Shown: positions 1 to 54,094 of the stretch, one piece after another
Layout: every line of letters starts with the position of its first letter
Position numbering within the stretch: position 1 is the stretch's first letter
NCBI GenBank assembly: GCA_027623325.1
Contig: JAQBXY010000023.1
Location: forward strand, 1 to 54,094
Length of the DNA: 54,094 bases
Direction: 5' to 3'
Source of the DNA: Gemmatimonadota bacterium
Lineage (GTDB): Bacteria; Gemmatimonadota; Gemmatimonadetes; Longimicrobiales; Gaopeijiaceae
Notes under the pieces: generated by a model
The model's database searches: none
Told to the model about the DNA's origin: nothing
The model's input: only the letters and a program-made list of their open reading frames with translations
Position numbers and translations under genes: made by a program

Positions 1-1
1 G

Positions 2-172
2 AGCGCCTTCGCGCCGGACCCGGAGCCCGAGCCCGAACCGGAAGTGATGGACCTGAGCGCCTTCGCGCCCGACCCGGAGCCCGAACCGGAAGCGATGGAT
101 CTGAGCGCCCTCGCGCCAGACCCGGAAGTAATGGACCTGAGCGCTTTCGCTCCGGACGATGTGCTCGATCTA
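2..172 (+). repeat. Tandem repeat encoding DLSAFAPD units with shrinking Pro-Glu tails
   Basis: Four in-frame units can be read: bases 2-55 (18 residues), 56-103 (16), 104-139 (12) and 140-172 (11). Each begins SAFAPD or SALAPD and ends in MDL or LDL. The units differ mainly in the number of Pro-Glu pairs before the V/A-MDL junction. The array continues off the left edge. The DNA copies are similar enough to recombine or slip. Confidence 0.85.
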
Positions 173-694
173 TCTGATCGATCGCCGGACCCCGTAGTGG
201 AGGACTCGGAAATGGGTAGCACCGAGCCGGTCTACACGCGCACGCTCGCTGAGTTGTACGTGAAGCAAGGGTTCGAGGATCGTGCGCTACACGTCCTCAG
301 GCACCTGCTCAGTGAGGATCCGGCGGCCGACGACATTCGAAATCGCATCGAGGTGCTGGAAGGCGGATCATCCCAGGCGCCGCCGGTCGGCGTCGATGAG
401 GATGTCGACCCCGCCGAAGCCGTCACCCTCGAGCTTCCGGCCATCGGAGCGGCGCCGGTCGCACCATCGGAGAAGGGTGACGTGAGCGACAGTTACGAAG
501 AGGAGACTGAGGAAGAGGTCGAGACGCTGGCTCGGGACCTCGCGGAGAGCGGCAGAGACGCGCACGATGTCGATACGCCCTTTGCCTGGACGGAGACAGA
601 GACCACTCCATCGACGGAAGGGTTGGGCGGGGGACCGGGCATCGGGAGTTACTTCGATGACCTTCTCGCCTGGGAGTCTCGGGGGGAATCGTGA
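2..694 (+). CDS. TPR-like protein with N-terminal DLSAFAPD repeats (5' partial)
   Basis: The reading frame is open from base 2, so the true start lies upstream of the window. The visible N-terminal part is a tandem repeat of acidic, Pro/Glu-rich units around the core DLSAFAPD (bases 2-172). A short helical hairpin follows (about bases 230-360) containing TLAELYVKQGFEDRALHVL, a pattern typical of a tetratricopeptide repeat: small residues at the turn, then a DP end. The C-terminal half is acidic and low in complexity, apparently disordered, ending YFDDLLAWESRGES. Proteins of this shape usually act as scaffolds, but no specific function can be read here. The last codons overlap the aroQ start (GTGA), so the two are probably co-translated. 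No signal peptide can be judged because the start is missing. Confidence 0.75.
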   Translation, partial: SAFAPDPEPEPEPEVMDLSAFAPDPEPEPEAMDLSALAPDPEVMDLSAFAPDDVLDLSDRSPDPVVEDSEMGSTEPVYTRTLAELYVKQGFEDRALHVLRHLLSEDPAADDIRNRIEVLEGGSSQAPPVGVDEDVDPAEAVTLELPAIGAAPVAPSEKGDVSDSYEEETEEEVETLARDLAESGRDAHDVDTPFAWTETETTPSTEGLGGGPGIGSYFDDLLAWESRGES

Positions 695-1125
695 AGGTCG
701 CCGTAGTTCATGGGCCGAATCTCCGGCTTCTGGGCCGGAGGGAGCCGGAGGTCTACGGGAGTGACACCCTTGCCGAGGTGAACCTCATGCTCTCAACTCT
801 GGCCGCCGAGCTAGACGTGGAGCTCCAGATTTTCCAGTCGAATCACGAAGGAGAACTCGTCGACTACATCGACGATGCATCGAGAGAAGTCGACGGCTTT
901 CTAATCAACCCCGGCGCGTTTACGCACACGTCGATCGCGTTGCGCGACGCCCTCACGGGCGTGAATCGCCCCTTCGTTGAGGTCCACCTGTCCAATACGG
1001 CAGGGAGAGAGCGCTTCCGGCGGCACTCCTATCTGTCGGGCGTCGCAGCAGGTGTGGTTTATGGCTTCGGGGTCCAGAGCTATCTTCTGGGGCTCCGGGG
1101 CCTGGTAGCCCGACTCGGCGGCTAG
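691..1125 (+). CDS. aroQ: Type II 3-dehydroquinate dehydratase
   Basis: Catalyses the third step of the shikimate pathway, trans-dehydration of 3-dehydroquinate to 3-dehydroshikimate, in the cytoplasm. The 144-residue length is typical of the small dodecameric type II enzyme. Family signatures are present in order: HGPNLRLLGRREPEVYG near residues 7-23 (catalytic Arg and Tyr22), FQSNHEGELVD (48-58), NPGAFTHTS (73-81, active-site Asn and His), EVHLSN (97-102, catalytic His99) and FRRHSYLS. The second Asn of the usual GPNLNLLG is Arg here, a minor variation. The start is GTG at 691, overlapping the previous stop by 4 bases. It is followed by efp, accB and accC, a gene order common in bacteria. 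Confidence 0.96.
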   Translation: MKVAVVHGPNLRLLGRREPEVYGSDTLAEVNLMLSTLAAELDVELQIFQSNHEGELVDYIDDASREVDGFLINPGAFTHTSIALRDALTGVNRPFVEVHLSNTAGRERFRRHSYLSGVAAGVVYGFGVQSYLLGLRGLVARLGG

Positions 1126-1164
1126 TCTTCCGCTCAACCAAACAACTCAGAATCGAGATCTTGC

Positions 1165-1731
1165 ATGGCGAGTACTGCGGATTTCCGCAACGGAATGGTG
1201 ATCGAGATCGATGGTAGTCTCTGGGCCATTTCGTATTTTCAGCACGTGAAGCCCGGCAAGGGCGGCGCGTTTGTTCGGACGAAGCTGAAGAACGTCCTAA
1301 CCGGTTCGGTCGTCGACAAGACCTATCGGGCGGGCGAAAAGGTCAACGATGTCCGCTTGGAACGGCGGCCCGTGAACTACAGCTATACTGACGGCGAACT
1401 CTACTACTTCATGGACGCCAACACCTTCGACCTGATTCCGATCGCGGGAGACCTGCTCGGCGCCGACCAGTTGAAGTTTCTCAAGGAAAACATGGCGTGC
1501 GAAGGACTCGTCCACGCGGACCAGGTGATCAGTGTGGAACTCCCACAGTTCGTAGAGCTCCTCGTATCCCAGACGGATCCGGGCCACAAAGGCGACACGG
1601 CCCAGGGCGGGACCAAGCCCGCCGTCCTCGAGACCGGCGCCGTGATCAACGTCCCGCTCTTCGTAGAGGAGGGTGACGTGCTCAAGATTGATCGTAAAGA
1701 GGAGAAGTACCTCTCTCGCGTGAACGTATGA
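1165..1731 (+). CDS. efp: Translation elongation factor P
   Basis: EF-P relieves ribosome stalling at polyproline stretches by binding between the P and E sites. The 188-residue protein has the usual three beta-barrel domains: a KOW-like N domain with the loop VKPGKGGAFVRTKLKN, a middle OB domain (YYFMDANTFDLIPI), and the C-terminal signature ending VPLFVEEGDVLKIDRKEEKYLSRV. The loop-tip residue that is modified in many species is Lys32, matching Lys34 of the Escherichia coli protein; it is not the Arg found in EarP-dependent EF-P. No modification enzyme gene lies in this window. ATG at 1165 fits the family N-terminus. Its stop overlaps the accB start. Confidence 0.97.
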   Translation: MASTADFRNGMVIEIDGSLWAISYFQHVKPGKGGAFVRTKLKNVLTGSVVDKTYRAGEKVNDVRLERRPVNYSYTDGELYYFMDANTFDLIPIAGDLLGADQLKFLKENMACEGLVHADQVISVELPQFVELLVSQTDPGHKGDTAQGGTKPAVLETGAVINVPLFVEEGDVLKIDRKEEKYLSRVNV

Positions 1732-2213
1732 TGGACTTCGAGTTCATCGAAGGGCTCATCCGCGCGTTGGACGACAGTTCGATCGATTCACTCGAGATCG
1801 AGCGAGGGGGGACCCGGATTCGGCTCGCGAAGTCGCCGACCACGGTTGCTGGGCCGGTTACCATGGCGGCGCCCCCGGTAGTGGCAGCCGCAGCTGTGGC
1901 GCCCGCGTCGGCGGTCGGAAACGCCCCGCCGATCGGGGCACCTGCCACGAGTGTGCCAACCGTCGCGAGCAACCTCCTTGAAATCACCTCACCCATGGTG
2001 GGCACCTTCTATCTGGCGCCTGCGCCGGATGCACCGGACTACGTCGAGGTAGGGGGGAGAGTCTCGCCTGGCGACACACTGTGTATTATCGAGGCCATGA
2101 AGCTCATGAATGAGCTGGAATGTGAGATCAGCGGGAGGATCGCCGAGATCTGCGTCTCAAACGCACAACCGGTGGAGTTCGGGCAGGTCCTGTTCCGGGT
2201 AGACCCGAGCTAA
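1728..2213 (+). CDS. accB: Biotin carboxyl carrier protein of acetyl-CoA carboxylase
   Basis: Carries biotin between the biotin carboxylase and carboxyltransferase halves of acetyl-CoA carboxylase, the first committed step of fatty acid synthesis. The 161-residue protein has an N-terminal helical segment (FIEGLIRALDDSSIDSLEIE), an Ala/Pro/Val-rich flexible linker (about residues 43-80), and a C-terminal biotinyl domain. The biotinylation motif EAMKLMNE places the modified lysine at residue 125. PMVGTFY, the standard opening strand of the domain, is also present. Two ATG codons stand in tandem (1728 and 1731); the first gives an ATGA overlap with the efp stop. accC follows after about 90 bases. 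Confidence 0.96.
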   Translation: MMDFEFIEGLIRALDDSSIDSLEIERGGTRIRLAKSPTTVAGPVTMAAPPVVAAAAVAPASAVGNAPPIGAPATSVPTVASNLLEITSPMVGTFYLAPAPDAPDYVEVGGRVSPGDTLCIIEAMKLMNELECEISGRIAEICVSNAQPVEFGQVLFRVDPS

Positions 2214-2305
2214 GTCGGTTCACCTAGATTCCTCCGACCCCCAGGGGTTGGCCATGGATCGGGATACGAGGAGCGTCGGGCCACCGCGATCCGGGAGATA
2301 AACAC

Positions 2306-3661
2306 TTGTTTAAGAAGGTCTTGATTGCCAACCGCGGAGAGATTGCTCTCCGCATCATCCGGGCCTGTCACGAGCTCGGCGTCAAAACGGTTGCGGTCTA
2401 TTCTGAAGCCGATCGCGAGTCCCTGCACGTGCGATTCGCGGATGAAGACGTCTGTATCGGCAAGGCCCCCGCGAGCGACAGTTATCTCAACATTCCGCGG
2501 ATCATCGCGGCCGCCGAGGTCACCGGAGCGGAAGGGATTCACCCCGGGTATGGATTCCTGGCCGAGAACGCGGAGTTCAGCGAGATCTGCGCTCGTTCGG
2601 ACATCACGTTCATCGGACCTACCCCGGCTCAGATTCGCTCGATGGGCGACAAGGCTACGGCCCGTGCAACGATGATGAAGGTCGGCGTACCCACCGTCCC
2701 CGGCTCCGAGGGGATCGTCCGGACCGTCGATGAAGCTTTGCCGATCGCGAAGGGGATGGGATTCCCGATCATGATCAAGGCCTCGGCCGGCGGTGGAGGG
2801 AAGGGCATGCGCATCGCGACCGACCCGTCGGACTTCGGCAAGCTCTTCCTGGCCGCGCAGAACGAGGCACGCGCGGCGTTCGGCAACCCGGATGTCTACC
2901 TCGAGCGGTGCCTGCTCAAGCCGAGGCACGTCGAGATTCAGGTCTTCGGAGATTCCCACGGGCGCGTGATGCACTTCGGCGAACGAGATTGTTCCATTCA
3001 GCGCCGGCACCAGAAACTGGTTGAAGAAGCGCCTTCACCGGCACTCACCCCGGAACTTCGCGCAGCCATGGGCGAGGCGGCTGTTCTCGCGGCGAAGTCG
3101 ATCGACTACGTCGGCGCAGGCACGATCGAATTCCTGCTCGACGAGGACGGCTCCTTCTACTTCATGGAGATGAACACCCGAATCCAGGTCGAACACCCGG
3201 TCACGGAGGTGACGACGGGCATCGACTTGGTCAAGGAGCAGATCCGGGTTGCGGCCGGCGAGCCGCTTCTCGCTCCTGACGGGATCGAACACCGCGTCCA
3301 CGCGATCGAATTTCGCATCAATGCGGAAGATCCGGATCGCAACTTCGCACCGGCGCCGGGTACCATCAGGACGTTCCACCCGCCGGGTGGCCCCGGCGTT
3401 CGCCTCGACACACACGTCTATGCCGGGTATACGGTGCCGCCGTACTACGACTCTCTTCTGGCGAAGCTTATCGTCAGCGGGAATACCCGAGGGGAGGCGA
3501 TCGTTCGGGCCCGACATGTGCTCGACCAATTCATCATCGAGGGTATTCCGACGACGATCCCATTTCTTCGACGAATCGTCGACGATGCGGCTTTCGTACG
3601 TGGAGATGTGGACACGGGATTTGTTGCCCGAATGATGGCGGAGGGATCAGCGAACGGATGA
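2306..3661 (+). CDS. accC: Acetyl-CoA carboxylase, biotin carboxylase subunit
   Basis: ATP-dependent carboxylation of biotin on AccB using bicarbonate. The 451 residues match the single-subunit bacterial enzyme. In order: N-terminal domain [23 protein letters not shown], the ATP-grasp glycine-rich loop [12 protein letters not shown], the catalytic block [14 protein letters not shown], and a C-terminal domain with [15 protein letters not shown]. The start is TTG at 2306, just before the conserved [11 protein letters not shown], with a purine-rich GGGAGA about 8 bases upstream. The TTG start is a little unusual and could lower initiation. The stop overlaps the next gene (ATGA). AccA and AccD are not in this window. 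Confidence 0.97.
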
Positions 3662-4380
3662 GGATCGATACGTACTTCACTCTGCCAGAGGTGGATCCTG
3701 CCTCGCTGACTGGCGCCACGGTCGTGGTGATTGACGTCGTACGCGCAACGACGACGATCATCGAAGCTTTGGCGAACGGAGCGCGCGCGATCTACCCGAC
3801 GGCTTCGACGGAAGAAGCGGTGCGCCTCGCGTCGTCGATGGGCCGCGAGGATACGCTGCTGTGCGGGGAGCGGAGAGGGCACAAGGTCGAGGGCTTCGAT
3901 CTAGGGAATTCCCCCCGCGAGTTCACAGCGGAGGCAGTGGAGGGAAAGAAGCTGGTCATGAGCACGACCAACGGAACGAAGGCGCTTGGTGTGGGGCAGG
4001 AGGGCGGGAGGGTCCTTCCGTGCGCCTTCACCAACCTAAGTGCCGTCGCTCACGCCGTCCGCGCCGACGAGCACATCGTCGTCATGTGCGCGGGTCAGGA
4101 AGATCGCTTCTCTCTGGATGACGCGCTCTGCGCCGGGCATCTGATCCAACTCATTGTCGCCGATGACGCGGAGGAGCGTGCCTTCAACGACTCGGCGCGC
4201 GCAGCCCGCACTCTGGCGGCAGCGCGCCGGCCGACGCGGAAATTCCTGAGCATGACGGCGGGCGGTGCTGCGGTCATCCGAATCGACTTGGCCGATGACT
4301 TGGAGATCTGTGCCGATGTCGATCGGCACGACATCGTCGTAGTCATGAGCGACCAGGCCCTCGTCCGGTCCGGAGGATGA
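3658..4380 (+). CDS. comB: ComB-family (2-phosphosulfolactate phosphatase-like) protein
   Basis: In methanogens ComB hydrolyses 2-phosphosulfolactate to sulfolactate during coenzyme M synthesis. Bacterial homologues are common, but their substrate is often untested. The 240-residue protein carries the family motifs [12 protein letters not shown] (near residue 23), the GERRG...GFDLGNSP block, and [10 protein letters not shown]. It overlaps accC by 4 bases and precedes ftsK by 10 bases. No other coenzyme M or sulfolactate gene is nearby, so its role here is open: it may belong to sulfolactate metabolism or act on a different phosphate ester. The family assignment is firm; the reaction is inferred. 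Confidence 0.85.
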
Positions 4381-4390
4381 CTTCCGCGAC

Positions 4391-6745
4391 ATGCTGACCC
4401 AGGAGCAACGCCGCGAGATTCTGGCCGTAGTCCTGTTGGCCGCCGCCCTCTTTCTTCTGCTCTCGCTCCTGCCGGTATCGACATTCGGGTCGTCGGGGGC
4501 CGGGTGGTTTCCATCGGGCAACATGATCGGCCCGGTCGGTGGGACGATACGGGGCCTGCTGGTGGCGTTCGTGGGGAGCTCCGCCGTGCTCGTTCCCGTT
4601 CTGTTCGGCATCGCCGGAGTACGGGCTGGACAGTGGCTCTCGGCCGAGCGCGCGGTGCGGTACGCGCTTCTCGCGACTGGGCTGATGATCCTCGTTCCAA
4701 TGTGGATACGAGTCTCGGTGGGCGAATCGGTCGCAGCGGGGTGGCTAGGAAATCTGTTGGGCGCTCCCCTGCTTGGCCTCGTCGGCGGATTCGGAGCCCT
4801 GTTGGCCACGGGGGTGGCGTTCGTCGCCCTGTGTGTGGCGACGCTCGGATGGAACCCACTTCGCTCGGTGGGCCAAGGCGTGATGGTGGGCGGTGACATG
4901 GCGGGGCGCACGGCTAAGGTCCTCGCCGACAAGCGCAGGGAACTGGCCGAGTCGCGGGCGAGGGCCCTGGCCGAGCGTGAGGGAAAGAGGGTCGTCGACG
5001 AGGTGTCCGCCGTGGAGGGGCTCGAGCCGGAATGGCTTGCCCCCCCAGAAGAGGACTCGAGGGAGGCCGACGAGTCAGATGAGGCGGCGGAAGATGCGTC
5101 TCTCGAGGCGGCGGTCGATGAGCTCGGATTCGGCGAAGAAGACTTGGCCGAGTCTGATCCTGAGGACGATTTCTTCGACCCGAACGCGGGGGCGCCGATC
5201 GGGCACGAGGTACCCCCGGTTGACCTCCTCAGCGCGCCCGAGATCCAGGACCGCGCGAGCATGGAGCGTGAGCTCGACGAACTCGGTGAGATCCTGATTG
5301 AGAAGCTTCGGACATTCAACGTGGAGAGCACACTCGCAGGGCGAACCACGGGACCCGTCGTGACCCAGTTCGAGGTGGTTCCGGCTCCTGGCGTCAAGGT
5401 GAACCGCATCGCCAATCTGGATGCCGACCTGGCCCTGGCGATGAAGGCGAAGACGATCCGGATTGTTGCCCCGATTCCTGGCCGCGGCGCGGTTGGAGTC
5501 GAGATTCCCAATCCTCAGCCCGAAATCGTCAACCTCCGCGAAATTCTCGAACAGCCCGCCTTCCGGAACGCGAAAGGCGAGATGCCACTGGCGTTGGGCA
5601 AGGACCTCCATGGGAAGGCCTACGTCTCGACGCTCGAGAAGATGCCGCACGTCCTGATCGCCGGGGCGACGGGGGCCGGAAAGTCCGTGTGCCTGAACAC
5701 GATCGTGACGAGCCTCGTCTACCGGCACACGCCGGAAACGCTGCGCCTCCTCATGATCGACCCCAAGATGGTGGAGCTGTCGGTCTATTCTCGACTGCCC
5801 CATCTCCGCCACAACGTCGTCACCGACCCCCGTGACGCTGCCGGTGTACTGAAATGGGCGGTTTTGGAGATGGAGCGCCGGTACACACTGCTCAAGGTGA
5901 ACCACGTCCGCTCCCTCCAGGAATTCAATCGGAAGGTCCGGGACGGCCAGGTGTTGAGGCGCACAGAGCCGAAGGGACCCGAGGGGGATGAGAATCGGTG
6001 GATCTATTCGGACGGGGTGATGCCCTACATCGTGGTGGTGATCGACGAACTCGCGGATCTCATGATGACCGTGCAGTCCGAAGTCGAGAAGCCGCTGACC
6101 CAACTCGCTCAGAAGGCGCGCGCCATCGGTATCCATCTGATCGTCGCGACACAGCGCCCATCGGTGAACGTGATCACGGGCCTCATCAAGGCGAACTTCC
6201 CGACGCGAATCGCCTTCCGCGTGGCGTCGAAGACGGACTCACGAACGATTCTGGATCAAAACGGCGCCGACGCGCTTCTCGGGAACGGGGATATGCTCTT
6301 CCTCCCTCCGGGAGGCAGCGACCCGGTTCGGATTCAGGGGGCGTATCTGTCGACGGAAGAGACCGAACGACTCATGGGGTGGTACGTGGAGCTGCTCGAG
6401 CGACGATCCCAAGAAGCCGACGCGATTGTGGTGACGGATCCTTCGTCGGAGACGGATATCCTGGAGGAAGTCAGGGGTCAGGAGCTCACCGATGCTGCGG
6501 CTGCGGTCGACGAGATCGCGGGCGACTGGGACGATCTGTTCCGGGCGGCGGCCGAGATCTGCATCCAGAACGGAGGGGGCTCGACGTCCCTGTTGCAGCG
6601 TCGTCTGAGCATCGGCTACGGGCGTGCTGCCCGGATCGTCGACCAGCTACACGATGCCGGGGTGCTCGGACCGTCGGACGGGGCCAAGGGCCGAGAGGTG
6701 CTGGTTTCGATGGGCGAACTCGATTCAATCTGTGGCGTGGCATGA
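4391..6745 (+). CDS. ftsK: DNA translocase FtsK/SpoIIIE
   Basis: Septum-anchored ATPase that pumps chromosome ends into daughter cells and activates dimer resolution. The 784-residue protein has about four N-terminal membrane segments within the first 150 residues, then a charged Glu/Asp-rich linker (about 175-280), shorter than the long E. coli linker. The RecA-like motor follows, with Walker A GATGAGKS at residues 425-432, Walker B VVVIDELADL, and the ATQRPSVNVITGLIKANFP block. The C-terminal winged-helix gamma domain (SLLQRRLSIGYGRAARIVDQL) reads KOPS-type polar sequences. The stop overlaps the lolA start (ATGA), suggesting coupled translation. Confidence 0.97.
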   Translation: MLTQEQRREILAVVLLAAALFLLLSLLPVSTFGSSGAGWFPSGNMIGPVGGTIRGLLVAFVGSSAVLVPVLFGIAGVRAGQWLSAERAVRYALLATGLMILVPMWIRVSVGESVAAGWLGNLLGAPLLGLVGGFGALLATGVAFVALCVATLGWNPLRSVGQGVMVGGDMAGRTAKVLADKRRELAESRARALAEREGKRVVDEVSAVEGLEPEWLAPPEEDSREADESDEAAEDASLEAAVDELGFGEEDLAESDPEDDFFDPNAGAPIGHEVPPVDLLSAPEIQDRASMERELDELGEILIEKLRTFNVESTLAGRTTGPVVTQFEVVPAPGVKVNRIANLDADLALAMKAKTIRIVAPIPGRGAVGVEIPNPQPEIVNLREILEQPAFRNAKGEMPLALGKDLHGKAYVSTLEKMPHVLIAGATGAGKSVCLNTIVTSLVYRHTPETLRLLMIDPKMVELSVYSRLPHLRHNVVTDPRDAAGVLKWAVLEMERRYTLLKVNHVRSLQEFNRKVRDGQVLRRTEPKGPEGDENRWIYSDGVMPYIVVVIDELADLMMTVQSEVEKPLTQLAQKARAIGIHLIVATQRPSVNVITGLIKANFPTRIAFRVASKTDSRTILDQNGADALLGNGDMLFLPPGGSDPVRIQGAYLSTEETERLMGWYVELLERRSQEADAIVVTDPSSETDILEEVRGQELTDAAAAVDEIAGDWDDLFRAAAEICIQNGGGSTSLLQRRLSIGYGRAARIVDQLHDAGVLGPSDGAKGREVLVSMGELDSICGVA

Positions 6746-7395
6746 CCCGCTCACTCGTGGTGACACTCGCTCTGTCTCTGGCCGCGTTGCCGAAGGCCGC
6801 CGAAGGCCAGAACCGTGGGTTGGAAATCCTCGAGCGCGCCTCAGACCGATACGAAGCCGTGCAGACCCTGTGCGCCGACTTCACCCAACACCTATTGGTC
6901 CCGCTCCTCGGCAACGAGCGCACAGGAACGGGGCGACTTTGTCAGGGACGACCCAATCTCTTTGCGATGCGGTTCACCGATCCCGCCGGTGACCTGATCG
7001 TCGTGGACGGTGACTTCGCGTGGATCTATTTCCCGAGCAACGATGCGCGGACCGTGCTCAAGACCTCTGCCGATCGGAGCGCGGGTGGTCGGGATTTTCA
7101 TCGGGAGTTCCTTAGCGATCCCGCCACCAAATACGAGGTCGCATACGTCCGGTCGGAGGTCGTGGTGGGACGTGAGACCCATCGCATCAACATGATCCCG
7201 AAGGGACCGGCCTCGTACCGGACGGCCACGGTTTGGCTCGACGTTGCGGAGCCGGTACTCCGGCAACTTCGTTTGGAAGAGGAGAACGGGAACGTACGAA
7301 CGATCACGCTTACCAACGTCGACTTCGCGAGCGATCCGGGAGGGGACTGGTTCTCCTTCACCCCACCGCTCGGGGCACTCGTGATGGTCCGATGA
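6742..7395 (+). CDS. lolA: Outer-membrane lipoprotein carrier protein LolA
   Basis: Periplasmic chaperone that ferries lipoproteins from the LolCDE exporter to the outer membrane. The start is the ATG overlapping the ftsK stop: it gives a clean signal peptide (MTRSLVVTLALSLAALPKAAEG) and a 217-residue protein. Family features include the ADFTQ motif near residue 45, the GTGRLCQGRPNLFAMRF strand and the WIYFPSNDARTVLK region. Two cysteines, Cys44 and Cys67, flank the first strand pair and could form a disulfide in the periplasm; E. coli LolA is not known for such a pair. Placement next to ftsK is a recurrent arrangement in several phyla. Confidence 0.9.
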   Translation: MTRSLVVTLALSLAALPKAAEGQNRGLEILERASDRYEAVQTLCADFTQHLLVPLLGNERTGTGRLCQGRPNLFAMRFTDPAGDLIVVDGDFAWIYFPSNDARTVLKTSADRSAGGRDFHREFLSDPATKYEVAYVRSEVVVGRETHRINMIPKGPASYRTATVWLDVAEPVLRQLRLEEENGNVRTITLTNVDFASDPGGDWFSFTPPLGALVMVR

Positions 7396-7411
7396 GAGTC
7401 GCGCTCCCTCG

Positions 7412-8872
7412 ATGACGCGCACGCGGGATCTTCCGGTCTTCCCGGTCTCGCCGGATCCGGTACGGCCCGGGGTGTGTCCCGACGTCGCTCTCGTCCATCA
7501 CGAGATCGGGGCAACCGGTGATGCCAATGGGCCCCGGATCGCATTGGTGACACTCGGGTGTGACAAGAACACGGTCGACTCGGAGCGCATGATGGCGGCG
7601 CTCGTGGGGCACGGGGCGCGAGTGTCGTCGGACGTCGACGGCGCGGAGGTCGTCATCGTGAACACGTGCGGCTTCATTCAAGCGGCAAAGGAGCAATCCA
7701 TCGAGACCATCCTCGAGGCGTGCGGCATGAAGGCCGATGGCACGCTCCGAGCGGTCGTGGCGGTTGGGTGTCTGGTCCAGCGACACGGTGACGAACTGAA
7801 GAAGGAGATTCCCGAGGTCGATCTCTTCCTTGGGCTCTCGGAACTCCCTACGCTCGTGCCCGAGCTCAGGAAGCGTGGTTTGCTGCCACAGCCGGGCGAT
7901 TTCGTCCCGATCATGGAGCGACCGCTCCGGATCCTCTCGTCGGCAACGTCTCACACTTCGTATCTGAAGATTTCCGAGGGGTGCGATCACACATGTGCTT
8001 TTTGTGCGATCCCGCTGATGCGGGGACTCCACCGCTCACAGCCTGTCGAGGAGCTCGTGCGAGAAGCGGCGGGACTCGGCGCTGCTGGAGTGCGCGAGAT
8101 CAACATCGTCTCTCAGGACACTACGTGGTATGGCCGTGACCTGCGCCGGCGCGACCGGGATGCGCCCTTGCTGGCGGACATGCTGCGGGCGCTACTCGCG
8201 GGGACCGATGTGCCCTGGTATCGTTTGTTCTATATGTACCCCTCGGGTATCACACGCGAGATCGTGGAGCTGATCGCGAAGGAAGATCGTGTTCTCCCCT
8301 ATCTCGACATGCCTATTCAGCACGGGAGCGATCGGATTCTGGAACGGATGCGTCGACCGGAACGACAGGCCACGATCCGGGAACGGGTTGGCTGGTTGCG
8401 CGATGCCGTGCCCGACCTGACGCTGCGTACTACGGTCATCGTCGGCTTCCCGGGTGAAACCGATGAGGACTTCCAGGAGATGCTCGAGTTGCTCGACGAG
8501 ATTCAGTTCGAGAGAGTCGGCGCGTTTGGATATTCCGTCGAAGAAGGAACGAGGGCCGAAGGCTTCGATGGCCGAGTTCCCGAGGACGTGATCGGTGAGC
8601 GTGTGGAGCGCCTCATGGACTTTCAACGAGGGATCTCGTTCGATCGGAACCTCGACTTGGTAGGGACGACAACCACGGTTCTGATCGACCAGCTCACCGA
8701 CGACGACCCGGAGTTCGGCGCTGTCGGACGTACGATGGGTCAGGCGCTCGATATCGACGGCGTGACACATTTGATCACGCCGGCCGGAGTGCGCCCCGGC
8801 GACATGGGGCAGGCGAGAGTCGTTTCTGCGCTCGACTATGATTTGATCGCGGAGTGGATCGGCAATGGGTGA
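7412..8872 (+). CDS. rimO: Ribosomal protein S12 methylthiotransferase RimO
   Basis: Radical-SAM enzyme that methylthiolates an aspartate of ribosomal protein S12. The N-terminal domain holds the three cluster-binding cysteines in LGCDKNTVDSE, NTCGF and VGCLVQR. The radical-SAM core has GCDHTCAFCAIP (CX3CX2C) and PIQHGSDRIL, and a TRAM domain closes the protein. LGCDKN-VDSE and the MRG motif separate it from MiaB. The 486-residue length includes about 40 poorly conserved residues before RIALVTLGCDKN, so the real start may be an internal GTG at 7472 rather than the ATG at 7412. The downstream envelope gene begins just after its end. Confidence 0.94.
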   Translation: MTRTRDLPVFPVSPDPVRPGVCPDVALVHHEIGATGDANGPRIALVTLGCDKNTVDSERMMAALVGHGARVSSDVDGAEVVIVNTCGFIQAAKEQSIETILEACGMKADGTLRAVVAVGCLVQRHGDELKKEIPEVDLFLGLSELPTLVPELRKRGLLPQPGDFVPIMERPLRILSSATSHTSYLKISEGCDHTCAFCAIPLMRGLHRSQPVEELVREAAGLGAAGVREINIVSQDTTWYGRDLRRRDRDAPLLADMLRALLAGTDVPWYRLFYMYPSGITREIVELIAKEDRVLPYLDMPIQHGSDRILERMRRPERQATIRERVGWLRDAVPDLTLRTTVIVGFPGETDEDFQEMLELLDEIQFERVGAFGYSVEEGTRAEGFDGRVPEDVIGERVERLMDFQRGISFDRNLDLVGTTTTVLIDQLTDDDPEFGAVGRTMGQALDIDGVTHLITPAGVRPGDMGQARVVSALDYDLIAEWIGNG

Positions 8873-8889
8873 AGTCCAGGGTCCCGTGC

Positions 8890-8897
8890 AAGGAGAG
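8890..8897 (+). promoter_or_regulatory. Shine-Dalgarno that selects the start of the envelope protein at 8901
   Basis: AAGGAGAG lies 3 to 5 bases before GTG 8901. A competing in-frame ATG at 8865, overlapping the rimO stop, has only a weak and distant GGAG. The GTG also places the signal peptide at the very N-terminus. Confidence 0.6.
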
Positions 8898-8900
8898 GCT

Positions 8901-9581
8901 GTGATATCGCGTGTGACTTGGCTTGGTGCGGTGCTGTGCGCGCTCATGGTCGCACCGTCCAATGGTACCGCGCAGGACATCGCCGACCTCGACTATGAGC
9001 ACCTGTCTTTTCGAGGCTTCGGCTTCGACTTCGGGTACATGTGGCCGAATCGGGTCGAGCCGACCGAGACGTACGCCGTGCGGTTCGACCTGGGCTACGC
9101 TGGACCGGGACTCCGAATCGTCCCTTCCGTCACTGTGTGGCGATCACCCATGGAGGCGCTGGAAATTCAGGAATTCGCCGATCGGGTCGCGGCGCTCGTG
9201 GCAGAACAGACCGGCGGGCCCCCTCCGGCTCTGGATCTTGGGGTGATCGAATACACGGATATCGCCCTCGGAATCGATGGGCACGTAGTGTGGGAGCTTC
9301 CGCTCGACTTGTTGACCTTCGGTGGGTTGGGGCTGACCGCACACTTTCTCAACGGGGACGGCGAGGCGATCGCAGGGACCTTCGTCGAGGATCTTCTCGA
9401 TTCGGTAGAGCCGGGATTCAATCTCCACTTTGGGATGGAATACCCGGTGACGAATTCCATGCGGTTGTATACCGTCGGGCGCTACGAGGTCATGCCCGAC
9501 CTCCAGTATTTTCACGCACGTGTAGGGTGGCAGATCATGATTGGCCCGAATGCGCCAGGCGAGGGTCGCGGCAATGACTGA
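8901..9581 (+). CDS. Hypothetical secreted, beta-barrel-like envelope protein
   Basis: Not recognised as a named family. With the GTG start at 8901 the protein is 226 residues and opens with a signal peptide (ISRVTWLGAVLCALMVAPSNGTAQD). The mature part has alternating amphipathic strands (FGFDFGYMWPNR, YAVRFDLGYAGPGLRIVPSVTVW, HVVWELPLDLLTFGGLGLTA, MRLYTVGRYEVMPDLQYFHARVGWQI) typical of small outer-membrane barrels such as OmpA/OmpW-like proteins. It ends without the usual terminal Phe: the barrel-like part stops at GWQIMIG and a short polar tail follows. An ATG at 8865 would add 12 residues before the signal peptide. It sits between rimO and an oxidoreductase gene and overlaps the latter by 8 bases. 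Confidence 0.75.
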   Translation: MISRVTWLGAVLCALMVAPSNGTAQDIADLDYEHLSFRGFGFDFGYMWPNRVEPTETYAVRFDLGYAGPGLRIVPSVTVWRSPMEALEIQEFADRVAALVAEQTGGPPPALDLGVIEYTDIALGIDGHVVWELPLDLLTFGGLGLTAHFLNGDGEAIAGTFVEDLLDSVEPGFNLHFGMEYPVTNSMRLYTVGRYEVMPDLQYFHARVGWQIMIGPNAPGEGRGND

Positions 9582-10590
9582 GCCTTCGCCCCCGGTCCGA
9601 CTAGGAATCGTCGGCACGGGCGCGATCAGCCAGATCGTGCACCTGCCGATTCTCGCGCAACGACCCGATGTCAACGTCGTCGCCCTTGCCGACACGGACG
9701 TGCACAAGGCGGAGGCGCTCTCTCGACGATTCGGTGTGCCCCTCGTTCTCGACACCGCCGACCTCATCGCTTTCGACGAAATCGATGCGATCGTCGTGTG
9801 CACCCCGAACGATAGCCATGAACAGCTCACGATCGCGGCGCTCGAGGCTGGCAAGCACGTTCTGGTGGAGCGTCCGATCGCCGCGTCGTCGGCGGGCGCC
9901 GCTCGTGTCATTGAGGCGGCCGAGCGTAGTGGACGTGTAGTCAGCGTCGGCCTGCCGCACCGCTTTCGACCCGAGGTGGTCGCGTTGCGAAGCTTCGTCG
10001 CGGGTGGAGAACTCGGGGCGCTCTATTCGGTCCGTGGGAGTTGGCTGATACGATCGGTCCCCGCCATGCGGTCGTCGTGGCGCAACAAGGCCTCCCGAGC
10101 CGGCGGTGGTGCGCTGATCGATCTGGGGATCTCCGCGCTCGACCTTTGTCTATGGGTGGTTGGTTTTCCCCGGATCAGGCGGGTGTCATGCGTCATCGGC
10201 CCGGGTGAGTCAGGAATCGAAGACGCGGCAACCGTCATGCTGGAAACTCAGGAAGGGATCGCGTTGACCCTCGAGGTCAGCAATCGGTTCTTCGCGGGTG
10301 AGGATCGCTACTACATCCGGGTGATGGGCCGGGAAGGATCGGGGTCGCTGCCGCCTCTTGAGGTGTTCAAGCAGCTAGGCGGGCGGCCGATGGACGTTAC
10401 TCCGCGGCAACCCAAGCCTCGGGGCGGAGAGAACCCCTACACGAATGCGTACCGACGCTTGCTCGACGACTTCGTTCGCTGCGTGTCGGGTAAGAGTGAA
10501 GCCAAGATCCCTCACGAGCAGATCCACCTGATGGAGGTGATCGAGGCGGCGTATCGGGCTGCGAGCGAGGGGCGGGAGATCGAGTTATAG
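9574..10590 (+). CDS. Gfo/Idh/MocA-family NAD(P)-dependent oxidoreductase
   Basis: Probable sugar or cyclitol dehydrogenase. The N-terminal Rossmann fold shows VRLGIVGTGAISQ and LADTD. The family's cofactor/catalytic motif E-K-P appears as VERPIA. A C-terminal alpha/beta substrate domain follows (RVIEAAERSGRVVSVGLPHRFRPEV ...). ATG 9574 was chosen because it is six codons before the Rossmann strand and overlaps the upstream stop by 8 bases; in-frame TTG 9541 and ATG 9550 would add non-conserved residues. That gives 338 residues, close to the family norm. The substrate cannot be assigned. The window also holds an inositol-phosphate synthase 4.5 kb away, but the family is too broad to link them. 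Confidence 0.88.
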   Translation: MTEPSPPVRLGIVGTGAISQIVHLPILAQRPDVNVVALADTDVHKAEALSRRFGVPLVLDTADLIAFDEIDAIVVCTPNDSHEQLTIAALEAGKHVLVERPIAASSAGAARVIEAAERSGRVVSVGLPHRFRPEVVALRSFVAGGELGALYSVRGSWLIRSVPAMRSSWRNKASRAGGGALIDLGISALDLCLWVVGFPRIRRVSCVIGPGESGIEDAATVMLETQEGIALTLEVSNRFFAGEDRYYIRVMGREGSGSLPPLEVFKQLGGRPMDVTPRQPKPRGGENPYTNAYRRLLDDFVRCVSGKSEAKIPHEQIHLMEVIEAAYRAASEGREIEL

Positions 10591-10721
10591 CCGCGTCGTG
10601 GTGCCCGCGCTCCGGCGAGCGCGTCATTCCCGCGCTGTCGGGCGTCCTCCTCGCGCTCTCGTTTCCTCCGTTTCATCCGGTTCTCCTTCCGTTCGTCGGG
10701 CTCGTTCCGTTCGCGCTCTGG

Positions 10722-12170
10722 GTGCATGGGCTGCCTGCCGATGCGAGTGGGCGCCAGGCCGCGAGGCGAGGCGCCGTCGTGTTCGGAACGACGTACTTTG
10801 GCCTCCTCTTTTACTGGATCCTCGTCGCGCTGATCTGGTTCACGAAATTGGCCGTTCTCGCGTTTGCGGCGACCCTCGCGATTCTCGTGCTCATGACCAC
10901 GGTATTCGCGTGGCTGTTGCACCACGGCTTGCACACGATGCGTGCTCCCCTCTGGGTCGTTTTGCCGGTTGCGTGGACGGCGCTCGAATGGTCGCGAGCG
11001 CACCTGCCGAGTACGCTCGCCTTCCCCTGGCTGGGGCTCGGAACGTCTCTCACGGGCGTCCCAGAGATGGTGGGGATCGCCGAGCTCGTGGGGAGTCGGG
11101 GGGTCACCTTTTGGATCGTGCTGGTGAATGCGCTGATTGCGCAGACGATCCTGAGCCTCCGCGACGGCGCTCCCTGGCGTCACCGCCTCGCCGTGATCGC
11201 GCTGGTCGTTGCCTCCCCGATCGGGTGGGGCGTGTGGAGGGCGCAGACCTTGCCTCTCCGGGCCGTCGGTCGCGTCGCCGTCGTTCAACCCAACATTCCC
11301 GAGCACGTGAAACTAGACGGTGCAGCGGGGCTGGACAGCACGTTCGCCGCCCTAGATCGACTCATTCCTTCGATCGCCCCGGGAGCGGTCGACGTCGTCG
11401 TTCTCCCCGAGGTGACGCTCAATCTCTTCCTCCGGTCGAGCCGCTTCGACAGCGAGCGGCTTCGCATGCAAGCGTACAGTCGGGAGGTCGGTGCCCCTCT
11501 CGTCTTCGGTAGTCTGGGCTTTTCCGTTCCCGCACGGGGAGGGGTCACGCCGTATAACTCGGCGTTCGTGATGGAGCCCCAAGGGCTCACGGATTTTCAG
11601 TACGACAAGCACTTTCTCGTCCCTATCGTCGAACGGGTGCCTTTCTTGCCGCGCAGCCTCACCGAGGAAATGCCGTACTTCGGAGCCTACGGAGTCGGAC
11701 GAGAGTGGCCGCTGATCGAGGTCGATGAAACGCGCTACGGCGTATTGATCTGCTACGAATCCACGTATCCGGAGGGTGCGCGTGCCCTTCGATGGGAGGG
11801 TGCCGATGTGCTCCTCAACATCACGAACGATGCGTGGTATGGGCGCGAACCCCTGTACGCACGGACCACCGCCCTCTGGCAGCACCCCGCTCATATGGTG
11901 ATGAGGGCCATAGAGAACCGGGTGGGGGTGGCGCGGGCGGCGAACACGGGGATCTCCATGTACGTGGACCCGATCGGGCGCGTCTACAATCCGACGCCGC
12001 TCTTCGAGGAGGCAACGGTCATCGATGAGGTCTACACCACCGATGTGCTGACCTTTTATACGCGCTATGGAGACCTGGTGGGCAACGGCGCAGCGTTCGC
12101 GGCTCTCCTCATGGCCCTTTCGCTGATCGTGGCGCGTCCATCACTGGACCCCCTCGAGAGAGTCGTTTAA
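10722..12170 (+). CDS. lnt: Apolipoprotein N-acyltransferase (start uncertain, coding begins upstream)
   Basis: Adds the third acyl chain to lipoproteins in the inner membrane, making them substrates for the Lol system (lolA is nearby). The protein has several membrane helices, then a nitrilase-fold domain with the expected catalytic triad: Glu230 in VVLPEVTLN, Lys296 in YDKHFLVP, Cys344 in LICYEST (numbered from GTG 10722). GTG 10722 is only the first legal start. The same frame upstream, from about 10623, reads IPALSGVLLALSFPPF and PFVGLVPFALW, the usual first Lnt membrane helix, but holds no ATG, GTG or TTG back to the stop at 10497. The true start is therefore a non-standard codon (ATT 10626 or CTG 10635) or an indel hides it. 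Confidence 0.92.
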
Positions 12171-12173
12171 GTT
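12145..12173 (+). promoter_or_regulatory. Candidate promoter for rpmE
   Basis: TGGACC (12145-12150), 17 bases, then TAAGTT (12168-12173), overlapping the end of lnt. The TAnnTT hexamer recurs at similar spacing before other genes in the window. Matched by eye only. Confidence 0.3.
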
Positions 12174-12274
12174 TTCCAGGCTATGCCCCAACGTTCAAAA
12201 TCGAGGACGGGCGGACAGGCCTCGGGCTGAAGCGATCGTGCTCGCCCGAATCACTCAGGCGTTTGGAGCAGGAC

Positions 12275-12484
12275 ATGAAGCAGGGCATCCATCCCGACTA
12301 CATGACGGCGACGGTGGTTTGTGCCTGTGGGAATCGTTTCGAGACGATGTCCACGCGGGACGAGGTCCACGTGGAAATCTGTGCCGTATGTCATCCGTTT
12401 TATACGGGCAAGCAGCGTCTCATCGATACCGCGGGTCGCGTCGACCGCTTCAACAAGATGTACCAGAAGGCCGCAAAGGAGTGA
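12275..12484 (+). CDS. rpmE: 50S ribosomal protein L31 (zinc-binding type)
   Basis: Ribosomal protein L31 bridges the two ribosomal subunits. The 69-residue protein reads MKQGIHPDY, then [17 protein letters not shown] and the signature [11 protein letters not shown]. All four zinc-ligand cysteines are present (a CxC and a CxxC), so this is the zinc-containing C+ form rather than the zinc-independent paralogue. ATG 12275 is preceded by GGAG six bases upstream; an in-frame TTG at 12263 would add MEQD and is less likely. It precedes prfA, a frequent neighbour. The 116 bases between the two show no clear signal. Confidence 0.96.
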
Positions 12485-12600
12485 TCGGGCAGGCTGGGCT
12501 CATCACCCGCCCGGCCGCTCGCGCACCCTCGCTGATCAGTAGGTCCTCTCGGGCCCGGTGATCCACTCTCTCCCGTTGGCGGCCTCCTGAGCCGTACCGT

Positions 12601-13698
12601 ATGAAGGCCCCGATCCTCGACCCGAAATTGGACGAGCGACTCGCCGACGCGGAGCGCCGCTTCGTCGGAGCCGAGGAGGCACTGGCCAGCCCCGAAGTCA
12701 TTTCGAACATCGAGAAACTCAAGAGCTTTGGGCAGGAACGGGCCCAGCTCGAACCCGTGGTCGCGGTAGGTCGTGAGTTGAGGGACGTGCTCGAAGAGTT
12801 TGCCGGCGCTTCAGAGCTTCTGCATGCCTCCGAGGATCCAGAGATGCGGGCGCTGGCCGAAGAGGAGACCGAGGCGCTCTCGGAGCGACTGGAGGTCCTC
12901 GTGTCGCGCGCGAAGGAGTTGCTGATTCCGCCGGATCCGCTCGCTGATCGTACAGCCGTGGTTGAGATCCGAGCCGGGACGGGGGGTGACGAAGCCGGCT
13001 TGTTTGCTGCCGAACTCATGCGGATGTACCGCCTGTTCGCGGAGCAGCAGGGGTGGTCCATCGAACTGATGAGTGTCTCCGAGGGCATCCCCGGCGCGAT
13101 CAAGGAGGCGATCTTCATGATCAGCGGCCGCGGCGTATACGGTCGACTGCGGTACGAGTCGGGTGTACACCGTGTGCAGAGGGTCCCCAGCACGGAGAGC
13201 GGCGGGCGTATCCACACCTCCGCAGCAACCGTAGCTGTCCTACCCGAGGCGGAGGAAGTGGACGTACAGATCGACCCCAACGACCTCCGTATCGACGTAT
13301 TCCGGTCGTCGGGTCCCGGAGGTCAATCCGTGAACACGACCGATTCGGCTGTGCGCATCACGCACATCCCCTCGGGCCTCGTGGTGTCATGCCAGGATGA
13401 GAAGTCGCAGCACAAGAACAAGGCGAAGGGGCTAAAGGTGCTGCGAAGTCGGCTCCTCGACCTCAAGATCGCCGAGTCGGAAGCGAAGAGGGCTCGAGAG
13501 CGGAAGAACCAGGTTGGAACCGGTGATCGCTCCGGAAAGATTCGCACGTACAACTTTCCGCAGAGTCGCGTCACCGACCATCGGATCGGACTTACGCTGC
13601 ACCGGCTGTCCGACGTGCTCAACGGAGACCTGGCCGAGTTGATTGCGGCGCTCCGGCTCGCGGATCAAGAGGAGCGGATGGCGGCGGAAGAAGCGTGA
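12601..13698 (+). CDS. prfA: Peptide chain release factor 1
   Basis: Recognises UAA and UAG stop codons and triggers peptide release. The 365-residue protein has the N-terminal helical domain, the codon-recognition tripeptide in RVPSTESGGRIHTS (PST, fitting the RF1 PxT pattern and not the RF2 SPF), and the catalytic loop SSGPGGQSVNTTDSAVRITH with the GGQ whose Gln is methylated by PrmC. The prmC gene follows directly with a 4-base GTGA overlap, so enzyme and substrate are co-translated. ATG 12601 is the first in frame with a plausible N-terminus. Confidence 0.97.
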   Translation: MKAPILDPKLDERLADAERRFVGAEEALASPEVISNIEKLKSFGQERAQLEPVVAVGRELRDVLEEFAGASELLHASEDPEMRALAEEETEALSERLEVLVSRAKELLIPPDPLADRTAVVEIRAGTGGDEAGLFAAELMRMYRLFAEQQGWSIELMSVSEGIPGAIKEAIFMISGRGVYGRLRYESGVHRVQRVPSTESGGRIHTSAATVAVLPEAEEVDVQIDPNDLRIDVFRSSGPGGQSVNTTDSAVRITHIPSGLVVSCQDEKSQHKNKAKGLKVLRSRLLDLKIAESEAKRARERKNQVGTGDRSGKIRTYNFPQSRVTDHRIGLTLHRLSDVLNGDLAELIAALRLADQEERMAAEEA

Positions 13699-14612
13699 GT
13701 GTGGGCGACTCAGGCCCCGGCGCATCGGGCGTCGGCGGTGGGGACGGAGATCGATGGACGGTGCTCCGATTGATCCTCTGGAGCGCCGATTATCTCCGGG
13801 AGAAGGGTGTAGCGTCAGGCCGGCTCGACGCTGAGCATCTTCTGGCTCACGTGGTGGGGGTCCCCAGATTGCAGCTGTACCTCGGCTTCGAGCGTCCGCT
13901 CACCTCGGCCGAACTCGACGGATTCCGCCCGCTTCTGAAGCGCCGTGCTTCCCGCGAGCCGCTACAGTACATCGTGGGGCGACAACCTTTTCGTGAACTG
14001 AACCTGCATGTTTCGCCGAAAGTGCTCATTCCGCGACCGGAGACCGAAGTGCTGGTCGGGGAGATCTTGAGGTGGGCCCGTGAACAGGATCGACAGGATG
14101 CGACGGCACTCGATGTCGGTACTGGCTCCGGCGCCATCGGACTCTCTTTGGCTTTCGAGGGGGCCTTTGCTAGCGTTGTGGCGACCGACGTCGCCGAAGG
14201 TGCACTCGAAGTGGCTCGTCGGAACCGCGAAGCGGTTCATGTGAAGGGCAAGATCGACTTTCGGATGGGCTCTCTATTCGAGCCCATGGGAGCCGACGAG
14301 CGTTTCGATATCATCGCCTCGAATCCACCTTACGTGGCCGAGTCGGACGAAGAGTCCCTCGAACCCGAAGTGAGGGATTGGGAGCCGAGAGGGGCACTCT
14401 TTGGCGGAGTAGATGGTTTGGACGTGTTACGCAGATTGTGTTGGGAGGCGAGCGGACACCTAAAGGCGGGTGGGCTCCTCGCGCTGGAAGTGGGGTTCGG
14501 TCAGGCTCGAGCGGTGGCGGGCCTGCTCGAGGGTACCGGCTCGTATGAGGATGTACGGGTGGTGCGGGATTATTCGGGGAAGGAGCGTTTCGTGCTCGCG
14601 CACGGGGCTTAG
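13695..14612 (+). CDS. prmC: Release factor glutamine methyltransferase
   Basis: SAM-dependent N5-methylation of the GGQ glutamine in release factors. The N-terminal helical domain has LDAEHLLAHVVGVPRLQLYLG, and PLQYIVGRQPFRELNLHVSP is family-specific. Then come IPRPETE, the SAM-binding motif ALDVGTGSGAIGLSLA and the catalytic NPPY in IIASNPPYVAESD. GTG 13695 overlaps the prfA stop and gives 305 residues. The first 20 residues are Gly-rich and not conserved, so translation could start later, for example at a GTG near 13758, but coupling favours the first GTG. Confidence 0.95.
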   Translation: MSVGDSGPGASGVGGGDGDRWTVLRLILWSADYLREKGVASGRLDAEHLLAHVVGVPRLQLYLGFERPLTSAELDGFRPLLKRRASREPLQYIVGRQPFRELNLHVSPKVLIPRPETEVLVGEILRWAREQDRQDATALDVGTGSGAIGLSLAFEGAFASVVATDVAEGALEVARRNREAVHVKGKIDFRMGSLFEPMGADERFDIIASNPPYVAESDEESLEPEVRDWEPRGALFGGVDGLDVLRRLCWEASGHLKAGGLLALEVGFGQARAVAGLLEGTGSYEDVRVVRDYSGKERFVLAHGA

Positions 14613-14657
14613 AGATCAAGGTGGCGTTCAAGGCCACGAACCGATGGAGATGATCGG

Positions 14658-15017
14658 ATGGCAGGGATACACGACATGGCACGGGACCTCGGCGGAGCGC
14701 TGGCCCGAACCGACGAATACCAGGCGCTCAAGCGAGCGATGGCTTCCGCCGACGAAGACCGGGATCTGGTCGAGATTCGGAACCGAATTCAGAGTCTCGA
14801 AGAGCAGTTGGAGGCTTCGTTGCGCGTTGGGAAGGAACCGGAGGACGCTCTCAAGCAAGCGTATGGTGAGACCGCCGAGGAGTTGCAGGCGATGCCCGGT
14901 TTCCAGAGGCTCGTCGCGGCTCAGACGAATTTCGAGAAAGTGATGTACAAGGTGAACGAGACCGTGGCGAAGGGCATCGAAGAGGGAGCCCAGAGTCGCA
15001 TCATCATTGCGTCGTAG
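14658..15017 (+). CDS. YlbF/YmcA-family protein
   Basis: A 119-residue all-helical protein. The pattern (ALARTDEYQALKRAM near the start, a central EEQLEASLRVGKEPEDAL, then MPGFQRLVAAQTNFEKVMYKVNETVAKGI) matches the Com_YlbF family. In Bacillus subtilis YlbF and YmcA form a complex that modulates RNase Y and development; in Gram-negative bacteria the role is unknown. ATG 14658 has GGAG about 8 bases upstream. It stands alone between prmC and the inositol-phosphate synthase gene. The family call rests on pattern recognition of the helical spacing and is less secure than those of its neighbours. Confidence 0.7.
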   Translation: MAGIHDMARDLGGALARTDEYQALKRAMASADEDRDLVEIRNRIQSLEEQLEASLRVGKEPEDALKQAYGETAEELQAMPGFQRLVAAQTNFEKVMYKVNETVAKGIEEGAQSRIIIAS

Positions 15018-15063
15018 CCCCATGCTAGCGACCGGGACATAAACGAGAACAGTCGAGGAAGAC

Positions 15064-16380
15064 GTGAAAAAGCCAAGTGAGATCAAGCCCGCAACCGGGA
15101 AGCTCGGCGTCTTGTTGCCGGGCTTCGGTGCCGTCGCCACCACCTTCGTCGCGGGCGTCGAAGCGATCCGACGGGGGATAGCCGAGCCCATCGGCAGCTT
15201 GACTCAGCTCAACACCATACGCTTGGGCAAGCGGACGGATGGACGTACCCCGCGCATCAAGGATTTCGTCCCGCTCACCGAACTCGACGACCTCGTGTTC
15301 GGCGCCTGGGACCCGATTCCTGACGACGGGTATGCCAGTGCCATCAACGCCGGGGTGCTTCAAAAGGAAAAGCACCTCGATCCGATCAAGGATTTCCTCA
15401 CCTCGATCAAGCCGATGCCGGCGGTGTTCGACACGAGTTACGTGAAGAAGTTGGAGGGCCCCAATGTGAAGTCGGGTGCCACCAAGCGGGATCTCGCCGA
15501 GCAGCTGCGTGAGGATATCCGCCGCTTCAAGAAAGAGAACGACTGCGCCCGGCTCGTGATGGTTTGGTGCGGCTCGACCGAGATCTACGTGAGGCCCAGC
15601 GCCGTGCACGAGACGATCGAGTCGTTCGAGAAGGGCATGGACGAGAACCACAAGGACATCGCTCCGAGCCAGCTCTATGCCTACGCGGCGATCATGGAAG
15701 GTGTGCCTTATGCGAACGGGGCCCCGAATCTGTCGGCTGATTTCGCGGCGCTCGAGAGCCTCGCCAAGACGAAAGGCGTGCCGATTTGTGGGAAGGACTT
15801 CAAGACCGGTCAGACACTCATGAAGACGATTCTGGCACCGGGCTTCAAGACGCGGATGCTGGGGCTGTCCGGGTGGTTCAGTACCAACATCCTGGGCAAC
15901 CGCGACGGCGAGGTGCTCGACGATCCCGAGTCGTTCAAGAGCAAGGAAGTCTCAAAGCTCGGCGTGCTCGAGAACATCCTCCAGCCCGAGATGTACCCGC
16001 AGCTCTACGGCAACATGTATCACAAGGTGCGGATCAACTACTACCCGCCGCGTGGTGACAACAAGGAAGGGTGGGACAACATCGACATCTTCGGATGGAT
16101 GGGGTACGAAATGCAGATCAAGGTCGACTTCCTGTGCAGGGATTCGATCTTGGCAGCGCCGATCGTGCTCGACCTGGCCATCTTCCTCGATCTCGCCAGC
16201 CGAGCGGGGATGAGCGGCATTCAGGAGTGGTTGTCCTTCTACTTCAAGTCCCCGCAGACCGCGCCCGGGCTTTATGCCGAGCATGACATCTTCATTCAGC
16301 ATTGGAAGCTCAAGAACACGCTTCGTTGGATGATGGGTGAAGAGATGGTGACCCATCTGGGGGTCGAGTACTACGACTGA
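15064..16380 (+). CDS. ino1: myo-Inositol-1-phosphate synthase
   Basis: NAD-dependent isomerisation of glucose 6-phosphate to inositol 1-phosphate, the first step to inositol and inositol phospholipids. The 438-residue protein starts with a Rossmann segment (LGVLLPGFGAVATTFVAGVEA). It carries the family's catalytic-domain motifs GKDFKTGQT, LSGWFSTNILGNRDGEVL and KVDFLCRDSILAAPIVLDL, with conserved lysines at the first and last of these. This relates it to the eukaryotic/archaeal/actinobacterial group. GTG 15064 has AGGA about 6 bases upstream. Its TGA shares one base with the tmk start. No inositol monophosphatase or phosphatidylinositol synthase gene is in view, so the inositol's final use is unknown. 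Confidence 0.92.
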   Translation: MKKPSEIKPATGKLGVLLPGFGAVATTFVAGVEAIRRGIAEPIGSLTQLNTIRLGKRTDGRTPRIKDFVPLTELDDLVFGAWDPIPDDGYASAINAGVLQKEKHLDPIKDFLTSIKPMPAVFDTSYVKKLEGPNVKSGATKRDLAEQLREDIRRFKKENDCARLVMVWCGSTEIYVRPSAVHETIESFEKGMDENHKDIAPSQLYAYAAIMEGVPYANGAPNLSADFAALESLAKTKGVPICGKDFKTGQTLMKTILAPGFKTRMLGLSGWFSTNILGNRDGEVLDDPESFKSKEVSKLGVLENILQPEMYPQLYGNMYHKVRINYYPPRGDNKEGWDNIDIFGWMGYEMQIKVDFLCRDSILAAPIVLDLAIFLDLASRAGMSGIQEWLSFYFKSPQTAPGLYAEHDIFIQHWKLKNTLRWMMGEEMVTHLGVEYYD

Positions 16381-17060
16381 TGGGTGAGGCAGGGCGATTC
16401 ATCGTATTGGAGGGCGGCGACGGCGTCGGGAAAACGACGCAGGCCGCCCTCCTTTCGTCCTGGTTCCAGGCGATGGAGCTTCCCTATCTCTCGACGCGCG
16501 AGCCTGGTGGAACGCCGGTGGGGGAGGCCATCCGCGAAATCGTTCTGGCGCGCAAAGACCTCCCCATGCCCGCCGAATCCGAGTTACTCCTGATTCTGGC
16601 GGCCCGAGCGGCCTTCGTGCACGACGTGGTTCGGCCGGCACTCGCGGCCGGGAAGGTTGTGTTGGCGGATCGGTTCTCCCTCTCCACGCTCGCCTATCAG
16701 GGGTACGGGCGCGGTCTCGAGCTCCGTCGAGTGCGGGACGGCATTCGCATCGCGACGGACGGCCTCGAGCCCGACATCTACCTCGTCCTCGACCTCCCGA
16801 ACGATGAGGGGCGGGATCGACAGCAAAGAGCGGGGGCCGAGGCCGACCGCATCGAACGAGAAGGAAAGGAGTTCCGGGAAGCGGTGCGAGCGGGCTACCT
16901 TGCGTTGGCCGAGTCGGAGCCGCGCGCCGAGATCGTAAACGCTCGAGGCGCGCCCGAGGAGGTTCACGCGAGGATTCGCGATCGACTCGTGGCGCGATTT
17001 CCGACAACCTTCCATGCGCACGGCGCGCGGGATCGCACGGGATGGGAAGACGACGAGTGA
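16380..17060 (+). CDS. tmk: Thymidylate kinase
   Basis: Phosphorylates dTMP to dTDP with ATP. The P-loop EGGDGVGKTTQ is at residues 11-21, with the dTMP-binding STREPGGTPVGEAIR, the DRFSLSTLAYQG motif and the Arg-containing lid (DRQQRAGAEADRIEREG). The protein is 226 residues, slightly longer than usual because of a polar C-terminal tail. ATG 16380 overlaps the previous stop by one base (TGATG), favouring reinitiation. The S41 protease gene follows after 16 bases. Confidence 0.95.
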   Translation: MGEAGRFIVLEGGDGVGKTTQAALLSSWFQAMELPYLSTREPGGTPVGEAIREIVLARKDLPMPAESELLLILAARAAFVHDVVRPALAAGKVVLADRFSLSTLAYQGYGRGLELRRVRDGIRIATDGLEPDIYLVLDLPNDEGRDRQQRAGAEADRIEREGKEFREAVRAGYLALAESEPRAEIVNARGAPEEVHARIRDRLVARFPTTFHAHGARDRTGWEDDE

Positions 17061-17076
17061 CAGAGGACGGACGGAC

Positions 17077-18702
17077 ATGAAACGCAGCGTTGCAGCGCCG
17101 ATTCTGGTGGTCTTCTTTTCGATCGCCGCGGGCGGATGGCTATTACAGCAGGGCGTGGATCGTGCCGAGAACATCTACGTCCGCGTTCGGGTCCTCCAAG
17201 AGGTGATCGACCGAGTCGAGTCGAGTTTTGTAGACGAGGTCGACTCCGAGTCGCTGTACACGTCGGCGATCGACGGGTTGATTCGTGACCTAGGTGATCC
17301 CCACTCGTCGTTCCTGCCCGCGAGAGACTACGAGGACCTCCGGATCCGCACGGAAGGGGAGTATGGCGGGGTCGGGCTGGAAGTCGTCGATCGTGGTGGC
17401 TACGTAACGGTCGTGAGTCCGATTCCCGGCGGCCCAGGCGGTCGCGTCGGGATTCGAGCCGGCGACCAGTTCTACGAAATCGAGGGCGTGTCCGCCGACA
17501 CGATGGTGACCGATCAGGCGGTCGAACTGCTCCGCGGCCGCGCAGGGACCCAGGTATCGGTTCGAATGTTGCGTCCCGGCGTCGACGAGCCGATTGAATT
17601 CACGATCCAGCGCGAGGTGATTCACCTGAAGGCCGTGCCGTTTGCGGTCATGCTCGAGGACGGTGTCGGATACGTTCCTCTCCTGACGGTTCGGGAAACG
17701 TCCACCGTGGAGGTTCGGGCGGCCGTCGATTCACTCCGTGAGGAGGGGATGCGCGCGCTCGTGTTCGATCTGCGCGGCAATCCGGGGGGGCTCCTCGATC
17801 AGGGAATCGAGGTCACGGACCTCTTCCTCGACCGCGGGCAGGGTATCGTGGAAACCCGAGGGAGAGCGGCGGACCAGAACGAGACCTTCAACGCACAGCG
17901 ACCCGATCGTTACGCCGGACTACCCGTCGTCGTACTCATCGATGCCGCGAGCGCTTCAGCTTCCGAGATCATCGCGGGTGCGCTTCAGGACTACGATCGC
18001 GCGGTTCTCATCGGAGAGACCACGTTCGGCAAGGGCTCGGTGCAGAGCTTGTTCCGGCTCACGGGTGGGGATGTGCTTCGCCTCACCACCGCGCGGTGGT
18101 ATACGCCCAAGGGTCGCTCGATCCACCTGGACCCGGTCGATCGGGCAGAAGGGGATCAGTCACACACGCTCACGATCGCGGGTCAGCTCCTGCAACCCAT
18201 GACGATCGAGGGGCGCCCCGAGCACCAATCCGAGGGTGGCCGAACCTTGTACGGTGGGGGAGGAATCACGCCCGACCTCTTCGTTTCTCCCGAGACGTTG
18301 GCTCCGAGAGAAGTAGAGGGTGTCCGTGGCCTGTTCTCACGGGCGGGGGGCTTCTCCATCGCCGTATTCAACTTCGCCGTCGCCTATGTGAGGGATCATC
18401 CCGACTTGCGGCCGGGCTTCACGATCGATCGGGCGGACCTGGAAGCGCTTTATGCGACTCTCCCGGAGTATCGGGCTGAGATCGCTCGCGAGGACTTCGA
18501 CGCGGCGGAGCGATTCGTCCGATACCACATCGGTCGTGAGATCGCCCTGCAGGCGTGGGGGGAGGCAGGTCAGTTCGAGCAGCTCCGAGGCTTCGACCGG
18601 CAGCTCCAGCGGGCGATGGAACTCCTCGCCGGGGTGCAAACGCCGGAAGAGCTGATCGCCGCAGTCGAGGCCGCGGAACCCGACCTGTTACCCCGCGACT
18701 GA
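17077..18702 (+). CDS. C-terminal processing peptidase, S41 family
   Basis: Periplasmic serine protease of the CtpA/Prc type that trims protein C-termini. ATG 17077 is chosen because it directly precedes an N-terminal membrane anchor (KRSVAAPILVVFFSIAAGGWLL). A helical region with GLIRDLGDPHSSF follows, then a PDZ domain (about residues 85-170, GGVGLEV..., IRAGDQFYEIEG), then the S41 core. The catalytic dyad is Ser294 in DAASASASE and Lys319 in TFGKGSVQ; the 25-residue spacing matches the family. The 541-residue protein has an extra C-terminal helical region of about 150 residues after the protease core, probably a regulatory or oligomer segment. Substrates are unknown. Confidence 0.93.
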   Translation: MKRSVAAPILVVFFSIAAGGWLLQQGVDRAENIYVRVRVLQEVIDRVESSFVDEVDSESLYTSAIDGLIRDLGDPHSSFLPARDYEDLRIRTEGEYGGVGLEVVDRGGYVTVVSPIPGGPGGRVGIRAGDQFYEIEGVSADTMVTDQAVELLRGRAGTQVSVRMLRPGVDEPIEFTIQREVIHLKAVPFAVMLEDGVGYVPLLTVRETSTVEVRAAVDSLREEGMRALVFDLRGNPGGLLDQGIEVTDLFLDRGQGIVETRGRAADQNETFNAQRPDRYAGLPVVVLIDAASASASEIIAGALQDYDRAVLIGETTFGKGSVQSLFRLTGGDVLRLTTARWYTPKGRSIHLDPVDRAEGDQSHTLTIAGQLLQPMTIEGRPEHQSEGGRTLYGGGGITPDLFVSPETLAPREVEGVRGLFSRAGGFSIAVFNFAVAYVRDHPDLRPGFTIDRADLEALYATLPEYRAEIAREDFDAAERFVRYHIGREIALQAWGEAGQFEQLRGFDRQLQRAMELLAGVQTPEELIAAVEAAEPDLLPRD

Positions 18703-18723
18703 TACGCTCTTGATCGGGTTTCT

Positions 18724-18750
18724 CTGGTCGTTCTCTCGCGGGACGACCGG
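18724..18750 (+). terminator. Hairpin between the S41 protease and asparaginase genes
   Basis: CTGGTCGT pairs with ACGACCGG across an 11-base loop (one T-G wobble). The trailing sequence TTCGGCTATTTCG is only weakly T-rich, so it may be a weak terminator or an RNA processing structure. The rest of the 113-base gap shows no convincing promoter. Confidence 0.35.
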
Positions 18751-18815
18751 TTCGGCTATTTCGCCGCCCCCCGGTCCTTGCTTGATTTCCTGATGCTCTC
18801 CCGATCGAACTCAGA

Positions 18816-19820
18816 ATGAACGCCGTCGAAGTCGTGCGTGGCGGAGTCGTTGAGTCCCGCCATGCGGTCCACGTGGCCGTGGTTGGGACCGACGGTTCGC
18901 TCCTGGCGTCTGCGGGCGACGATCGCTTGCTGACATATTTCCGATCGGCCGCGAAACCGCTCCAGGCGCTTCCCCTGGTCGAGGACGGCGTATTCGACGA
19001 ACTGGGCCTGTCGATGGAGGAGTTGGCGCTGTGTTGTGCTTCGCACGAGGCGGAGCCGGATCACGTGGACGGCGCTCGGTCGATCCTTCGCAAGGCCGGT
19101 GCCGATGAATCGCTGTTGCGGTGCGGCGCACACGCTCCCTATTCCGCGGCAGCGGCGCGGGCCCTCATCGAGTCTGGGGCTGCCCCGGCACCGATCCATA
19201 ACAACTGCTCAGGCAAACATGCGGGTATGATCGCGCTGGCCGTGGGGAAGGGTTGGGACCCGTTGGATTATCATCGCCCCAACCATCCCGTCCAGCGCCG
19301 AATGGTGGCCGAGGTGGTACGATGGTCGGGCGTTCCGGAGGGTGACATTGCAACGGGCGTCGACGGCTGCGGCATTCCATGTTTCGCGGTCCCTCTCCGT
19401 AGCATGGCCGAGTCTTTCGCCGCGTTCACGGCGGCTGCCGACGCGGGCGGGCCGGCGGAGCGGATCGTGGAGGCGATGACCGCACATCCGTTCATGGTCG
19501 CAGGCACGGGACGGACTTGTACGGACGTGATGCGGATCGCGGGAGATCGAGTCTTCGTGAAAGTCGGCGCCGAAGGTGTGTACGCCGGTGGGCTTCGGGG
19601 GCGAGGTGTGGGCTTCGCCATCAAAGTCGCAGACGGTGGTCGGAGAGCGGTCGAGTTGGCCCTCGTCCGCGTGCTGTGGGAGTTGGGTGTGCTGACCGAC
19701 GCGGAACTCGACGCGTTGAAACGACACGCCAATCCCGATGTGCTGAATACGCGCGACGAGGTGGTCGGAGAGCTCCGCTCGGCGTTTTCATTAGCGATTC
19801 ACGCCAGAGTGGGTGCCTGA
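18816..19820 (+). CDS. L-asparaginase, thermolabile type II family (PF06089)
   Basis: Hydrolyses L-asparagine to aspartate and ammonia. This family, typified by the Rhizobium etli enzyme, is unrelated to the E. coli AnsA/AnsB fold and resembles serine hydrolases. The expected residues are present: the SxxK pair Ser44/Lys47 in FRSAAKPLQ, a second serine at 76 in CCASHEAE, and the zinc-site set Cys131/Lys134 in NNCSGKHAG plus Cys185 in DGCGIP. Their spacing equals that of the R. etli protein with a constant offset of four. The 334-residue length fits. ATG 18816 opens the conserved EVVRGG. obgE starts two bases after its stop. Confidence 0.9.
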   Translation: MNAVEVVRGGVVESRHAVHVAVVGTDGSLLASAGDDRLLTYFRSAAKPLQALPLVEDGVFDELGLSMEELALCCASHEAEPDHVDGARSILRKAGADESLLRCGAHAPYSAAAARALIESGAAPAPIHNNCSGKHAGMIALAVGKGWDPLDYHRPNHPVQRRMVAEVVRWSGVPEGDIATGVDGCGIPCFAVPLRSMAESFAAFTAAADAGGPAERIVEAMTAHPFMVAGTGRTCTDVMRIAGDRVFVKVGAEGVYAGGLRGRGVGFAIKVADGGRRAVELALVRVLWELGVLTDAELDALKRHANPDVLNTRDEVVGELRSAFSLAIHARVGA

Positions 19821-19822
19821 GG

Positions 19823-20851
19823 ATGTTCATCGACCGCGCAGTGATCGAGATAGTTGCAGGCACGGGTGGCTCCGGTGCCGAGGCGTTTCGAAGAGAAGCT
19901 GGGGTGCCACGGGGCGGCCCCTCGGGCGGAGATGGAGGGAAGGGTGGCGATGTCCATCTCATGGCCGACGCGCAGCTCACGACGCTCCTCGACTTCAGCT
20001 ACCGGCGTGTCTATAAGGCGCCACGGGGGATGCACGGGGCGGGAAGTAATTGTACGGGCCGCTCCGGAGAGGACCTGATCTTGCGCGTGCCGCCGGGAAC
20101 GGTCGCCTACGACGCCGCTACCGACGAGGTCGTCGGGGAGTTGCTCGTCGACGGGGAGACGATGGTTCTCGCGAGGGGGGGGCGTGGAGGCCGCGGCAAC
20201 GCCCGCTTCAAGACAGCGACGAATCAGGCTCCTACGCGATGGGAGCCCGGCGAAGAGGGTGAGGAGCGAACGCTCCGTCTGGAATTGAAGCTCATCGCCG
20301 ACGTCGGCCTCGTGGGGGAACCCAACGCCGGAAAGTCGACGTTGCTCTCGGTTGTCACGGCTGCACGTCCCAAGATCGCCGCCTATCCGTTCACGACTCT
20401 CGAACCGAACCTGGGGGTCGTGCGACTCACCGACTACCGTTCGTTCGTGATCGCGGATATCCCGGGGATCATCGAGGGTGCGCATGAGGGTAAGGGACTC
20501 GGACACCAGTTCTTGAGGCACATCGAGCGTACGAGGGTGCTCCTGGTGATGGTTCCGGTCGACTCGGAGGATGTTCAGGGGGAGTACGACCGCCTGCGGT
20601 CCGAGCTCGAGGCGTATTCCGTGGACCTCGCGGCCACACCGTTCTGTGTTGGATTGAGCAAGATCGATATCCTCCCGCCCGAGGCGCCGCTACCCGAGCT
20701 CCAGGCAGATGGGGCCCTCGGGGTCTATGCTTTCTCTGGAGTGTCACAACAGGGGGTCCCCGAGGTCCTGGCAGCCCTTTGGAGCGCCAGTCAGGCGATC
20801 GTCAAGGAGGAGCGGAGGAGGGAACAGGATGAGGAGTGGTGGACGCCCTGA
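19823..20851 (+). CDS. obgE: GTPase ObgE/CgtA
   Basis: Essential GTPase of late 50S assembly and stringent signalling. The glycine-rich Obg fold starts at MFIDRAVIEIVAGTGGSGA and continues with GGPSGGDGGKGGDV. The G domain has G1 GEPNAGKST, G2 FTTLEPNLG, G3 DIPGIIEGAHEGKGLG and G4 as SKID, where most homologues have NKxD. There is no C-terminal OCT domain; the protein stops at 342 residues with an acidic EERRREQDEEWWTP tail. The start is ATG 19823, three bases after the asparaginase stop. An eight-G tract (20175-20182) lies inside the gene. It overlaps dprA by 16 bases. Confidence 0.96.
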   Translation: MFIDRAVIEIVAGTGGSGAEAFRREAGVPRGGPSGGDGGKGGDVHLMADAQLTTLLDFSYRRVYKAPRGMHGAGSNCTGRSGEDLILRVPPGTVAYDAATDEVVGELLVDGETMVLARGGRGGRGNARFKTATNQAPTRWEPGEEGEERTLRLELKLIADVGLVGEPNAGKSTLLSVVTAARPKIAAYPFTTLEPNLGVVRLTDYRSFVIADIPGIIEGAHEGKGLGHQFLRHIERTRVLLVMVPVDSEDVQGEYDRLRSELEAYSVDLAATPFCVGLSKIDILPPEAPLPELQADGALGVYAFSGVSQQGVPEVLAALWSASQAIVKEERRREQDEEWWTP

Positions 20852-21951
20852 CCGTCCCCCCGTCGTCGATCCCTGACGACGTGTGCGCGCTCCTGACGCT
20901 CGATCAGCTTCCGGGGGTCGGACCCGTGACCGTGCGGCGGCTGGTCGACGAATTCGGCACGGGGGAGCGAGCGCTCCGTTCACCGCTCAAACAATTCTCG
21001 GTGCTGGCGGGCTCGGCCGCGGCAGCGGCTCGGGGTGACCCGAATATTCGTCGCACCGTGGACCGCGCGCTGGCCGTGGCGGCTCGGCTCGGCATTCACG
21101 TGCGTAGCTGGGGATGCCCCGATTACCCGAGCCGATTGCGTCAGCTCGCCGACCCGCCTCCGGTGCTCTTTCTCAGCGGGCGCCTAGAACTCCTGACCCT
21201 GCCGAATACGGTGACCATCGTGGGGGCGCGTCGGGCGACCTCGCGTGGCCGCGACGTCGCCCACAGGCTTGGTGTCGCTCTGGCGCGGGCCCACGTGCCG
21301 GTCGCGAGTGGACTGGCGCTCGGCATCGACGGGGCGGTCCACGACGGTGTACTGGGCGCGGGGGGGGACGCGATCGCGGTCCTGGGCACCGGGCCGGACG
21401 TAGTGTATCCCCGGGCGCATGTGCGACTCTTCGAGCAGATTCGGCAGGCCGGACTTCTCATCAGTGAGTTTCTTCCCGGCACCATGGCCGCCCCGTACCA
21501 TTTCCCGCGGCGCAACCGGATTCTCGCGGCTCTCTCTACCGCTACCGTGGTCGTCGAGGCGGGCCGTAAGAGTGGATCGCTGATTACGGTCGATCATGCC
21601 CTCGACGTGGGTCGAGACGTGTGGGTCGTCCCGGGACCGATCGACTCGGCGACCTGTGCCGGATCGAATCGCCTTCTCCTCGATGGCGCCTACCCTCTGG
21701 TGGACATCGGCGAGTTCGTTGCCACTTTGACGGGCCGACCCGTGGAGATGGATACCATGACCGCGCGTCCGGAGAACTCCGCCCCGGAGACGCGGCTCCT
21801 CACGGCCCTGGCGGAGGACACCTTGCAGGTCGACGAACTCGCCAGCCGCGTCCGGATGCCGATCAGCGCGACGCTGGCGCTCCTCACCACGATGGAGCTG
21901 CACGGAGAGGTCGAACGGATGCCAGGCATGAGATTTCGGCGGGCAGCATGA
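20836..21951 (+). CDS. dprA: DNA-processing protein DprA
   Basis: Binds incoming single-stranded DNA during transformation and loads RecA. An N-terminal helix-hairpin-helix stretch (LPGVGPVTVRRLV) precedes the Rossmann-like core with TIVGARRATSRG, ASGLALGIDGAVH, GTGPDVVYPR, SEFLPGTMAAPYHFPRRNR and VVEAGRKSGSLITVDHAL. The C-terminal winged helix (ETRLLTALAEDTLQVDELASRV) is also typical. The 371-residue length fits the three-part form. Two tandem GTG codons (20836, 20839) compete as starts inside the obgE end. An eight-G tract is present at 21360-21367. The stop overlaps hemW (ATGA). No other competence gene lies in the window. Confidence 0.95.
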   Translation: MVDALTVPPSSIPDDVCALLTLDQLPGVGPVTVRRLVDEFGTGERALRSPLKQFSVLAGSAAAAARGDPNIRRTVDRALAVAARLGIHVRSWGCPDYPSRLRQLADPPPVLFLSGRLELLTLPNTVTIVGARRATSRGRDVAHRLGVALARAHVPVASGLALGIDGAVHDGVLGAGGDAIAVLGTGPDVVYPRAHVRLFEQIRQAGLLISEFLPGTMAAPYHFPRRNRILAALSTATVVVEAGRKSGSLITVDHALDVGRDVWVVPGPIDSATCAGSNRLLLDGAYPLVDIGEFVATLTGRPVEMDTMTARPENSAPETRLLTALAEDTLQVDELASRVRMPISATLALLTTMELHGEVERMPGMRFRRAA

Positions 21952-23132
21952 GTAGCGCCGCGGGCGAGGCGACTCGAGTCGGCGCGGTCTACGTGCACGC
22001 CCCCTTTTGTGCCCGCCGTTGTGTGTACTGCGACTTCGCGGTGACCGTGCGACGGGAAGGGGATCTGCCCGCTTGGATCGAGTCCCTTGGTGCCGAGCTC
22101 CGGCTGGTCGAGGCCGAGGGGCTGTTTCGGCTGGCGCCCCGATTGGACTCGCTCTATGTAGGCGGCGGCACCCCGTCGCTCCTCGGACCGGGCGCCATGC
22201 GGGGGTTGGCGGAGCTGCTGGGCAGAGACCGCCTCCAGGATCCAGACCTCGAGTGGACCGCAGAGGCGAACCCGGAAAGCTTCACCGACTCGGTGGCCCG
22301 CGCGTGGGCGGAAGCCGGAGTGAATCGGATAAGCCTTGGTCTCCAGACCTTTCATGCCGCAGGGCTGAAATGGATGGGCCGACTGCACGGTGTCGAAGGG
22401 CCCGCGCGCGCGCTCGAGGCCGCGCGTCGAGCCGGGATCAACAACGTCAGCGTCGACCTGATCTTCGGCCTGCCGAGCGCGTTGGGGCGATCGTGGGAGG
22501 ACGACTTGGAACGAGTGCTCGCGCTCGACGTCCCGCACGTGAGCCTCTATGGACTGACCATCGAAGGGGGGACAGCGCTCGGCCGGGCGGTGCGGGAAGG
22601 ACGGGAGTCACCGGTCGACGATGAACAATATCGTGAAGAATTCCTGCGAGCAGCCGAAGTGTTCACGAACGCGGGGTACGTTCATTACGAAGTGTCAAAC
22701 TTCGCTCGCCCGGGCGCGGAGGCCCGTCATAACGGGCGCTATTGGGACGGATCTCCCTACCTCGGACTCGGGAACGGCGCGCACAGCTACTGTGAGCCCA
22801 TCCGACGTTGGAACGTCCGAGATTGGGAAGACTATCGCACCCGGCTGCGTCAGGGAAAATCGCCGGAGGGAGAACGGGAGGTGGTGGGCGCCGATGCCGC
22901 CGCACTCGAGCGAGCCTGGCTGGCGCTTCGGACGCGTGAAGGGATCGTGATGCCGGAGGCCACATCCCTGACCGGGAAGATCGGGCTGAGCTGGCGAGAT
23001 CAGGGCCTCGCGGTGTTCGATCAAGGCCGGCTACGCCTCACTGCGGAGGGCTGGCTCGTGCTGGATCGACTCGCCCTGGAGTGGGACGACGCGATGAGTT
23101 CTATCGATCTTGGGAAGCGCGTGAGGGACTAG
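21948..23132 (+). CDS. hemW: Radical SAM heme chaperone HemW
   Basis: Homologue of oxygen-independent coproporphyrinogen oxidase that acts in heme insertion. The radical SAM site is PFCARRCVYCDF (CX3CX2C), with YVGGGTPSLL and SVDLIFGLP. The block RHNGRYWDGSPYLGLGNGAHS is shared by HemW proteins. ATG 21948 overlaps the dprA stop, and the protein is 394 residues. It lacks the extra N-terminal part of true HemN, which favours HemW, though the two are often confused in annotation. hrcA follows after 49 bases. Confidence 0.9.
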   Translation: MSSAAGEATRVGAVYVHAPFCARRCVYCDFAVTVRREGDLPAWIESLGAELRLVEAEGLFRLAPRLDSLYVGGGTPSLLGPGAMRGLAELLGRDRLQDPDLEWTAEANPESFTDSVARAWAEAGVNRISLGLQTFHAAGLKWMGRLHGVEGPARALEAARRAGINNVSVDLIFGLPSALGRSWEDDLERVLALDVPHVSLYGLTIEGGTALGRAVREGRESPVDDEQYREEFLRAAEVFTNAGYVHYEVSNFARPGAEARHNGRYWDGSPYLGLGNGAHSYCEPIRRWNVRDWEDYRTRLRQGKSPEGEREVVGADAAALERAWLALRTREGIVMPEATSLTGKIGLSWRDQGLAVFDQGRLRLTAEGWLVLDRLALEWDDAMSSIDLGKRVRD

Positions 23133-23171
23133 GTGGAGCCGCTCGGCTTGCCGCGATCCGAGTGTATTTCG

Positions 23172-23183
23172 ATCTTCGAAGAT
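23172..23183 (+). promoter_or_regulatory. 12-base palindrome across the hrcA start codon
   Basis: ATCTTCGAAGAT is a perfect inverted repeat whose last two bases are the A and T of the hrcA ATG. It is not a CIRCE element (TTAGCACTC-N9-GAGTGCTAA), of which no copy is visible near hrcA or dnaJ. It may be an operator or chance. Confidence 0.25.
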
Positions 23184-24252
23184 GGCTGGATTGGATAAAC
23201 GCGACGTGGTGGGCACAGATCTGACGGATCGAGAGCGACAGGTTCTCGAGGCCGTGGTCCGGACCTACGTGGATACCGCCGAGCCGGCGGGGAGTCGCAC
23301 GGTGTCGCGTGTGTACCATTTGGGCGTGTCTCCGGCGACCGTTCGAAACACGATGAGCGACCTCGAGGAAAAGGGGTATCTCTTCCATCCGCATACCTCG
23401 GCAGGCCGAATTCCGACGGACCGGGCCTATCGGTTCTTCGTTGACCGTCTCATGGCTCCCCTGGCTCCCTCGCCGGAGGAACGCGCGAAGCTCGAGCAAC
23501 AGCTGGAGGAAGCCGGGTCGTCCGCCGTCGAACGCCTCGTGTTGCACGCGACGAGGGCACTCAGCCTGATCTCCAACGAGCTCGGCATCGCGGTCGCTCC
23601 TCGTCTCGAGGAGGCGATTCTGGAAAAGCTGGAGCTCATCCAGGTCTCGACCAACAAGGTGCTCCTGGTTGCCACGATCCGAGGTGGGGTGGTGCGTACC
23701 GTGTACGTCGACCTGCCGATCGAGGTCCCGCCCGAGACGCTGGTCACGGTTACTGTGGCACTCAACGAGCGCCTGGCCGGGCAGTCTCTACCGGAGATCC
23801 GCCGGACGTTTCCTCAACGGCTCCGCGACTCCGACTTGAGCGAAGCCGGCGTCGCGATGATGAACGTCTTCATTCAGTCGGGTGCGGAGCTGTTCGATTT
23901 GCAGAAACTTGACTCGTCCCAACTCCATCTGGGGCCCGCGAGCGTTCTCGTCGGGAAGCCCGAGTTCGAGACGGGAGAGCAGCTCAAGAGCTTGATCAGC
24001 CTGACCGAAGACCGGGACCTTCTCACGAGGGCCGTGGGTACCCGCGAACACGGGGGACGCCTGAAGATTACGATCGGCGAAGAGAACGATTCGAGTATGC
24101 TCTCGGGCTTCACGCTCGTTACGGCCGAATACAGCGTGGGTGGCCTCAAAGGGGTCATCGGTGTGATTGGGCCGACCAGGATGCCGTACGAGAAGGTCGT
24201 GACGATCGTCGACTTCACGTCCTCGCTTGTGACCCGAGTCCTTACGTCTTGA
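23182..24252 (+). CDS. hrcA: Heat-inducible transcription repressor HrcA
   Basis: Repressor of chaperone genes that binds CIRCE operators and is helped to fold by GroEL. The N-terminal winged helix is clear (LTDRERQVLEAVVRTYVDTAEPAGSRTVS, then VSPATVRNTMSDLEEKGYL and HTSAGRIPTDRAYRFFVDRLM). The 356-residue length and the C-terminal GAF-like region ending GVIGPTRMPYEKVVTIVDF are typical. dnaJ follows after 53 bases, but grpE and dnaK, which usually stand between them, are absent. ATG 23182 fits the family N-terminus. Confidence 0.96.
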   Translation: MAGLDKRDVVGTDLTDRERQVLEAVVRTYVDTAEPAGSRTVSRVYHLGVSPATVRNTMSDLEEKGYLFHPHTSAGRIPTDRAYRFFVDRLMAPLAPSPEERAKLEQQLEEAGSSAVERLVLHATRALSLISNELGIAVAPRLEEAILEKLELIQVSTNKVLLVATIRGGVVRTVYVDLPIEVPPETLVTVTVALNERLAGQSLPEIRRTFPQRLRDSDLSEAGVAMMNVFIQSGAELFDLQKLDSSQLHLGPASVLVGKPEFETGEQLKSLISLTEDRDLLTRAVGTREHGGRLKITIGEENDSSMLSGFTLVTAEYSVGGLKGVIGVIGPTRMPYEKVVTIVDFTSSLVTRVLTS

Positions 24253-24305
24253 GCCGGGCTAGCTGCCATTGGGGCGACGGGCCACGGATTTCCACCAGGA
24301 ATTAG

Positions 24306-25463
24306 ATGTCCGATTATTACCAGCTTCTCGACGTGCCGCGGGGTGCGGACACCGAGGAGATCAAGAAGTCGTATCGTCAGCTCGCCATGAAGTACCACCC
24401 TGATCGAAATCAGGGATCGAAAGAGGCTGAAGAACGGTTCAAAGAAGTCACCGAGGCTTATGAAGTCCTCCGTGACTCCGAGAAGCGGGCACTCTACGAC
24501 CGGTACGGCAAGCAGGGTGTGAAGAGCGGGGCCGCCGGTGGTCAGGCCGGCTTCGACTTCAGCGACGCCATCGACATCTTCATGCGCGACTTCGGTGGCT
24601 TCGGTGGCATGGAGGATCTCTTCGGGTCACGGGGTGCTCGCGGACAACGGACCTCGAGCCGCAAGGGCCAGACCGTCCGCATTCGCCTTGCCCTCACGCT
24701 CGGTGAGGTAGCGACGGGTGTCGCCAAGACGGTGCGGGTTTCGCTGTTGAACCAATGTGCGAACTGTGAAGGCTCGGGTGCTGAGGCGGGCACGAAGCCG
24801 ACAGCATGTGGCACCTGTGGGGGAGCGGGCGAGGAGCGCCACGTTCAACGCTCCGTCTTCGGCCAGTTCGTGAGCGTTCAGCCCTGTCGTACGTGCCAGG
24901 GTGAAGGTCGGATCATCGCGAAACCCTGCGGGAAGTGCTCCGGCGAGGGTCGTCTGCGGGCCGAGGAGGATATTCAGGTCGATGTGCCCGCCGGTGTCAC
25001 AGGCGAGAACTTCCTGACTCTTCGCGGCCGAGGAAGCGTGGGGCCTCGAGGCGGGCCTCGCGGCGACCTGATCATCCTGCTGGAAATCAAAGACGACGCG
25101 CGCTTCGTACGGGACGGATCGGATCTGGTCCATGAATTGCCGGTCACGTTCAGCCAGGCGGCGCTCGGTTCGGAAGTCGACGTGCCCACCATCGACGGTA
25201 CGGCCCGAGTGACGATCCCCTCCGGGATTCAGAGCGGTGAGCTTCTTCGGCTCAAGGGCCTCGGCTTGCCCGAGTTGAATGGCACGATCCGGGGCGATCA
25301 GGTTGTGCGCGTCTTGGTTTGGACACCCGACCACCTGAGTTCGGAACAGGAGGAGCTCCTGCAGCGGCTCCGCGACGTCGAGAGTCCGGCTCCTGATACG
25401 ATCCGCCGGGGCTCGCACAAGGGCTTCTGGTCCCGCGTCAAAGAAGCGTTCACGGGAGGATGA
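24306..25463 (+). CDS. dnaJ: Chaperone protein DnaJ
   Basis: Hsp40 co-chaperone that delivers substrates to DnaK and stimulates its ATPase. The J domain (residues 1-70) has the HPD tripeptide at 31-33. A Gly/Phe-rich segment follows (FDFSDAIDIFMRDFGGFGG). The zinc domain has four CxxCxGxG-type repeats (CANCEGSG, CGTCGGAG, CRTCQGEG, CGKCSGEG), and the C-terminal substrate-binding domains are present. All type I features are intact, in 385 residues. It shares an ATGA overlap with prmA. Confidence 0.97.
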   Translation: MSDYYQLLDVPRGADTEEIKKSYRQLAMKYHPDRNQGSKEAEERFKEVTEAYEVLRDSEKRALYDRYGKQGVKSGAAGGQAGFDFSDAIDIFMRDFGGFGGMEDLFGSRGARGQRTSSRKGQTVRIRLALTLGEVATGVAKTVRVSLLNQCANCEGSGAEAGTKPTACGTCGGAGEERHVQRSVFGQFVSVQPCRTCQGEGRIIAKPCGKCSGEGRLRAEEDIQVDVPAGVTGENFLTLRGRGSVGPRGGPRGDLIILLEIKDDARFVRDGSDLVHELPVTFSQAALGSEVDVPTIDGTARVTIPSGIQSGELLRLKGLGLPELNGTIRGDQVVRVLVWTPDHLSSEQEELLQRLRDVESPAPDTIRRGSHKGFWSRVKEAFTGG

Positions 25464-26341
25464 CGGTCGCGGGTCGCCGTTGGCTCGAGGTGAGCGTCCG
25501 GTGTCCATCCGCGGGGGATCGGTCGGCGCTACTCGCGGATGGACTCCTGTCCCTGGGAGCTCGAGGTGTCGAAGAACGGGCGGGCTGGTACGTCTCGTAC
25601 TTCGGGGAACCCGCAGACGTGGATGGCTTCGTGCGGGACTTGCGTGCGTCTCTGACGGACGACACGGGGCTCGAAGGAATACGGATCGAGCACAAATGGC
25701 AGCTCCACGAAGATTGGGAAGAAAGCTGGAAACGGGGCCTTGCCCCTCGACGAGTCACTCCGCGAATCGTGGTGCACCCGTCCTGGATCCCGCCCACGGA
25801 TTCCGGCCCGGATGACCTGCTCATCGTGCTCGATCCAGGAATGGCGTTCGGGACCGCGGAGCACGGGACAACTCGAGGGTGTCTGCGCCTGCTCGACGTG
25901 ACCGTAGGACCGGGGGACCGGGTCCTCGACATCGGGGCCGGCTCCGGAATCCTCGCGATCGCGGCGGCCCGCCTGGGGGCGGGGGATGTCTTAGCGATCG
26001 AGGGAGACGAATTCGCCTGTGAAGCCCTTCTCGAGAACGTAGAACGAAACGACGTCGGCGATCGTGTCCGACTCGTCGAGGCCTGGGCCACCTCGGAGAG
26101 TATTGCTGCCCTTGGGCCCGTGTCGGGGATCGTTGCCAACATCGAGAGCGGCCTTCTGCTCCCCCTGTTCACCGGATTCCGCTCGGCACTTCCCGAGGGT
26201 GCCTGGCTCATCATCTCAGGAATCCTCGACGCAGAGTGGCCCAGAGTTGAGGCTGCACTAGCCCGCTCGGGTTTCGAAGTCGGATCGGTCGATGCCGACG
26301 GGGATTGGCGGTCGGGCCTCTTCCGGCGTAGGGCGAACTGA
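25460..26341 (+). CDS. prmA: Ribosomal protein L11 methyltransferase
   Basis: SAM-dependent trimethylation of ribosomal protein L11. An N-terminal substrate-recognition domain of about 90 residues precedes the Rossmann methyltransferase. Signatures are the family-specific LDPGMAFGTAEHGTTRGCL (usually FGTGxHxTT), SAM motif VLDIGAGSGILAIAAARLGA, and VANIESGLLLPL in place of the usual NI-P. The 293-residue length and position after dnaJ (a common pairing) support the call. The start overlaps the dnaJ stop. The Ala in GTAEH and the Glu in NIES are small departures from consensus. Confidence 0.9.
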   Translation: MTVAGRRWLEVSVRCPSAGDRSALLADGLLSLGARGVEERAGWYVSYFGEPADVDGFVRDLRASLTDDTGLEGIRIEHKWQLHEDWEESWKRGLAPRRVTPRIVVHPSWIPPTDSGPDDLLIVLDPGMAFGTAEHGTTRGCLRLLDVTVGPGDRVLDIGAGSGILAIAAARLGAGDVLAIEGDEFACEALLENVERNDVGDRVRLVEAWATSESIAALGPVSGIVANIESGLLLPLFTGFRSALPEGAWLIISGILDAEWPRVEAALARSGFEVGSVDADGDWRSGLFRRRAN

Positions 26342-26361
26342 TTGCCCAACACGCCGCTACG

Positions 26362-26778
26362 TCAGGCCGCCCGACGAACGACCGCCTCCCGGGTGGCACG
26401 TTCCGCCAGTGCGATGGCGTACCAGCGACTTACCTCCACGCGCGACCTCGGATCGAGTCCTCGTCCTAGCCAGCGCACGCTCTCCCTGAGCCTGAGCGCG
26501 GCGCGAGGGGTCTGGGAGGGATCGTCGGTTTCACCGATCGAAACGACCCAGGGGTCTTGGCCGTGACGCGTCGTCGGGTCCGAGGATCGCCAAGGACCCT
26601 GCCACGCTTCGAGGATACGAAAATGCTCGGGGTGGCCCTCGAGGATCGTGCGCAGGCGTTGGCTGGTCAGACCTCGATCGATCTCGGGGGCCACCAGGTC
26701 TACCAGCTCGGAGAGCCGAAGCGCGGGATGGGCGTGGGCGCGCAGAGCAACGGCGGCACAGTGTGCGATCGGATTCAC
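26362..26778 (-). CDS. Hypothetical protein, only minus-strand gene in the window
   Basis: Not recognised. On the minus strand GTG 26778 is preceded by GGGGGAG at good spacing and gives 138 residues; an earlier in-frame start at 26829 would add 17 residues without a good ribosome site. The N-terminal half (LRLSELVDLVAPEIDRGLTS, then RLRTILEGHPEHFRILEAW) looks like a winged-helix or helical DNA-binding-type fold, followed by a polar middle and a helical C-terminus rich in Arg and Ala. Plus-strand frames here are short and compositionally poor, so this reading best explains the 600 bases between prmA and the HIT gene. It converges on prmA and diverges from the HIT gene. Confidence 0.55.
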   Translation of the reverse strand: MNPIAHCAAVALRAHAHPALRLSELVDLVAPEIDRGLTSQRLRTILEGHPEHFRILEAWQGPWRSSDPTTRHGQDPWVVSIGETDDPSQTPRAALRLRESVRWLGRGLDPRSRVEVSRWYAIALAERATREAVVRRAA

Positions 26779-26917
26779 AGTAGGGCTCCCCCGGTGAAGA
26801 CACCGGCGCTGGACGGTCGTGAGGTGCACGAAAGCTCAGAGGACACGCGGGGCTCTTCCATGCCGGATCGGGACGCGCTCTTCGTGGACAGGAGAGGGAC
26901 GGCTGGATACCCTCCTC

Positions 26918-26940
26918 CCTCCGTGGACACCATTCGGAGG
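26918..26940 (+). promoter_or_regulatory. Hairpin that can hide the HIT gene ribosome-binding site
   Basis: CCTCCG (26918-26923) pairs perfectly with CGGAGG (26935-26940) across an 11-base loop. The 3' arm contains the GGAGG Shine-Dalgarno five bases before GTG 26946. Extra CCTCC copies at 26911-26920 could pair alternatively. It could tune initiation; no ligand or sensor is suggested. Confidence 0.4.
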
Positions 26941-26945
26941 CGGCC

Positions 26946-27296
26946 GTGAGCGATGGGCAGTGCCTGTTCTGCAAGATTGTGGACGGAACGATTCCTGCTG
27001 AGGTCGTTCACGAGACCGAGAGCCTCATCGCGTTTCGAGATATCGGCCCCCAGGCGCCGACGCACGTTCTCGTCATCCCCCGGAAACACGTTGCTTCGCT
27101 CGACGATGCTCGCCCCGAAGACCGAGAGCTTCTGGGCGAACTCATGCTGGCGGCAGGGGCCGTGGCCCGCGCCCAAGGGATCGCCGAATCGGGCTTTCGA
27201 ACGGTGGTCAATACGGGTGTGGACGGCGGGCAGACGGTACATCACCTGCACGTCCACGTCCTGGGCGGACGCCCGATGCACTGGCCGCCCGGCTGA
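26946..27296 (+). CDS. HIT-family nucleotide-binding hydrolase
   Basis: Small histidine-triad protein of the HinT/PKCI type, expected to hydrolyse AMP-lysine-like phosphoramidates or other adenylated compounds. The 116-residue sequence has CLFCKIVDGTIPAEVVHE at the N-terminus, HVLVIPRKHVAS, and the triad HHLHVHVLGGRPM with the catalytic middle histidine. GTG 26946 is preceded by GGAGG at five bases. A shadow frame runs through it but lacks any motif. Physiological substrate is unknown, as for most bacterial homologues. Confidence 0.93.
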   Translation: MSDGQCLFCKIVDGTIPAEVVHETESLIAFRDIGPQAPTHVLVIPRKHVASLDDARPEDRELLGELMLAAGAVARAQGIAESGFRTVVNTGVDGGQTVHHLHVHVLGGRPMHWPPG

Positions 27297-27325
27297 TTGA
27301 TCGGGGCCGCTTCCGTCGGTAGCTT
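27297..27325 (+). promoter_or_regulatory. Candidate promoter for the YqeY gene
   Basis: TTGATC (27297-27302), 17 bases, TAGCTT (27320-27325), in the 71-base gap after the HIT gene. It may also drive mutS2 and the coupled run to pta. Confidence 0.35.
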
Positions 27326-27367
27326 GGCGTCCTCCCGAACGAGTCCCGAAAACCGAGTCAGACCATC

Positions 27368-27808
27368 GTGGCCAGTGATCTCAGAGCCCGGATTCAGGCC
27401 GACGTGAACGTCGCGCGCAAAGCGCGCGATAAGTTCAGAACCCTCGTACTCTCCACGCTGCTGTCCGACGTTCGTAATCGAGAGATCGATGCTCGCGCCG
27501 ACATCGATGATGAGGCCCTGATCGAAGTCGTATCACGCTCCATCAAGCAGAGAAAGGACGCTTCGGAACAGATGAGGGCGGCGGGGCGCGGTGAACTCGC
27601 CGACCACGAGGATGCTCAAGCCGCGGTGCTCGCCGAGTATCTTCCCGAGGGGCTCAGTGAAGACGAAGTGCGTGCGATCACTCGAGAGATTATCAGCGCC
27701 GGAGTCGATCAGATCGGCCCGCTCATGGGGCAGGTCATGCCGCGGATCAAGGGTCGCTTCGACGGAAAGGAGGCGAACCGGATCGTGCGCGAGGAACTCG
27801 CAGGGTGA
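27368..27808 (+). CDS. YqeY/GatB-like domain protein
   Basis: A 146-residue protein related to the C-terminal tRNA-binding domain of GatB, the Asp/Glu-tRNA amidotransferase subunit. Typical stretches are SDLRARIQADVNVARKARDK, LVLSTLLSDVRNREID, SIKQRKDASEQMRAAGR, EYLPEGLSEDEV and a closing GPLMGQVMPRIKGRFDGKEAN. Free-standing members are widespread, often near rpsU or dnaG; dnaG is two genes downstream here. The exact role is unknown. GTG 27368 matches the usual N-terminus. mutS2 begins 10 bases after the stop. Confidence 0.9.
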   Translation: MASDLRARIQADVNVARKARDKFRTLVLSTLLSDVRNREIDARADIDDEALIEVVSRSIKQRKDASEQMRAAGRGELADHEDAQAAVLAEYLPEGLSEDEVRAITREIISAGVDQIGPLMGQVMPRIKGRFDGKEANRIVREELAG

Positions 27809-27818
27809 ACGCTACACC

Positions 27819-30188
27819 ATGACCAATCACGCGCTCGACGTACTCGAGTTCGAGCGCGTCCTCGAGCGGGTGGCGCTTCGCGCTTCGAGCGACGTTGGGC
27901 GGACCCGCATTCGGTCTCTGCGCCCCGTGCACGACGCGGAGGGGGTCGCCCGGGAACTCGCTCGGGTTGCGACAGTCATGCGCTTCCTGGGAGAGAGAGC
28001 GAGCTGGTCGCCGGGACCGATCCCCGAGATTCGTTCGGAGTTGTCCCAGCTCACGGTCGAAGGGGCAGTGCTTGAACCGGTTGGGCTCTATCGTGTGGGC
28101 GTGCTTCTCACGACCTCGCGCGAGGTTCGTGACGAGCTGATGGGGAGCACGGCCGGATACCCCGAGATCGCTGCCGTGACGAGTCGACTCATCGACCTCC
28201 GGGAGCTGGAGAAGGCGATCCACCGTTGCGTCGACGAGGAGGGGCACGTCCTCAGCACCGCTTCGGCCGAATTGAAGCGACTCCGCGATCGACTCCGGGG
28301 CGCACATGCCAGAATTGTGCGCAAGCTGGAGACCTATCTCGGCACGCTGGCTGAGCGATTCGTGGTCCCGGACGGATCGATCACCATCCGTGAAGGACGT
28401 TATGTGATCCCGGTGCGGCGGGAGGGGAAGAAGGACGTGGGCGGCATCGTCCATGACGAGTCCCAGACGGGCGCGACGCTTTATATCGAGCCGCCGATCG
28501 CGGTCGAAGCGATGAACCAGCTCCGGGAGCTCGAGCGGGACGAAGCACGAGAGGTTCGCAGGGTGCTCGGGGACATGACCGCGCGACTGGCTCCCGAGCA
28601 GGCCGACATCGCAGGAGCGCTCGAAGCGTTGGCGGACTTCGACAGCTTGTACGGGCGGGCACGCGCCGCGCTGCGATGGGGTGGAACCGCTCCTGATATC
28701 GTCCCGGAGGGTGAACGAAGGCTCGATCTGAAGGACGCGAGGCACCCGCTCTTGATCGAGGCCGACGAGGGCGCTGTCGTCCCGTTTGATCTTTCCCTCG
28801 AGGGCGACGAATTCTGTCTGGTGGTCTCGGGACCGAACACGGGTGGGAAGAGCGTCTTCCTCAAGGCGACGGGTCTCATCGCTGCCCTGACCCAGAGCGG
28901 GGTCATCGCACCGGTGGGGCCGGGGACCTCTTTGCCGGTGTTCACCTCCTTCTTTGCCGACATCGGTGACGAGCAATCGATCGCGCGTAACCTGTCCACT
29001 TTCTCGGCCCACCTCGCCAATTTATCCGATCTCGTTTCGAAGGCGGATGCTCGCTCGCTCGTGCTCATTGACGAAATGGGCACCGGGACCGATCCCGCCG
29101 AAGGCGCCGCCCTCTCCAGGGCTGTAATCGAGGAGCTGGTCGCCCGTGGGGCGACGACGATCGTGTCTTCCCATCTGGGCGAGTTGAAGCAGCTCGATTC
29201 GGTAGGCAGTGGAATCGTGAACGCTTCGCTTCAGTTCGATTCCGAGCGAATGCAGCCGACATACCGACTGATCAAGGGTCGGCCCGGCCGGAGCTATGGA
29301 CTCGCCATCGCGCGGCGGCTCGGCTTCCCCGCAAACGTGCTCGATCGGGCGGATGCGTATCGGAGTGAGGGGGCTGCCCGCATGGATGACGTCCTCGAGA
29401 ACCTGGAGCGGCAGGAACAAGTAGTGGAGGAGAGGTCTCATCAACTGGACATGGCGAAGGCTCGAACCGAACGGCTGAAGAGTGATATCGAAAGCCGCGA
29501 GCAGACGCTGAAGCAAGCCGAACGCACCGCGGACGTCCGAGCCCGGGAGGACGCCCGCAGGCTGCTGCTGGACGCCCGAACCGAGGTGGAGTCGGCGATT
29601 CAGGAACTCCGCGCGGCCGCGGAGGCTGGTGCCTCCTTCGACGAGGCTGCGAAGGACGCCCGTCGCCGCGTCGAGTCGGCGGCCGCAAACTTTCAGTCAG
29701 AAGCCGGTGGACGACGGCGCTCGGGTGGTGACGTCGAGGTGAGAGAGGGAGATCGCGTCCGGATCGCCGCCAGTGGCGCACGGGGCAACGTGGTCGAGCT
29801 ACGGACGGATCGCGCCATGGTGGAAGTAGGCGCCATGCGACTGGAGGTCGCCGTATCCGAACTCGAACGACTCGATGCTCCGGAGGACCCCGCGCGACGG
29901 CAGACGGGGGGGTGGACCGGGCCCCCGAAAGGTGAGGTCCGACTCGAGGTCGATCTGCGGGGCTTGAGGGTGGATGAGGTGGGCTTGGAAGTAGAGCGGG
30001 CGCTGGACGAAGCGATCCTCGAAGATCTTTCCGAACTCCGCATCATCCATGGAAAAGGCACGGGCGCGCTCCGCAGCCGCGTGGCGGAGGTGCTGGCCGA
30101 CGACCCACGGGTTCGCGAGTACCGTATGGGAGGTCCGACCGAGGGTGGCGCCGGCGTCACGGTCGCGAGTTTCGGGGTAGCCCGATGA
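27819..30188 (+). CDS. mutS2: Endonuclease MutS2
   Basis: MutS-family ATPase that suppresses recombination and, in some species, rescues collided ribosomes. It lacks the mismatch-recognition domain of MutS. Parts in order: helical core domain, ATPase with Walker A GPNTGGKS (residues 338-345), DIGDEQSIARNLSTFSAHL, Walker B LVLIDEMGTGTDP and SSHLGELK, a long coiled coil (about 520-640), a KOW-like segment, and a C-terminal Smr nuclease domain with EVDLRGLRVDEV and IIHGKGTGALR. The 789-residue length fits. The start is ATG 27819; an open frame extends further upstream but it is inside the YqeY gene. Its stop overlaps dnaG (ATGA). Confidence 0.96.
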   Translation: MTNHALDVLEFERVLERVALRASSDVGRTRIRSLRPVHDAEGVARELARVATVMRFLGERASWSPGPIPEIRSELSQLTVEGAVLEPVGLYRVGVLLTTSREVRDELMGSTAGYPEIAAVTSRLIDLRELEKAIHRCVDEEGHVLSTASAELKRLRDRLRGAHARIVRKLETYLGTLAERFVVPDGSITIREGRYVIPVRREGKKDVGGIVHDESQTGATLYIEPPIAVEAMNQLRELERDEAREVRRVLGDMTARLAPEQADIAGALEALADFDSLYGRARAALRWGGTAPDIVPEGERRLDLKDARHPLLIEADEGAVVPFDLSLEGDEFCLVVSGPNTGGKSVFLKATGLIAALTQSGVIAPVGPGTSLPVFTSFFADIGDEQSIARNLSTFSAHLANLSDLVSKADARSLVLIDEMGTGTDPAEGAALSRAVIEELVARGATTIVSSHLGELKQLDSVGSGIVNASLQFDSERMQPTYRLIKGRPGRSYGLAIARRLGFPANVLDRADAYRSEGAARMDDVLENLERQEQVVEERSHQLDMAKARTERLKSDIESREQTLKQAERTADVRAREDARRLLLDARTEVESAIQELRAAAEAGASFDEAAKDARRRVESAAANFQSEAGGRRRSGGDVEVREGDRVRIAASGARGNVVELRTDRAMVEVGAMRLEVAVSELERLDAPEDPARRQTGGWTGPPKGEVRLEVDLRGLRVDEVGLEVERALDEAILEDLSELRIIHGKGTGALRSRVAEVLADDPRVREYRMGGPTEGGAGVTVASFGVAR

Positions 30189-32005
30189 TTCCGGACGACG
30201 TCATCGACGAGGTACGCGCGCGTGCCGACATCGTCGACATCATCGGCGAGATGGTGCCCCTCAAGAAGGCGGGACGGGAGTACAAGGCGAATTGCCCGTT
30301 TCACGAAGAGCGAACCCCGAGCTTCTGCGTGGTCCCGGAGAAGGGCTTCTATAAGTGCTTCGGATGTGGGAAGTCCGGCGACGTGTTCGCCTTCGTCATG
30401 GAACGACAGGGGATGGACTTCATCGACGCGGTCCGGTACGTGGCGGGTCGGTCCGGAGTCGAGGTGCGCGAGGTCAATCGCTCGAATGAGGAGGAGGACC
30501 CCCATCGACCGCTCTACGAGCTCAATGCCTTCGCCCGTGAGTGGTTCCGCGAACAGCTCCTGGACGCGAAGAAGGGCAGCCGTGCCCGGGCATACCTGGA
30601 GGGGCGTGGCATCGGCATGGACGTTGCCGAACGGTACGGGATGGGCTTTGCCCCGGACGAATGGCGAGCACTGAAGGAAGCGGCCGCGAAGCACGGTTTT
30701 GAGGAGGAGATGATGATCTCGCTCGGTCTGCTGAAAGAGAGTGAGCGGAGCTCAGAATCGTACGACGGCTTCCGCTCCAGGATCATCTTTCCGATCGAGG
30801 GTCTGTCCGGGAAGGTGATCGCCTTCGGGGGTCGAATCCTCGAGGGTGACGGTCGGGACGGTCCGAAGTACATCAACTCTCCCGAGACACCGATCTACCA
30901 GAAGGGCCAGAACCTCTATGGCCTCTCCTGGGCGAAGAACAAGATCCGGCGTGAAGAAGTCGCGATGGTCGTTGAGGGCTATATGGACGTGGTTTCTCTG
31001 GCTGCGGCAGGCTTCGAGAACGTGGTCGCTCCGCTCGGGACTGCCCTGACCTCGGAACAAGCCAAGTTGCTTTCACGGTACTGCACGCGTGTTCTCCTCT
31101 TGTTCGACTCGGATGCGGCGGGCCTCAAGGCGACGTTCAGGGCTGGCGACGTGTTGCTGGAGGAGGGGCTGCATCCGGCGGTGGTGACGCTGCCGCCGGG
31201 CGAGGATCCCGACACGTTGGTGCGGTCCGGGGGACCCGGTGCGCTCACCGCCCTCATCGACGACGCGGTCGACGTGCTCGACCGCAAGCTCCACATCCTC
31301 GACGAACGGAAGTACTTCGAGTCGATCGAGCGGACACGGTCGGCAGTCGATCGGCTGCTGCCCACCCTCCGAGCTGCGAAAGATCCCGCGCTTCGAGACA
31401 TCTACGTCGCCAAGGTTGCGGACCGGACGGGGGTGAGAAGGGAAACTCTCGAGGCAGAAATGGAGAAGGGTCGACCCTCTCAGGCCGTTCCTCGCACGCA
31501 GTCGGCTCCTCGAAGCGCACCGACCCTTCAACGCCACATTCAAAAGGGGGGGGCCGAGTTGCAACTCCTCAAGGTGATGGTCCGTGGCATTGAATGGGTC
31601 GAGCGAGCCGCTGAACTGATCTCGGGCGAGGACTTTTACGATCCGCACCACAGGGCCATCTTTCAGGCGCTTCTCGATGAGCCTGAGGCGAGGGTCCCAC
31701 CAAGGTCCATGGATCCTGTGACCGCGCAGAGGTTTGGCGTGATTCTCGGCGACCAGGAGGAGCTCTCGCACGGAGTCGAAGTCTTCATGAACTCGGTCAA
31801 CCGGATTCGGGTATTGGCGCTGGACCGTCGTATTCAGGATCTGCAGACTCGAATCGAAGCCGCGGCGGGGGACGACGAGAAGCTCGAACTGATGACGACC
31901 AAGGCCGGATTGGCTGCGGACCTGAGAGAGTTGGATCCGAATTACTGGGCCTCGGCAACGCGCCGTGGACCGAATGACCGTTACCCCAACGAAGCGAACC
32001 GATGA
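30185..32005 (+). CDS. dnaG: DNA primase
   Basis: Synthesises RNA primers at the replication fork. The N-terminal zinc domain shows Cys37, His40, Cys58 and Cys61 (CPFHEERTPSF ... KCFGCGKSGD). The catalytic TOPRIM core includes VEGYMDVVSLAAAGFENVVAPLG and LLFDSDAAGLKA. The C-terminal helical helicase-binding domain ends in a short polar tail. The 606 residues are normal. An eight-G tract (31546-31553) encodes Lys-Gly-Gly-Ala at the linker before the C-terminal domain. The start overlaps mutS2 and the stop overlaps the next gene. rpoD, a frequent neighbour of dnaG, is absent here. Confidence 0.97.
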   Translation: MIPDDVIDEVRARADIVDIIGEMVPLKKAGREYKANCPFHEERTPSFCVVPEKGFYKCFGCGKSGDVFAFVMERQGMDFIDAVRYVAGRSGVEVREVNRSNEEEDPHRPLYELNAFAREWFREQLLDAKKGSRARAYLEGRGIGMDVAERYGMGFAPDEWRALKEAAAKHGFEEEMMISLGLLKESERSSESYDGFRSRIIFPIEGLSGKVIAFGGRILEGDGRDGPKYINSPETPIYQKGQNLYGLSWAKNKIRREEVAMVVEGYMDVVSLAAAGFENVVAPLGTALTSEQAKLLSRYCTRVLLLFDSDAAGLKATFRAGDVLLEEGLHPAVVTLPPGEDPDTLVRSGGPGALTALIDDAVDVLDRKLHILDERKYFESIERTRSAVDRLLPTLRAAKDPALRDIYVAKVADRTGVRRETLEAEMEKGRPSQAVPRTQSAPRSAPTLQRHIQKGGAELQLLKVMVRGIEWVERAAELISGEDFYDPHHRAIFQALLDEPEARVPPRSMDPVTAQRFGVILGDQEELSHGVEVFMNSVNRIRVLALDRRIQDLQTRIEAAAGDDEKLELMTTKAGLAADLRELDPNYWASATRRGPNDRYPNEANR

Positions 32006-32808
32006 CGCAGCAGCGCCGAACCTCCCTCAAGGAACTCCAGAAGCTCGATATCGCGATCTACGAGGCGCGTCAGCGGATTCAGACCTTCGATGGTCTCTTC
32101 GAGGAGCTCGAGGAGCCCAGCCTGAGGATCGAAAGTGACCTCGGGACGAGTCGGACCCGAGTGAAGGACATGAAGCTGGAGGAGGCGCGCCTCGAACTGT
32201 CCATCGCGGAGAAGAAGGAACGACTCAAGCGGCTGCAGGAAAAGGCGGGGTCGGTGCGCAATCTGCGTGAAGAAGCGGCGGTCAGCGCCGAACTCGACAT
32301 GGTGAAGCGAGCGCTGCAGAACGACGAGCACGAGGCCTTCGCCTTGCTCGATCAGGTTGGCAAAGGCGAGGACCGGCTCGGTGAGTTGGAGGCGGCCCAC
32401 AGGTTGGCCTCAGAAGAACTCGAGCCGAAGCGTGCGGCGTTGCTCGCCGAGCGTGACGGCGCGCGCGCTGCCTTGGAAGGGATGTCGAAGGAGCGCGATG
32501 CCTACGCGAAGGCGATGGACCCATCCGAGGTCAAGGTTTACGACGCGATCCGTGGGGGTAGCCGACGTGCCGCGGTCTCGGAGATCACGCATGACGGGGC
32601 CTGCGGCAACTGTTTCGGTGTCGTTCCCCTTCAGATCCAAAACGAGATCCGCCACGGCGAATCGCTGATTCGATGCGAGGCTTGTGGTGTGATCATCGCT
32701 GCCCCGGAGTTGGTCGAAGAAGAGGTGGCTCATGCGGCGATCGCCAAGCCGAAAGCGGACGAAGGTCCCGACGGCGCGTCCGACGAGGACGAAGAAGAAG
32801 AGGAGTGA
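32002..32808 (+). CDS. Coiled-coil protein with C4 zinc ribbon (zf-RING_7)
   Basis: A 268-residue protein with a long N-terminal antiparallel coiled coil (residues about 10-180, rich in Glu/Lys/Leu heptads) and a C-terminal zinc ribbon formed by CGNC and CEAC about 25 residues apart. It ends in an acidic tail (SDEDEEEEE). The family includes the chlamydial CdsZ and Helicobacter HP0958, which help type III or flagellar export and RNA handling. In other bacteria it is uncharacterised, yet often sits beside DNA or RNA metabolism genes. Here it is coupled on both sides, to dnaG and recJ, by 4-base overlaps. The zinc site is seen; function is unknown. Confidence 0.85.
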   Translation: MTQQRRTSLKELQKLDIAIYEARQRIQTFDGLFEELEEPSLRIESDLGTSRTRVKDMKLEEARLELSIAEKKERLKRLQEKAGSVRNLREEAAVSAELDMVKRALQNDEHEAFALLDQVGKGEDRLGELEAAHRLASEELEPKRAALLAERDGARAALEGMSKERDAYAKAMDPSEVKVYDAIRGGSRRAAVSEITHDGACGNCFGVVPLQIQNEIRHGESLIRCEACGVIIAAPELVEEEVAHAAIAKPKADEGPDGASDEDEEEEE

Positions 32809-34562
32809 CCTCCGTCGGGCCGGGACGGGCCGACACCCGCCTTCGGCCCCCGGACCCCCACTGGAGCCCGGCAGCCGCGCCTGACGCGATCAGGGTCACC
32901 GCCCTGGAAGAAGCGCTCGGACTACCCGAAGCCCTCTGCGCTGTTCTGGTCGGCCGCGGACTTGATGAGCCGGCAGTGGCGAAGCAGTTCCTTCGTCCGC
33001 GACTCGACGACCTGCATGATCCAGCGCTCTTGGTGGATGGAGTCCCCGCCGCCGCCCGCATCGCCGATGCGATTCGTGCGGGCGAAACCATCTTCGTCCA
33101 CGGCGACTACGACGTGGACGGAATCTGCGCGACGGCGCTTCTCACGCGTTGGTTGCGAGCGTTGGGCGGGCAGGTCGTCCCCTTCGTCCCGCACCGGCAA
33201 CGGGACGGATACGACTTCTCTCCAGCGGGTCTCAATGCCGCGATCGAAGCCGGTGCGAGCCTGATCGTCACGGCGGACTGCGGAACGGTCGCCCACGACA
33301 CCATCGCCGCGGCCCGTAGTGCCGGCATCGAGGTGATCGTGACCGACCACCACACCGTATCGGGAACGCTCCCCGACGCCTTGGCCGTGGTGAATCCGCA
33401 GCGGGACGACTGTCCGTACCCTGAAAAGGGACTGTGTGGGACGGGCCTTGCCTTCAAGGTCTGCCAACTCGTCGGTCGAGAAATCGGCGCGGACAACGCT
33501 CCCCTCGAGGAGCACTTGGACCTCGTCGCTCTGGCGACGGTGGCGGATCTTGTTCCGCTCCGTGGCGAGAATCGAATTCTGGTGCGGTACGGACTTAGAC
33601 GCTTCGCGGATACGAGAGTGCCCGGCATTCGCGCGCTTCTCGCGATAACGGGGGTCGAGCCTTCCGAGGTCACCTCCGGGCAGCTCGGCTTCGTGATCGC
33701 GCCTCGCATCAACGCGGTCGGCCGAATCGGTGAGGCCATGGACGCCGTGCGCCTGTTGCTCACGGACAGCGCGGATGTAGCGAGATCGTTGGCCATGGTA
33801 CTCGACGAGACGAACAAGCGTCGTCGCGACGAAGATCAGAGGACGCTCGATGAGGCGCTGGAGATCGTGCTGTCGGACTACGACGCGGACCGCGACTTCG
33901 GTGTCGTCTTGGCGAAGGAAGGGTGGCATCCAGGGGTCATCGGCATCGTGGCATCGAGAGTTGTGGAGCGAATCCATCGACCGGTGGTCATGATCGCCCT
34001 GAGTGATACAGGGGGGCGGGGGAGTGCTCGCTCGATTCCGGGGTTTGATCTCTACGCGGCTCTCGCCCAATGTTCGGATCACCTCGTCCGTTTTGGCGGG
34101 CATCGACAGGCCGCCGGCATGGACGTCCGAACTGAGGCGGTGGCCGACTTCCGTGACGCGTTCAACACCGTCGCTCGCGAGCGGCTCCAGCCCGACGATC
34201 TCCGGCCCGTGCTGCGTCCCGATCTCGCCCTCGGTCTGGAGGAGATCGACTTGAAGCTCGTGCACTGGCTCGAATATCTCAGTCCGCACGGCATGGGGAA
34301 TCCGGGCCCACTCTTCATGGCGTGTGGCGTCGCGCTCACGGCGGCGAAAGTGGTCGGAGCAAATCACATGAAGCTGACGCTTCGCCAAGATGAGGGGCGC
34401 CTCGATGCCATCGGCTTCGGCTTCGCAGATCGCTTTTCCGTCGAGGAACTGACCGCGGGTTCGTACGACGTTCTCTTTCGTGTCGAGCGCAACGAGTGGC
34501 GGGGGCGCGCTCGGCCGCAGGCGAAATTGGTGGACCTGCGTCCCGCGGGCGGGCATCCGTGA
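32805..34562 (+). CDS. recJ: Single-stranded-DNA-specific exonuclease RecJ
   Basis: 5'-3' exonuclease of the RecF and mismatch-repair pathways. The DHH domain shows HGDYDVDGICATALL, ADCGT and VTDHHTVSG (metal-binding DHH), then NPQRDDCPYPEKGLCGTGLAFK. The DHHA1 domain has GVIGIVASRVVER and FGGHRQAAGM, and an OB domain closes the protein. GTG 32805 overlaps the previous stop (GTGA) and gives 585 residues; an open frame extends upstream but lies in the zinc-ribbon gene. The first 30 residues are not conserved. Confidence 0.95.
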   Translation: MTSVGPGRADTRLRPPDPHWSPAAAPDAIRVTALEEALGLPEALCAVLVGRGLDEPAVAKQFLRPRLDDLHDPALLVDGVPAAARIADAIRAGETIFVHGDYDVDGICATALLTRWLRALGGQVVPFVPHRQRDGYDFSPAGLNAAIEAGASLIVTADCGTVAHDTIAAARSAGIEVIVTDHHTVSGTLPDALAVVNPQRDDCPYPEKGLCGTGLAFKVCQLVGREIGADNAPLEEHLDLVALATVADLVPLRGENRILVRYGLRRFADTRVPGIRALLAITGVEPSEVTSGQLGFVIAPRINAVGRIGEAMDAVRLLLTDSADVARSLAMVLDETNKRRRDEDQRTLDEALEIVLSDYDADRDFGVVLAKEGWHPGVIGIVASRVVERIHRPVVMIALSDTGGRGSARSIPGFDLYAALAQCSDHLVRFGGHRQAAGMDVRTEAVADFRDAFNTVARERLQPDDLRPVLRPDLALGLEEIDLKLVHWLEYLSPHGMGNPGPLFMACGVALTAAKVVGANHMKLTLRQDEGRLDAIGFGFADRFSVEELTAGSYDVLFRVERNEWRGRARPQAKLVDLRPAGGHP

Positions 34563-35083
34563 GAATCATCGCGGGGCGGTGGAAGGGCCACCGTTTGAAG
34601 CCGCTCAAGGGCCGTGACGTGCGGCCCACGACCGACCGGGTCCGGGAGGCGTGGATGTCGGCTCTCGGCCCGCAGATCGTCGACGCTCGGGTGATCGACC
34701 TGTTTTCGGGATCCGGCGCACTCGGACTCGAAACACTCAGTCGTGGCGCGGCGTCCGTCGTATTCGTAGAACAGGCTCGATCCGCGCTCCTCGTCGTTCG
34801 CGCCAACATCGAGCTTCTCTCGGCAGGCTCCGAGTGCTCCGTGGTCGGTGACGATGTCTTTCGTTTTCTCGGGCGGCTGTCGGATCGCGTCGACCTCGCT
34901 CTCGCGGACCCACCCTACGGTACGGGCGACGCGGCCCGTCTCGTGGAGCGTTTCCTCGAGGAACCGTTTGCCAATGAGCTCTGGTTGGAGCATCCTTTTC
35001 GCGAGAATCTGCTTCTCCCCGCCGGCGCCAAGACGCGCCGCTACGGCGACACCGCACTCACGACGCTGACGATCGACCCATGA
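34559..35083 (+). CDS. rsmD: 16S rRNA (guanine(966)-N(2))-methyltransferase RsmD
   Basis: Methylates G966 of 16S rRNA. The compact 174-residue protein has RIIAGRWKGHRLKPL at the N-terminus, RPTTDRVREAWMSAL, SAM motif VIDLFSGSGALGLETLSRGA and the catalytic LADPPYG. GTG 34559 overlaps the recJ stop; an in-frame GTG/ATG further up lies inside recJ and would add non-conserved residues. The pair rsmD-coaD is widely conserved, and coaD follows with an ATGA overlap. Confidence 0.95.
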   Translation: MRIIAGRWKGHRLKPLKGRDVRPTTDRVREAWMSALGPQIVDARVIDLFSGSGALGLETLSRGAASVVFVEQARSALLVVRANIELLSAGSECSVVGDDVFRFLGRLSDRVDLALADPPYGTGDAARLVERFLEEPFANELWLEHPFRENLLLPAGAKTRRYGDTALTTLTIDP

Positions 35084-35580
35084 GCCGACCCAGTCCGATC
35101 GTGGCCCTCTACCCGGGCTCGTTCGACCCGATCACGCGTGGCCACGAAGACATCGTTCGCCGAGGACTCCGCGTGGCCGACCGACTCGTCGTTGCGGTCG
35201 CACGTGTCGCGACCCAGTCGAAGAAGGCGCTCTTCACGGTCGACGAGCGGGTAGCCCTGATCCAGGACGTCTTTCGCGGGGACGATCGGATCGAGGTCAT
35301 GGCGTTCGAAGGGCTCCTGGTCGACTTCGCGAGGGCGCGCGGAGCGCACTTGGTCATTCGCGGGCTGCGAGCGGTTTCCGACTTCGAGTATGAGCTTCAG
35401 ATGGCGCAGATGAATCAAGAACTCTGGCCGGGGATCGAGACGATCTTTCTCGTCCCGGAGGTCCAGAATTCGTTCATCTCGTCGTCCCTCGTACGTGAGG
35501 TGGCGGCGCTGGGCGGCGACGTTTCGAGCTTCGTGTCCCCCTCGGTGCTCGAGGGCCTGCATCTGAAGCTCGAGAGATGA
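35080..35580 (+). CDS. coaD: Phosphopantetheine adenylyltransferase
   Basis: Adds AMP to 4'-phosphopantetheine, the penultimate step to coenzyme A. The nucleotidyltransferase signature ALYPGSFDPITRGH covers the T/HxGH motif at residues 19-22. RGLRAVSDFEYELQMAQMN and the C-terminal ISSSLVREVA are diagnostic. The 166-residue length is standard. It overlaps both neighbours by 4 bases, linking CoA supply with pta, which consumes acetyl-CoA. Confidence 0.97.
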   Translation: MSRPSPIVALYPGSFDPITRGHEDIVRRGLRVADRLVVAVARVATQSKKALFTVDERVALIQDVFRGDDRIEVMAFEGLLVDFARARGAHLVIRGLRAVSDFEYELQMAQMNQELWPGIETIFLVPEVQNSFISSSLVREVAALGGDVSSFVSPSVLEGLHLKLER

Positions 35581-36602
35581 ACCAAGCCGGTGGGACCAGT
35601 GAGGGGGGCGGAGACTTCCTCACCGCCCTCCGGTCCCGAGCCGCCTCGCGAGCCCGAACGCTTGTCTTCCCGGAAGGTCTGGAACCTAGGGTTCACCAGG
35701 CCTTGGTGCGCGTCGAACGCGAAGGCTTGTTCGATGCGGTGCTCTTGGGACCACCTGACCAGGTTCGGGCGGGGGTTGGGGCGAGTGGTGTCGACCCCGA
35801 GCGATTCCGCGTACTGGACCCCGGAGAGCCCGAGCGCGTGAATCGAGCGTTCGAGCTGCTGCGCGCACGTCGGGAAGGCAAGGGCGACGGGGAGGCGAAG
35901 CTCCTCGGGATGGCGCGCGATCCGCTCATGCAGGCGGGCCTGATGGTCGGGCTGGGTGAGGTCGATGGGTCCGTAGCGGGCTGTGTACGCACGACCTCCG
36001 ACGTGGTGCGCGCCGGCCTCGTGTGTGTGGGTCTGGCCGGGGGGATTCGAACGCTGAGTTCATCGTTCTACATGGTGTTCGACGCGCTGCATCCGCGGGG
36101 TCCCGCGGTCCTGACGTTCACCGATGCGGGGGTGGTTCCCCGGCCGACCTCCGATCAGCTCGCGGAGATTGCTGCTGCGGCCGTGGACGCCCGGGCCCGG
36201 GTGGTCGGGGACGAGCCGCGTGTGGCTTTCTTGTCGTACTCGACCAAGGGCTCTGCCGACGGTGAGACCGTCGCCACGGTCCGGGAAGGGTTCGAGCACT
36301 TTCGCAGATTGATGCCCCACGTCATCGCCGACGGGGAGTTACAGGGTGATTCGGCGCTCACCGAGGAGATCGCGCTGAGAAAGGCGCCAGGGTCTCCGGT
36401 GGCTGGACGGGCCAACGTCCTGGTCTTCCCGGACCTGGGCGCTGCCAACATCTCGTACAAGCTCGTCCAGCATCTCGGCGGAGCCATGGCGCTCGGGCCG
36501 ATCCTCCAGGGTTTCGCCCGTCCCTTCAACGATCTCTCGCGCGGGGCTGATGTCGATGACATCGTGGCGGTCGCCTGTATTACGGCGTTGATGGCCGATT
36601 GA
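35577..36602 (+). CDS. pta: Phosphate acetyltransferase
   Basis: Converts acetyl-CoA and phosphate to acetyl phosphate and CoA. The 341-residue protein is the short form without the regulatory N-terminal domain of E. coli Pta. Typical stretches are LVFPEGLEPRVHQALVR, VAGCVRTTSDVVRAGL, LSSSFYMV, VAFLSYSTKGSADGE, ADGELQGDSAL and VFPDLGAANISYKLVQHLGGA. The N-terminal 15 residues are Gly/Ser-rich and extra. No acetate kinase gene is in the window; acetyl phosphate could be used elsewhere. A distinct AT-rich gap follows, ending this coupled gene run. Phosphate butyryltransferase is possible but the motifs favour Pta. Confidence 0.93.
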   Translation: MNQAGGTSEGGGDFLTALRSRAASRARTLVFPEGLEPRVHQALVRVEREGLFDAVLLGPPDQVRAGVGASGVDPERFRVLDPGEPERVNRAFELLRARREGKGDGEAKLLGMARDPLMQAGLMVGLGEVDGSVAGCVRTTSDVVRAGLVCVGLAGGIRTLSSSFYMVFDALHPRGPAVLTFTDAGVVPRPTSDQLAEIAAAAVDARARVVGDEPRVAFLSYSTKGSADGETVATVREGFEHFRRLMPHVIADGELQGDSALTEEIALRKAPGSPVAGRANVLVFPDLGAANISYKLVQHLGGAMALGPILQGFARPFNDLSRGADVDDIVAVACITALMAD

Positions 36603-36624
36603 GCCCGGATTTTCTTTGATTTCC

Positions 36625-36686
36625 TTGCCTGTTCATTTGTTTCCTCTTTACTATTGTGGACGCCCGTCTGGACATGTGGCTAAGTT
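36625..36686 (+). promoter_or_regulatory. AT-rich promoter region of the partner-switch operon
   Basis: The 133-base gap after pta begins with an AT- and pyrimidine-rich stretch (36608-36655) that stands out against the GC-rich background. Two candidate promoters fit: TTGCCT (36625-36630), 18 bases, TACTAT (36649-36654); and TGGACG (36657-36662), 18 bases, TAAGTT (36681-36686). AGGAG (36721-36725) precedes ATG 36736. No inverted repeat suggesting an operator was seen. Confidence 0.45.
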
Positions 36687-36735
36687 TCCAGCCTCACCAG
36701 CCCGACCCTAGAACTACTCCAGGAGTTTCGAGTCC

Positions 36736-37068
36736 ATGAGCTTTCAGGTGTCGCAGAATGACGGTGTAACGCTCATCGAGGTGGAAGGGCAACTCATCGT
36801 GGGGAACCGTCAGGAGCTCAAGCAGCAGGTGCTCGATCAGCTCGAGGGCGGCGACTTGAAGTTCGTGATCGACTTCGCGAACACCGGCTACATCGATTCC
36901 TCGGGTCTGGGCGTGCTCGTCAGCCTGTCGAAGAAGATCCGCGAGCAGGGTGGTGAACTCAGGCTCGCGAGCCTGAACGAGGACCTCCGGACGCTCTTCG
37001 AGCTCACCAAGCTGGACACGCTCTTCCGCATTGCCGACAGCAAGGAAAAGGCACTCGAAGGATTTTGA
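36736..37068 (+). CDS. STAS-domain anti-sigma factor antagonist
   Basis: Small 110-residue STAS protein of the RsbV/SpoIIAA type. In partner switching its unphosphorylated form binds the anti-sigma kinase and frees the sigma factor. The phosphorylation site is the second serine (Ser56) of YIDSSGLGVLV, by alignment with SpoIIAA Ser58. The fold is complete, with LRLASLNEDLRTLFELTKLD. It is the first gene of the operon and is followed by a kinase and a phosphatase that would act on this serine. No sigma factor gene is adjacent, so the final target is unknown. Confidence 0.92.
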   Translation: MSFQVSQNDGVTLIEVEGQLIVGNRQELKQQVLDQLEGGDLKFVIDFANTGYIDSSGLGVLVSLSKKIREQGGELRLASLNEDLRTLFELTKLDTLFRIADSKEKALEGF

Positions 37069-37082
37069 GGGAGAACCGGCAC

Positions 37083-37535
37083 GTGAACCCGCTATCGGAC
37101 CGGGATCTCGTTCTCGAGCTGCCTACGGATATCCAGTCGATCGAGAACGCGGTGGAATTCGTCATGAGCCGTTGTTCGACGTGCTCGGATGAAGCCAAGC
37201 GCCTGAACCTGAACTTCCGGGTTGGGCTGACCGAGGCGCTGTCCAATGCCATGCTCTACGGCAATGCGCACGACCCGTCCAAGCGAGTCCTGGTCGAAGT
37301 GACCATGGGTCACGGTCGGCTGCAGGCCACGGTCAAGGATCAGGGTGCGGGCTTCGATCCGGCCTCGGTTCCGGATCCGACCCGGCCGGAGAACCTCACG
37401 CGGGAGTGTGGCCGGGGGCTCTTCCTGATGCGCCAACTGCTCGACGACGTCTCATACAATGACCGCGGAAACGAGGTGACGCTCGTTTTGCGACTCGACT
37501 CGGGTGGCGCCCTCGAAGGTGGCGCTCAGGCTTGA
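37083..37535 (+). CDS. Anti-sigma regulatory factor, serine kinase (RsbW/SpoIIAB-like)
   Basis: GHKL-type ATPase that phosphorylates the STAS partner and binds a sigma factor. The N-box EALSNAMLYGN (Glu51, Asn55), the G1 box DQGAGFDP (Asp86) and the G2 box GRGLFLMRQLLDD are all present in 150 residues. GTG 37083 has GAGGGAG nine bases upstream; an in-frame TTG at 37065 would overlap the STAS stop (TTGA) and add six residues. A CSTC motif at 31-34, unusual in this family, might be redox- or metal-sensitive. It overlaps the phosphatase gene by 4 bases. Confidence 0.9.
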   Translation: MNPLSDRDLVLELPTDIQSIENAVEFVMSRCSTCSDEAKRLNLNFRVGLTEALSNAMLYGNAHDPSKRVLVEVTMGHGRLQATVKDQGAGFDPASVPDPTRPENLTRECGRGLFLMRQLLDDVSYNDRGNEVTLVLRLDSGGALEGGAQA

Positions 37536-39109
37536 ATAAGCCGGATCGGCTCGTCCTTGGGACGCTGCCGGACCCGATTCTTCAGACACTCGCGGACTTT
37601 GAAGGGGCGTTTGGGGCCGTCTTGAGGCTCATCGTGCCTGCGGGAGATCCTGGGGCCGCCGACGAGGTCCTGTACCAGACCGACGGCCACGATCACAGCG
37701 ACACCACGACCATCGTCAGGAGCCAGATCGTTCCGCACATCGGCCCTGAGCTGGAGTTGCAGGTCCTGAGGGCGGATGTGGCGCTGCCGGATGCGGTCTC
37801 GGCGGCCCTGACGTCTGCTCTCGCTCAGGGATTTGCAGCGACTCGCGAGATCCAGTTCTTCACCTACGAACTCTCGGAGCGTTTCGAGGAGATCAACCTC
37901 CTCTATTCGATCAGTGAGACACTGGGTTCGACGCTGGATATGGACAGCGCGTCCGCGACGATTCTCGGCGAGGTATGCGATGTCATGGGGGCCAAGCGGG
38001 GTTCGCTCTGGGTATATGACGCGGTTGAAAATGCGCTCCACATCGCGGCGGAAGTGGGCGACGATGGCCGAGTCGGGCCCCTCTCGCCGGACGATCCCGA
38101 TACCATCACGTCCATGGTGTTCCGTGAGGGTCGGGCCATCATTGCGGCGCGGCAGCCGACCTCGACCGCCCGAGACGCGGGGGCGACCGCCGACTCTTTT
38201 CTCTCCGTGCCCATTCGCTACTCTCCCGGCTCGGGGGGATCCCGCACCGTAGGGGTCGTCAACCTGATCGGCCGGCAGGATGGTGGGCGATTCAGCTCTG
38301 CGAATCAGAAGCTGCTCTCCGCGATCGCCTCACAAATCGGGGCGGCCATCGAGAATCACCGTCTGATTCAGGAGAGCCTGTCGAAGGAGCGGATGGCGAA
38401 AGAGATGGAGCTCGCGCACGACCTCCAGATGAAGCTTTTGCCGGCGCTCGATCGCTTCAAGGGAGCCGACGCCGCGGGGCGGGTTCAACCCACGGAGCTG
38501 GTAGGGGGAGACTTCTATCAACTCTTCGAACTCCCGGGCGATCGCATCGGCGTGATGCTCGGCGACGTGTCCCTGCATGGCTTCCCGTCGGCGTTGATCA
38601 TGACCCTGACGATGAGCGCCGCCGGGATCTATGCGCGTGAGGCCGAATCGCCTGCCGCCGTTCTTCGGAAGCTGGACGACGCGCTCAGTGACGAACTCGC
38701 CTCCACGGAGATGTTCCTGACTCTCGTCTACGGAGTCATTGATCCGGCGGCGGGAGTGCTCGTCTACTCGAACGCGGGGCACCCACACGCGTTTGCGATC
38801 CGAAAGGACGGGTCGACCGTACGGTTGAGGGCGACGGATCCCCCTCTGGGTTTCGCTGGGCCGGACTCCTACGCCGAGGAGAGCATCGCTTGGAATAGCG
38901 ATGACCTTCTGCTCCTGTTCACCGACGGGCTGTCCGACACGCTGCCGACACGGGGGTTGAAGAACGGAGAGGCACAGGTGCTCGATCTGGCGGTGCGCCA
39001 TCGGTTCAGTGCCCCCAAGGCGATCATCGACGCCCTCTTCGAGCTTGCTCCCGACGCCCAGCGATCCGCCTTGGGCGACGATCGTACCGCGCTCGTCCTT
39101 CGCAGCTGA
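37532..39109 (+). CDS. GAF-domain PP2C-type phosphatase (RsbU-like)
   Basis: Serine phosphatase that would dephosphorylate the STAS protein and turn the switch on. The 525-residue protein has an unassigned N-terminal region (1-110), a GAF sensor domain (about 125-280), a linking coiled coil (about 275-300) and a PP2C SpoIIE domain (305-525). Metal ligands are seen at Asp327 (VGGDFYQL), Asp345 (GDVSLHG), Asp465 (FTDGLSD) and Asp516-517 (GDDRTA). The usual GDVSGHG reads GDVSLHG, a change next to the active site. The start is TTG 37532, overlapping the kinase stop (TTGA). The GAF ligand cannot be predicted. Confidence 0.9.
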   Translation: MNKPDRLVLGTLPDPILQTLADFEGAFGAVLRLIVPAGDPGAADEVLYQTDGHDHSDTTTIVRSQIVPHIGPELELQVLRADVALPDAVSAALTSALAQGFAATREIQFFTYELSERFEEINLLYSISETLGSTLDMDSASATILGEVCDVMGAKRGSLWVYDAVENALHIAAEVGDDGRVGPLSPDDPDTITSMVFREGRAIIAARQPTSTARDAGATADSFLSVPIRYSPGSGGSRTVGVVNLIGRQDGGRFSSANQKLLSAIASQIGAAIENHRLIQESLSKERMAKEMELAHDLQMKLLPALDRFKGADAAGRVQPTELVGGDFYQLFELPGDRIGVMLGDVSLHGFPSALIMTLTMSAAGIYAREAESPAAVLRKLDDALSDELASTEMFLTLVYGVIDPAAGVLVYSNAGHPHAFAIRKDGSTVRLRATDPPLGFAGPDSYAEESIAWNSDDLLLLFTDGLSDTLPTRGLKNGEAQVLDLAVRHRFSAPKAIIDALFELAPDAQRSALGDDRTALVLRS

Positions 39110-39111
39110 CG

Positions 39112-39921
39112 TTGAGAGGCGGGGCGCAGGGTAGGCCCAAGCGGTCGCTGGGCCAGAACTTCCTGGTCGACGCCAACTTGCAACGGAAGATCGTGGCCGC
39201 GCTGGGAGCCGGGCCCGAGCATGAGGTGTTGGAGATCGGACCCGGCCGGGGGGCACTGACCCGGCACCTCGAGGGGCAGGTGGGGCGGCTCGTGCTGGTG
39301 GAACTCGACGATGCACTGTTCGCGTCACTCTCCCAGGAATTCGACGGCCGCGACGACGTGGAGGTCGTCCACGGCGACATCCTCGAGGTCTCCCTCGAGA
39401 ATTGGGTACGAAAGCCGGAGGAACTGCTCGTTATTGGCAACATCCCGTACAACATCACGACTCCGATCATCTTTCGGCTCCTCGGTCGCCCTCGGCCGCG
39501 TGAGATCGTCCTCATGGTCCAGGACGAGGTGGCCGAACGAATCGTCGCGCCCGTAGGAACCAAAGAGTACGGAGCGCTTTCCATCGGGGTTCGCTCCGTC
39601 GCGAAAGCGGAGCGCCTCTTCAAGGTCGGCCGCGGTGGGTTCCGTCCGGTGCCGGGCGTAGACTCGGCCATCATCCGGATTACGCCGACGCGGCCCGAGT
39701 CCATGACTCTCGCGGAGGAGCAGCGTCTACGGACGCTCGTGCGGGCCTCCTTCCAATGGCGCCGCAAGCAGCTCCGCCGGATTCTCCGCGACCATCCGGA
39801 TCTCGGGCACCGCGAAGAGGTGGCCGAGCGGGCCGCCGCCGCGGTCGGGGTCGCGTTGGACGATCGTCCCGAGCGGCTTAGTCCGGAGGACTTTGTTCGA
39901 CTGGCGGCTGCGTTGCCGTAG
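39112..39921 (+). CDS. rsmA: 16S rRNA adenine(1518/1519) dimethyltransferase
   Basis: Dimethylates two adenines in the 3' hairpin of 16S rRNA (KsgA). The signature KRSLGQNFLVDANL, SAM motif LEIGPGRGALTRHL, LVELDD, and catalytic GNIPYNITTPI are present, with FRPVPGVDSAIIRI later. The 269-residue length fits. The start is TTG 39112, two bases after the phosphatase stop and eleven codons before the conserved LGQNFL; no better start exists. Its 3' end carries part of the rex promoter. Confidence 0.95.
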   Translation: MRGGAQGRPKRSLGQNFLVDANLQRKIVAALGAGPEHEVLEIGPGRGALTRHLEGQVGRLVLVELDDALFASLSQEFDGRDDVEVVHGDILEVSLENWVRKPEELLVIGNIPYNITTPIIFRLLGRPRPREIVLMVQDEVAERIVAPVGTKEYGALSIGVRSVAKAERLFKVGRGGFRPVPGVDSAIIRITPTRPESMTLAEEQRLRTLVRASFQWRRKQLRRILRDHPDLGHREEVAERAAAAVGVALDDRPERLSPEDFVRLAAALP

Positions 39922-39941
39922 ATCCGGGCGCTGTCTACATT
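39913..39941 (+). promoter_or_regulatory. Candidate promoter of rex
   Basis: TTGCCG (39913-39918), 17 bases, TACATT (39936-39941). The -35 lies in the last codons of rsmA. Transcription would start near 39948, inside the Rex-type operator, the arrangement expected for autorepression. Confidence 0.5.
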
Positions 39942-39958
39942 TGTGAAGATTTTCACAA
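39941..39958 (+). promoter_or_regulatory. Rex operator (TTGTGAA-N4-TTCACAA)
   Basis: TTGTGAAGATTTTCACAA is a perfect 7-4-7 inverted repeat that matches the consensus known for Rex redox repressors. It overlaps the predicted start of transcription of rex and also covers the first in-frame GTG (39943), so that GTG is unlikely to be the start codon. High NADH would release Rex and open the operon rex-exonuclease-metallo-beta-lactamase. Confidence 0.85.
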
Positions 39959-39999
39959 GCGAAGCAGAATCCCGTGTCAACGTTGGTTTTTTGGACCCT

Positions 40000-40635
40000 G
40001 TGACTAGAAGAATTCCTGAAAGTACGGTTCGCCGGCTCTCTCACTATTTGAGGTCTCTCGAAGACTTTGATGGCGACGGAGAAGGCACGGTCTTGAGCGA
40101 GGAGCTGGCCGCACGAGGACAGACCACCGCAGCCCAGGTACGTAAGGACCTCTCTCACTTCGGTTCGTTCGGAAAGAGAGGGCTCGGGTACCGGGTCCGC
40201 GAACTGCGCGCTAGCCTCCAGCGAATCATCGGCGTCGATCGTCCCTGGCGGGTCGCGCTCGTCGGGGCGGGGCGGATTGGTCTGGCGTTGTTCGAGTACC
40301 CAGCGTTTCGCGCGCGCGGGTACGAGTGTGTCGCGATCGTCGATTCGGATCCGGAGAAGATCGGGACGGTGTGGGGCAACCTCACCATCCGCGGTCCGGA
40401 GGAGTTCGAGACGATCGTCGCGAGTCTCGACGTCGAGCTCATCATCCTCGCGGTGCCCGGGCCCGCGGCGCAGGAGTTGGCAGCCCGAGCCGTAGACGCC
40501 GGGGTCAAGGGTATCCTCAACTTCGCCCCGATCCGCTTGAACGTGCCGCCCCGTGTTCCTGTCGAGGACGTGAATCTGATCATGGAACTCGAGGCGCTCT
40601 CCTTCGCCATCACGCAGGCGCAGCGGGACGCATGA
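40000..40635 (+). CDS. rex: Redox-sensing transcriptional repressor Rex
   Basis: Senses the NADH/NAD+ ratio and represses respiration and fermentation genes when NADH is low. The N-terminal winged helix starts RRIPESTVRRLSHYLRSL and contains the DNA-recognition stretch QVRKDLSHFGSFGKRGLGY; the Rossmann domain has VALVGAGRIGLALF and a domain-swapping C-terminal helix ending AITQAQRDA. Length is 211 residues from GTG 40000, which directly precedes the family start. TTG 39991 is possible; GTG 39943 lies inside the operator and near or before the predicted transcript start. Its stop overlaps the exonuclease start (ATGA), and the upstream operator indicates autoregulation. Confidence 0.94.
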   Translation: MTRRIPESTVRRLSHYLRSLEDFDGDGEGTVLSEELAARGQTTAAQVRKDLSHFGSFGKRGLGYRVRELRASLQRIIGVDRPWRVALVGAGRIGLALFEYPAFRARGYECVAIVDSDPEKIGTVWGNLTIRGPEEFETIVASLDVELIILAVPGPAAQELAARAVDAGVKGILNFAPIRLNVPPRVPVEDVNLIMELEALSFAITQAQRDA

Positions 40636-41498
40636 CGCGAGGAGGCGACGCCTCACTCGTGCGGTCGGCCGCCGACCTCCTCGAGGCGGGACCGATCCAT
40701 ACGCTCGACGTCGCCCGTGCAGTCCTGGGCCTGACGGGACACGCTGGTGCCGCATCGGCGGCGGTATTTCAGCTTCTCGGGTCGGATCCTCGATTCCAGG
40801 TGGACCGTGAGGGGGTCTGGAGCCTCGACCGGAGCATCGTTCCACTCGGAGATGCGCTCGGTGACGTCCGCTTCGCAGTCGTCGACGTCGAGACGACGGG
40901 AGGAGCGGCGTGGCGCGGCCACAAGGTCATCGACATCTCGATTGTCGAGGTCCAGGGCGGTCGGATCGTCGACGAGTACGAGACACTCGTGAACCCTGGG
41001 TCGGCCATCCCCCCGATGATCGTGGGGCTCACGGGCATCACGACTTCCATGGTCGCCCAGGCGCCGTACTTCGAACACGTCGCGGATGAGATCAACGAGC
41101 GACTTACGGGTCGCGTGTTCGTCGCGCACAACGTCATGTTCGACTGGAGCTTCGTGTCGGCCGAGTTGGCCCAGTCGAGCGGGGGGGCACCCCAGGTGCC
41201 CAAGTTGTGCACGGTTCGTATGTGCCGTCGGCTGGTGCCCCAGTTGCGACAACGAAACCTGGATGTGGTCGCGCGACACTTCGGTGTGGAGATTCACAGC
41301 AGGCATCGGGCGTATGGCGATGCGTTGGCGACGGCTCGCGTGCTATTGAGATTGCTGGACGAAGCGACGGGCCGGGGGATCGAAGATCTGGCTACGTTGC
41401 AGTGGTATCTGAAGCGGCGACGCCAGCGAAAGGAGTTCGATCCGGCGCAGTTCTCCCTGGAGCTGCCCGGCTACGATTCGAAGAGGAGGCGACGATGA
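40632..41498 (+). CDS. DEDDh 3'-5' exonuclease (DNA polymerase III epsilon-like)
   Basis: DnaQ-fold exonuclease of 288 residues. Exo I is VVDVETTG (Asp85, Glu87), Exo II is VAHNVMFDWSF (Asp171) and Exo III is HRAYGDALAT (His225, Asp230), so all catalytic residues are present. About 75 residues of helical, possibly winged-helix, sequence precede the domain, and a basic C-terminal tail (KRRRQRKEF ... KRRRR) follows. It is closer to PolC/DinG-type epsilon domains than to the E. coli proofreading subunit. It lies between rex and a metallo-beta-lactamase gene with ATGA overlaps on both sides, so it is expected to be under Rex control. Its DNA or RNA substrate is unknown. Confidence 0.88.
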   Translation: MTRGGDASLVRSAADLLEAGPIHTLDVARAVLGLTGHAGAASAAVFQLLGSDPRFQVDREGVWSLDRSIVPLGDALGDVRFAVVDVETTGGAAWRGHKVIDISIVEVQGGRIVDEYETLVNPGSAIPPMIVGLTGITTSMVAQAPYFEHVADEINERLTGRVFVAHNVMFDWSFVSAELAQSSGGAPQVPKLCTVRMCRRLVPQLRQRNLDVVARHFGVEIHSRHRAYGDALATARVLLRLLDEATGRGIEDLATLQWYLKRRRQRKEFDPAQFSLELPGYDSKRRRR

Positions 41499-42376
41499 CG
41501 CATATACACGAGGGCCTGCCGCTGAGCCGGACGACGGAGGTCGGCTCCATTCGAATTCACGGTATCGAGGCTGGCGTTCAGCAGCTCGATGGTGGCGCGA
41601 TGTTCGGCGTGGTTCCCAAGCCGCTTTGGGAGCGGCGGATTCCAGCCGATGTGCGAAACCGTATTCCGCTCGCCATGCGCTGCTTGCTCGTTGAGGCACC
41701 CAACGCCCTCGTGCTGATCGATACAGGCGTAGGGAACAAGTACGACGAAAAGTTCGGCGACATCTACGGCATCTCGAACTCCGGTGACCCCACACGCCTC
41801 GAAGATGGGATTCGTGACGCGGGTTTCGATCCGTCCGACATCGACATCGTGATCAACACACACCTTCACTTCGATCACGCTGGAGGAAACACGGTGCGGG
41901 GCGAAGACGGTACGGTTCGTCCGTCGTTTCCGAACGCCCGGTACGTGGTTCAGGAGGGTGAACTGAGATTCGCGGCGAGTCGGAACGAGCGAATCCAAGC
42001 CAGCTACATCACGGAGAACTACGAATCGGTCACCCAGGCCGGACTATGGGATCTGGTTCAGGGTGATGCCGAGGTGACGCAGGGGATTCGAGTCGTCCCT
42101 ACCCCCGGGCATACCCCCTTCCATCAGTCGATCCTAATTCAGAGCGGGAGTGCCGTTGCGTGTTACCTGGCGGACGTCTGTCCGACGTCCGCGCACATTC
42201 CGTTGCCGTGGATCATGGGGTACGACCTCGAGCCGCTCGTCACGCTCGAATCGAAACGTGGGCTTTGGAGCCGTGCGCGCGAGGAGGATTGGCTCCTCGT
42301 CTTCGAGCACGACCCACGTGTGCCGTGGGGCCATCTGACGGCGGACCCCGACCGGCCCCAGCTTCGGGAGGAATAG
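41495..42376 (+). CDS. MBL-fold metallo-hydrolase
   Basis: A 293-residue metallo-beta-lactamase-fold hydrolase. The metal-binding motif is NTHLHFDHAGG (His123, His125, Asp127, His128), with further ligands in PTPGHTPFH, YLADVCP and VFEHDP. LIDTGVGNKY is typical of the quorum-quenching/AHL-lactonase-like and glyoxalase-II-like branch. Substrate cannot be deduced. ATG 41495 has GAGGAGG about 8 bases upstream and overlaps the exonuclease stop. It is the last gene of the rex operon: a T-rich run after its end may be a weak terminator. Confidence 0.88.
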   Translation: MTHIHEGLPLSRTTEVGSIRIHGIEAGVQQLDGGAMFGVVPKPLWERRIPADVRNRIPLAMRCLLVEAPNALVLIDTGVGNKYDEKFGDIYGISNSGDPTRLEDGIRDAGFDPSDIDIVINTHLHFDHAGGNTVRGEDGTVRPSFPNARYVVQEGELRFAASRNERIQASYITENYESVTQAGLWDLVQGDAEVTQGIRVVPTPGHTPFHQSILIQSGSAVACYLADVCPTSAHIPLPWIMGYDLEPLVTLESKRGLWSRAREEDWLLVFEHDPRVPWGHLTADPDRPQLREE

Positions 42377-42387
42377 CCGGGAGGCGT

Positions 42388-42428
42388 CCCCCTCGAGGGC
42401 TCTTTTGGGTATCTTCGGTGGCTCTTTT
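42388..42428 (+). terminator. Possible terminator and direct repeat after the rex operon
   Basis: CCCTCGAGGG (42390-42399) followed by CTCTTTT resembles a short intrinsic terminator, although the stem is small. GGCTCTTTT occurs twice (42398-42406 and 42420-42428) at a 22-base offset, with TATCTTCG between. The remainder of this 120-base gap up to the thiolase gene holds nothing else clear. Confidence 0.3.
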
Positions 42429-42496
42429 CGAGGCCCCGTGGTCGCTCGCACCAGCCCGGGCTCGACGACCATTTGGATGCAGGGGTTCCCAGATCG

Positions 42497-43711
42497 ATGC
42501 GTGATCCTTCGAAGACAGCGGTCATCCTCAAGGGTGGCGCCCGCACCCCCATCGGCCGTTTCCTCGGCGGTCTTAGCGGCTTTTCGGCGTCTCAACTCGG
42601 CGCCATCGCGATCCGCGCCGCGACCGACCGATCCGGAATCGATCTCAACGAAGTCGATGAAGTCATCATGGGCAACGTGGTCACGGCCGGAGCCGGGCAG
42701 GCGCCGGCCCGCCAGGCGGCAATAAACGGCGGAATTCCAGCCGCGGTACCCGCGTTGACCGTGAACAAGGTGTGCGGATCGGGCCTCAAGGCCGTGATGC
42801 TCGCGGCCCAGGCGATCCGGGCAGGTGACGCGAGACTCATTGTGGCCGGTGGCATGGAATCGATGTCCAACGTCCCGTTCTACGTCCGCGGCATGCGCGA
42901 TGGGGTGAAGTTCGGCAACCAGTCGATGGAGGACGGACTGCTCCACGACGGCCTCTGGTGTTCCTTCGGGATGTGCCACATGGGCGGGCACGCCGAGTAC
43001 ACGGCGGCGAAGGCCGGCGTGACTCGGGCGGATGCCGACGCATTCTCGCTGCGGTCTCACCAGAAGGCACTGGCAGCCATCGAATCAGGATTCTTCCGAG
43101 ACGAGATCGTTCCGGTCGAGGTGAAGAGCAGGAAGGGTGTCTCGGTCGTTGATGTCGATGAGAGCCCCAGGCCGGAAACCTCGCTCGAGGCACTGGGGAA
43201 ACTCCGGCCCGCCTTCGTGGCCGATGCGCCTGATGACATCGAGGACCACGTCGTTACGGCGGGGAACGCCCCAGGCCTCAATGACGGAGGCGCCGCGGTT
43301 GTCGTGGCGTCGCTCGAGTACGCCCAAGCGCATGGGCTGGAGATCGATGCCGTGGTCTCGGCATACGCTTCGGGCGCGACTGATCCCCAGGATCTCTTCT
43401 TCGCGCCGATCGCGGCCGTGCGAAAGCTCATGGCGCTCGAGAGCAAGACGATCAGTGACTACGGCCTCGTGGAGGTGAACGAGGCGTTCGCGGTGCAGGC
43501 GATCGCGGACATGCGTGCCCTCGAAATGGATGAGGATCGGGTCAACGTGCACGGGGGTGCGGTTGCACTCGGACACCCGATCGGCGCGTCGGGCGCGAGG
43601 ATTCTCGTCACGCTCCTGGGGGCAATGGAGCGGCGCGGGACCGACACCGGATTGGCGACGTTGTGCCTCGGGGGCGGGAACGCCGTGGCACTCTCGGTAG
43701 AAAAGATCTGA
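42497..43711 (+). CDS. Thiolase, acetyl-CoA C-acetyltransferase
   Basis: Condenses or cleaves acyl-CoA in fatty acid oxidation or C4 synthesis. The catalytic residues are Cys93 (NKVCGSGLKA), His360 (GGAVALGHPIGASGARI) and Cys390 (LCLGGGNAVA), with NEAFAVQ. The 404 residues fit a tetrameric thiolase. ATG 42497 begins MRDPSKTAVILKGGARTPIG; an in-frame TTG at 42473 would add eight residues. Biosynthetic versus degradative use cannot be told from sequence, but 3-hydroxyacyl-CoA dehydrogenase and acyl-CoA dehydrogenase genes lie 1.6-2.5 kb downstream. Confidence 0.95.
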   Translation: MRDPSKTAVILKGGARTPIGRFLGGLSGFSASQLGAIAIRAATDRSGIDLNEVDEVIMGNVVTAGAGQAPARQAAINGGIPAAVPALTVNKVCGSGLKAVMLAAQAIRAGDARLIVAGGMESMSNVPFYVRGMRDGVKFGNQSMEDGLLHDGLWCSFGMCHMGGHAEYTAAKAGVTRADADAFSLRSHQKALAAIESGFFRDEIVPVEVKSRKGVSVVDVDESPRPETSLEALGKLRPAFVADAPDDIEDHVVTAGNAPGLNDGGAAVVVASLEYAQAHGLEIDAVVSAYASGATDPQDLFFAPIAAVRKLMALESKTISDYGLVEVNEAFAVQAIADMRALEMDEDRVNVHGGAVALGHPIGASGARILVTLLGAMERRGTDTGLATLCLGGGNAVALSVEKI

Positions 43712-43726
43712 CAACGGAGACGGACA

Positions 43727-44311
43727 ATGAACACCTTCGCTGAGTCGGTACGGTCGTGGGCCCTTCAGGAGGTCGTCGAGGATCGACGCGCGCGCTACTC
43801 GATCGGCGTCGTTGCGTTCGCTCTGGCGACCGCGTTCGGCGCGCAGGTGGCGGTCGTGCTCCCCTGGACACCCGTTCCGGTCACACTCCAGCCTCTGTTC
43901 GTCATTTTGGCCGGCGTCGTCCTGGGGCCACGCATGGGGGCTCTGGCCATCGCGGCCTATGTGACGGTCGGCGCCTTGGGTGCCCCGGTCTTCGCGAACG
44001 GCGGGGCGGGCCTGCCCTGGCTCCTGGGGCCGACGGGCGGTTACCTCCTCGCGGCTCCGGCCGCCGCGTTCGTAGCAGGGGTCGTGGCCGGTCGCGAGGG
44101 CGCGGCTTTGCGAACGATTGCGGGGCTGACGCTCGGCGTGGCGACGATGTACGTGGGAGGAGTCTCTCAGCTATTGGCCGTGACCGGCTTGGGCTTGGGC
44201 GAAGTTCTCGCGCTCGGCGTCGTACCCTTCCTGGTCGGGGACGTGACCAAGATTCTCCTGGCCTTCTTCGTCGTGAAGTCGACGAGACGGACGAGTCTGG
44301 GACGCGCGTAG
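43727..44311 (+). CDS. bioY: Biotin transporter BioY
   Basis: Membrane S-component for biotin uptake, working alone or with a shared ECF energy module. The 194-residue protein has five or six hydrophobic segments and the family motifs LPWTPVPVTLQPLFVILAGVVLG and GAPVFANGGAGLPWLLGPTGGYLL. GGAG precedes ATG 43727. No EcfA/EcfT gene is nearby. Its product would supply biotin for AccB, encoded earlier in the window. It lies between thiolase and a CPBP protease gene and seems part of the same transcript, with 15- and 22-base gaps. Confidence 0.93.
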   Translation: MNTFAESVRSWALQEVVEDRRARYSIGVVAFALATAFGAQVAVVLPWTPVPVTLQPLFVILAGVVLGPRMGALAIAAYVTVGALGAPVFANGGAGLPWLLGPTGGYLLAAPAAAFVAGVVAGREGAALRTIAGLTLGVATMYVGGVSQLLAVTGLGLGEVLALGVVPFLVGDVTKILLAFFVVKSTRRTSLGRA

Positions 44312-44333
44312 GGGCGGTTTCTCCGGAGCTGGC

Positions 44334-45239
44334 GTGTCCGATCTCGATGCCCCCATTCCTCGTCGTCGAGGCGGGGAGCTGCTACGGTCGGAGAACGGCC
44401 GGGTACGGCTCGGATGGCGTTTGTCGGGCTTTCTTGCGATGGCCCTGCTCATCGTCGTGCTAGGTGCGGCGGTGCTTCCCGCCGGGGGACAGAGCGGGTC
44501 GGTCGCGCTTCTGGCGGGGGCAGTTGGATCGGGTTGGCTGTTGCTAGGGTTGGAGGGCCGATCGTTTGGCGCGCTCGGCTTTCATCTCTCCCGCGAGACG
44601 CTGTCCGAGGCCGGGAAGGGGTTGGCGCTCGGCGTGGGCATCGGTTCTGTCGTCGTGGCGGTTATGGCCCTCGCGGGAGGGGTGCGGTGGTCGTCGGAGG
44701 GGGGTTCGGCCGGCGCCTGGCTGTGGGGTGGAATGGCAGCCACAGTCGTGCTCGCGCTGCCCGCCGCAGCGGAGGAGGCCTTGCTTCGGGGATATCCGCT
44801 CCAGGCACTCTCCGAGGCTTGGGGGGCGGGGAAGGCGCTGGTCGTGACGGCGGTAGCGTTTGGTGTGTTGCACGCGTGGAACCCGGGGGCGGGTCTGCTC
44901 TCCATGGGGAACGTGGCCGCCGCCGGCTTACTGCTCGGGGTGGTCTACCTCCGGACAGGGAGCCTGTGGTGGGCGACCGGAGTTCATCTGGGTTGGAACT
45001 GGTCACACGGCTACCTGGCCGATGTGCCCGTCAGCGGGCTCGAGGTCTTGGACGCACCGATGTACCAGGGCGTTCCTTCGGGTCCTGAATGGCTGGGAGG
45101 TGGTTCGTTCGGGCCAGAAGGCAGCGTGGTGGCCACCGTGGTCGTGCTTTCGGCGACGGCGTTGTGTTGGTGGGGGCCTTGGCTGTGGCCCGGAGCCGCG
45201 GTGCTCGCGGCGCAGCCGCTGTCGTTGGTCCAACGGTAG
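44334..45239 (+). CDS. CPBP-family intramembrane glutamic endopeptidase
   Basis: Membrane protease of the Rce1/CAAX type, found in bacteria in maturation or immunity roles. It has about eight hydrophobic segments in 301 residues. The conserved active-site motifs are AAEEALLRGYPLQ (EExxxR), FGVLHAWNPG (FxxxH) and HLGWNWSHG. GTG 44334 has only weak ribosome-site support, and a later start cannot be ruled out. The C-terminal 60 residues form an extra hydrophobic segment beyond the domain. Substrate is unknown; the position next to bioY is probably incidental. Confidence 0.87.
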   Translation: MSDLDAPIPRRRGGELLRSENGRVRLGWRLSGFLAMALLIVVLGAAVLPAGGQSGSVALLAGAVGSGWLLLGLEGRSFGALGFHLSRETLSEAGKGLALGVGIGSVVVAVMALAGGVRWSSEGGSAGAWLWGGMAATVVLALPAAAEEALLRGYPLQALSEAWGAGKALVVTAVAFGVLHAWNPGAGLLSMGNVAAAGLLLGVVYLRTGSLWWATGVHLGWNWSHGYLADVPVSGLEVLDAPMYQGVPSGPEWLGGGSFGPEGSVVATVVVLSATALCWWGPWLWPGAAVLAAQPLSLVQR

Positions 45240-45294
45240 CGCTGATTCGGGACATGCGGTCAGTGAACACGAGAGTATGGCATCGAGGAGCTAG

Positions 45295-46149
45295 ATGAGC
45301 ATCGAACGAATTGCGGTCGTCGGTGGCGGAACGATGGGCAATGGTATCGCGCACGTGGCGGCGCAGGCCGGAAAGTCCGTCCGAATCGTCGATCTTTCGG
45401 GTGAGGTACTCGAAGCTGCGATCGCCACGATCGCGAAGAACCTGGATCGCCAGGTGAGGAAAGGAGTCATCGATGTCGCCGCGCGTGACGCCACCCTGGC
45501 CCGCATCGAGACGTCGCGAGATCTCGCCGCAGGGGCAGAGGGTGTGGATCTCGTGGTCGAGGCTGTGCCGGAGATTCCCGAACTCAAGTATTCGATCTTC
45601 GAGACGCTCGACCGTGCCGCTTCGCGTGACACGATTCTGGCCTCGAACACATCGTCGATCTCGATTACCGAGATCGCTGCGAGAACGGGCAGGCCCGACA
45701 AGGTTATCGGCATGCATTTCATGAACCCGGTGCCCGTCATGCAACTCGTGGAGGTCATTCGCGGTCTGGCGACGAGTGACGAGACCACTCGTGCCACCGT
45801 CGAGCTCGCGGCCGAGCTTGGAAAGACGCCCGTGGAAGTGAACGACTTCCCCGGCTTCGTTTCGAATCGGGTCCTCATGCCGATGATCAATGAGGCGATC
45901 TTTGCTGTCATGGAGGGCGTCGCGAAACCCGAGGCGATCGATACGGTGATGAAACTCGGCATGAACCATCCGATGGGCCCTCTTGCTCTAGCCGACCTCA
46001 TCGGACTCGATACCTGTCTGAACATCCTCGGGGTGCTGCATCGAGACCTCGGCGACGACCGGTACCGCCCCTGTCCGCTTCTTCGTAAATACGTCGCCGC
46101 AGGTTGGCTCGGTCGGAAGTCCGGTCGTGGCTTCTACTCGTACGACTGA
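45295..46149 (+). CDS. 3-Hydroxyacyl-CoA (3-hydroxybutyryl-CoA) dehydrogenase
   Basis: NAD-dependent oxidation of 3-hydroxyacyl-CoA, or the reverse in butanoyl synthesis. The Rossmann motif [30 protein letters not shown], the catalytic His141 in [18 protein letters not shown] with Glu153, and [16 protein letters not shown] and [16 protein letters not shown] are all family features. The 284-residue length matches single-domain Hbd. AGGAG precedes ATG 45295. The acyl-CoA dehydrogenase gene follows after 11 bases. Substrate chain length is inferred from size and neighbours, not proven. Confidence 0.95.
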
Positions 46150-46160
46150 GGGTCCGCAAG

Positions 46161-47321
46161 ATGCCATCGAACGAACAGCTTGAACTCCAGGCCCTGGCGC
46201 GCGACTTCGCGACCTCCGAGTTGAGGCCGCATTCCGCGTCCTGGGACGAAGCACGCACACTCGGGGACGAGGTCTTCGCCAAGCTCTCCGAGTCGGGCTT
46301 CATGGGGATGCTGGTCCCGGAAGCATATGGCGGCCTCGGCTTCGATCTGCTGACCTATTTGCTGGTCCTCGAAGAGATCGCGTGGGGTGATGCGGCCGTC
46401 GGGTTATCGGTGGCGATCCACAACGGGCCGGTCGTAGACCTTATCCTCCGACACGGCACGGAAGAACAGAAACGGGAGTGGCTCCCTCGACTCGCGTCGG
46501 GGGCGACGCTCGGTGCGTTCGCGCTCTCGGAGCCGGACAGTGGATCCGACCCGGGATCGCTGTCGACCGCTGCGACACCGGATGGAGACGGTTGGCGCCT
46601 CGATGGAGAAAAGCGCTGGGTGACGAATGGTGGTCGAGCCGGCCTGATCCTGTTGTTCGCGCGTACGAGTGAGAACGGCCTCGGCCTCTTCCTCGTTCCG
46701 CGGGATGCCGATGGATACGAGATCGGGGCTTCTGAGAAGACGCTGGGCCTGAGGGCTTCGGAAACGGTACCCGTGACGCTGAACGCCGTGCGCGTCGAGT
46801 CGGGCGCGCTCGTCGGGGAAGCCGGATCGGGCCTTCGCTATGCACTCGAGGCGCTGGACTTGGGTCGCATCGGGATTGCGGTCCAGGCCGTCGGGATCGG
46901 ACGCGCTGCGATGGAGCACGCCGCCGGGTATGCGCTGGAGCGCCAGCAGTTCAGCCAACCGATCGCGCGCTTCGGCGCCATTCAGGCGAAGCTTGCCGAC
47001 ATGGCACAGCGCCTGGCGGGTGGCCGAGCACTTGCTCACGTGGCGGCCTCCGCTTGGGAGGCGGCGCGAAGCGGAAATGGGCCGAGGCAGGGGCTCGAGG
47101 GAGTGACCGCGAAGGCAGCCGTGGCGAAGTTGGCAGCTTCGGAAGCCGCTAGCTGGTCGGCTGACGAGGCGATCCAGATCTACGGCGGCTACGGCTACAT
47201 GAAGCACTATCCGGTCGAAAAGCTCCTTCGCGATGCGAAGGGCACGGAGATCTACGAGGGCACGAACGAGATCCTGAGGCGTGTGATCGCCGGTGAGATT
47301 CTGAGGGACGCCGGCGTTTGA
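46161..47321 (+). CDS. Acyl-CoA dehydrogenase
   Basis: FAD-dependent oxidation of an acyl-CoA at C2-C3, passing electrons to electron-transfer flavoprotein. The 386 residues have the N-terminal helical domain, the LSEPDSGSDPGS signature, the FAD/CoA stretch in EGLTGKAAVAK-like AVAKLAASEAASW, and the catalytic Glu366 in EIYEGTNEI. ATG 46161 is used because it gives the family's normal N-terminus; an upstream in-frame start at 46104 lies inside the hbd gene. It resembles short-chain or butyryl-CoA dehydrogenases. Neighbouring hbd and leucine dehydrogenase suggest a role in butanoyl or branched-chain acyl-CoA metabolism. Confidence 0.93.
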   Translation: MPSNEQLELQALARDFATSELRPHSASWDEARTLGDEVFAKLSESGFMGMLVPEAYGGLGFDLLTYLLVLEEIAWGDAAVGLSVAIHNGPVVDLILRHGTEEQKREWLPRLASGATLGAFALSEPDSGSDPGSLSTAATPDGDGWRLDGEKRWVTNGGRAGLILLFARTSENGLGLFLVPRDADGYEIGASEKTLGLRASETVPVTLNAVRVESGALVGEAGSGLRYALEALDLGRIGIAVQAVGIGRAAMEHAAGYALERQQFSQPIARFGAIQAKLADMAQRLAGGRALAHVAASAWEAARSGNGPRQGLEGVTAKAAVAKLAASEAASWSADEAIQIYGGYGYMKHYPVEKLLRDAKGTEIYEGTNEILRRVIAGEILRDAGV

Positions 47322-47326
47322 AGGGG

Positions 47327-47369
47327 GGGCGGAAGCGCCCGTCAGACGAAGAAGGCGGGTCGACCGCCT
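47327..47369 (+). terminator. Two tandem hairpins between acyl-CoA and leucine dehydrogenase genes
   Basis: GGGCG-GAAG-CGCCC (47327-47340) and AGGCGG-GTCGA-CCGCCT (47353-47369) are perfect short stem-loops. No T tract follows, so they may be transcript-stabilising structures or a Rho-assisted stop rather than an intrinsic terminator. Confidence 0.4.
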
Positions 47370-47404
47370 GACCCTATAGAGCAGTGCGAACCACGGAAGA
47401 GAGC

Positions 47405-48460
47405 ATGGAAATTTTCGACCTGATGTCCGAACGGAATCACGAGCAGCTCGTGTTCTGGAACGACCCCGCCCTGGGCTACCGTGGCATCATCGCGATCCAT
47501 GATACGACGATGGGGCCGGCGCTGGGTGGGACCCGCTTCTGGAACTACGAATCCGATCGCGCCGCGATCATCGACGGACTTCGTCTCTCGCGAGGAATGA
47601 CCTACAAGGCGGCGATCACCGGGCTCAACCTCGGAGGCGGGAAGTCGATCATCTGGGGTGACAACAAGACGATCGATCGCGAGATGATCTTCCGGGCGCA
47701 CGGCCGAGCCGTTGACTCGCTCGGGGGTCGCTACATCACCGCCGAGGACGTGGGCACGTCGCCGGACGACATGGAGTTCGTGTCGATGGAGACGGAGCAT
47801 GTAGTGGGGCTGCTGGGGCGCTCCGGCGACCCTTCACCCGTCACCGCATATGGCGTCTACCGCGGGATCAAGGCTTCCGCCGCGGTGCGGTACGGAGACG
47901 ATTCGCTGGAGGGCAAACACGTCGCCGTGCAGGGCTTGGGCCACGTTGGTTATCACCTGTGCCAGGACCTGGCGGACGAGGGCGCGAAGCTCACGGTTAC
48001 GGATATCGACTCTGAGCGCGTCCAGGCCGTGGTGGACGACTTCGGCGCGGTGGCGGTGGAGCCCGATGCCGTCTTCGATGTGGACGCAGACATCTTCGCG
48101 CCTTGTGCGCTGGGTGCCATCGTCAACGACGAGACGATCGATCGATTCAAGTTCGACATCATTGCGGGAGCGGCGAACAATCAGCTCGCGCTGAGCGCAG
48201 TACATGGACCCGCGCTACAGGAGCGCAACATCCTCTATGCTCCTGACTATGTGATCAATGCGGGCGGTCTCATCAATGTGTATGGGGAGATCAACGAATG
48301 GTCCGCGGAGCGCAGCAAGCGAAAGGCGGGCGACATCTACAACACGCTCCTTCGCATTTTCGAATACGCCAAGTCCGAGGGAATCGGGACGGACGAGGCA
48401 GCCAACCGGGTGGCTGAGGAACGCGTTCTCGAAGCCAGGCACCTGCAGCGGACGTGGTGA
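47405..48460 (+). CDS. ldh: Leucine (branched-chain amino acid) dehydrogenase
   Basis: NAD-dependent reversible deamination of leucine, valine and isoleucine to 2-oxo acids. The sequence aligns colinearly with the Bacillus enzyme: [15 protein letters not shown] start, [16 protein letters not shown], active-site Lys68 and Lys80 in [31 protein letters not shown], and the Rossmann motif [12 protein letters not shown] 47405 gives the matching start and 351 residues; an in-frame GTG at 47384 would add seven. GGAAGAGAG precedes it. The product would feed branched 2-oxo acids to CoA esters beside the acyl-CoA genes. Valine dehydrogenase is an alternative name. Confidence 0.94.
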
Positions 48461-48461
48461 C

Positions 48462-49724
48462 ATGATGGAGCATCTGAAGGCGGCAGACCCCGCCATCTAC
48501 GATTCGATCGTATCCGAGGCGCGACGCCAGGCCGACGGGCTGGAGTTGATCGCATCCGAGAACTTCGTGTCGAGGGCTGTACTCGAGGCGATGGGCTCGG
48601 TCCTCACCAACAAGTACGCCGAAGGTGTTCCTGCGAAGCGGTACTACGGTGGGTGCGAGTTCGTTGATGTGGCAGAAGACCTCGCGCGGGACCGATCCAA
48701 ACAGCTCTTCGGTGCGGAGCACGCCAACGTCCAGCCGCACTCGGGCGCGCAGGCGAACATGGCCGCCTACTTCAACTTTCTGGAGCCTGGGGAGAAGATC
48801 CTGGGCATGAATCTGAGCCACGGGGGCCATCTGACCCACGGGTCTCCGGTCAACTTCAGCGGTCGTCTTTTCGAGGTCGTTTCGTATGGAGTGCGCGAGG
48901 AAGACGGGCTGATCGACTACGACGCGGTCCGTGACAAGGCGATATCAGAACGACCCAAGCTGATCATCGCCGGTGCGAGTGCGTATCCGCGTATCATCGA
49001 TTTCGAGAAGTTCGGCGAGATCGCACGTGAGATCGATGCGCGAATGGTGGTCGACATGGCTCACATCGCGGGCCTCGTCGCGACCGGACACCATCCTTCT
49101 CCGGTACCGCACTCCGACGTCGTGACGACGACGACGCACAAGACGCTGCGTGGTCCCAGAGGGGGGCTCATCCTCTGCCGAGAGGAACACGCGAAAGGGA
49201 TCGACAAGTCGGTATTTCCGTTCATGCAGGGTGGCCCCCTCATGCATGTGATCGCGGCGAAGGCCGTGGCCTTCCTCGAAGCCCTACAGCCCGATTTTGC
49301 CACCTATTCCGGGCAAGTCATCGCCAACGCGAAGGCGCTCGGTGCAGGCCTCGCCCAGCACGGATTCCATCTCGTCAGCGGCGGAACCGACAATCACCTC
49401 CTCCTCGTCGATCTTCGACCGAGCCATCCGGAGCTGACGGGCAAGGACGCCGAGCACGCGCTCGAGGCGGCGGGGATCACCATGAACAAGAACACGGTCC
49501 CGGGAGAGACCCGTTCACCCTTCGTTACGTCGGGCCTACGGATTGGTACGCCAGCGCTTACGTCGCGGGGTATGGGCGAGGCCGAGATGCGGCAAATCGC
49601 GGACTGGGTGGCGCATGTGCTGTCTGCCCCGACCGATGAGGGTCGAATCACGCAGGTTCGTGGGTCCGTGCGGGAGCTCTGCACCGCCTTCCCGCTCTAC
49701 GCGGAGCTCGCTCGGAGCGGGTGA
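48462..49724 (+). CDS. glyA: Serine hydroxymethyltransferase
   Basis: PLP enzyme interconverting serine and glycine with tetrahydrofolate. The signature [43 protein letters not shown] and the PLP lysine Lys227 in [16 protein letters not shown] are present in a normal-length protein of 420 residues. Two ATG codons in tandem (48462, 48465) leave the start ambiguous by one residue, with no strong ribosome site. It starts one base after the leucine dehydrogenase stop. An open frame extends upstream but lies within that gene. Confidence 0.97.
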
Positions 49725-49786
49725 AGTGAGCGCGTGGCGGGAAGCCGCATCTAGCGAAGTGCCTGTAGGTACGACACATTTTGCCT

Positions 49787-50167
49787 ATGACCGAATTACA
49801 GTTCGCCGCCGACGTGCTCGATCAGCTTCAGGAGCGGAATCCGCGCTTCCACACGCGGTCTTATCTGTTCGTGTTGCAGGCACTTCATTCGGTTATCCGG
49901 TCTCTCGACGAGCCCCGCCATATTTCGGGGCGCGAACTCACCGAAGGCGTTCGAGAGCTGGCACTTGGGCAGTATGGTCCCCTCGCCAGGACCGTATTGG
50001 AGCACTGGGGAATCCACGAGACCGAGGACGTCGGTCGGATCGTGTTCGCGATGGTCGAACAGGGCATCCTTATCAAGCAGGAGGGCGATCAGCCCGAGGA
50101 TTTCGTGGACGTATTCGACTTCGAGGAAGCGTTCGAGTTGAATTACCCCTGGGAAGCTCGACCCTGA
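49787..50167 (+). CDS. Minf_1886 family protein
   Basis: A 126-residue conserved protein of unknown function, recognised from the family pattern found in Verrucomicrobia, Planctomycetes and Gemmatimonadota: NPRFHTRSYLFVLQALH near the start, HISGRELTEGVRELALGQYG, VLEHWGIHETEDVGRIVF, and a closing YPWEARP after FDFEEAF. No catalytic motif is visible; the fold seems helical. ATG 49787 is preferred over TTG 49781, and the ribosome site is weak in both cases. It may be co-transcribed with glyA. The family name comes from memory of the pattern. Confidence 0.8.
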   Translation: MTELQFAADVLDQLQERNPRFHTRSYLFVLQALHSVIRSLDEPRHISGRELTEGVRELALGQYGPLARTVLEHWGIHETEDVGRIVFAMVEQGILIKQEGDQPEDFVDVFDFEEAFELNYPWEARP

Positions 50168-50174
50168 TTACCGA

Positions 50175-50194
50175 GGTCCGCCTTCGGGGGGACC
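50175..50194 (+). other. Hairpin with UUCG loop after the Minf_1886 gene
   Basis: GGTCC-G-CC-TTCG-GG-G-GGACC forms a stem of seven pairs with one G-G mismatch, closed by a C(UUCG)G tetraloop, and is followed by GAAAAACC, so it is not an intrinsic terminator on the plus strand. It could protect a processed 3' end. The rest of this gap to 50273 shows only the next ribosome site. Confidence 0.4.
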
Positions 50195-50273
50195 GAAAAA
50201 CCAAGACACGCCTGGCTTTGCTGGGCAAAACGACGATCTGTGATCGTCAAGACGACCATGGGAGGGGATGGAC

Positions 50274-50471
50274 ATGGAGGGAGAGAGCGGGTTTCCTCGC
50301 TGCCAGAAGTGCGACACCGGATTACTTTTGCCGCTGTCCGACTACGGGCGAGATGGAGCACCGATCCGCTACAAGGCCTGGGTGTGTTCGAGTCCGGAGT
50401 GTGGATTCAACATCCGGATCGATAATGGCGAGATCACACTTGGGCGTCAGATCGGTCAGAGCTTCAAGTAG
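50274..50471 (+). CDS. Small zinc-ribbon protein
   Basis: A 65-residue protein with CQKC near the N-terminus and CSSPEC about 25 residues later, forming a likely treble-clef or zinc ribbon. It ends GEITLGRQIGQSFK. GGAGG (50261-50265) is eight bases from ATG 50274 but only two from the other in-frame ATG at 50268, so the later one is favoured. The function is unknown: proteins of this size and shape can bind nucleic acid or act as small metal-binding adaptors. It is conserved enough in composition to be real, but no family name is offered. Confidence 0.7.
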   Translation: MEGESGFPRCQKCDTGLLLPLSDYGRDGAPIRYKAWVCSSPECGFNIRIDNGEITLGRQIGQSFK

Positions 50472-50597
50472 CGCACCCCCGAGAAGCATCGGCCGTCGCT
50501 CGTATTCCGGACCGCCGTTTCCACCAACATTCGACGTGCTCCATGCGCCCGGGCCGACCGCCGAGGCGCAGGGTTGGCGTGTGGGTGAGGGAGTGGC

Positions 50598-52169
50598 ATG
50601 AGCGCTCCCTTCCCACCGCTCCGTCCCTTCGCCCGCGGCGACATATGGGCGTGGACGGCGACGGAGGCTGCGGCGTTCGACGCCTACGCGATCGAGACGA
50701 TCGGGGTGCCACAGGCGGTGCTCCTGGAGAATGCGGGACGCTCTGCCGCGGGTGTGATTCACCGCCTCTATGGTGGGGCGGCCGTGGTTGGACTCATCGG
50801 AGCCGGAAACAACGGCGGCGATGGGCTCGTCGCGCTCCGCACGCTCCACAGCTGGGGGTATCGGGTGTCCGCGGTGTCGGTATCCGACCGCGACCTCGAC
50901 GACCCGCTGCTGCACGGGTGGCCTGTGGAAGTCGTTTCGGACGCCGACCTCTCGGACGAGGGGTGGCGGCATCTTTTCGACCGGGCCGATGTCGTGGTCG
51001 ATGGCCTCCTGGGCACGGGCGCGAAGGGCGCCCCCCGCACGCGGCAAGCCAAGGTGATCGATCGCCTCAACCGCAGCGGTCGGACGGTCGTGGCGCTCGA
51101 CGTGCCATCGGGCGTTCATGCGTCCACCGGCGAAGTTTCCGGCACCGCGGTGCGGGCGGACGTGACGATCGGGTTCGGCGCACCCAAGGTCGGCGCGCTA
51201 CTGCACCCGGCCCGCGCGTTGGTCGGACGTCACGTCGTCGTGGAGATCGGATTTCCACCCACGGGGCCCGAAATCCACGGCACACGAGTCGTGACCCCGG
51301 ATTGGGCGCGCGACTACCGACCCTCGCGGGAGACCGACACGCACAAGAACCGGGTCGGGCGAGTTCTCGTCGTGGGCGGGCAGGCCGGCATGGCCGGTGC
51401 GGTCATACTAACCGCGCGCGCCGCCTTCAGCGCCGGGGCGGGCCTGGTCCGGGTCTGTACCGTACGGGAGAATCGCGACGCGATTCACGCCGCTGTTCCG
51501 GAAGCCATGGTGGTGGACGTCGAAGACTCGTCGGCGCTGGGTCGGGCTGCTTCGGAGAGCGATGCCATCGCCGTCGGGCCTGGCTTGGGGTTGTCCGAGA
51601 CGGCGCGCGTCCTGCTCCGCAGCGTGGTTGCCTCGGGCACGGTGCCACTTCTTCTCGATGCCGACGCGCTGAACCTGGTGGCGGAAGGCGTGGTGGATCT
51701 GGCAGGACTCTCCGCGGGGCGTGCCGTACTGATCACTCCACACCCGGGTGAAATGGCTCGGTTGCTGAACGGCGAGGACAAGGGGCGGACCAGGATCGAG
51801 GTGATAGCCGAAGCGGTGGCCCGTTTTCGATGCGCCGTTCTGTTCAAGGGGGCGCCCTCCCTCGTTGCCGCGCCCGGAGAGCCTCTCGCGATCGATAGTC
51901 AGTCCTCGTCCGACCTCGCGGTCGCGGGGATGGGAGACACGCTTAGTGGTACGTGCGTGGCGCTCCTGGCTCAGGGCGTACCGACCGCGACGGCGGCCTC
52001 TCTCGGCCTCTATTTGTCCGGACGCGCCGCCACCCTGGCGGGCCGCGGTGCCGGGCTCACACCTTCGGACATCGTTCGCTGGCTGCCGGAGGCGCTCAGG
52101 GAGGGAGGGGCGAGCCGCACGGATCTCGATCTACCTTTTGTGACCTACGATGCCGACCCCGCACGCTGA
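50598..52169 (+). CDS. nnr: Bifunctional NAD(P)HX epimerase and dehydratase
   Basis: Repairs hydrated NAD(P)H. The N-terminal half is the epimerase (YjeF_N, residues about 20-225) with GAGNNGGDGLVALR and LLGTGAKG. The C-terminal half (about 245-510) is the ADP/ATP-dependent dehydratase with VVGGQAGMAGA, GPGLGL, LDADALNL, ITPHPGEMARLL and AVAGMGDTLSGTC. Both domains are complete in 523 residues, as in E. coli YjeF. ATG 50598 has GAGGGAG about eight bases upstream. The 126-base gap before it shows no clear signal. thiL follows after six bases. Confidence 0.95.
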   Translation: MSAPFPPLRPFARGDIWAWTATEAAAFDAYAIETIGVPQAVLLENAGRSAAGVIHRLYGGAAVVGLIGAGNNGGDGLVALRTLHSWGYRVSAVSVSDRDLDDPLLHGWPVEVVSDADLSDEGWRHLFDRADVVVDGLLGTGAKGAPRTRQAKVIDRLNRSGRTVVALDVPSGVHASTGEVSGTAVRADVTIGFGAPKVGALLHPARALVGRHVVVEIGFPPTGPEIHGTRVVTPDWARDYRPSRETDTHKNRVGRVLVVGGQAGMAGAVILTARAAFSAGAGLVRVCTVRENRDAIHAAVPEAMVVDVEDSSALGRAASESDAIAVGPGLGLSETARVLLRSVVASGTVPLLLDADALNLVAEGVVDLAGLSAGRAVLITPHPGEMARLLNGEDKGRTRIEVIAEAVARFRCAVLFKGAPSLVAAPGEPLAIDSQSSSDLAVAGMGDTLSGTCVALLAQGVPTATAASLGLYLSGRAATLAGRGAGLTPSDIVRWLPEALREGGASRTDLDLPFVTYDADPAR

Positions 52170-52175
52170 GATCCG

Positions 52176-53168
52176 ATGAAGAAGCCAGTCAGCAAATGTG
52201 TACGCCTCGGGCCCGGCGCCGAGTTCGACCTCATCCGAAGCCTCGTCGGTGAAGAGTCGGACTTTCCTGCGGAAGTACGGGTGGGCCCGGGCGACGACGC
52301 GGCGGTCCTCGAGGGGGGGTGGGTCGTGAGCACCGATCTCGCCGTGGAAGACGTACACTTCCGAAGGGCCTGGCTGACCGACGAGGAAATCGGGTACCGA
52401 GCAGGGGCCGCGGCCCTCTCCGACATCGCGGCGATGGCCGCGAGTCCCGTGGCTCTGCTTCTTTCCATCGCCGCTCCCCGCGGTGGTGCGGTAGACGTTC
52501 GTGCGGTTCAGGCGGGAGTGCAGGCCGTGGCGCGAACGGTCGGCGCGTGTGTCATCGGGGGTGATATCTCACGCTCACCCGGTCCGTTGATGTTGGACGT
52601 GGTGGCACTCGGGCGGTCCACGTGGCCGGTGCTACGGGACGGTGCAGAACCCGGTGATCATGTCTGGGTGACCGGCACGCTCGGCGCGAGCGCCGCAGCG
52701 GTTCAGGCGTGGGAGTCGGGAGGCGAGCCTTCGGCCGAACTTCGTGCGGCGTTCACGAAACCGACGCCCCGCGTCGAGGCCGCCCGGTGCCTCGTCGAGC
52801 ATGAAGTCGTCGATGCGATGATTGACATTTCAGATGGGTTGGCCGGCGACCTAGGCCACCTCGCTGCCGCTTCGGGCGTTCAGATCACGCTGGAGGCGGC
52901 CCTGATTCCTGTCGCGAGCGCTGCGCTCGAGGCCCTGGGGCCCGACCGCGCCCTCGAGGCGGCTCTTCACGGCGGTGAGGACTACGAACTCTGCTTCGTG
53001 ACCGATCCTGGGGTCGTGGATGCGGAGTATTTTCTGACCCGTCATGGTCTGAAGGTCACCCGCGTGGGATCGGTCTCGAGTGGGTCCGGTGTGTGGATGG
53101 AGTCCGCCGCGGGGGAGCGGAAGGAACTCTCAAGGGGTGGATTCGATCACTGGGCGGACCTTCCCTAG
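52176..53168 (+). CDS. thiL: Thiamine-monophosphate kinase
   Basis: Phosphorylates thiamine phosphate to the active diphosphate. The family motifs are EFDLIRSL, VGPGDDAAVL, VSTDLAVEDVHFRRAWL, the AALSDIAAMAASP metal-binding block, VIGGDISRSPGP, ISDGLAGDLGHLA and HGGEDYELCF. The 330-residue length is normal. Other thiamine genes are not in the window. A seven-G tract sits in the first third. Its TAG stop shares one base with the plsC GTG start. Confidence 0.95.
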   Translation: MKKPVSKCVRLGPGAEFDLIRSLVGEESDFPAEVRVGPGDDAAVLEGGWVVSTDLAVEDVHFRRAWLTDEEIGYRAGAAALSDIAAMAASPVALLLSIAAPRGGAVDVRAVQAGVQAVARTVGACVIGGDISRSPGPLMLDVVALGRSTWPVLRDGAEPGDHVWVTGTLGASAAAVQAWESGGEPSAELRAAFTKPTPRVEAARCLVEHEVVDAMIDISDGLAGDLGHLAAASGVQITLEAALIPVASAALEALGPDRALEAALHGGEDYELCFVTDPGVVDAEYFLTRHGLKVTRVGSVSSGSGVWMESAAGERKELSRGGFDHWADLP

Positions 53169-53887
53169 TGTTTCGACTCGTCCTGGTCCTGATCGGTATT
53201 GTCCCGGCAACGATTTACACCGGCTTCCGGATGCTGTGGGTCGTGTACCGGAAGTCACCCTCGTCGCCGTGTGTCTGCCACTCGGCGCCGCAGCAGTGGG
53301 CCCGGTTTATCCTCCGGTGCTCGGGTGTCAAGATCGTGCTCGAGAATGCTGAAGCCATCGATCCGAACCGCCCGCAGATTCTGGTCGCCAATCACGAATC
53401 GTGGTTCGACGTCCTGGCCATTCTGGCTCAGACTCCGGGCAGAACGATCTTCGTGGCCAAGAAGGAGCTAGAGCGGATCCCGATTTTTGGGTCTGCGGTG
53501 GCCGCGTGCGGGCATATCTTCATCGACCGGGAAGACCGCGGCCGGGCGGTGGACTCCCTGTCGGTGGCTCGAAAAAGGTTGGAGGAGGAGAGCCCCACCG
53601 TCATCATGTTCCCAGAGGGTACGCGATCGGCGACGGGTGAGATGCGACCGTTCAAGAAGGGAGCGTTCGTCCTCGCGATTCAAACCGGCGTCGATATCGT
53701 GCCGGCGGCGATTTGTGGCTCGCGCGCCGTCATGAGAAAAGGTTCGCTCTTGATTCGCCCCGGTACGGTGCTGGTGCGATTCGGAGAGCCGATCAGCGTG
53801 CAGGGACTCACGTTGGATGCACGAAACGATCTGTCCGATCGCGCTCGGGAGGCCCTGACCGGTCTACGGGCGGCTGCGGCTCGATAA
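53168..53887 (+). CDS. plsC: 1-Acyl-sn-glycerol-3-phosphate acyltransferase
   Basis: Makes phosphatidate from lysophosphatidate at the inner membrane. Motifs are NHESWFDVL (HX4D), FPEGTRS and VPAAICGS in 239 residues, with an N-terminal membrane segment (VFRLVLVLIGIVPATIYTGF). GTG 53168 overlaps the thiL stop by one base; an in-frame ATG at 53093 lies inside thiL and would add 25 residues before the membrane segment. A CVCHS motif precedes the catalytic domain and is unusual. Confidence 0.94.
   Translation: MFRLVLVLIGIVPATIYTGFRMLWVVYRKSPSSPCVCHSAPQQWARFILRCSGVKIVLENAEAIDPNRPQILVANHESWFDVLAILAQTPGRTIFVAKKELERIPIFGSAVAACGHIFIDREDRGRAVDSLSVARKRLEEESPTVIMFPEGTRSATGEMRPFKKGAFVLAIQTGVDIVPAAICGSRAVMRKGSLLIRPGTVLVRFGEPISVQGLTLDARNDLSDRAREALTGLRAAAAR

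Positions 53888-54094
<207 letters not shown>

Follow-up and report, generated by a model that had tools for sequence, protein, structure and literature searches.

A conserved ATA codon overlapping the gfo stop codon as the probable start of lnt in a clade of Gemmatimonadota

Introduction

Where does translation of lnt begin when its reading frame holds no legal start codon ahead of conserved coding sequence? The question is raised by a stretch of 54,094 nucleotides from a Gemmatimonadota bacterium (GCA_027623325.1, contig JAQBXY010000023.1; hereafter the window), in which lnt follows gfo, a gene for a Gfo/Idh/MocA-family oxidoreductase. Start prediction and surveys of overlapping genes commonly assume a start codon that ends in G, and a four-base overlap is hence taken to read NTGA. 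If ATAR overlaps recur, true N-termini can escape notice under this assumption; in the present case that would be the first membrane helix of Lnt, an enzyme of lipoprotein maturation.

Results

We identified lnt (10587 to 12170, plus strand) as the gene for apolipoprotein N-acyltransferase through Pfam LNT_N (96.1 bits) and CN_hydrolase (107.2 bits), both above the family cut-offs, through TIGR00546 (253.3 bits against a cut-off of 132.9 for the protein read from 10626), and through matches to solved Lnt structures. Residues E275, K341, and C389, which would correspond to the Glu-Lys-Cys catalytic triad of E. coli Lnt, were invariant in 25 aligned Lnt sequences. The lnt frame has an upstream stop at 10497–10499 and is open from 10500. 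No ATG, GTG, or TTG occurs in it between that stop and GTG 10722, as a sequence-only reading of this DNA had claimed and our own reading of the frame confirmed; GTG 10598 and GTG 10601 are present, both out of the lnt frame. Counted from 10626, GTG 10722 is residue 33, and a start there removes the beginning of LNT_N together with the first helix. A normal Lnt is unlikely to begin at this codon, because position 1 of the LNT_N profile aligns at residue 5 (10638) in the protein read from 10626. The best matches to solved Lnt structures begin at residue 39 or 44 and are uninformative on the N-terminus; the match to one solved structure, 5n6m, begins at residue 12.

The alignment of 25 Lnt proteins comprised the window and 24 of 28 candidate loci, leaving out L032 (which is the window), L040 and L042 (near repeats), and L046 (for which the wrong frame had been picked). 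Most rows carry PRxGERLLPA ahead of the first helix. The counterpart in the window is PRSGERVIPA, read from 10605 in the lnt frame, with the conserved PRSGER at 10605–10622 (plus strand). With LNT_N reached at 10638 and PRSGER at 10605, the earlier claim that coding sequence of lnt precedes any legal start, so that a non-canonical start is needed, held. The two codons that the earlier reading had offered for this role, ATT 10626 and CTG 10635, fared less well. Both are in frame just ahead of the first membrane helix, and bacteria are known to use ATT and CTG starts, so lnt could start at one of them with a shorter N-terminus. Against this, both lie downstream of PRSGER, ATT 10626 falling within PRSGERVIPA and CTG 10635 beyond its end; as starts, neither shows conservation, and loci L018 and L192 have no codon of the ATT or CTG type before their motif. 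We therefore regard a downstream start as very unlikely.

In the window, the sole start-like codon between the upstream stop and PRSGER is an ATA at 10587–10589 (plus strand), which was absent from the candidate starts of the sequence-only reading. It overlaps the end of gfo (9574 to 10590, plus strand; Pfam GFO_IDH_MocA and C-terminal domains), whose product ends ...GREIEL before the stop codon TAG at 10588–10590 (plus strand). The junction reads gag TTA TAG, and ATAG at 10587–10590 forms a four-base stop/start overlap that places lnt in the -1 frame relative to gfo. We propose that lnt very probably starts at this AUA, by termination-reinitiation after gfo. Read from ATA 10587, the product would be a 527-residue Lnt with the short N-terminus IAASWCPRSGER....

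Elsewhere around the pair, we noted by eye lolA-like (approximately 6736–7395), rimO-like (7412–8872), and prfA-like (12601–13698) genes, and by Pfam rpmE (L31; approximately 12278–12484). Given the lolA-like neighbor, lnt lies near another lipoprotein gene.

We then compared junctions across related genomes. Whole-genome searches returned a match at E ≤ 0.001 in 111 of 148, 103 of 121, and 118 of 154 genomes, counts that include weak matches to other nitrilases. Further loci came from a scan of named genomes (69 loci), in which the window's closest relatives were Gemmatimonadota, and from additional stretches, and 107 rows were left once repeated junctions had been removed. A gfo homologue ended no more than 400 bases from the lnt match in 42 of the 107 rows, and lnt lay in the -1 frame, the geometry of a four-base overlap, in 34 of these 42. 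In the clade of the window, counted as 24 gfo-lnt loci with L188 set aside (L084 and L188 are one genome), 19 loci had the -1 geometry, reading ATA (14), GTA (3), GTG (1), and CTA (1). The 14 ATA loci represent 14 species in nine genera of this one Gemmatimonadota clade; the stop under the overlap is TAG in 11 and TAA in three, and their Gfo proteins are 41–86% identical (median 61%). The same junction, with ATA and not NTG as the downstream start codon, is thus carried by loci of 13 other species, and an error of one assembly was rejected for that reason. The sequence-only reading had also suggested a one-base insertion after GTG 10598 or 10601; conservation of the lnt frame over 10605–10622 and the -1 geometry in 19 of 24 clade loci speak against it. 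Outside the clade, the 15 gfo-lnt loci in the -1 frame read GTG (11), TTG (2), CTG (1), and ATG (1), all overlapping TGA.

The remaining clade loci varied. In two of the three GTA loci an ATG or GTG follows immediately, and in the CTA locus a GTG comes eight codons later. L089, labelled as the same genus, has a GTAG junction and no ATG, GTG, TTG, CTG, or ATN in its first 40 codons; its start would need GTA or GTC, the latter possibly in TAGTC, as in Streptomyces sigR. In the other five clade loci lnt is not in the -1 frame. Four of them (L011, L029, L050, and L193) have GTG 7 to 16 codons past the gfo stop; in the fifth, L084/L188, gfo ends in ATGA, the wrong frame for lnt, with no legal lnt start in reach, possibly through an indel or assembly error near the lnt N-terminus. 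Five loci of one genus (L007, L008, L010, L012, and L038) have an ATG start, and no gfo homologue was found upstream of them.

A CTGA overlap was seen at lnt in L104. In L210, L211, and L212, from three genera of another branch, a different upstream gene overlaps lnt as CTGA; going upstream in frame, a legal start is first reached 99 codons from the lnt match in two of these loci and not at all in the third, so a CTG start at the four-base overlap is likely there, judging from sequence, and lnt may repeatedly use weak starts.

The -1 geometry would also be expected if a -1 frameshift at the end of gfo produced a Gfo-Lnt fusion, leaving lnt without a start of its own, and the -1 frame is indeed open for 4 to 373 codons upstream of the ATA in the 14 ATA loci. 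In 13 of these 14, however, the last 40 gfo codons hold no X_XXY_YYZ heptamer, and the sole heptamer, in L192, lies 24 codons before the gfo stop. The last gfo codons CTA, TTA, CCA, and GTA would re-pair one base back with GCT, CCT, CTT, GTT, GCC, or GGT, which we judged poor. Relatives with the same geometry have GTG at the junction, and relatives lacking gfo have their own ATG. Together, these points make a frameshift extremely improbable. A start further upstream, inside gfo, was rejected because in-frame ATG, GTG, or TTG upstream of the ATA is absent in 13 of the 14 ATA loci; in the other, L017, such codons are limited to TTG at -182 and -346 codons.

Returning to initiation at the ATA, we asked which other starts each of the 14 loci offers. 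For ALTERNATIVES within the ATA loci, 10 of 14 (the window and nine of the 13 others) have no ATG, GTG, or TTG at the N-terminus before the conserved motif, with L023 (no motif found by script) and L192 (without PRxGER) judged by hand among those 10. Four loci (L005, L018, L032, which is the window, and L192) also lack CTG, ATT, and ATC before the motif. Conversely, L003, L004, L014, and L045 have a legal start before it, in L023 a CTG at codon 7 precedes PRRDE and an ATG at codon 13 directly follows it, and in L192 a GTG occupies codon 7, where the helix begins; use of ATA is therefore not required in these six. Pairing with a Shine-Dalgarno (SD) sequence, in kcal/mol, differed among such candidates. 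For the CTG at codon 3 of L017, L019, L020, and L203 it was -2.3 to -5.3 versus -13.3 to -14.8 at ATA. It was about equal to that at ATA for GTG at codon 2 of L014 (-10.1 and -10.4) and for CTG at codon 2 of L003 (-6.8 and -7.0), and stronger than at ATA for ATT at codon 10 of L004 (-8.4 versus -7.0).

These alternatives allow that the A is kept for reasons of gfo or of the mRNA, that lnt starts vary by species, and that ATA is inherited and unused. We examined this through the last gfo codon, which ends in A in 16 of 24 aligned gfo genes. Among 166 other degenerate gfo columns (each counted over at least 18 loci, L188 left out), the highest share of A was 0.30, and the mean over all 167 was 0.079. 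For the 27 leucine columns, A-ending codons made up 13 of 20 in the last, with a maximum of two of 14 among the remaining 26. CTA accounts for 3.6% and TTA for 0.7% of leucine codons in a sample from the window's genome, and the A excess at the junction goes beyond this codon bias. The first bases of the last codon vary (CTA, TTA, CCA, GTA) and the final A stays. Because every column has the same tree behind it, the excess is not explained by relatedness alone. In favor of an unused ATA are the other possible starts in L003, L004, L014, L023, L045, and L192, the lack of ATA in L089, the CTGA overlaps without a nearby legal start behind a different upstream gene in L210–L212, and the two of the 16 genes (L011 and L084) that have the A without an ATA in the lnt frame. 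Such a reading leaves unexplained both the confinement of the A to the last gfo codon and the loci with no other start candidate, and we consider it very unlikely.

We next examined whether the AUA is placed for initiation. An SD-like GGGAG lies within gfo at 10574–10578 (plus strand), 8 bases before the ATA, with a duplex energy of -7.4 kcal/mol. A 16S rRNA gene was searched for in the window's assembly (60 contigs, 3.35 Mb) and not found, and the canonical anti-SD was therefore assumed. Under this assumption, SD-like pairing upstream of ATA was present in all 14 loci (-7.0 to -14.8 kcal/mol). Control positions within gfo paired as strongly or more strongly at none of 112 positions in five loci and at 2 to 8 of 112 in seven, the window giving 8; the pairing was not exceptional in L192 (27 of 112 as strong) or L003 (21 of 112). 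The SD-like stretch also encodes conserved gfo residues.

An altered initiator tRNA was considered and rejected: in the initiator-like tRNA (L181), the anticodon is CAU and its stem contains three G:C pairs, and nothing unusual was seen among the CAU-anticodon tRNA genes in a scan that covered 30 of 44 tRNA matches. In infC (L247–L271), the codon at the conserved start position was ATC in 19, ATA in three, and ATT in three of the 25 loci read; some of these, including that of the window's genome, also have an in-frame ATG or GTG further upstream. These codons would fit the IF3 autoregulation known from infC elsewhere, and with all 25 loci reading this way, AUA, AUC, and AUU starts appear usable in the lineage.

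To see whether other genes share the arrangement, we scanned 454 kb of the 3.35-Mb genome (213 open reading frames of at least 900 bases, coding-score thresholds of our own setting). ATA over a TAG or TAA stop occurred at five junctions, lnt among them, alongside seven GTA junctions and one CTA junction. Three of the other four ATA junctions offer a legal start, located at codon 1, 2, or 11; the fourth, at 37094 on the minus strand of the window, has no legal start for 101 codons, and its start scores as non-coding. Within these 454 kb, no other gene convincingly requires ATA at a stop overlap. A class-V aminotransferase-like gene (L235, C8:59089; named by eye) lacks a legal start close to its N-terminus; the stop of the preceding frame is overlapped by GTA, and ATT and CTG stand at codons 3 and 4.

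Finally, we placed the ATA state on a gfo-lnt tree of 40 of the 42 rows with gfo beside lnt (L107 and L188 left out; eight rows fill less than half of the columns). A branch with support 100/99 sets all 14 ATA loci, with 10 others, apart from the remaining 16. Of those 16, 14 read NTG, and L107, outside the tree, has ATG. In a wider tree of 84 rows (L026, L189, and L108–L128 left out), the matching group had a support of only 83. ATA against the rest needs eight changes on the tree (shuffled mean 11.7, with 7 of 500 shuffles as low), and a three-state coding needs nine (shuffled mean 19.0). Under midpoint rooting, the first split within the clade has L019 and L020, both ATA, on its smaller side. 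As eight gains or losses are needed, ATA has been replaced often, and the simplest history would be that NTGA gave way to ATAR once and that ATAR was then replaced repeatedly.

Discussion

The mechanism we favor would run as follows. A ribosome, or its 30S subunit, terminating gfo at TAG 10588–10590 would re-initiate on the overlapping AUA, aided by the SD-like GGGAG inside gfo. The ordinary initiator tRNA would decode AUA, and the first residue of Lnt would be fMet. Since AUA is weak, Lnt would probably be made as a small fraction of Gfo, to which its translation would be coupled, and be sensitive to IF3.

More tentatively, and with slightly less than an even chance in our estimation, ATAR may be a real and selected class of stop/start overlap, its weak AUA serving as an IF3-sensitive throttle on lipoprotein N-acylation, with lnt elsewhere in the phylum placed repeatedly on other weak starts (CTGA in L104 and L210–L212, and perhaps TAGTC in L089). 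Persistence of ATAG may in part be a trap and not selection for weakness, because reaching ATG by one change loses the TAG (ATGG). From ATAA to ATGA would take one step, and the three ATAA loci have kept ATAA.

If the reading is correct, gene finders that accept only NTG would miss or truncate genes of the ATAR type. The junction would also provide natural tests of whether ribosomes tolerate poorer start codons when they re-initiate than when they initiate anew, and of whether bacteria set protein ratios by re-initiation on poor starts.

AUA starts and four-base overlaps are each known, and their conserved ATAR combination is unreported in the open-licence literature searched: among the matches listed there, none reports AUA at a stop/start overlap or lnt starts in Gemmatimonadota. 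AUA is counted among rare bacterial starts (PMC9094748). In passages of individual reports it appears as a poor one: in Bdellovibrio bd0108, a change of ATG to ATA constitutes a spontaneous mutant allele (PMC3818213), and the ATA start of streptococcal ralp3 is thought to yield little protein (PMC11238559). The Staphylococcus aureus genes infC, ccpN, and citZ have AUA start codons behind an SD, whose activity is about 10% that of AUG in poor medium and, for ccpN, up to 30% in rich medium (PMC13009471). Those genes differ from lnt in phylum and in identity, and the passages of that report we cite describe no overlap with an upstream stop.

Rare starts also include the GTC start of Streptomyces sigR, which is repressed by IF3, and the autoregulated ATT or ATC starts of infC (PMC5472188). 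The likeness to lnt would lie in a rare start that keeps expression low. These genes use GTC, ATT, and ATC, not ATA, and the IF3 effect, demonstrated there according to the passages cited, would be expected for lnt. Excess IF3 is described as inhibiting non-canonical starts and re-initiation, less so when an SD is present (PMC2268962).

As to geometry, overlapping genes are described as coupling translation (PMC6728339), and four-base overlaps such as AUGA (PMC6728339, PMC10666635) have, in the passages cited, the same arrangement as gfo-lnt, with an SD-like motif in the upstream gene. In its treatment of five-base overlaps, PMC10666635 states that G is the third base of every start codon, and the ATAR overlap lies outside that premise. 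Compared with overlaps of the AUGA type, the bases shared here are ATAG or ATAA, the start is ATA, and the stop is TAG or TAA.
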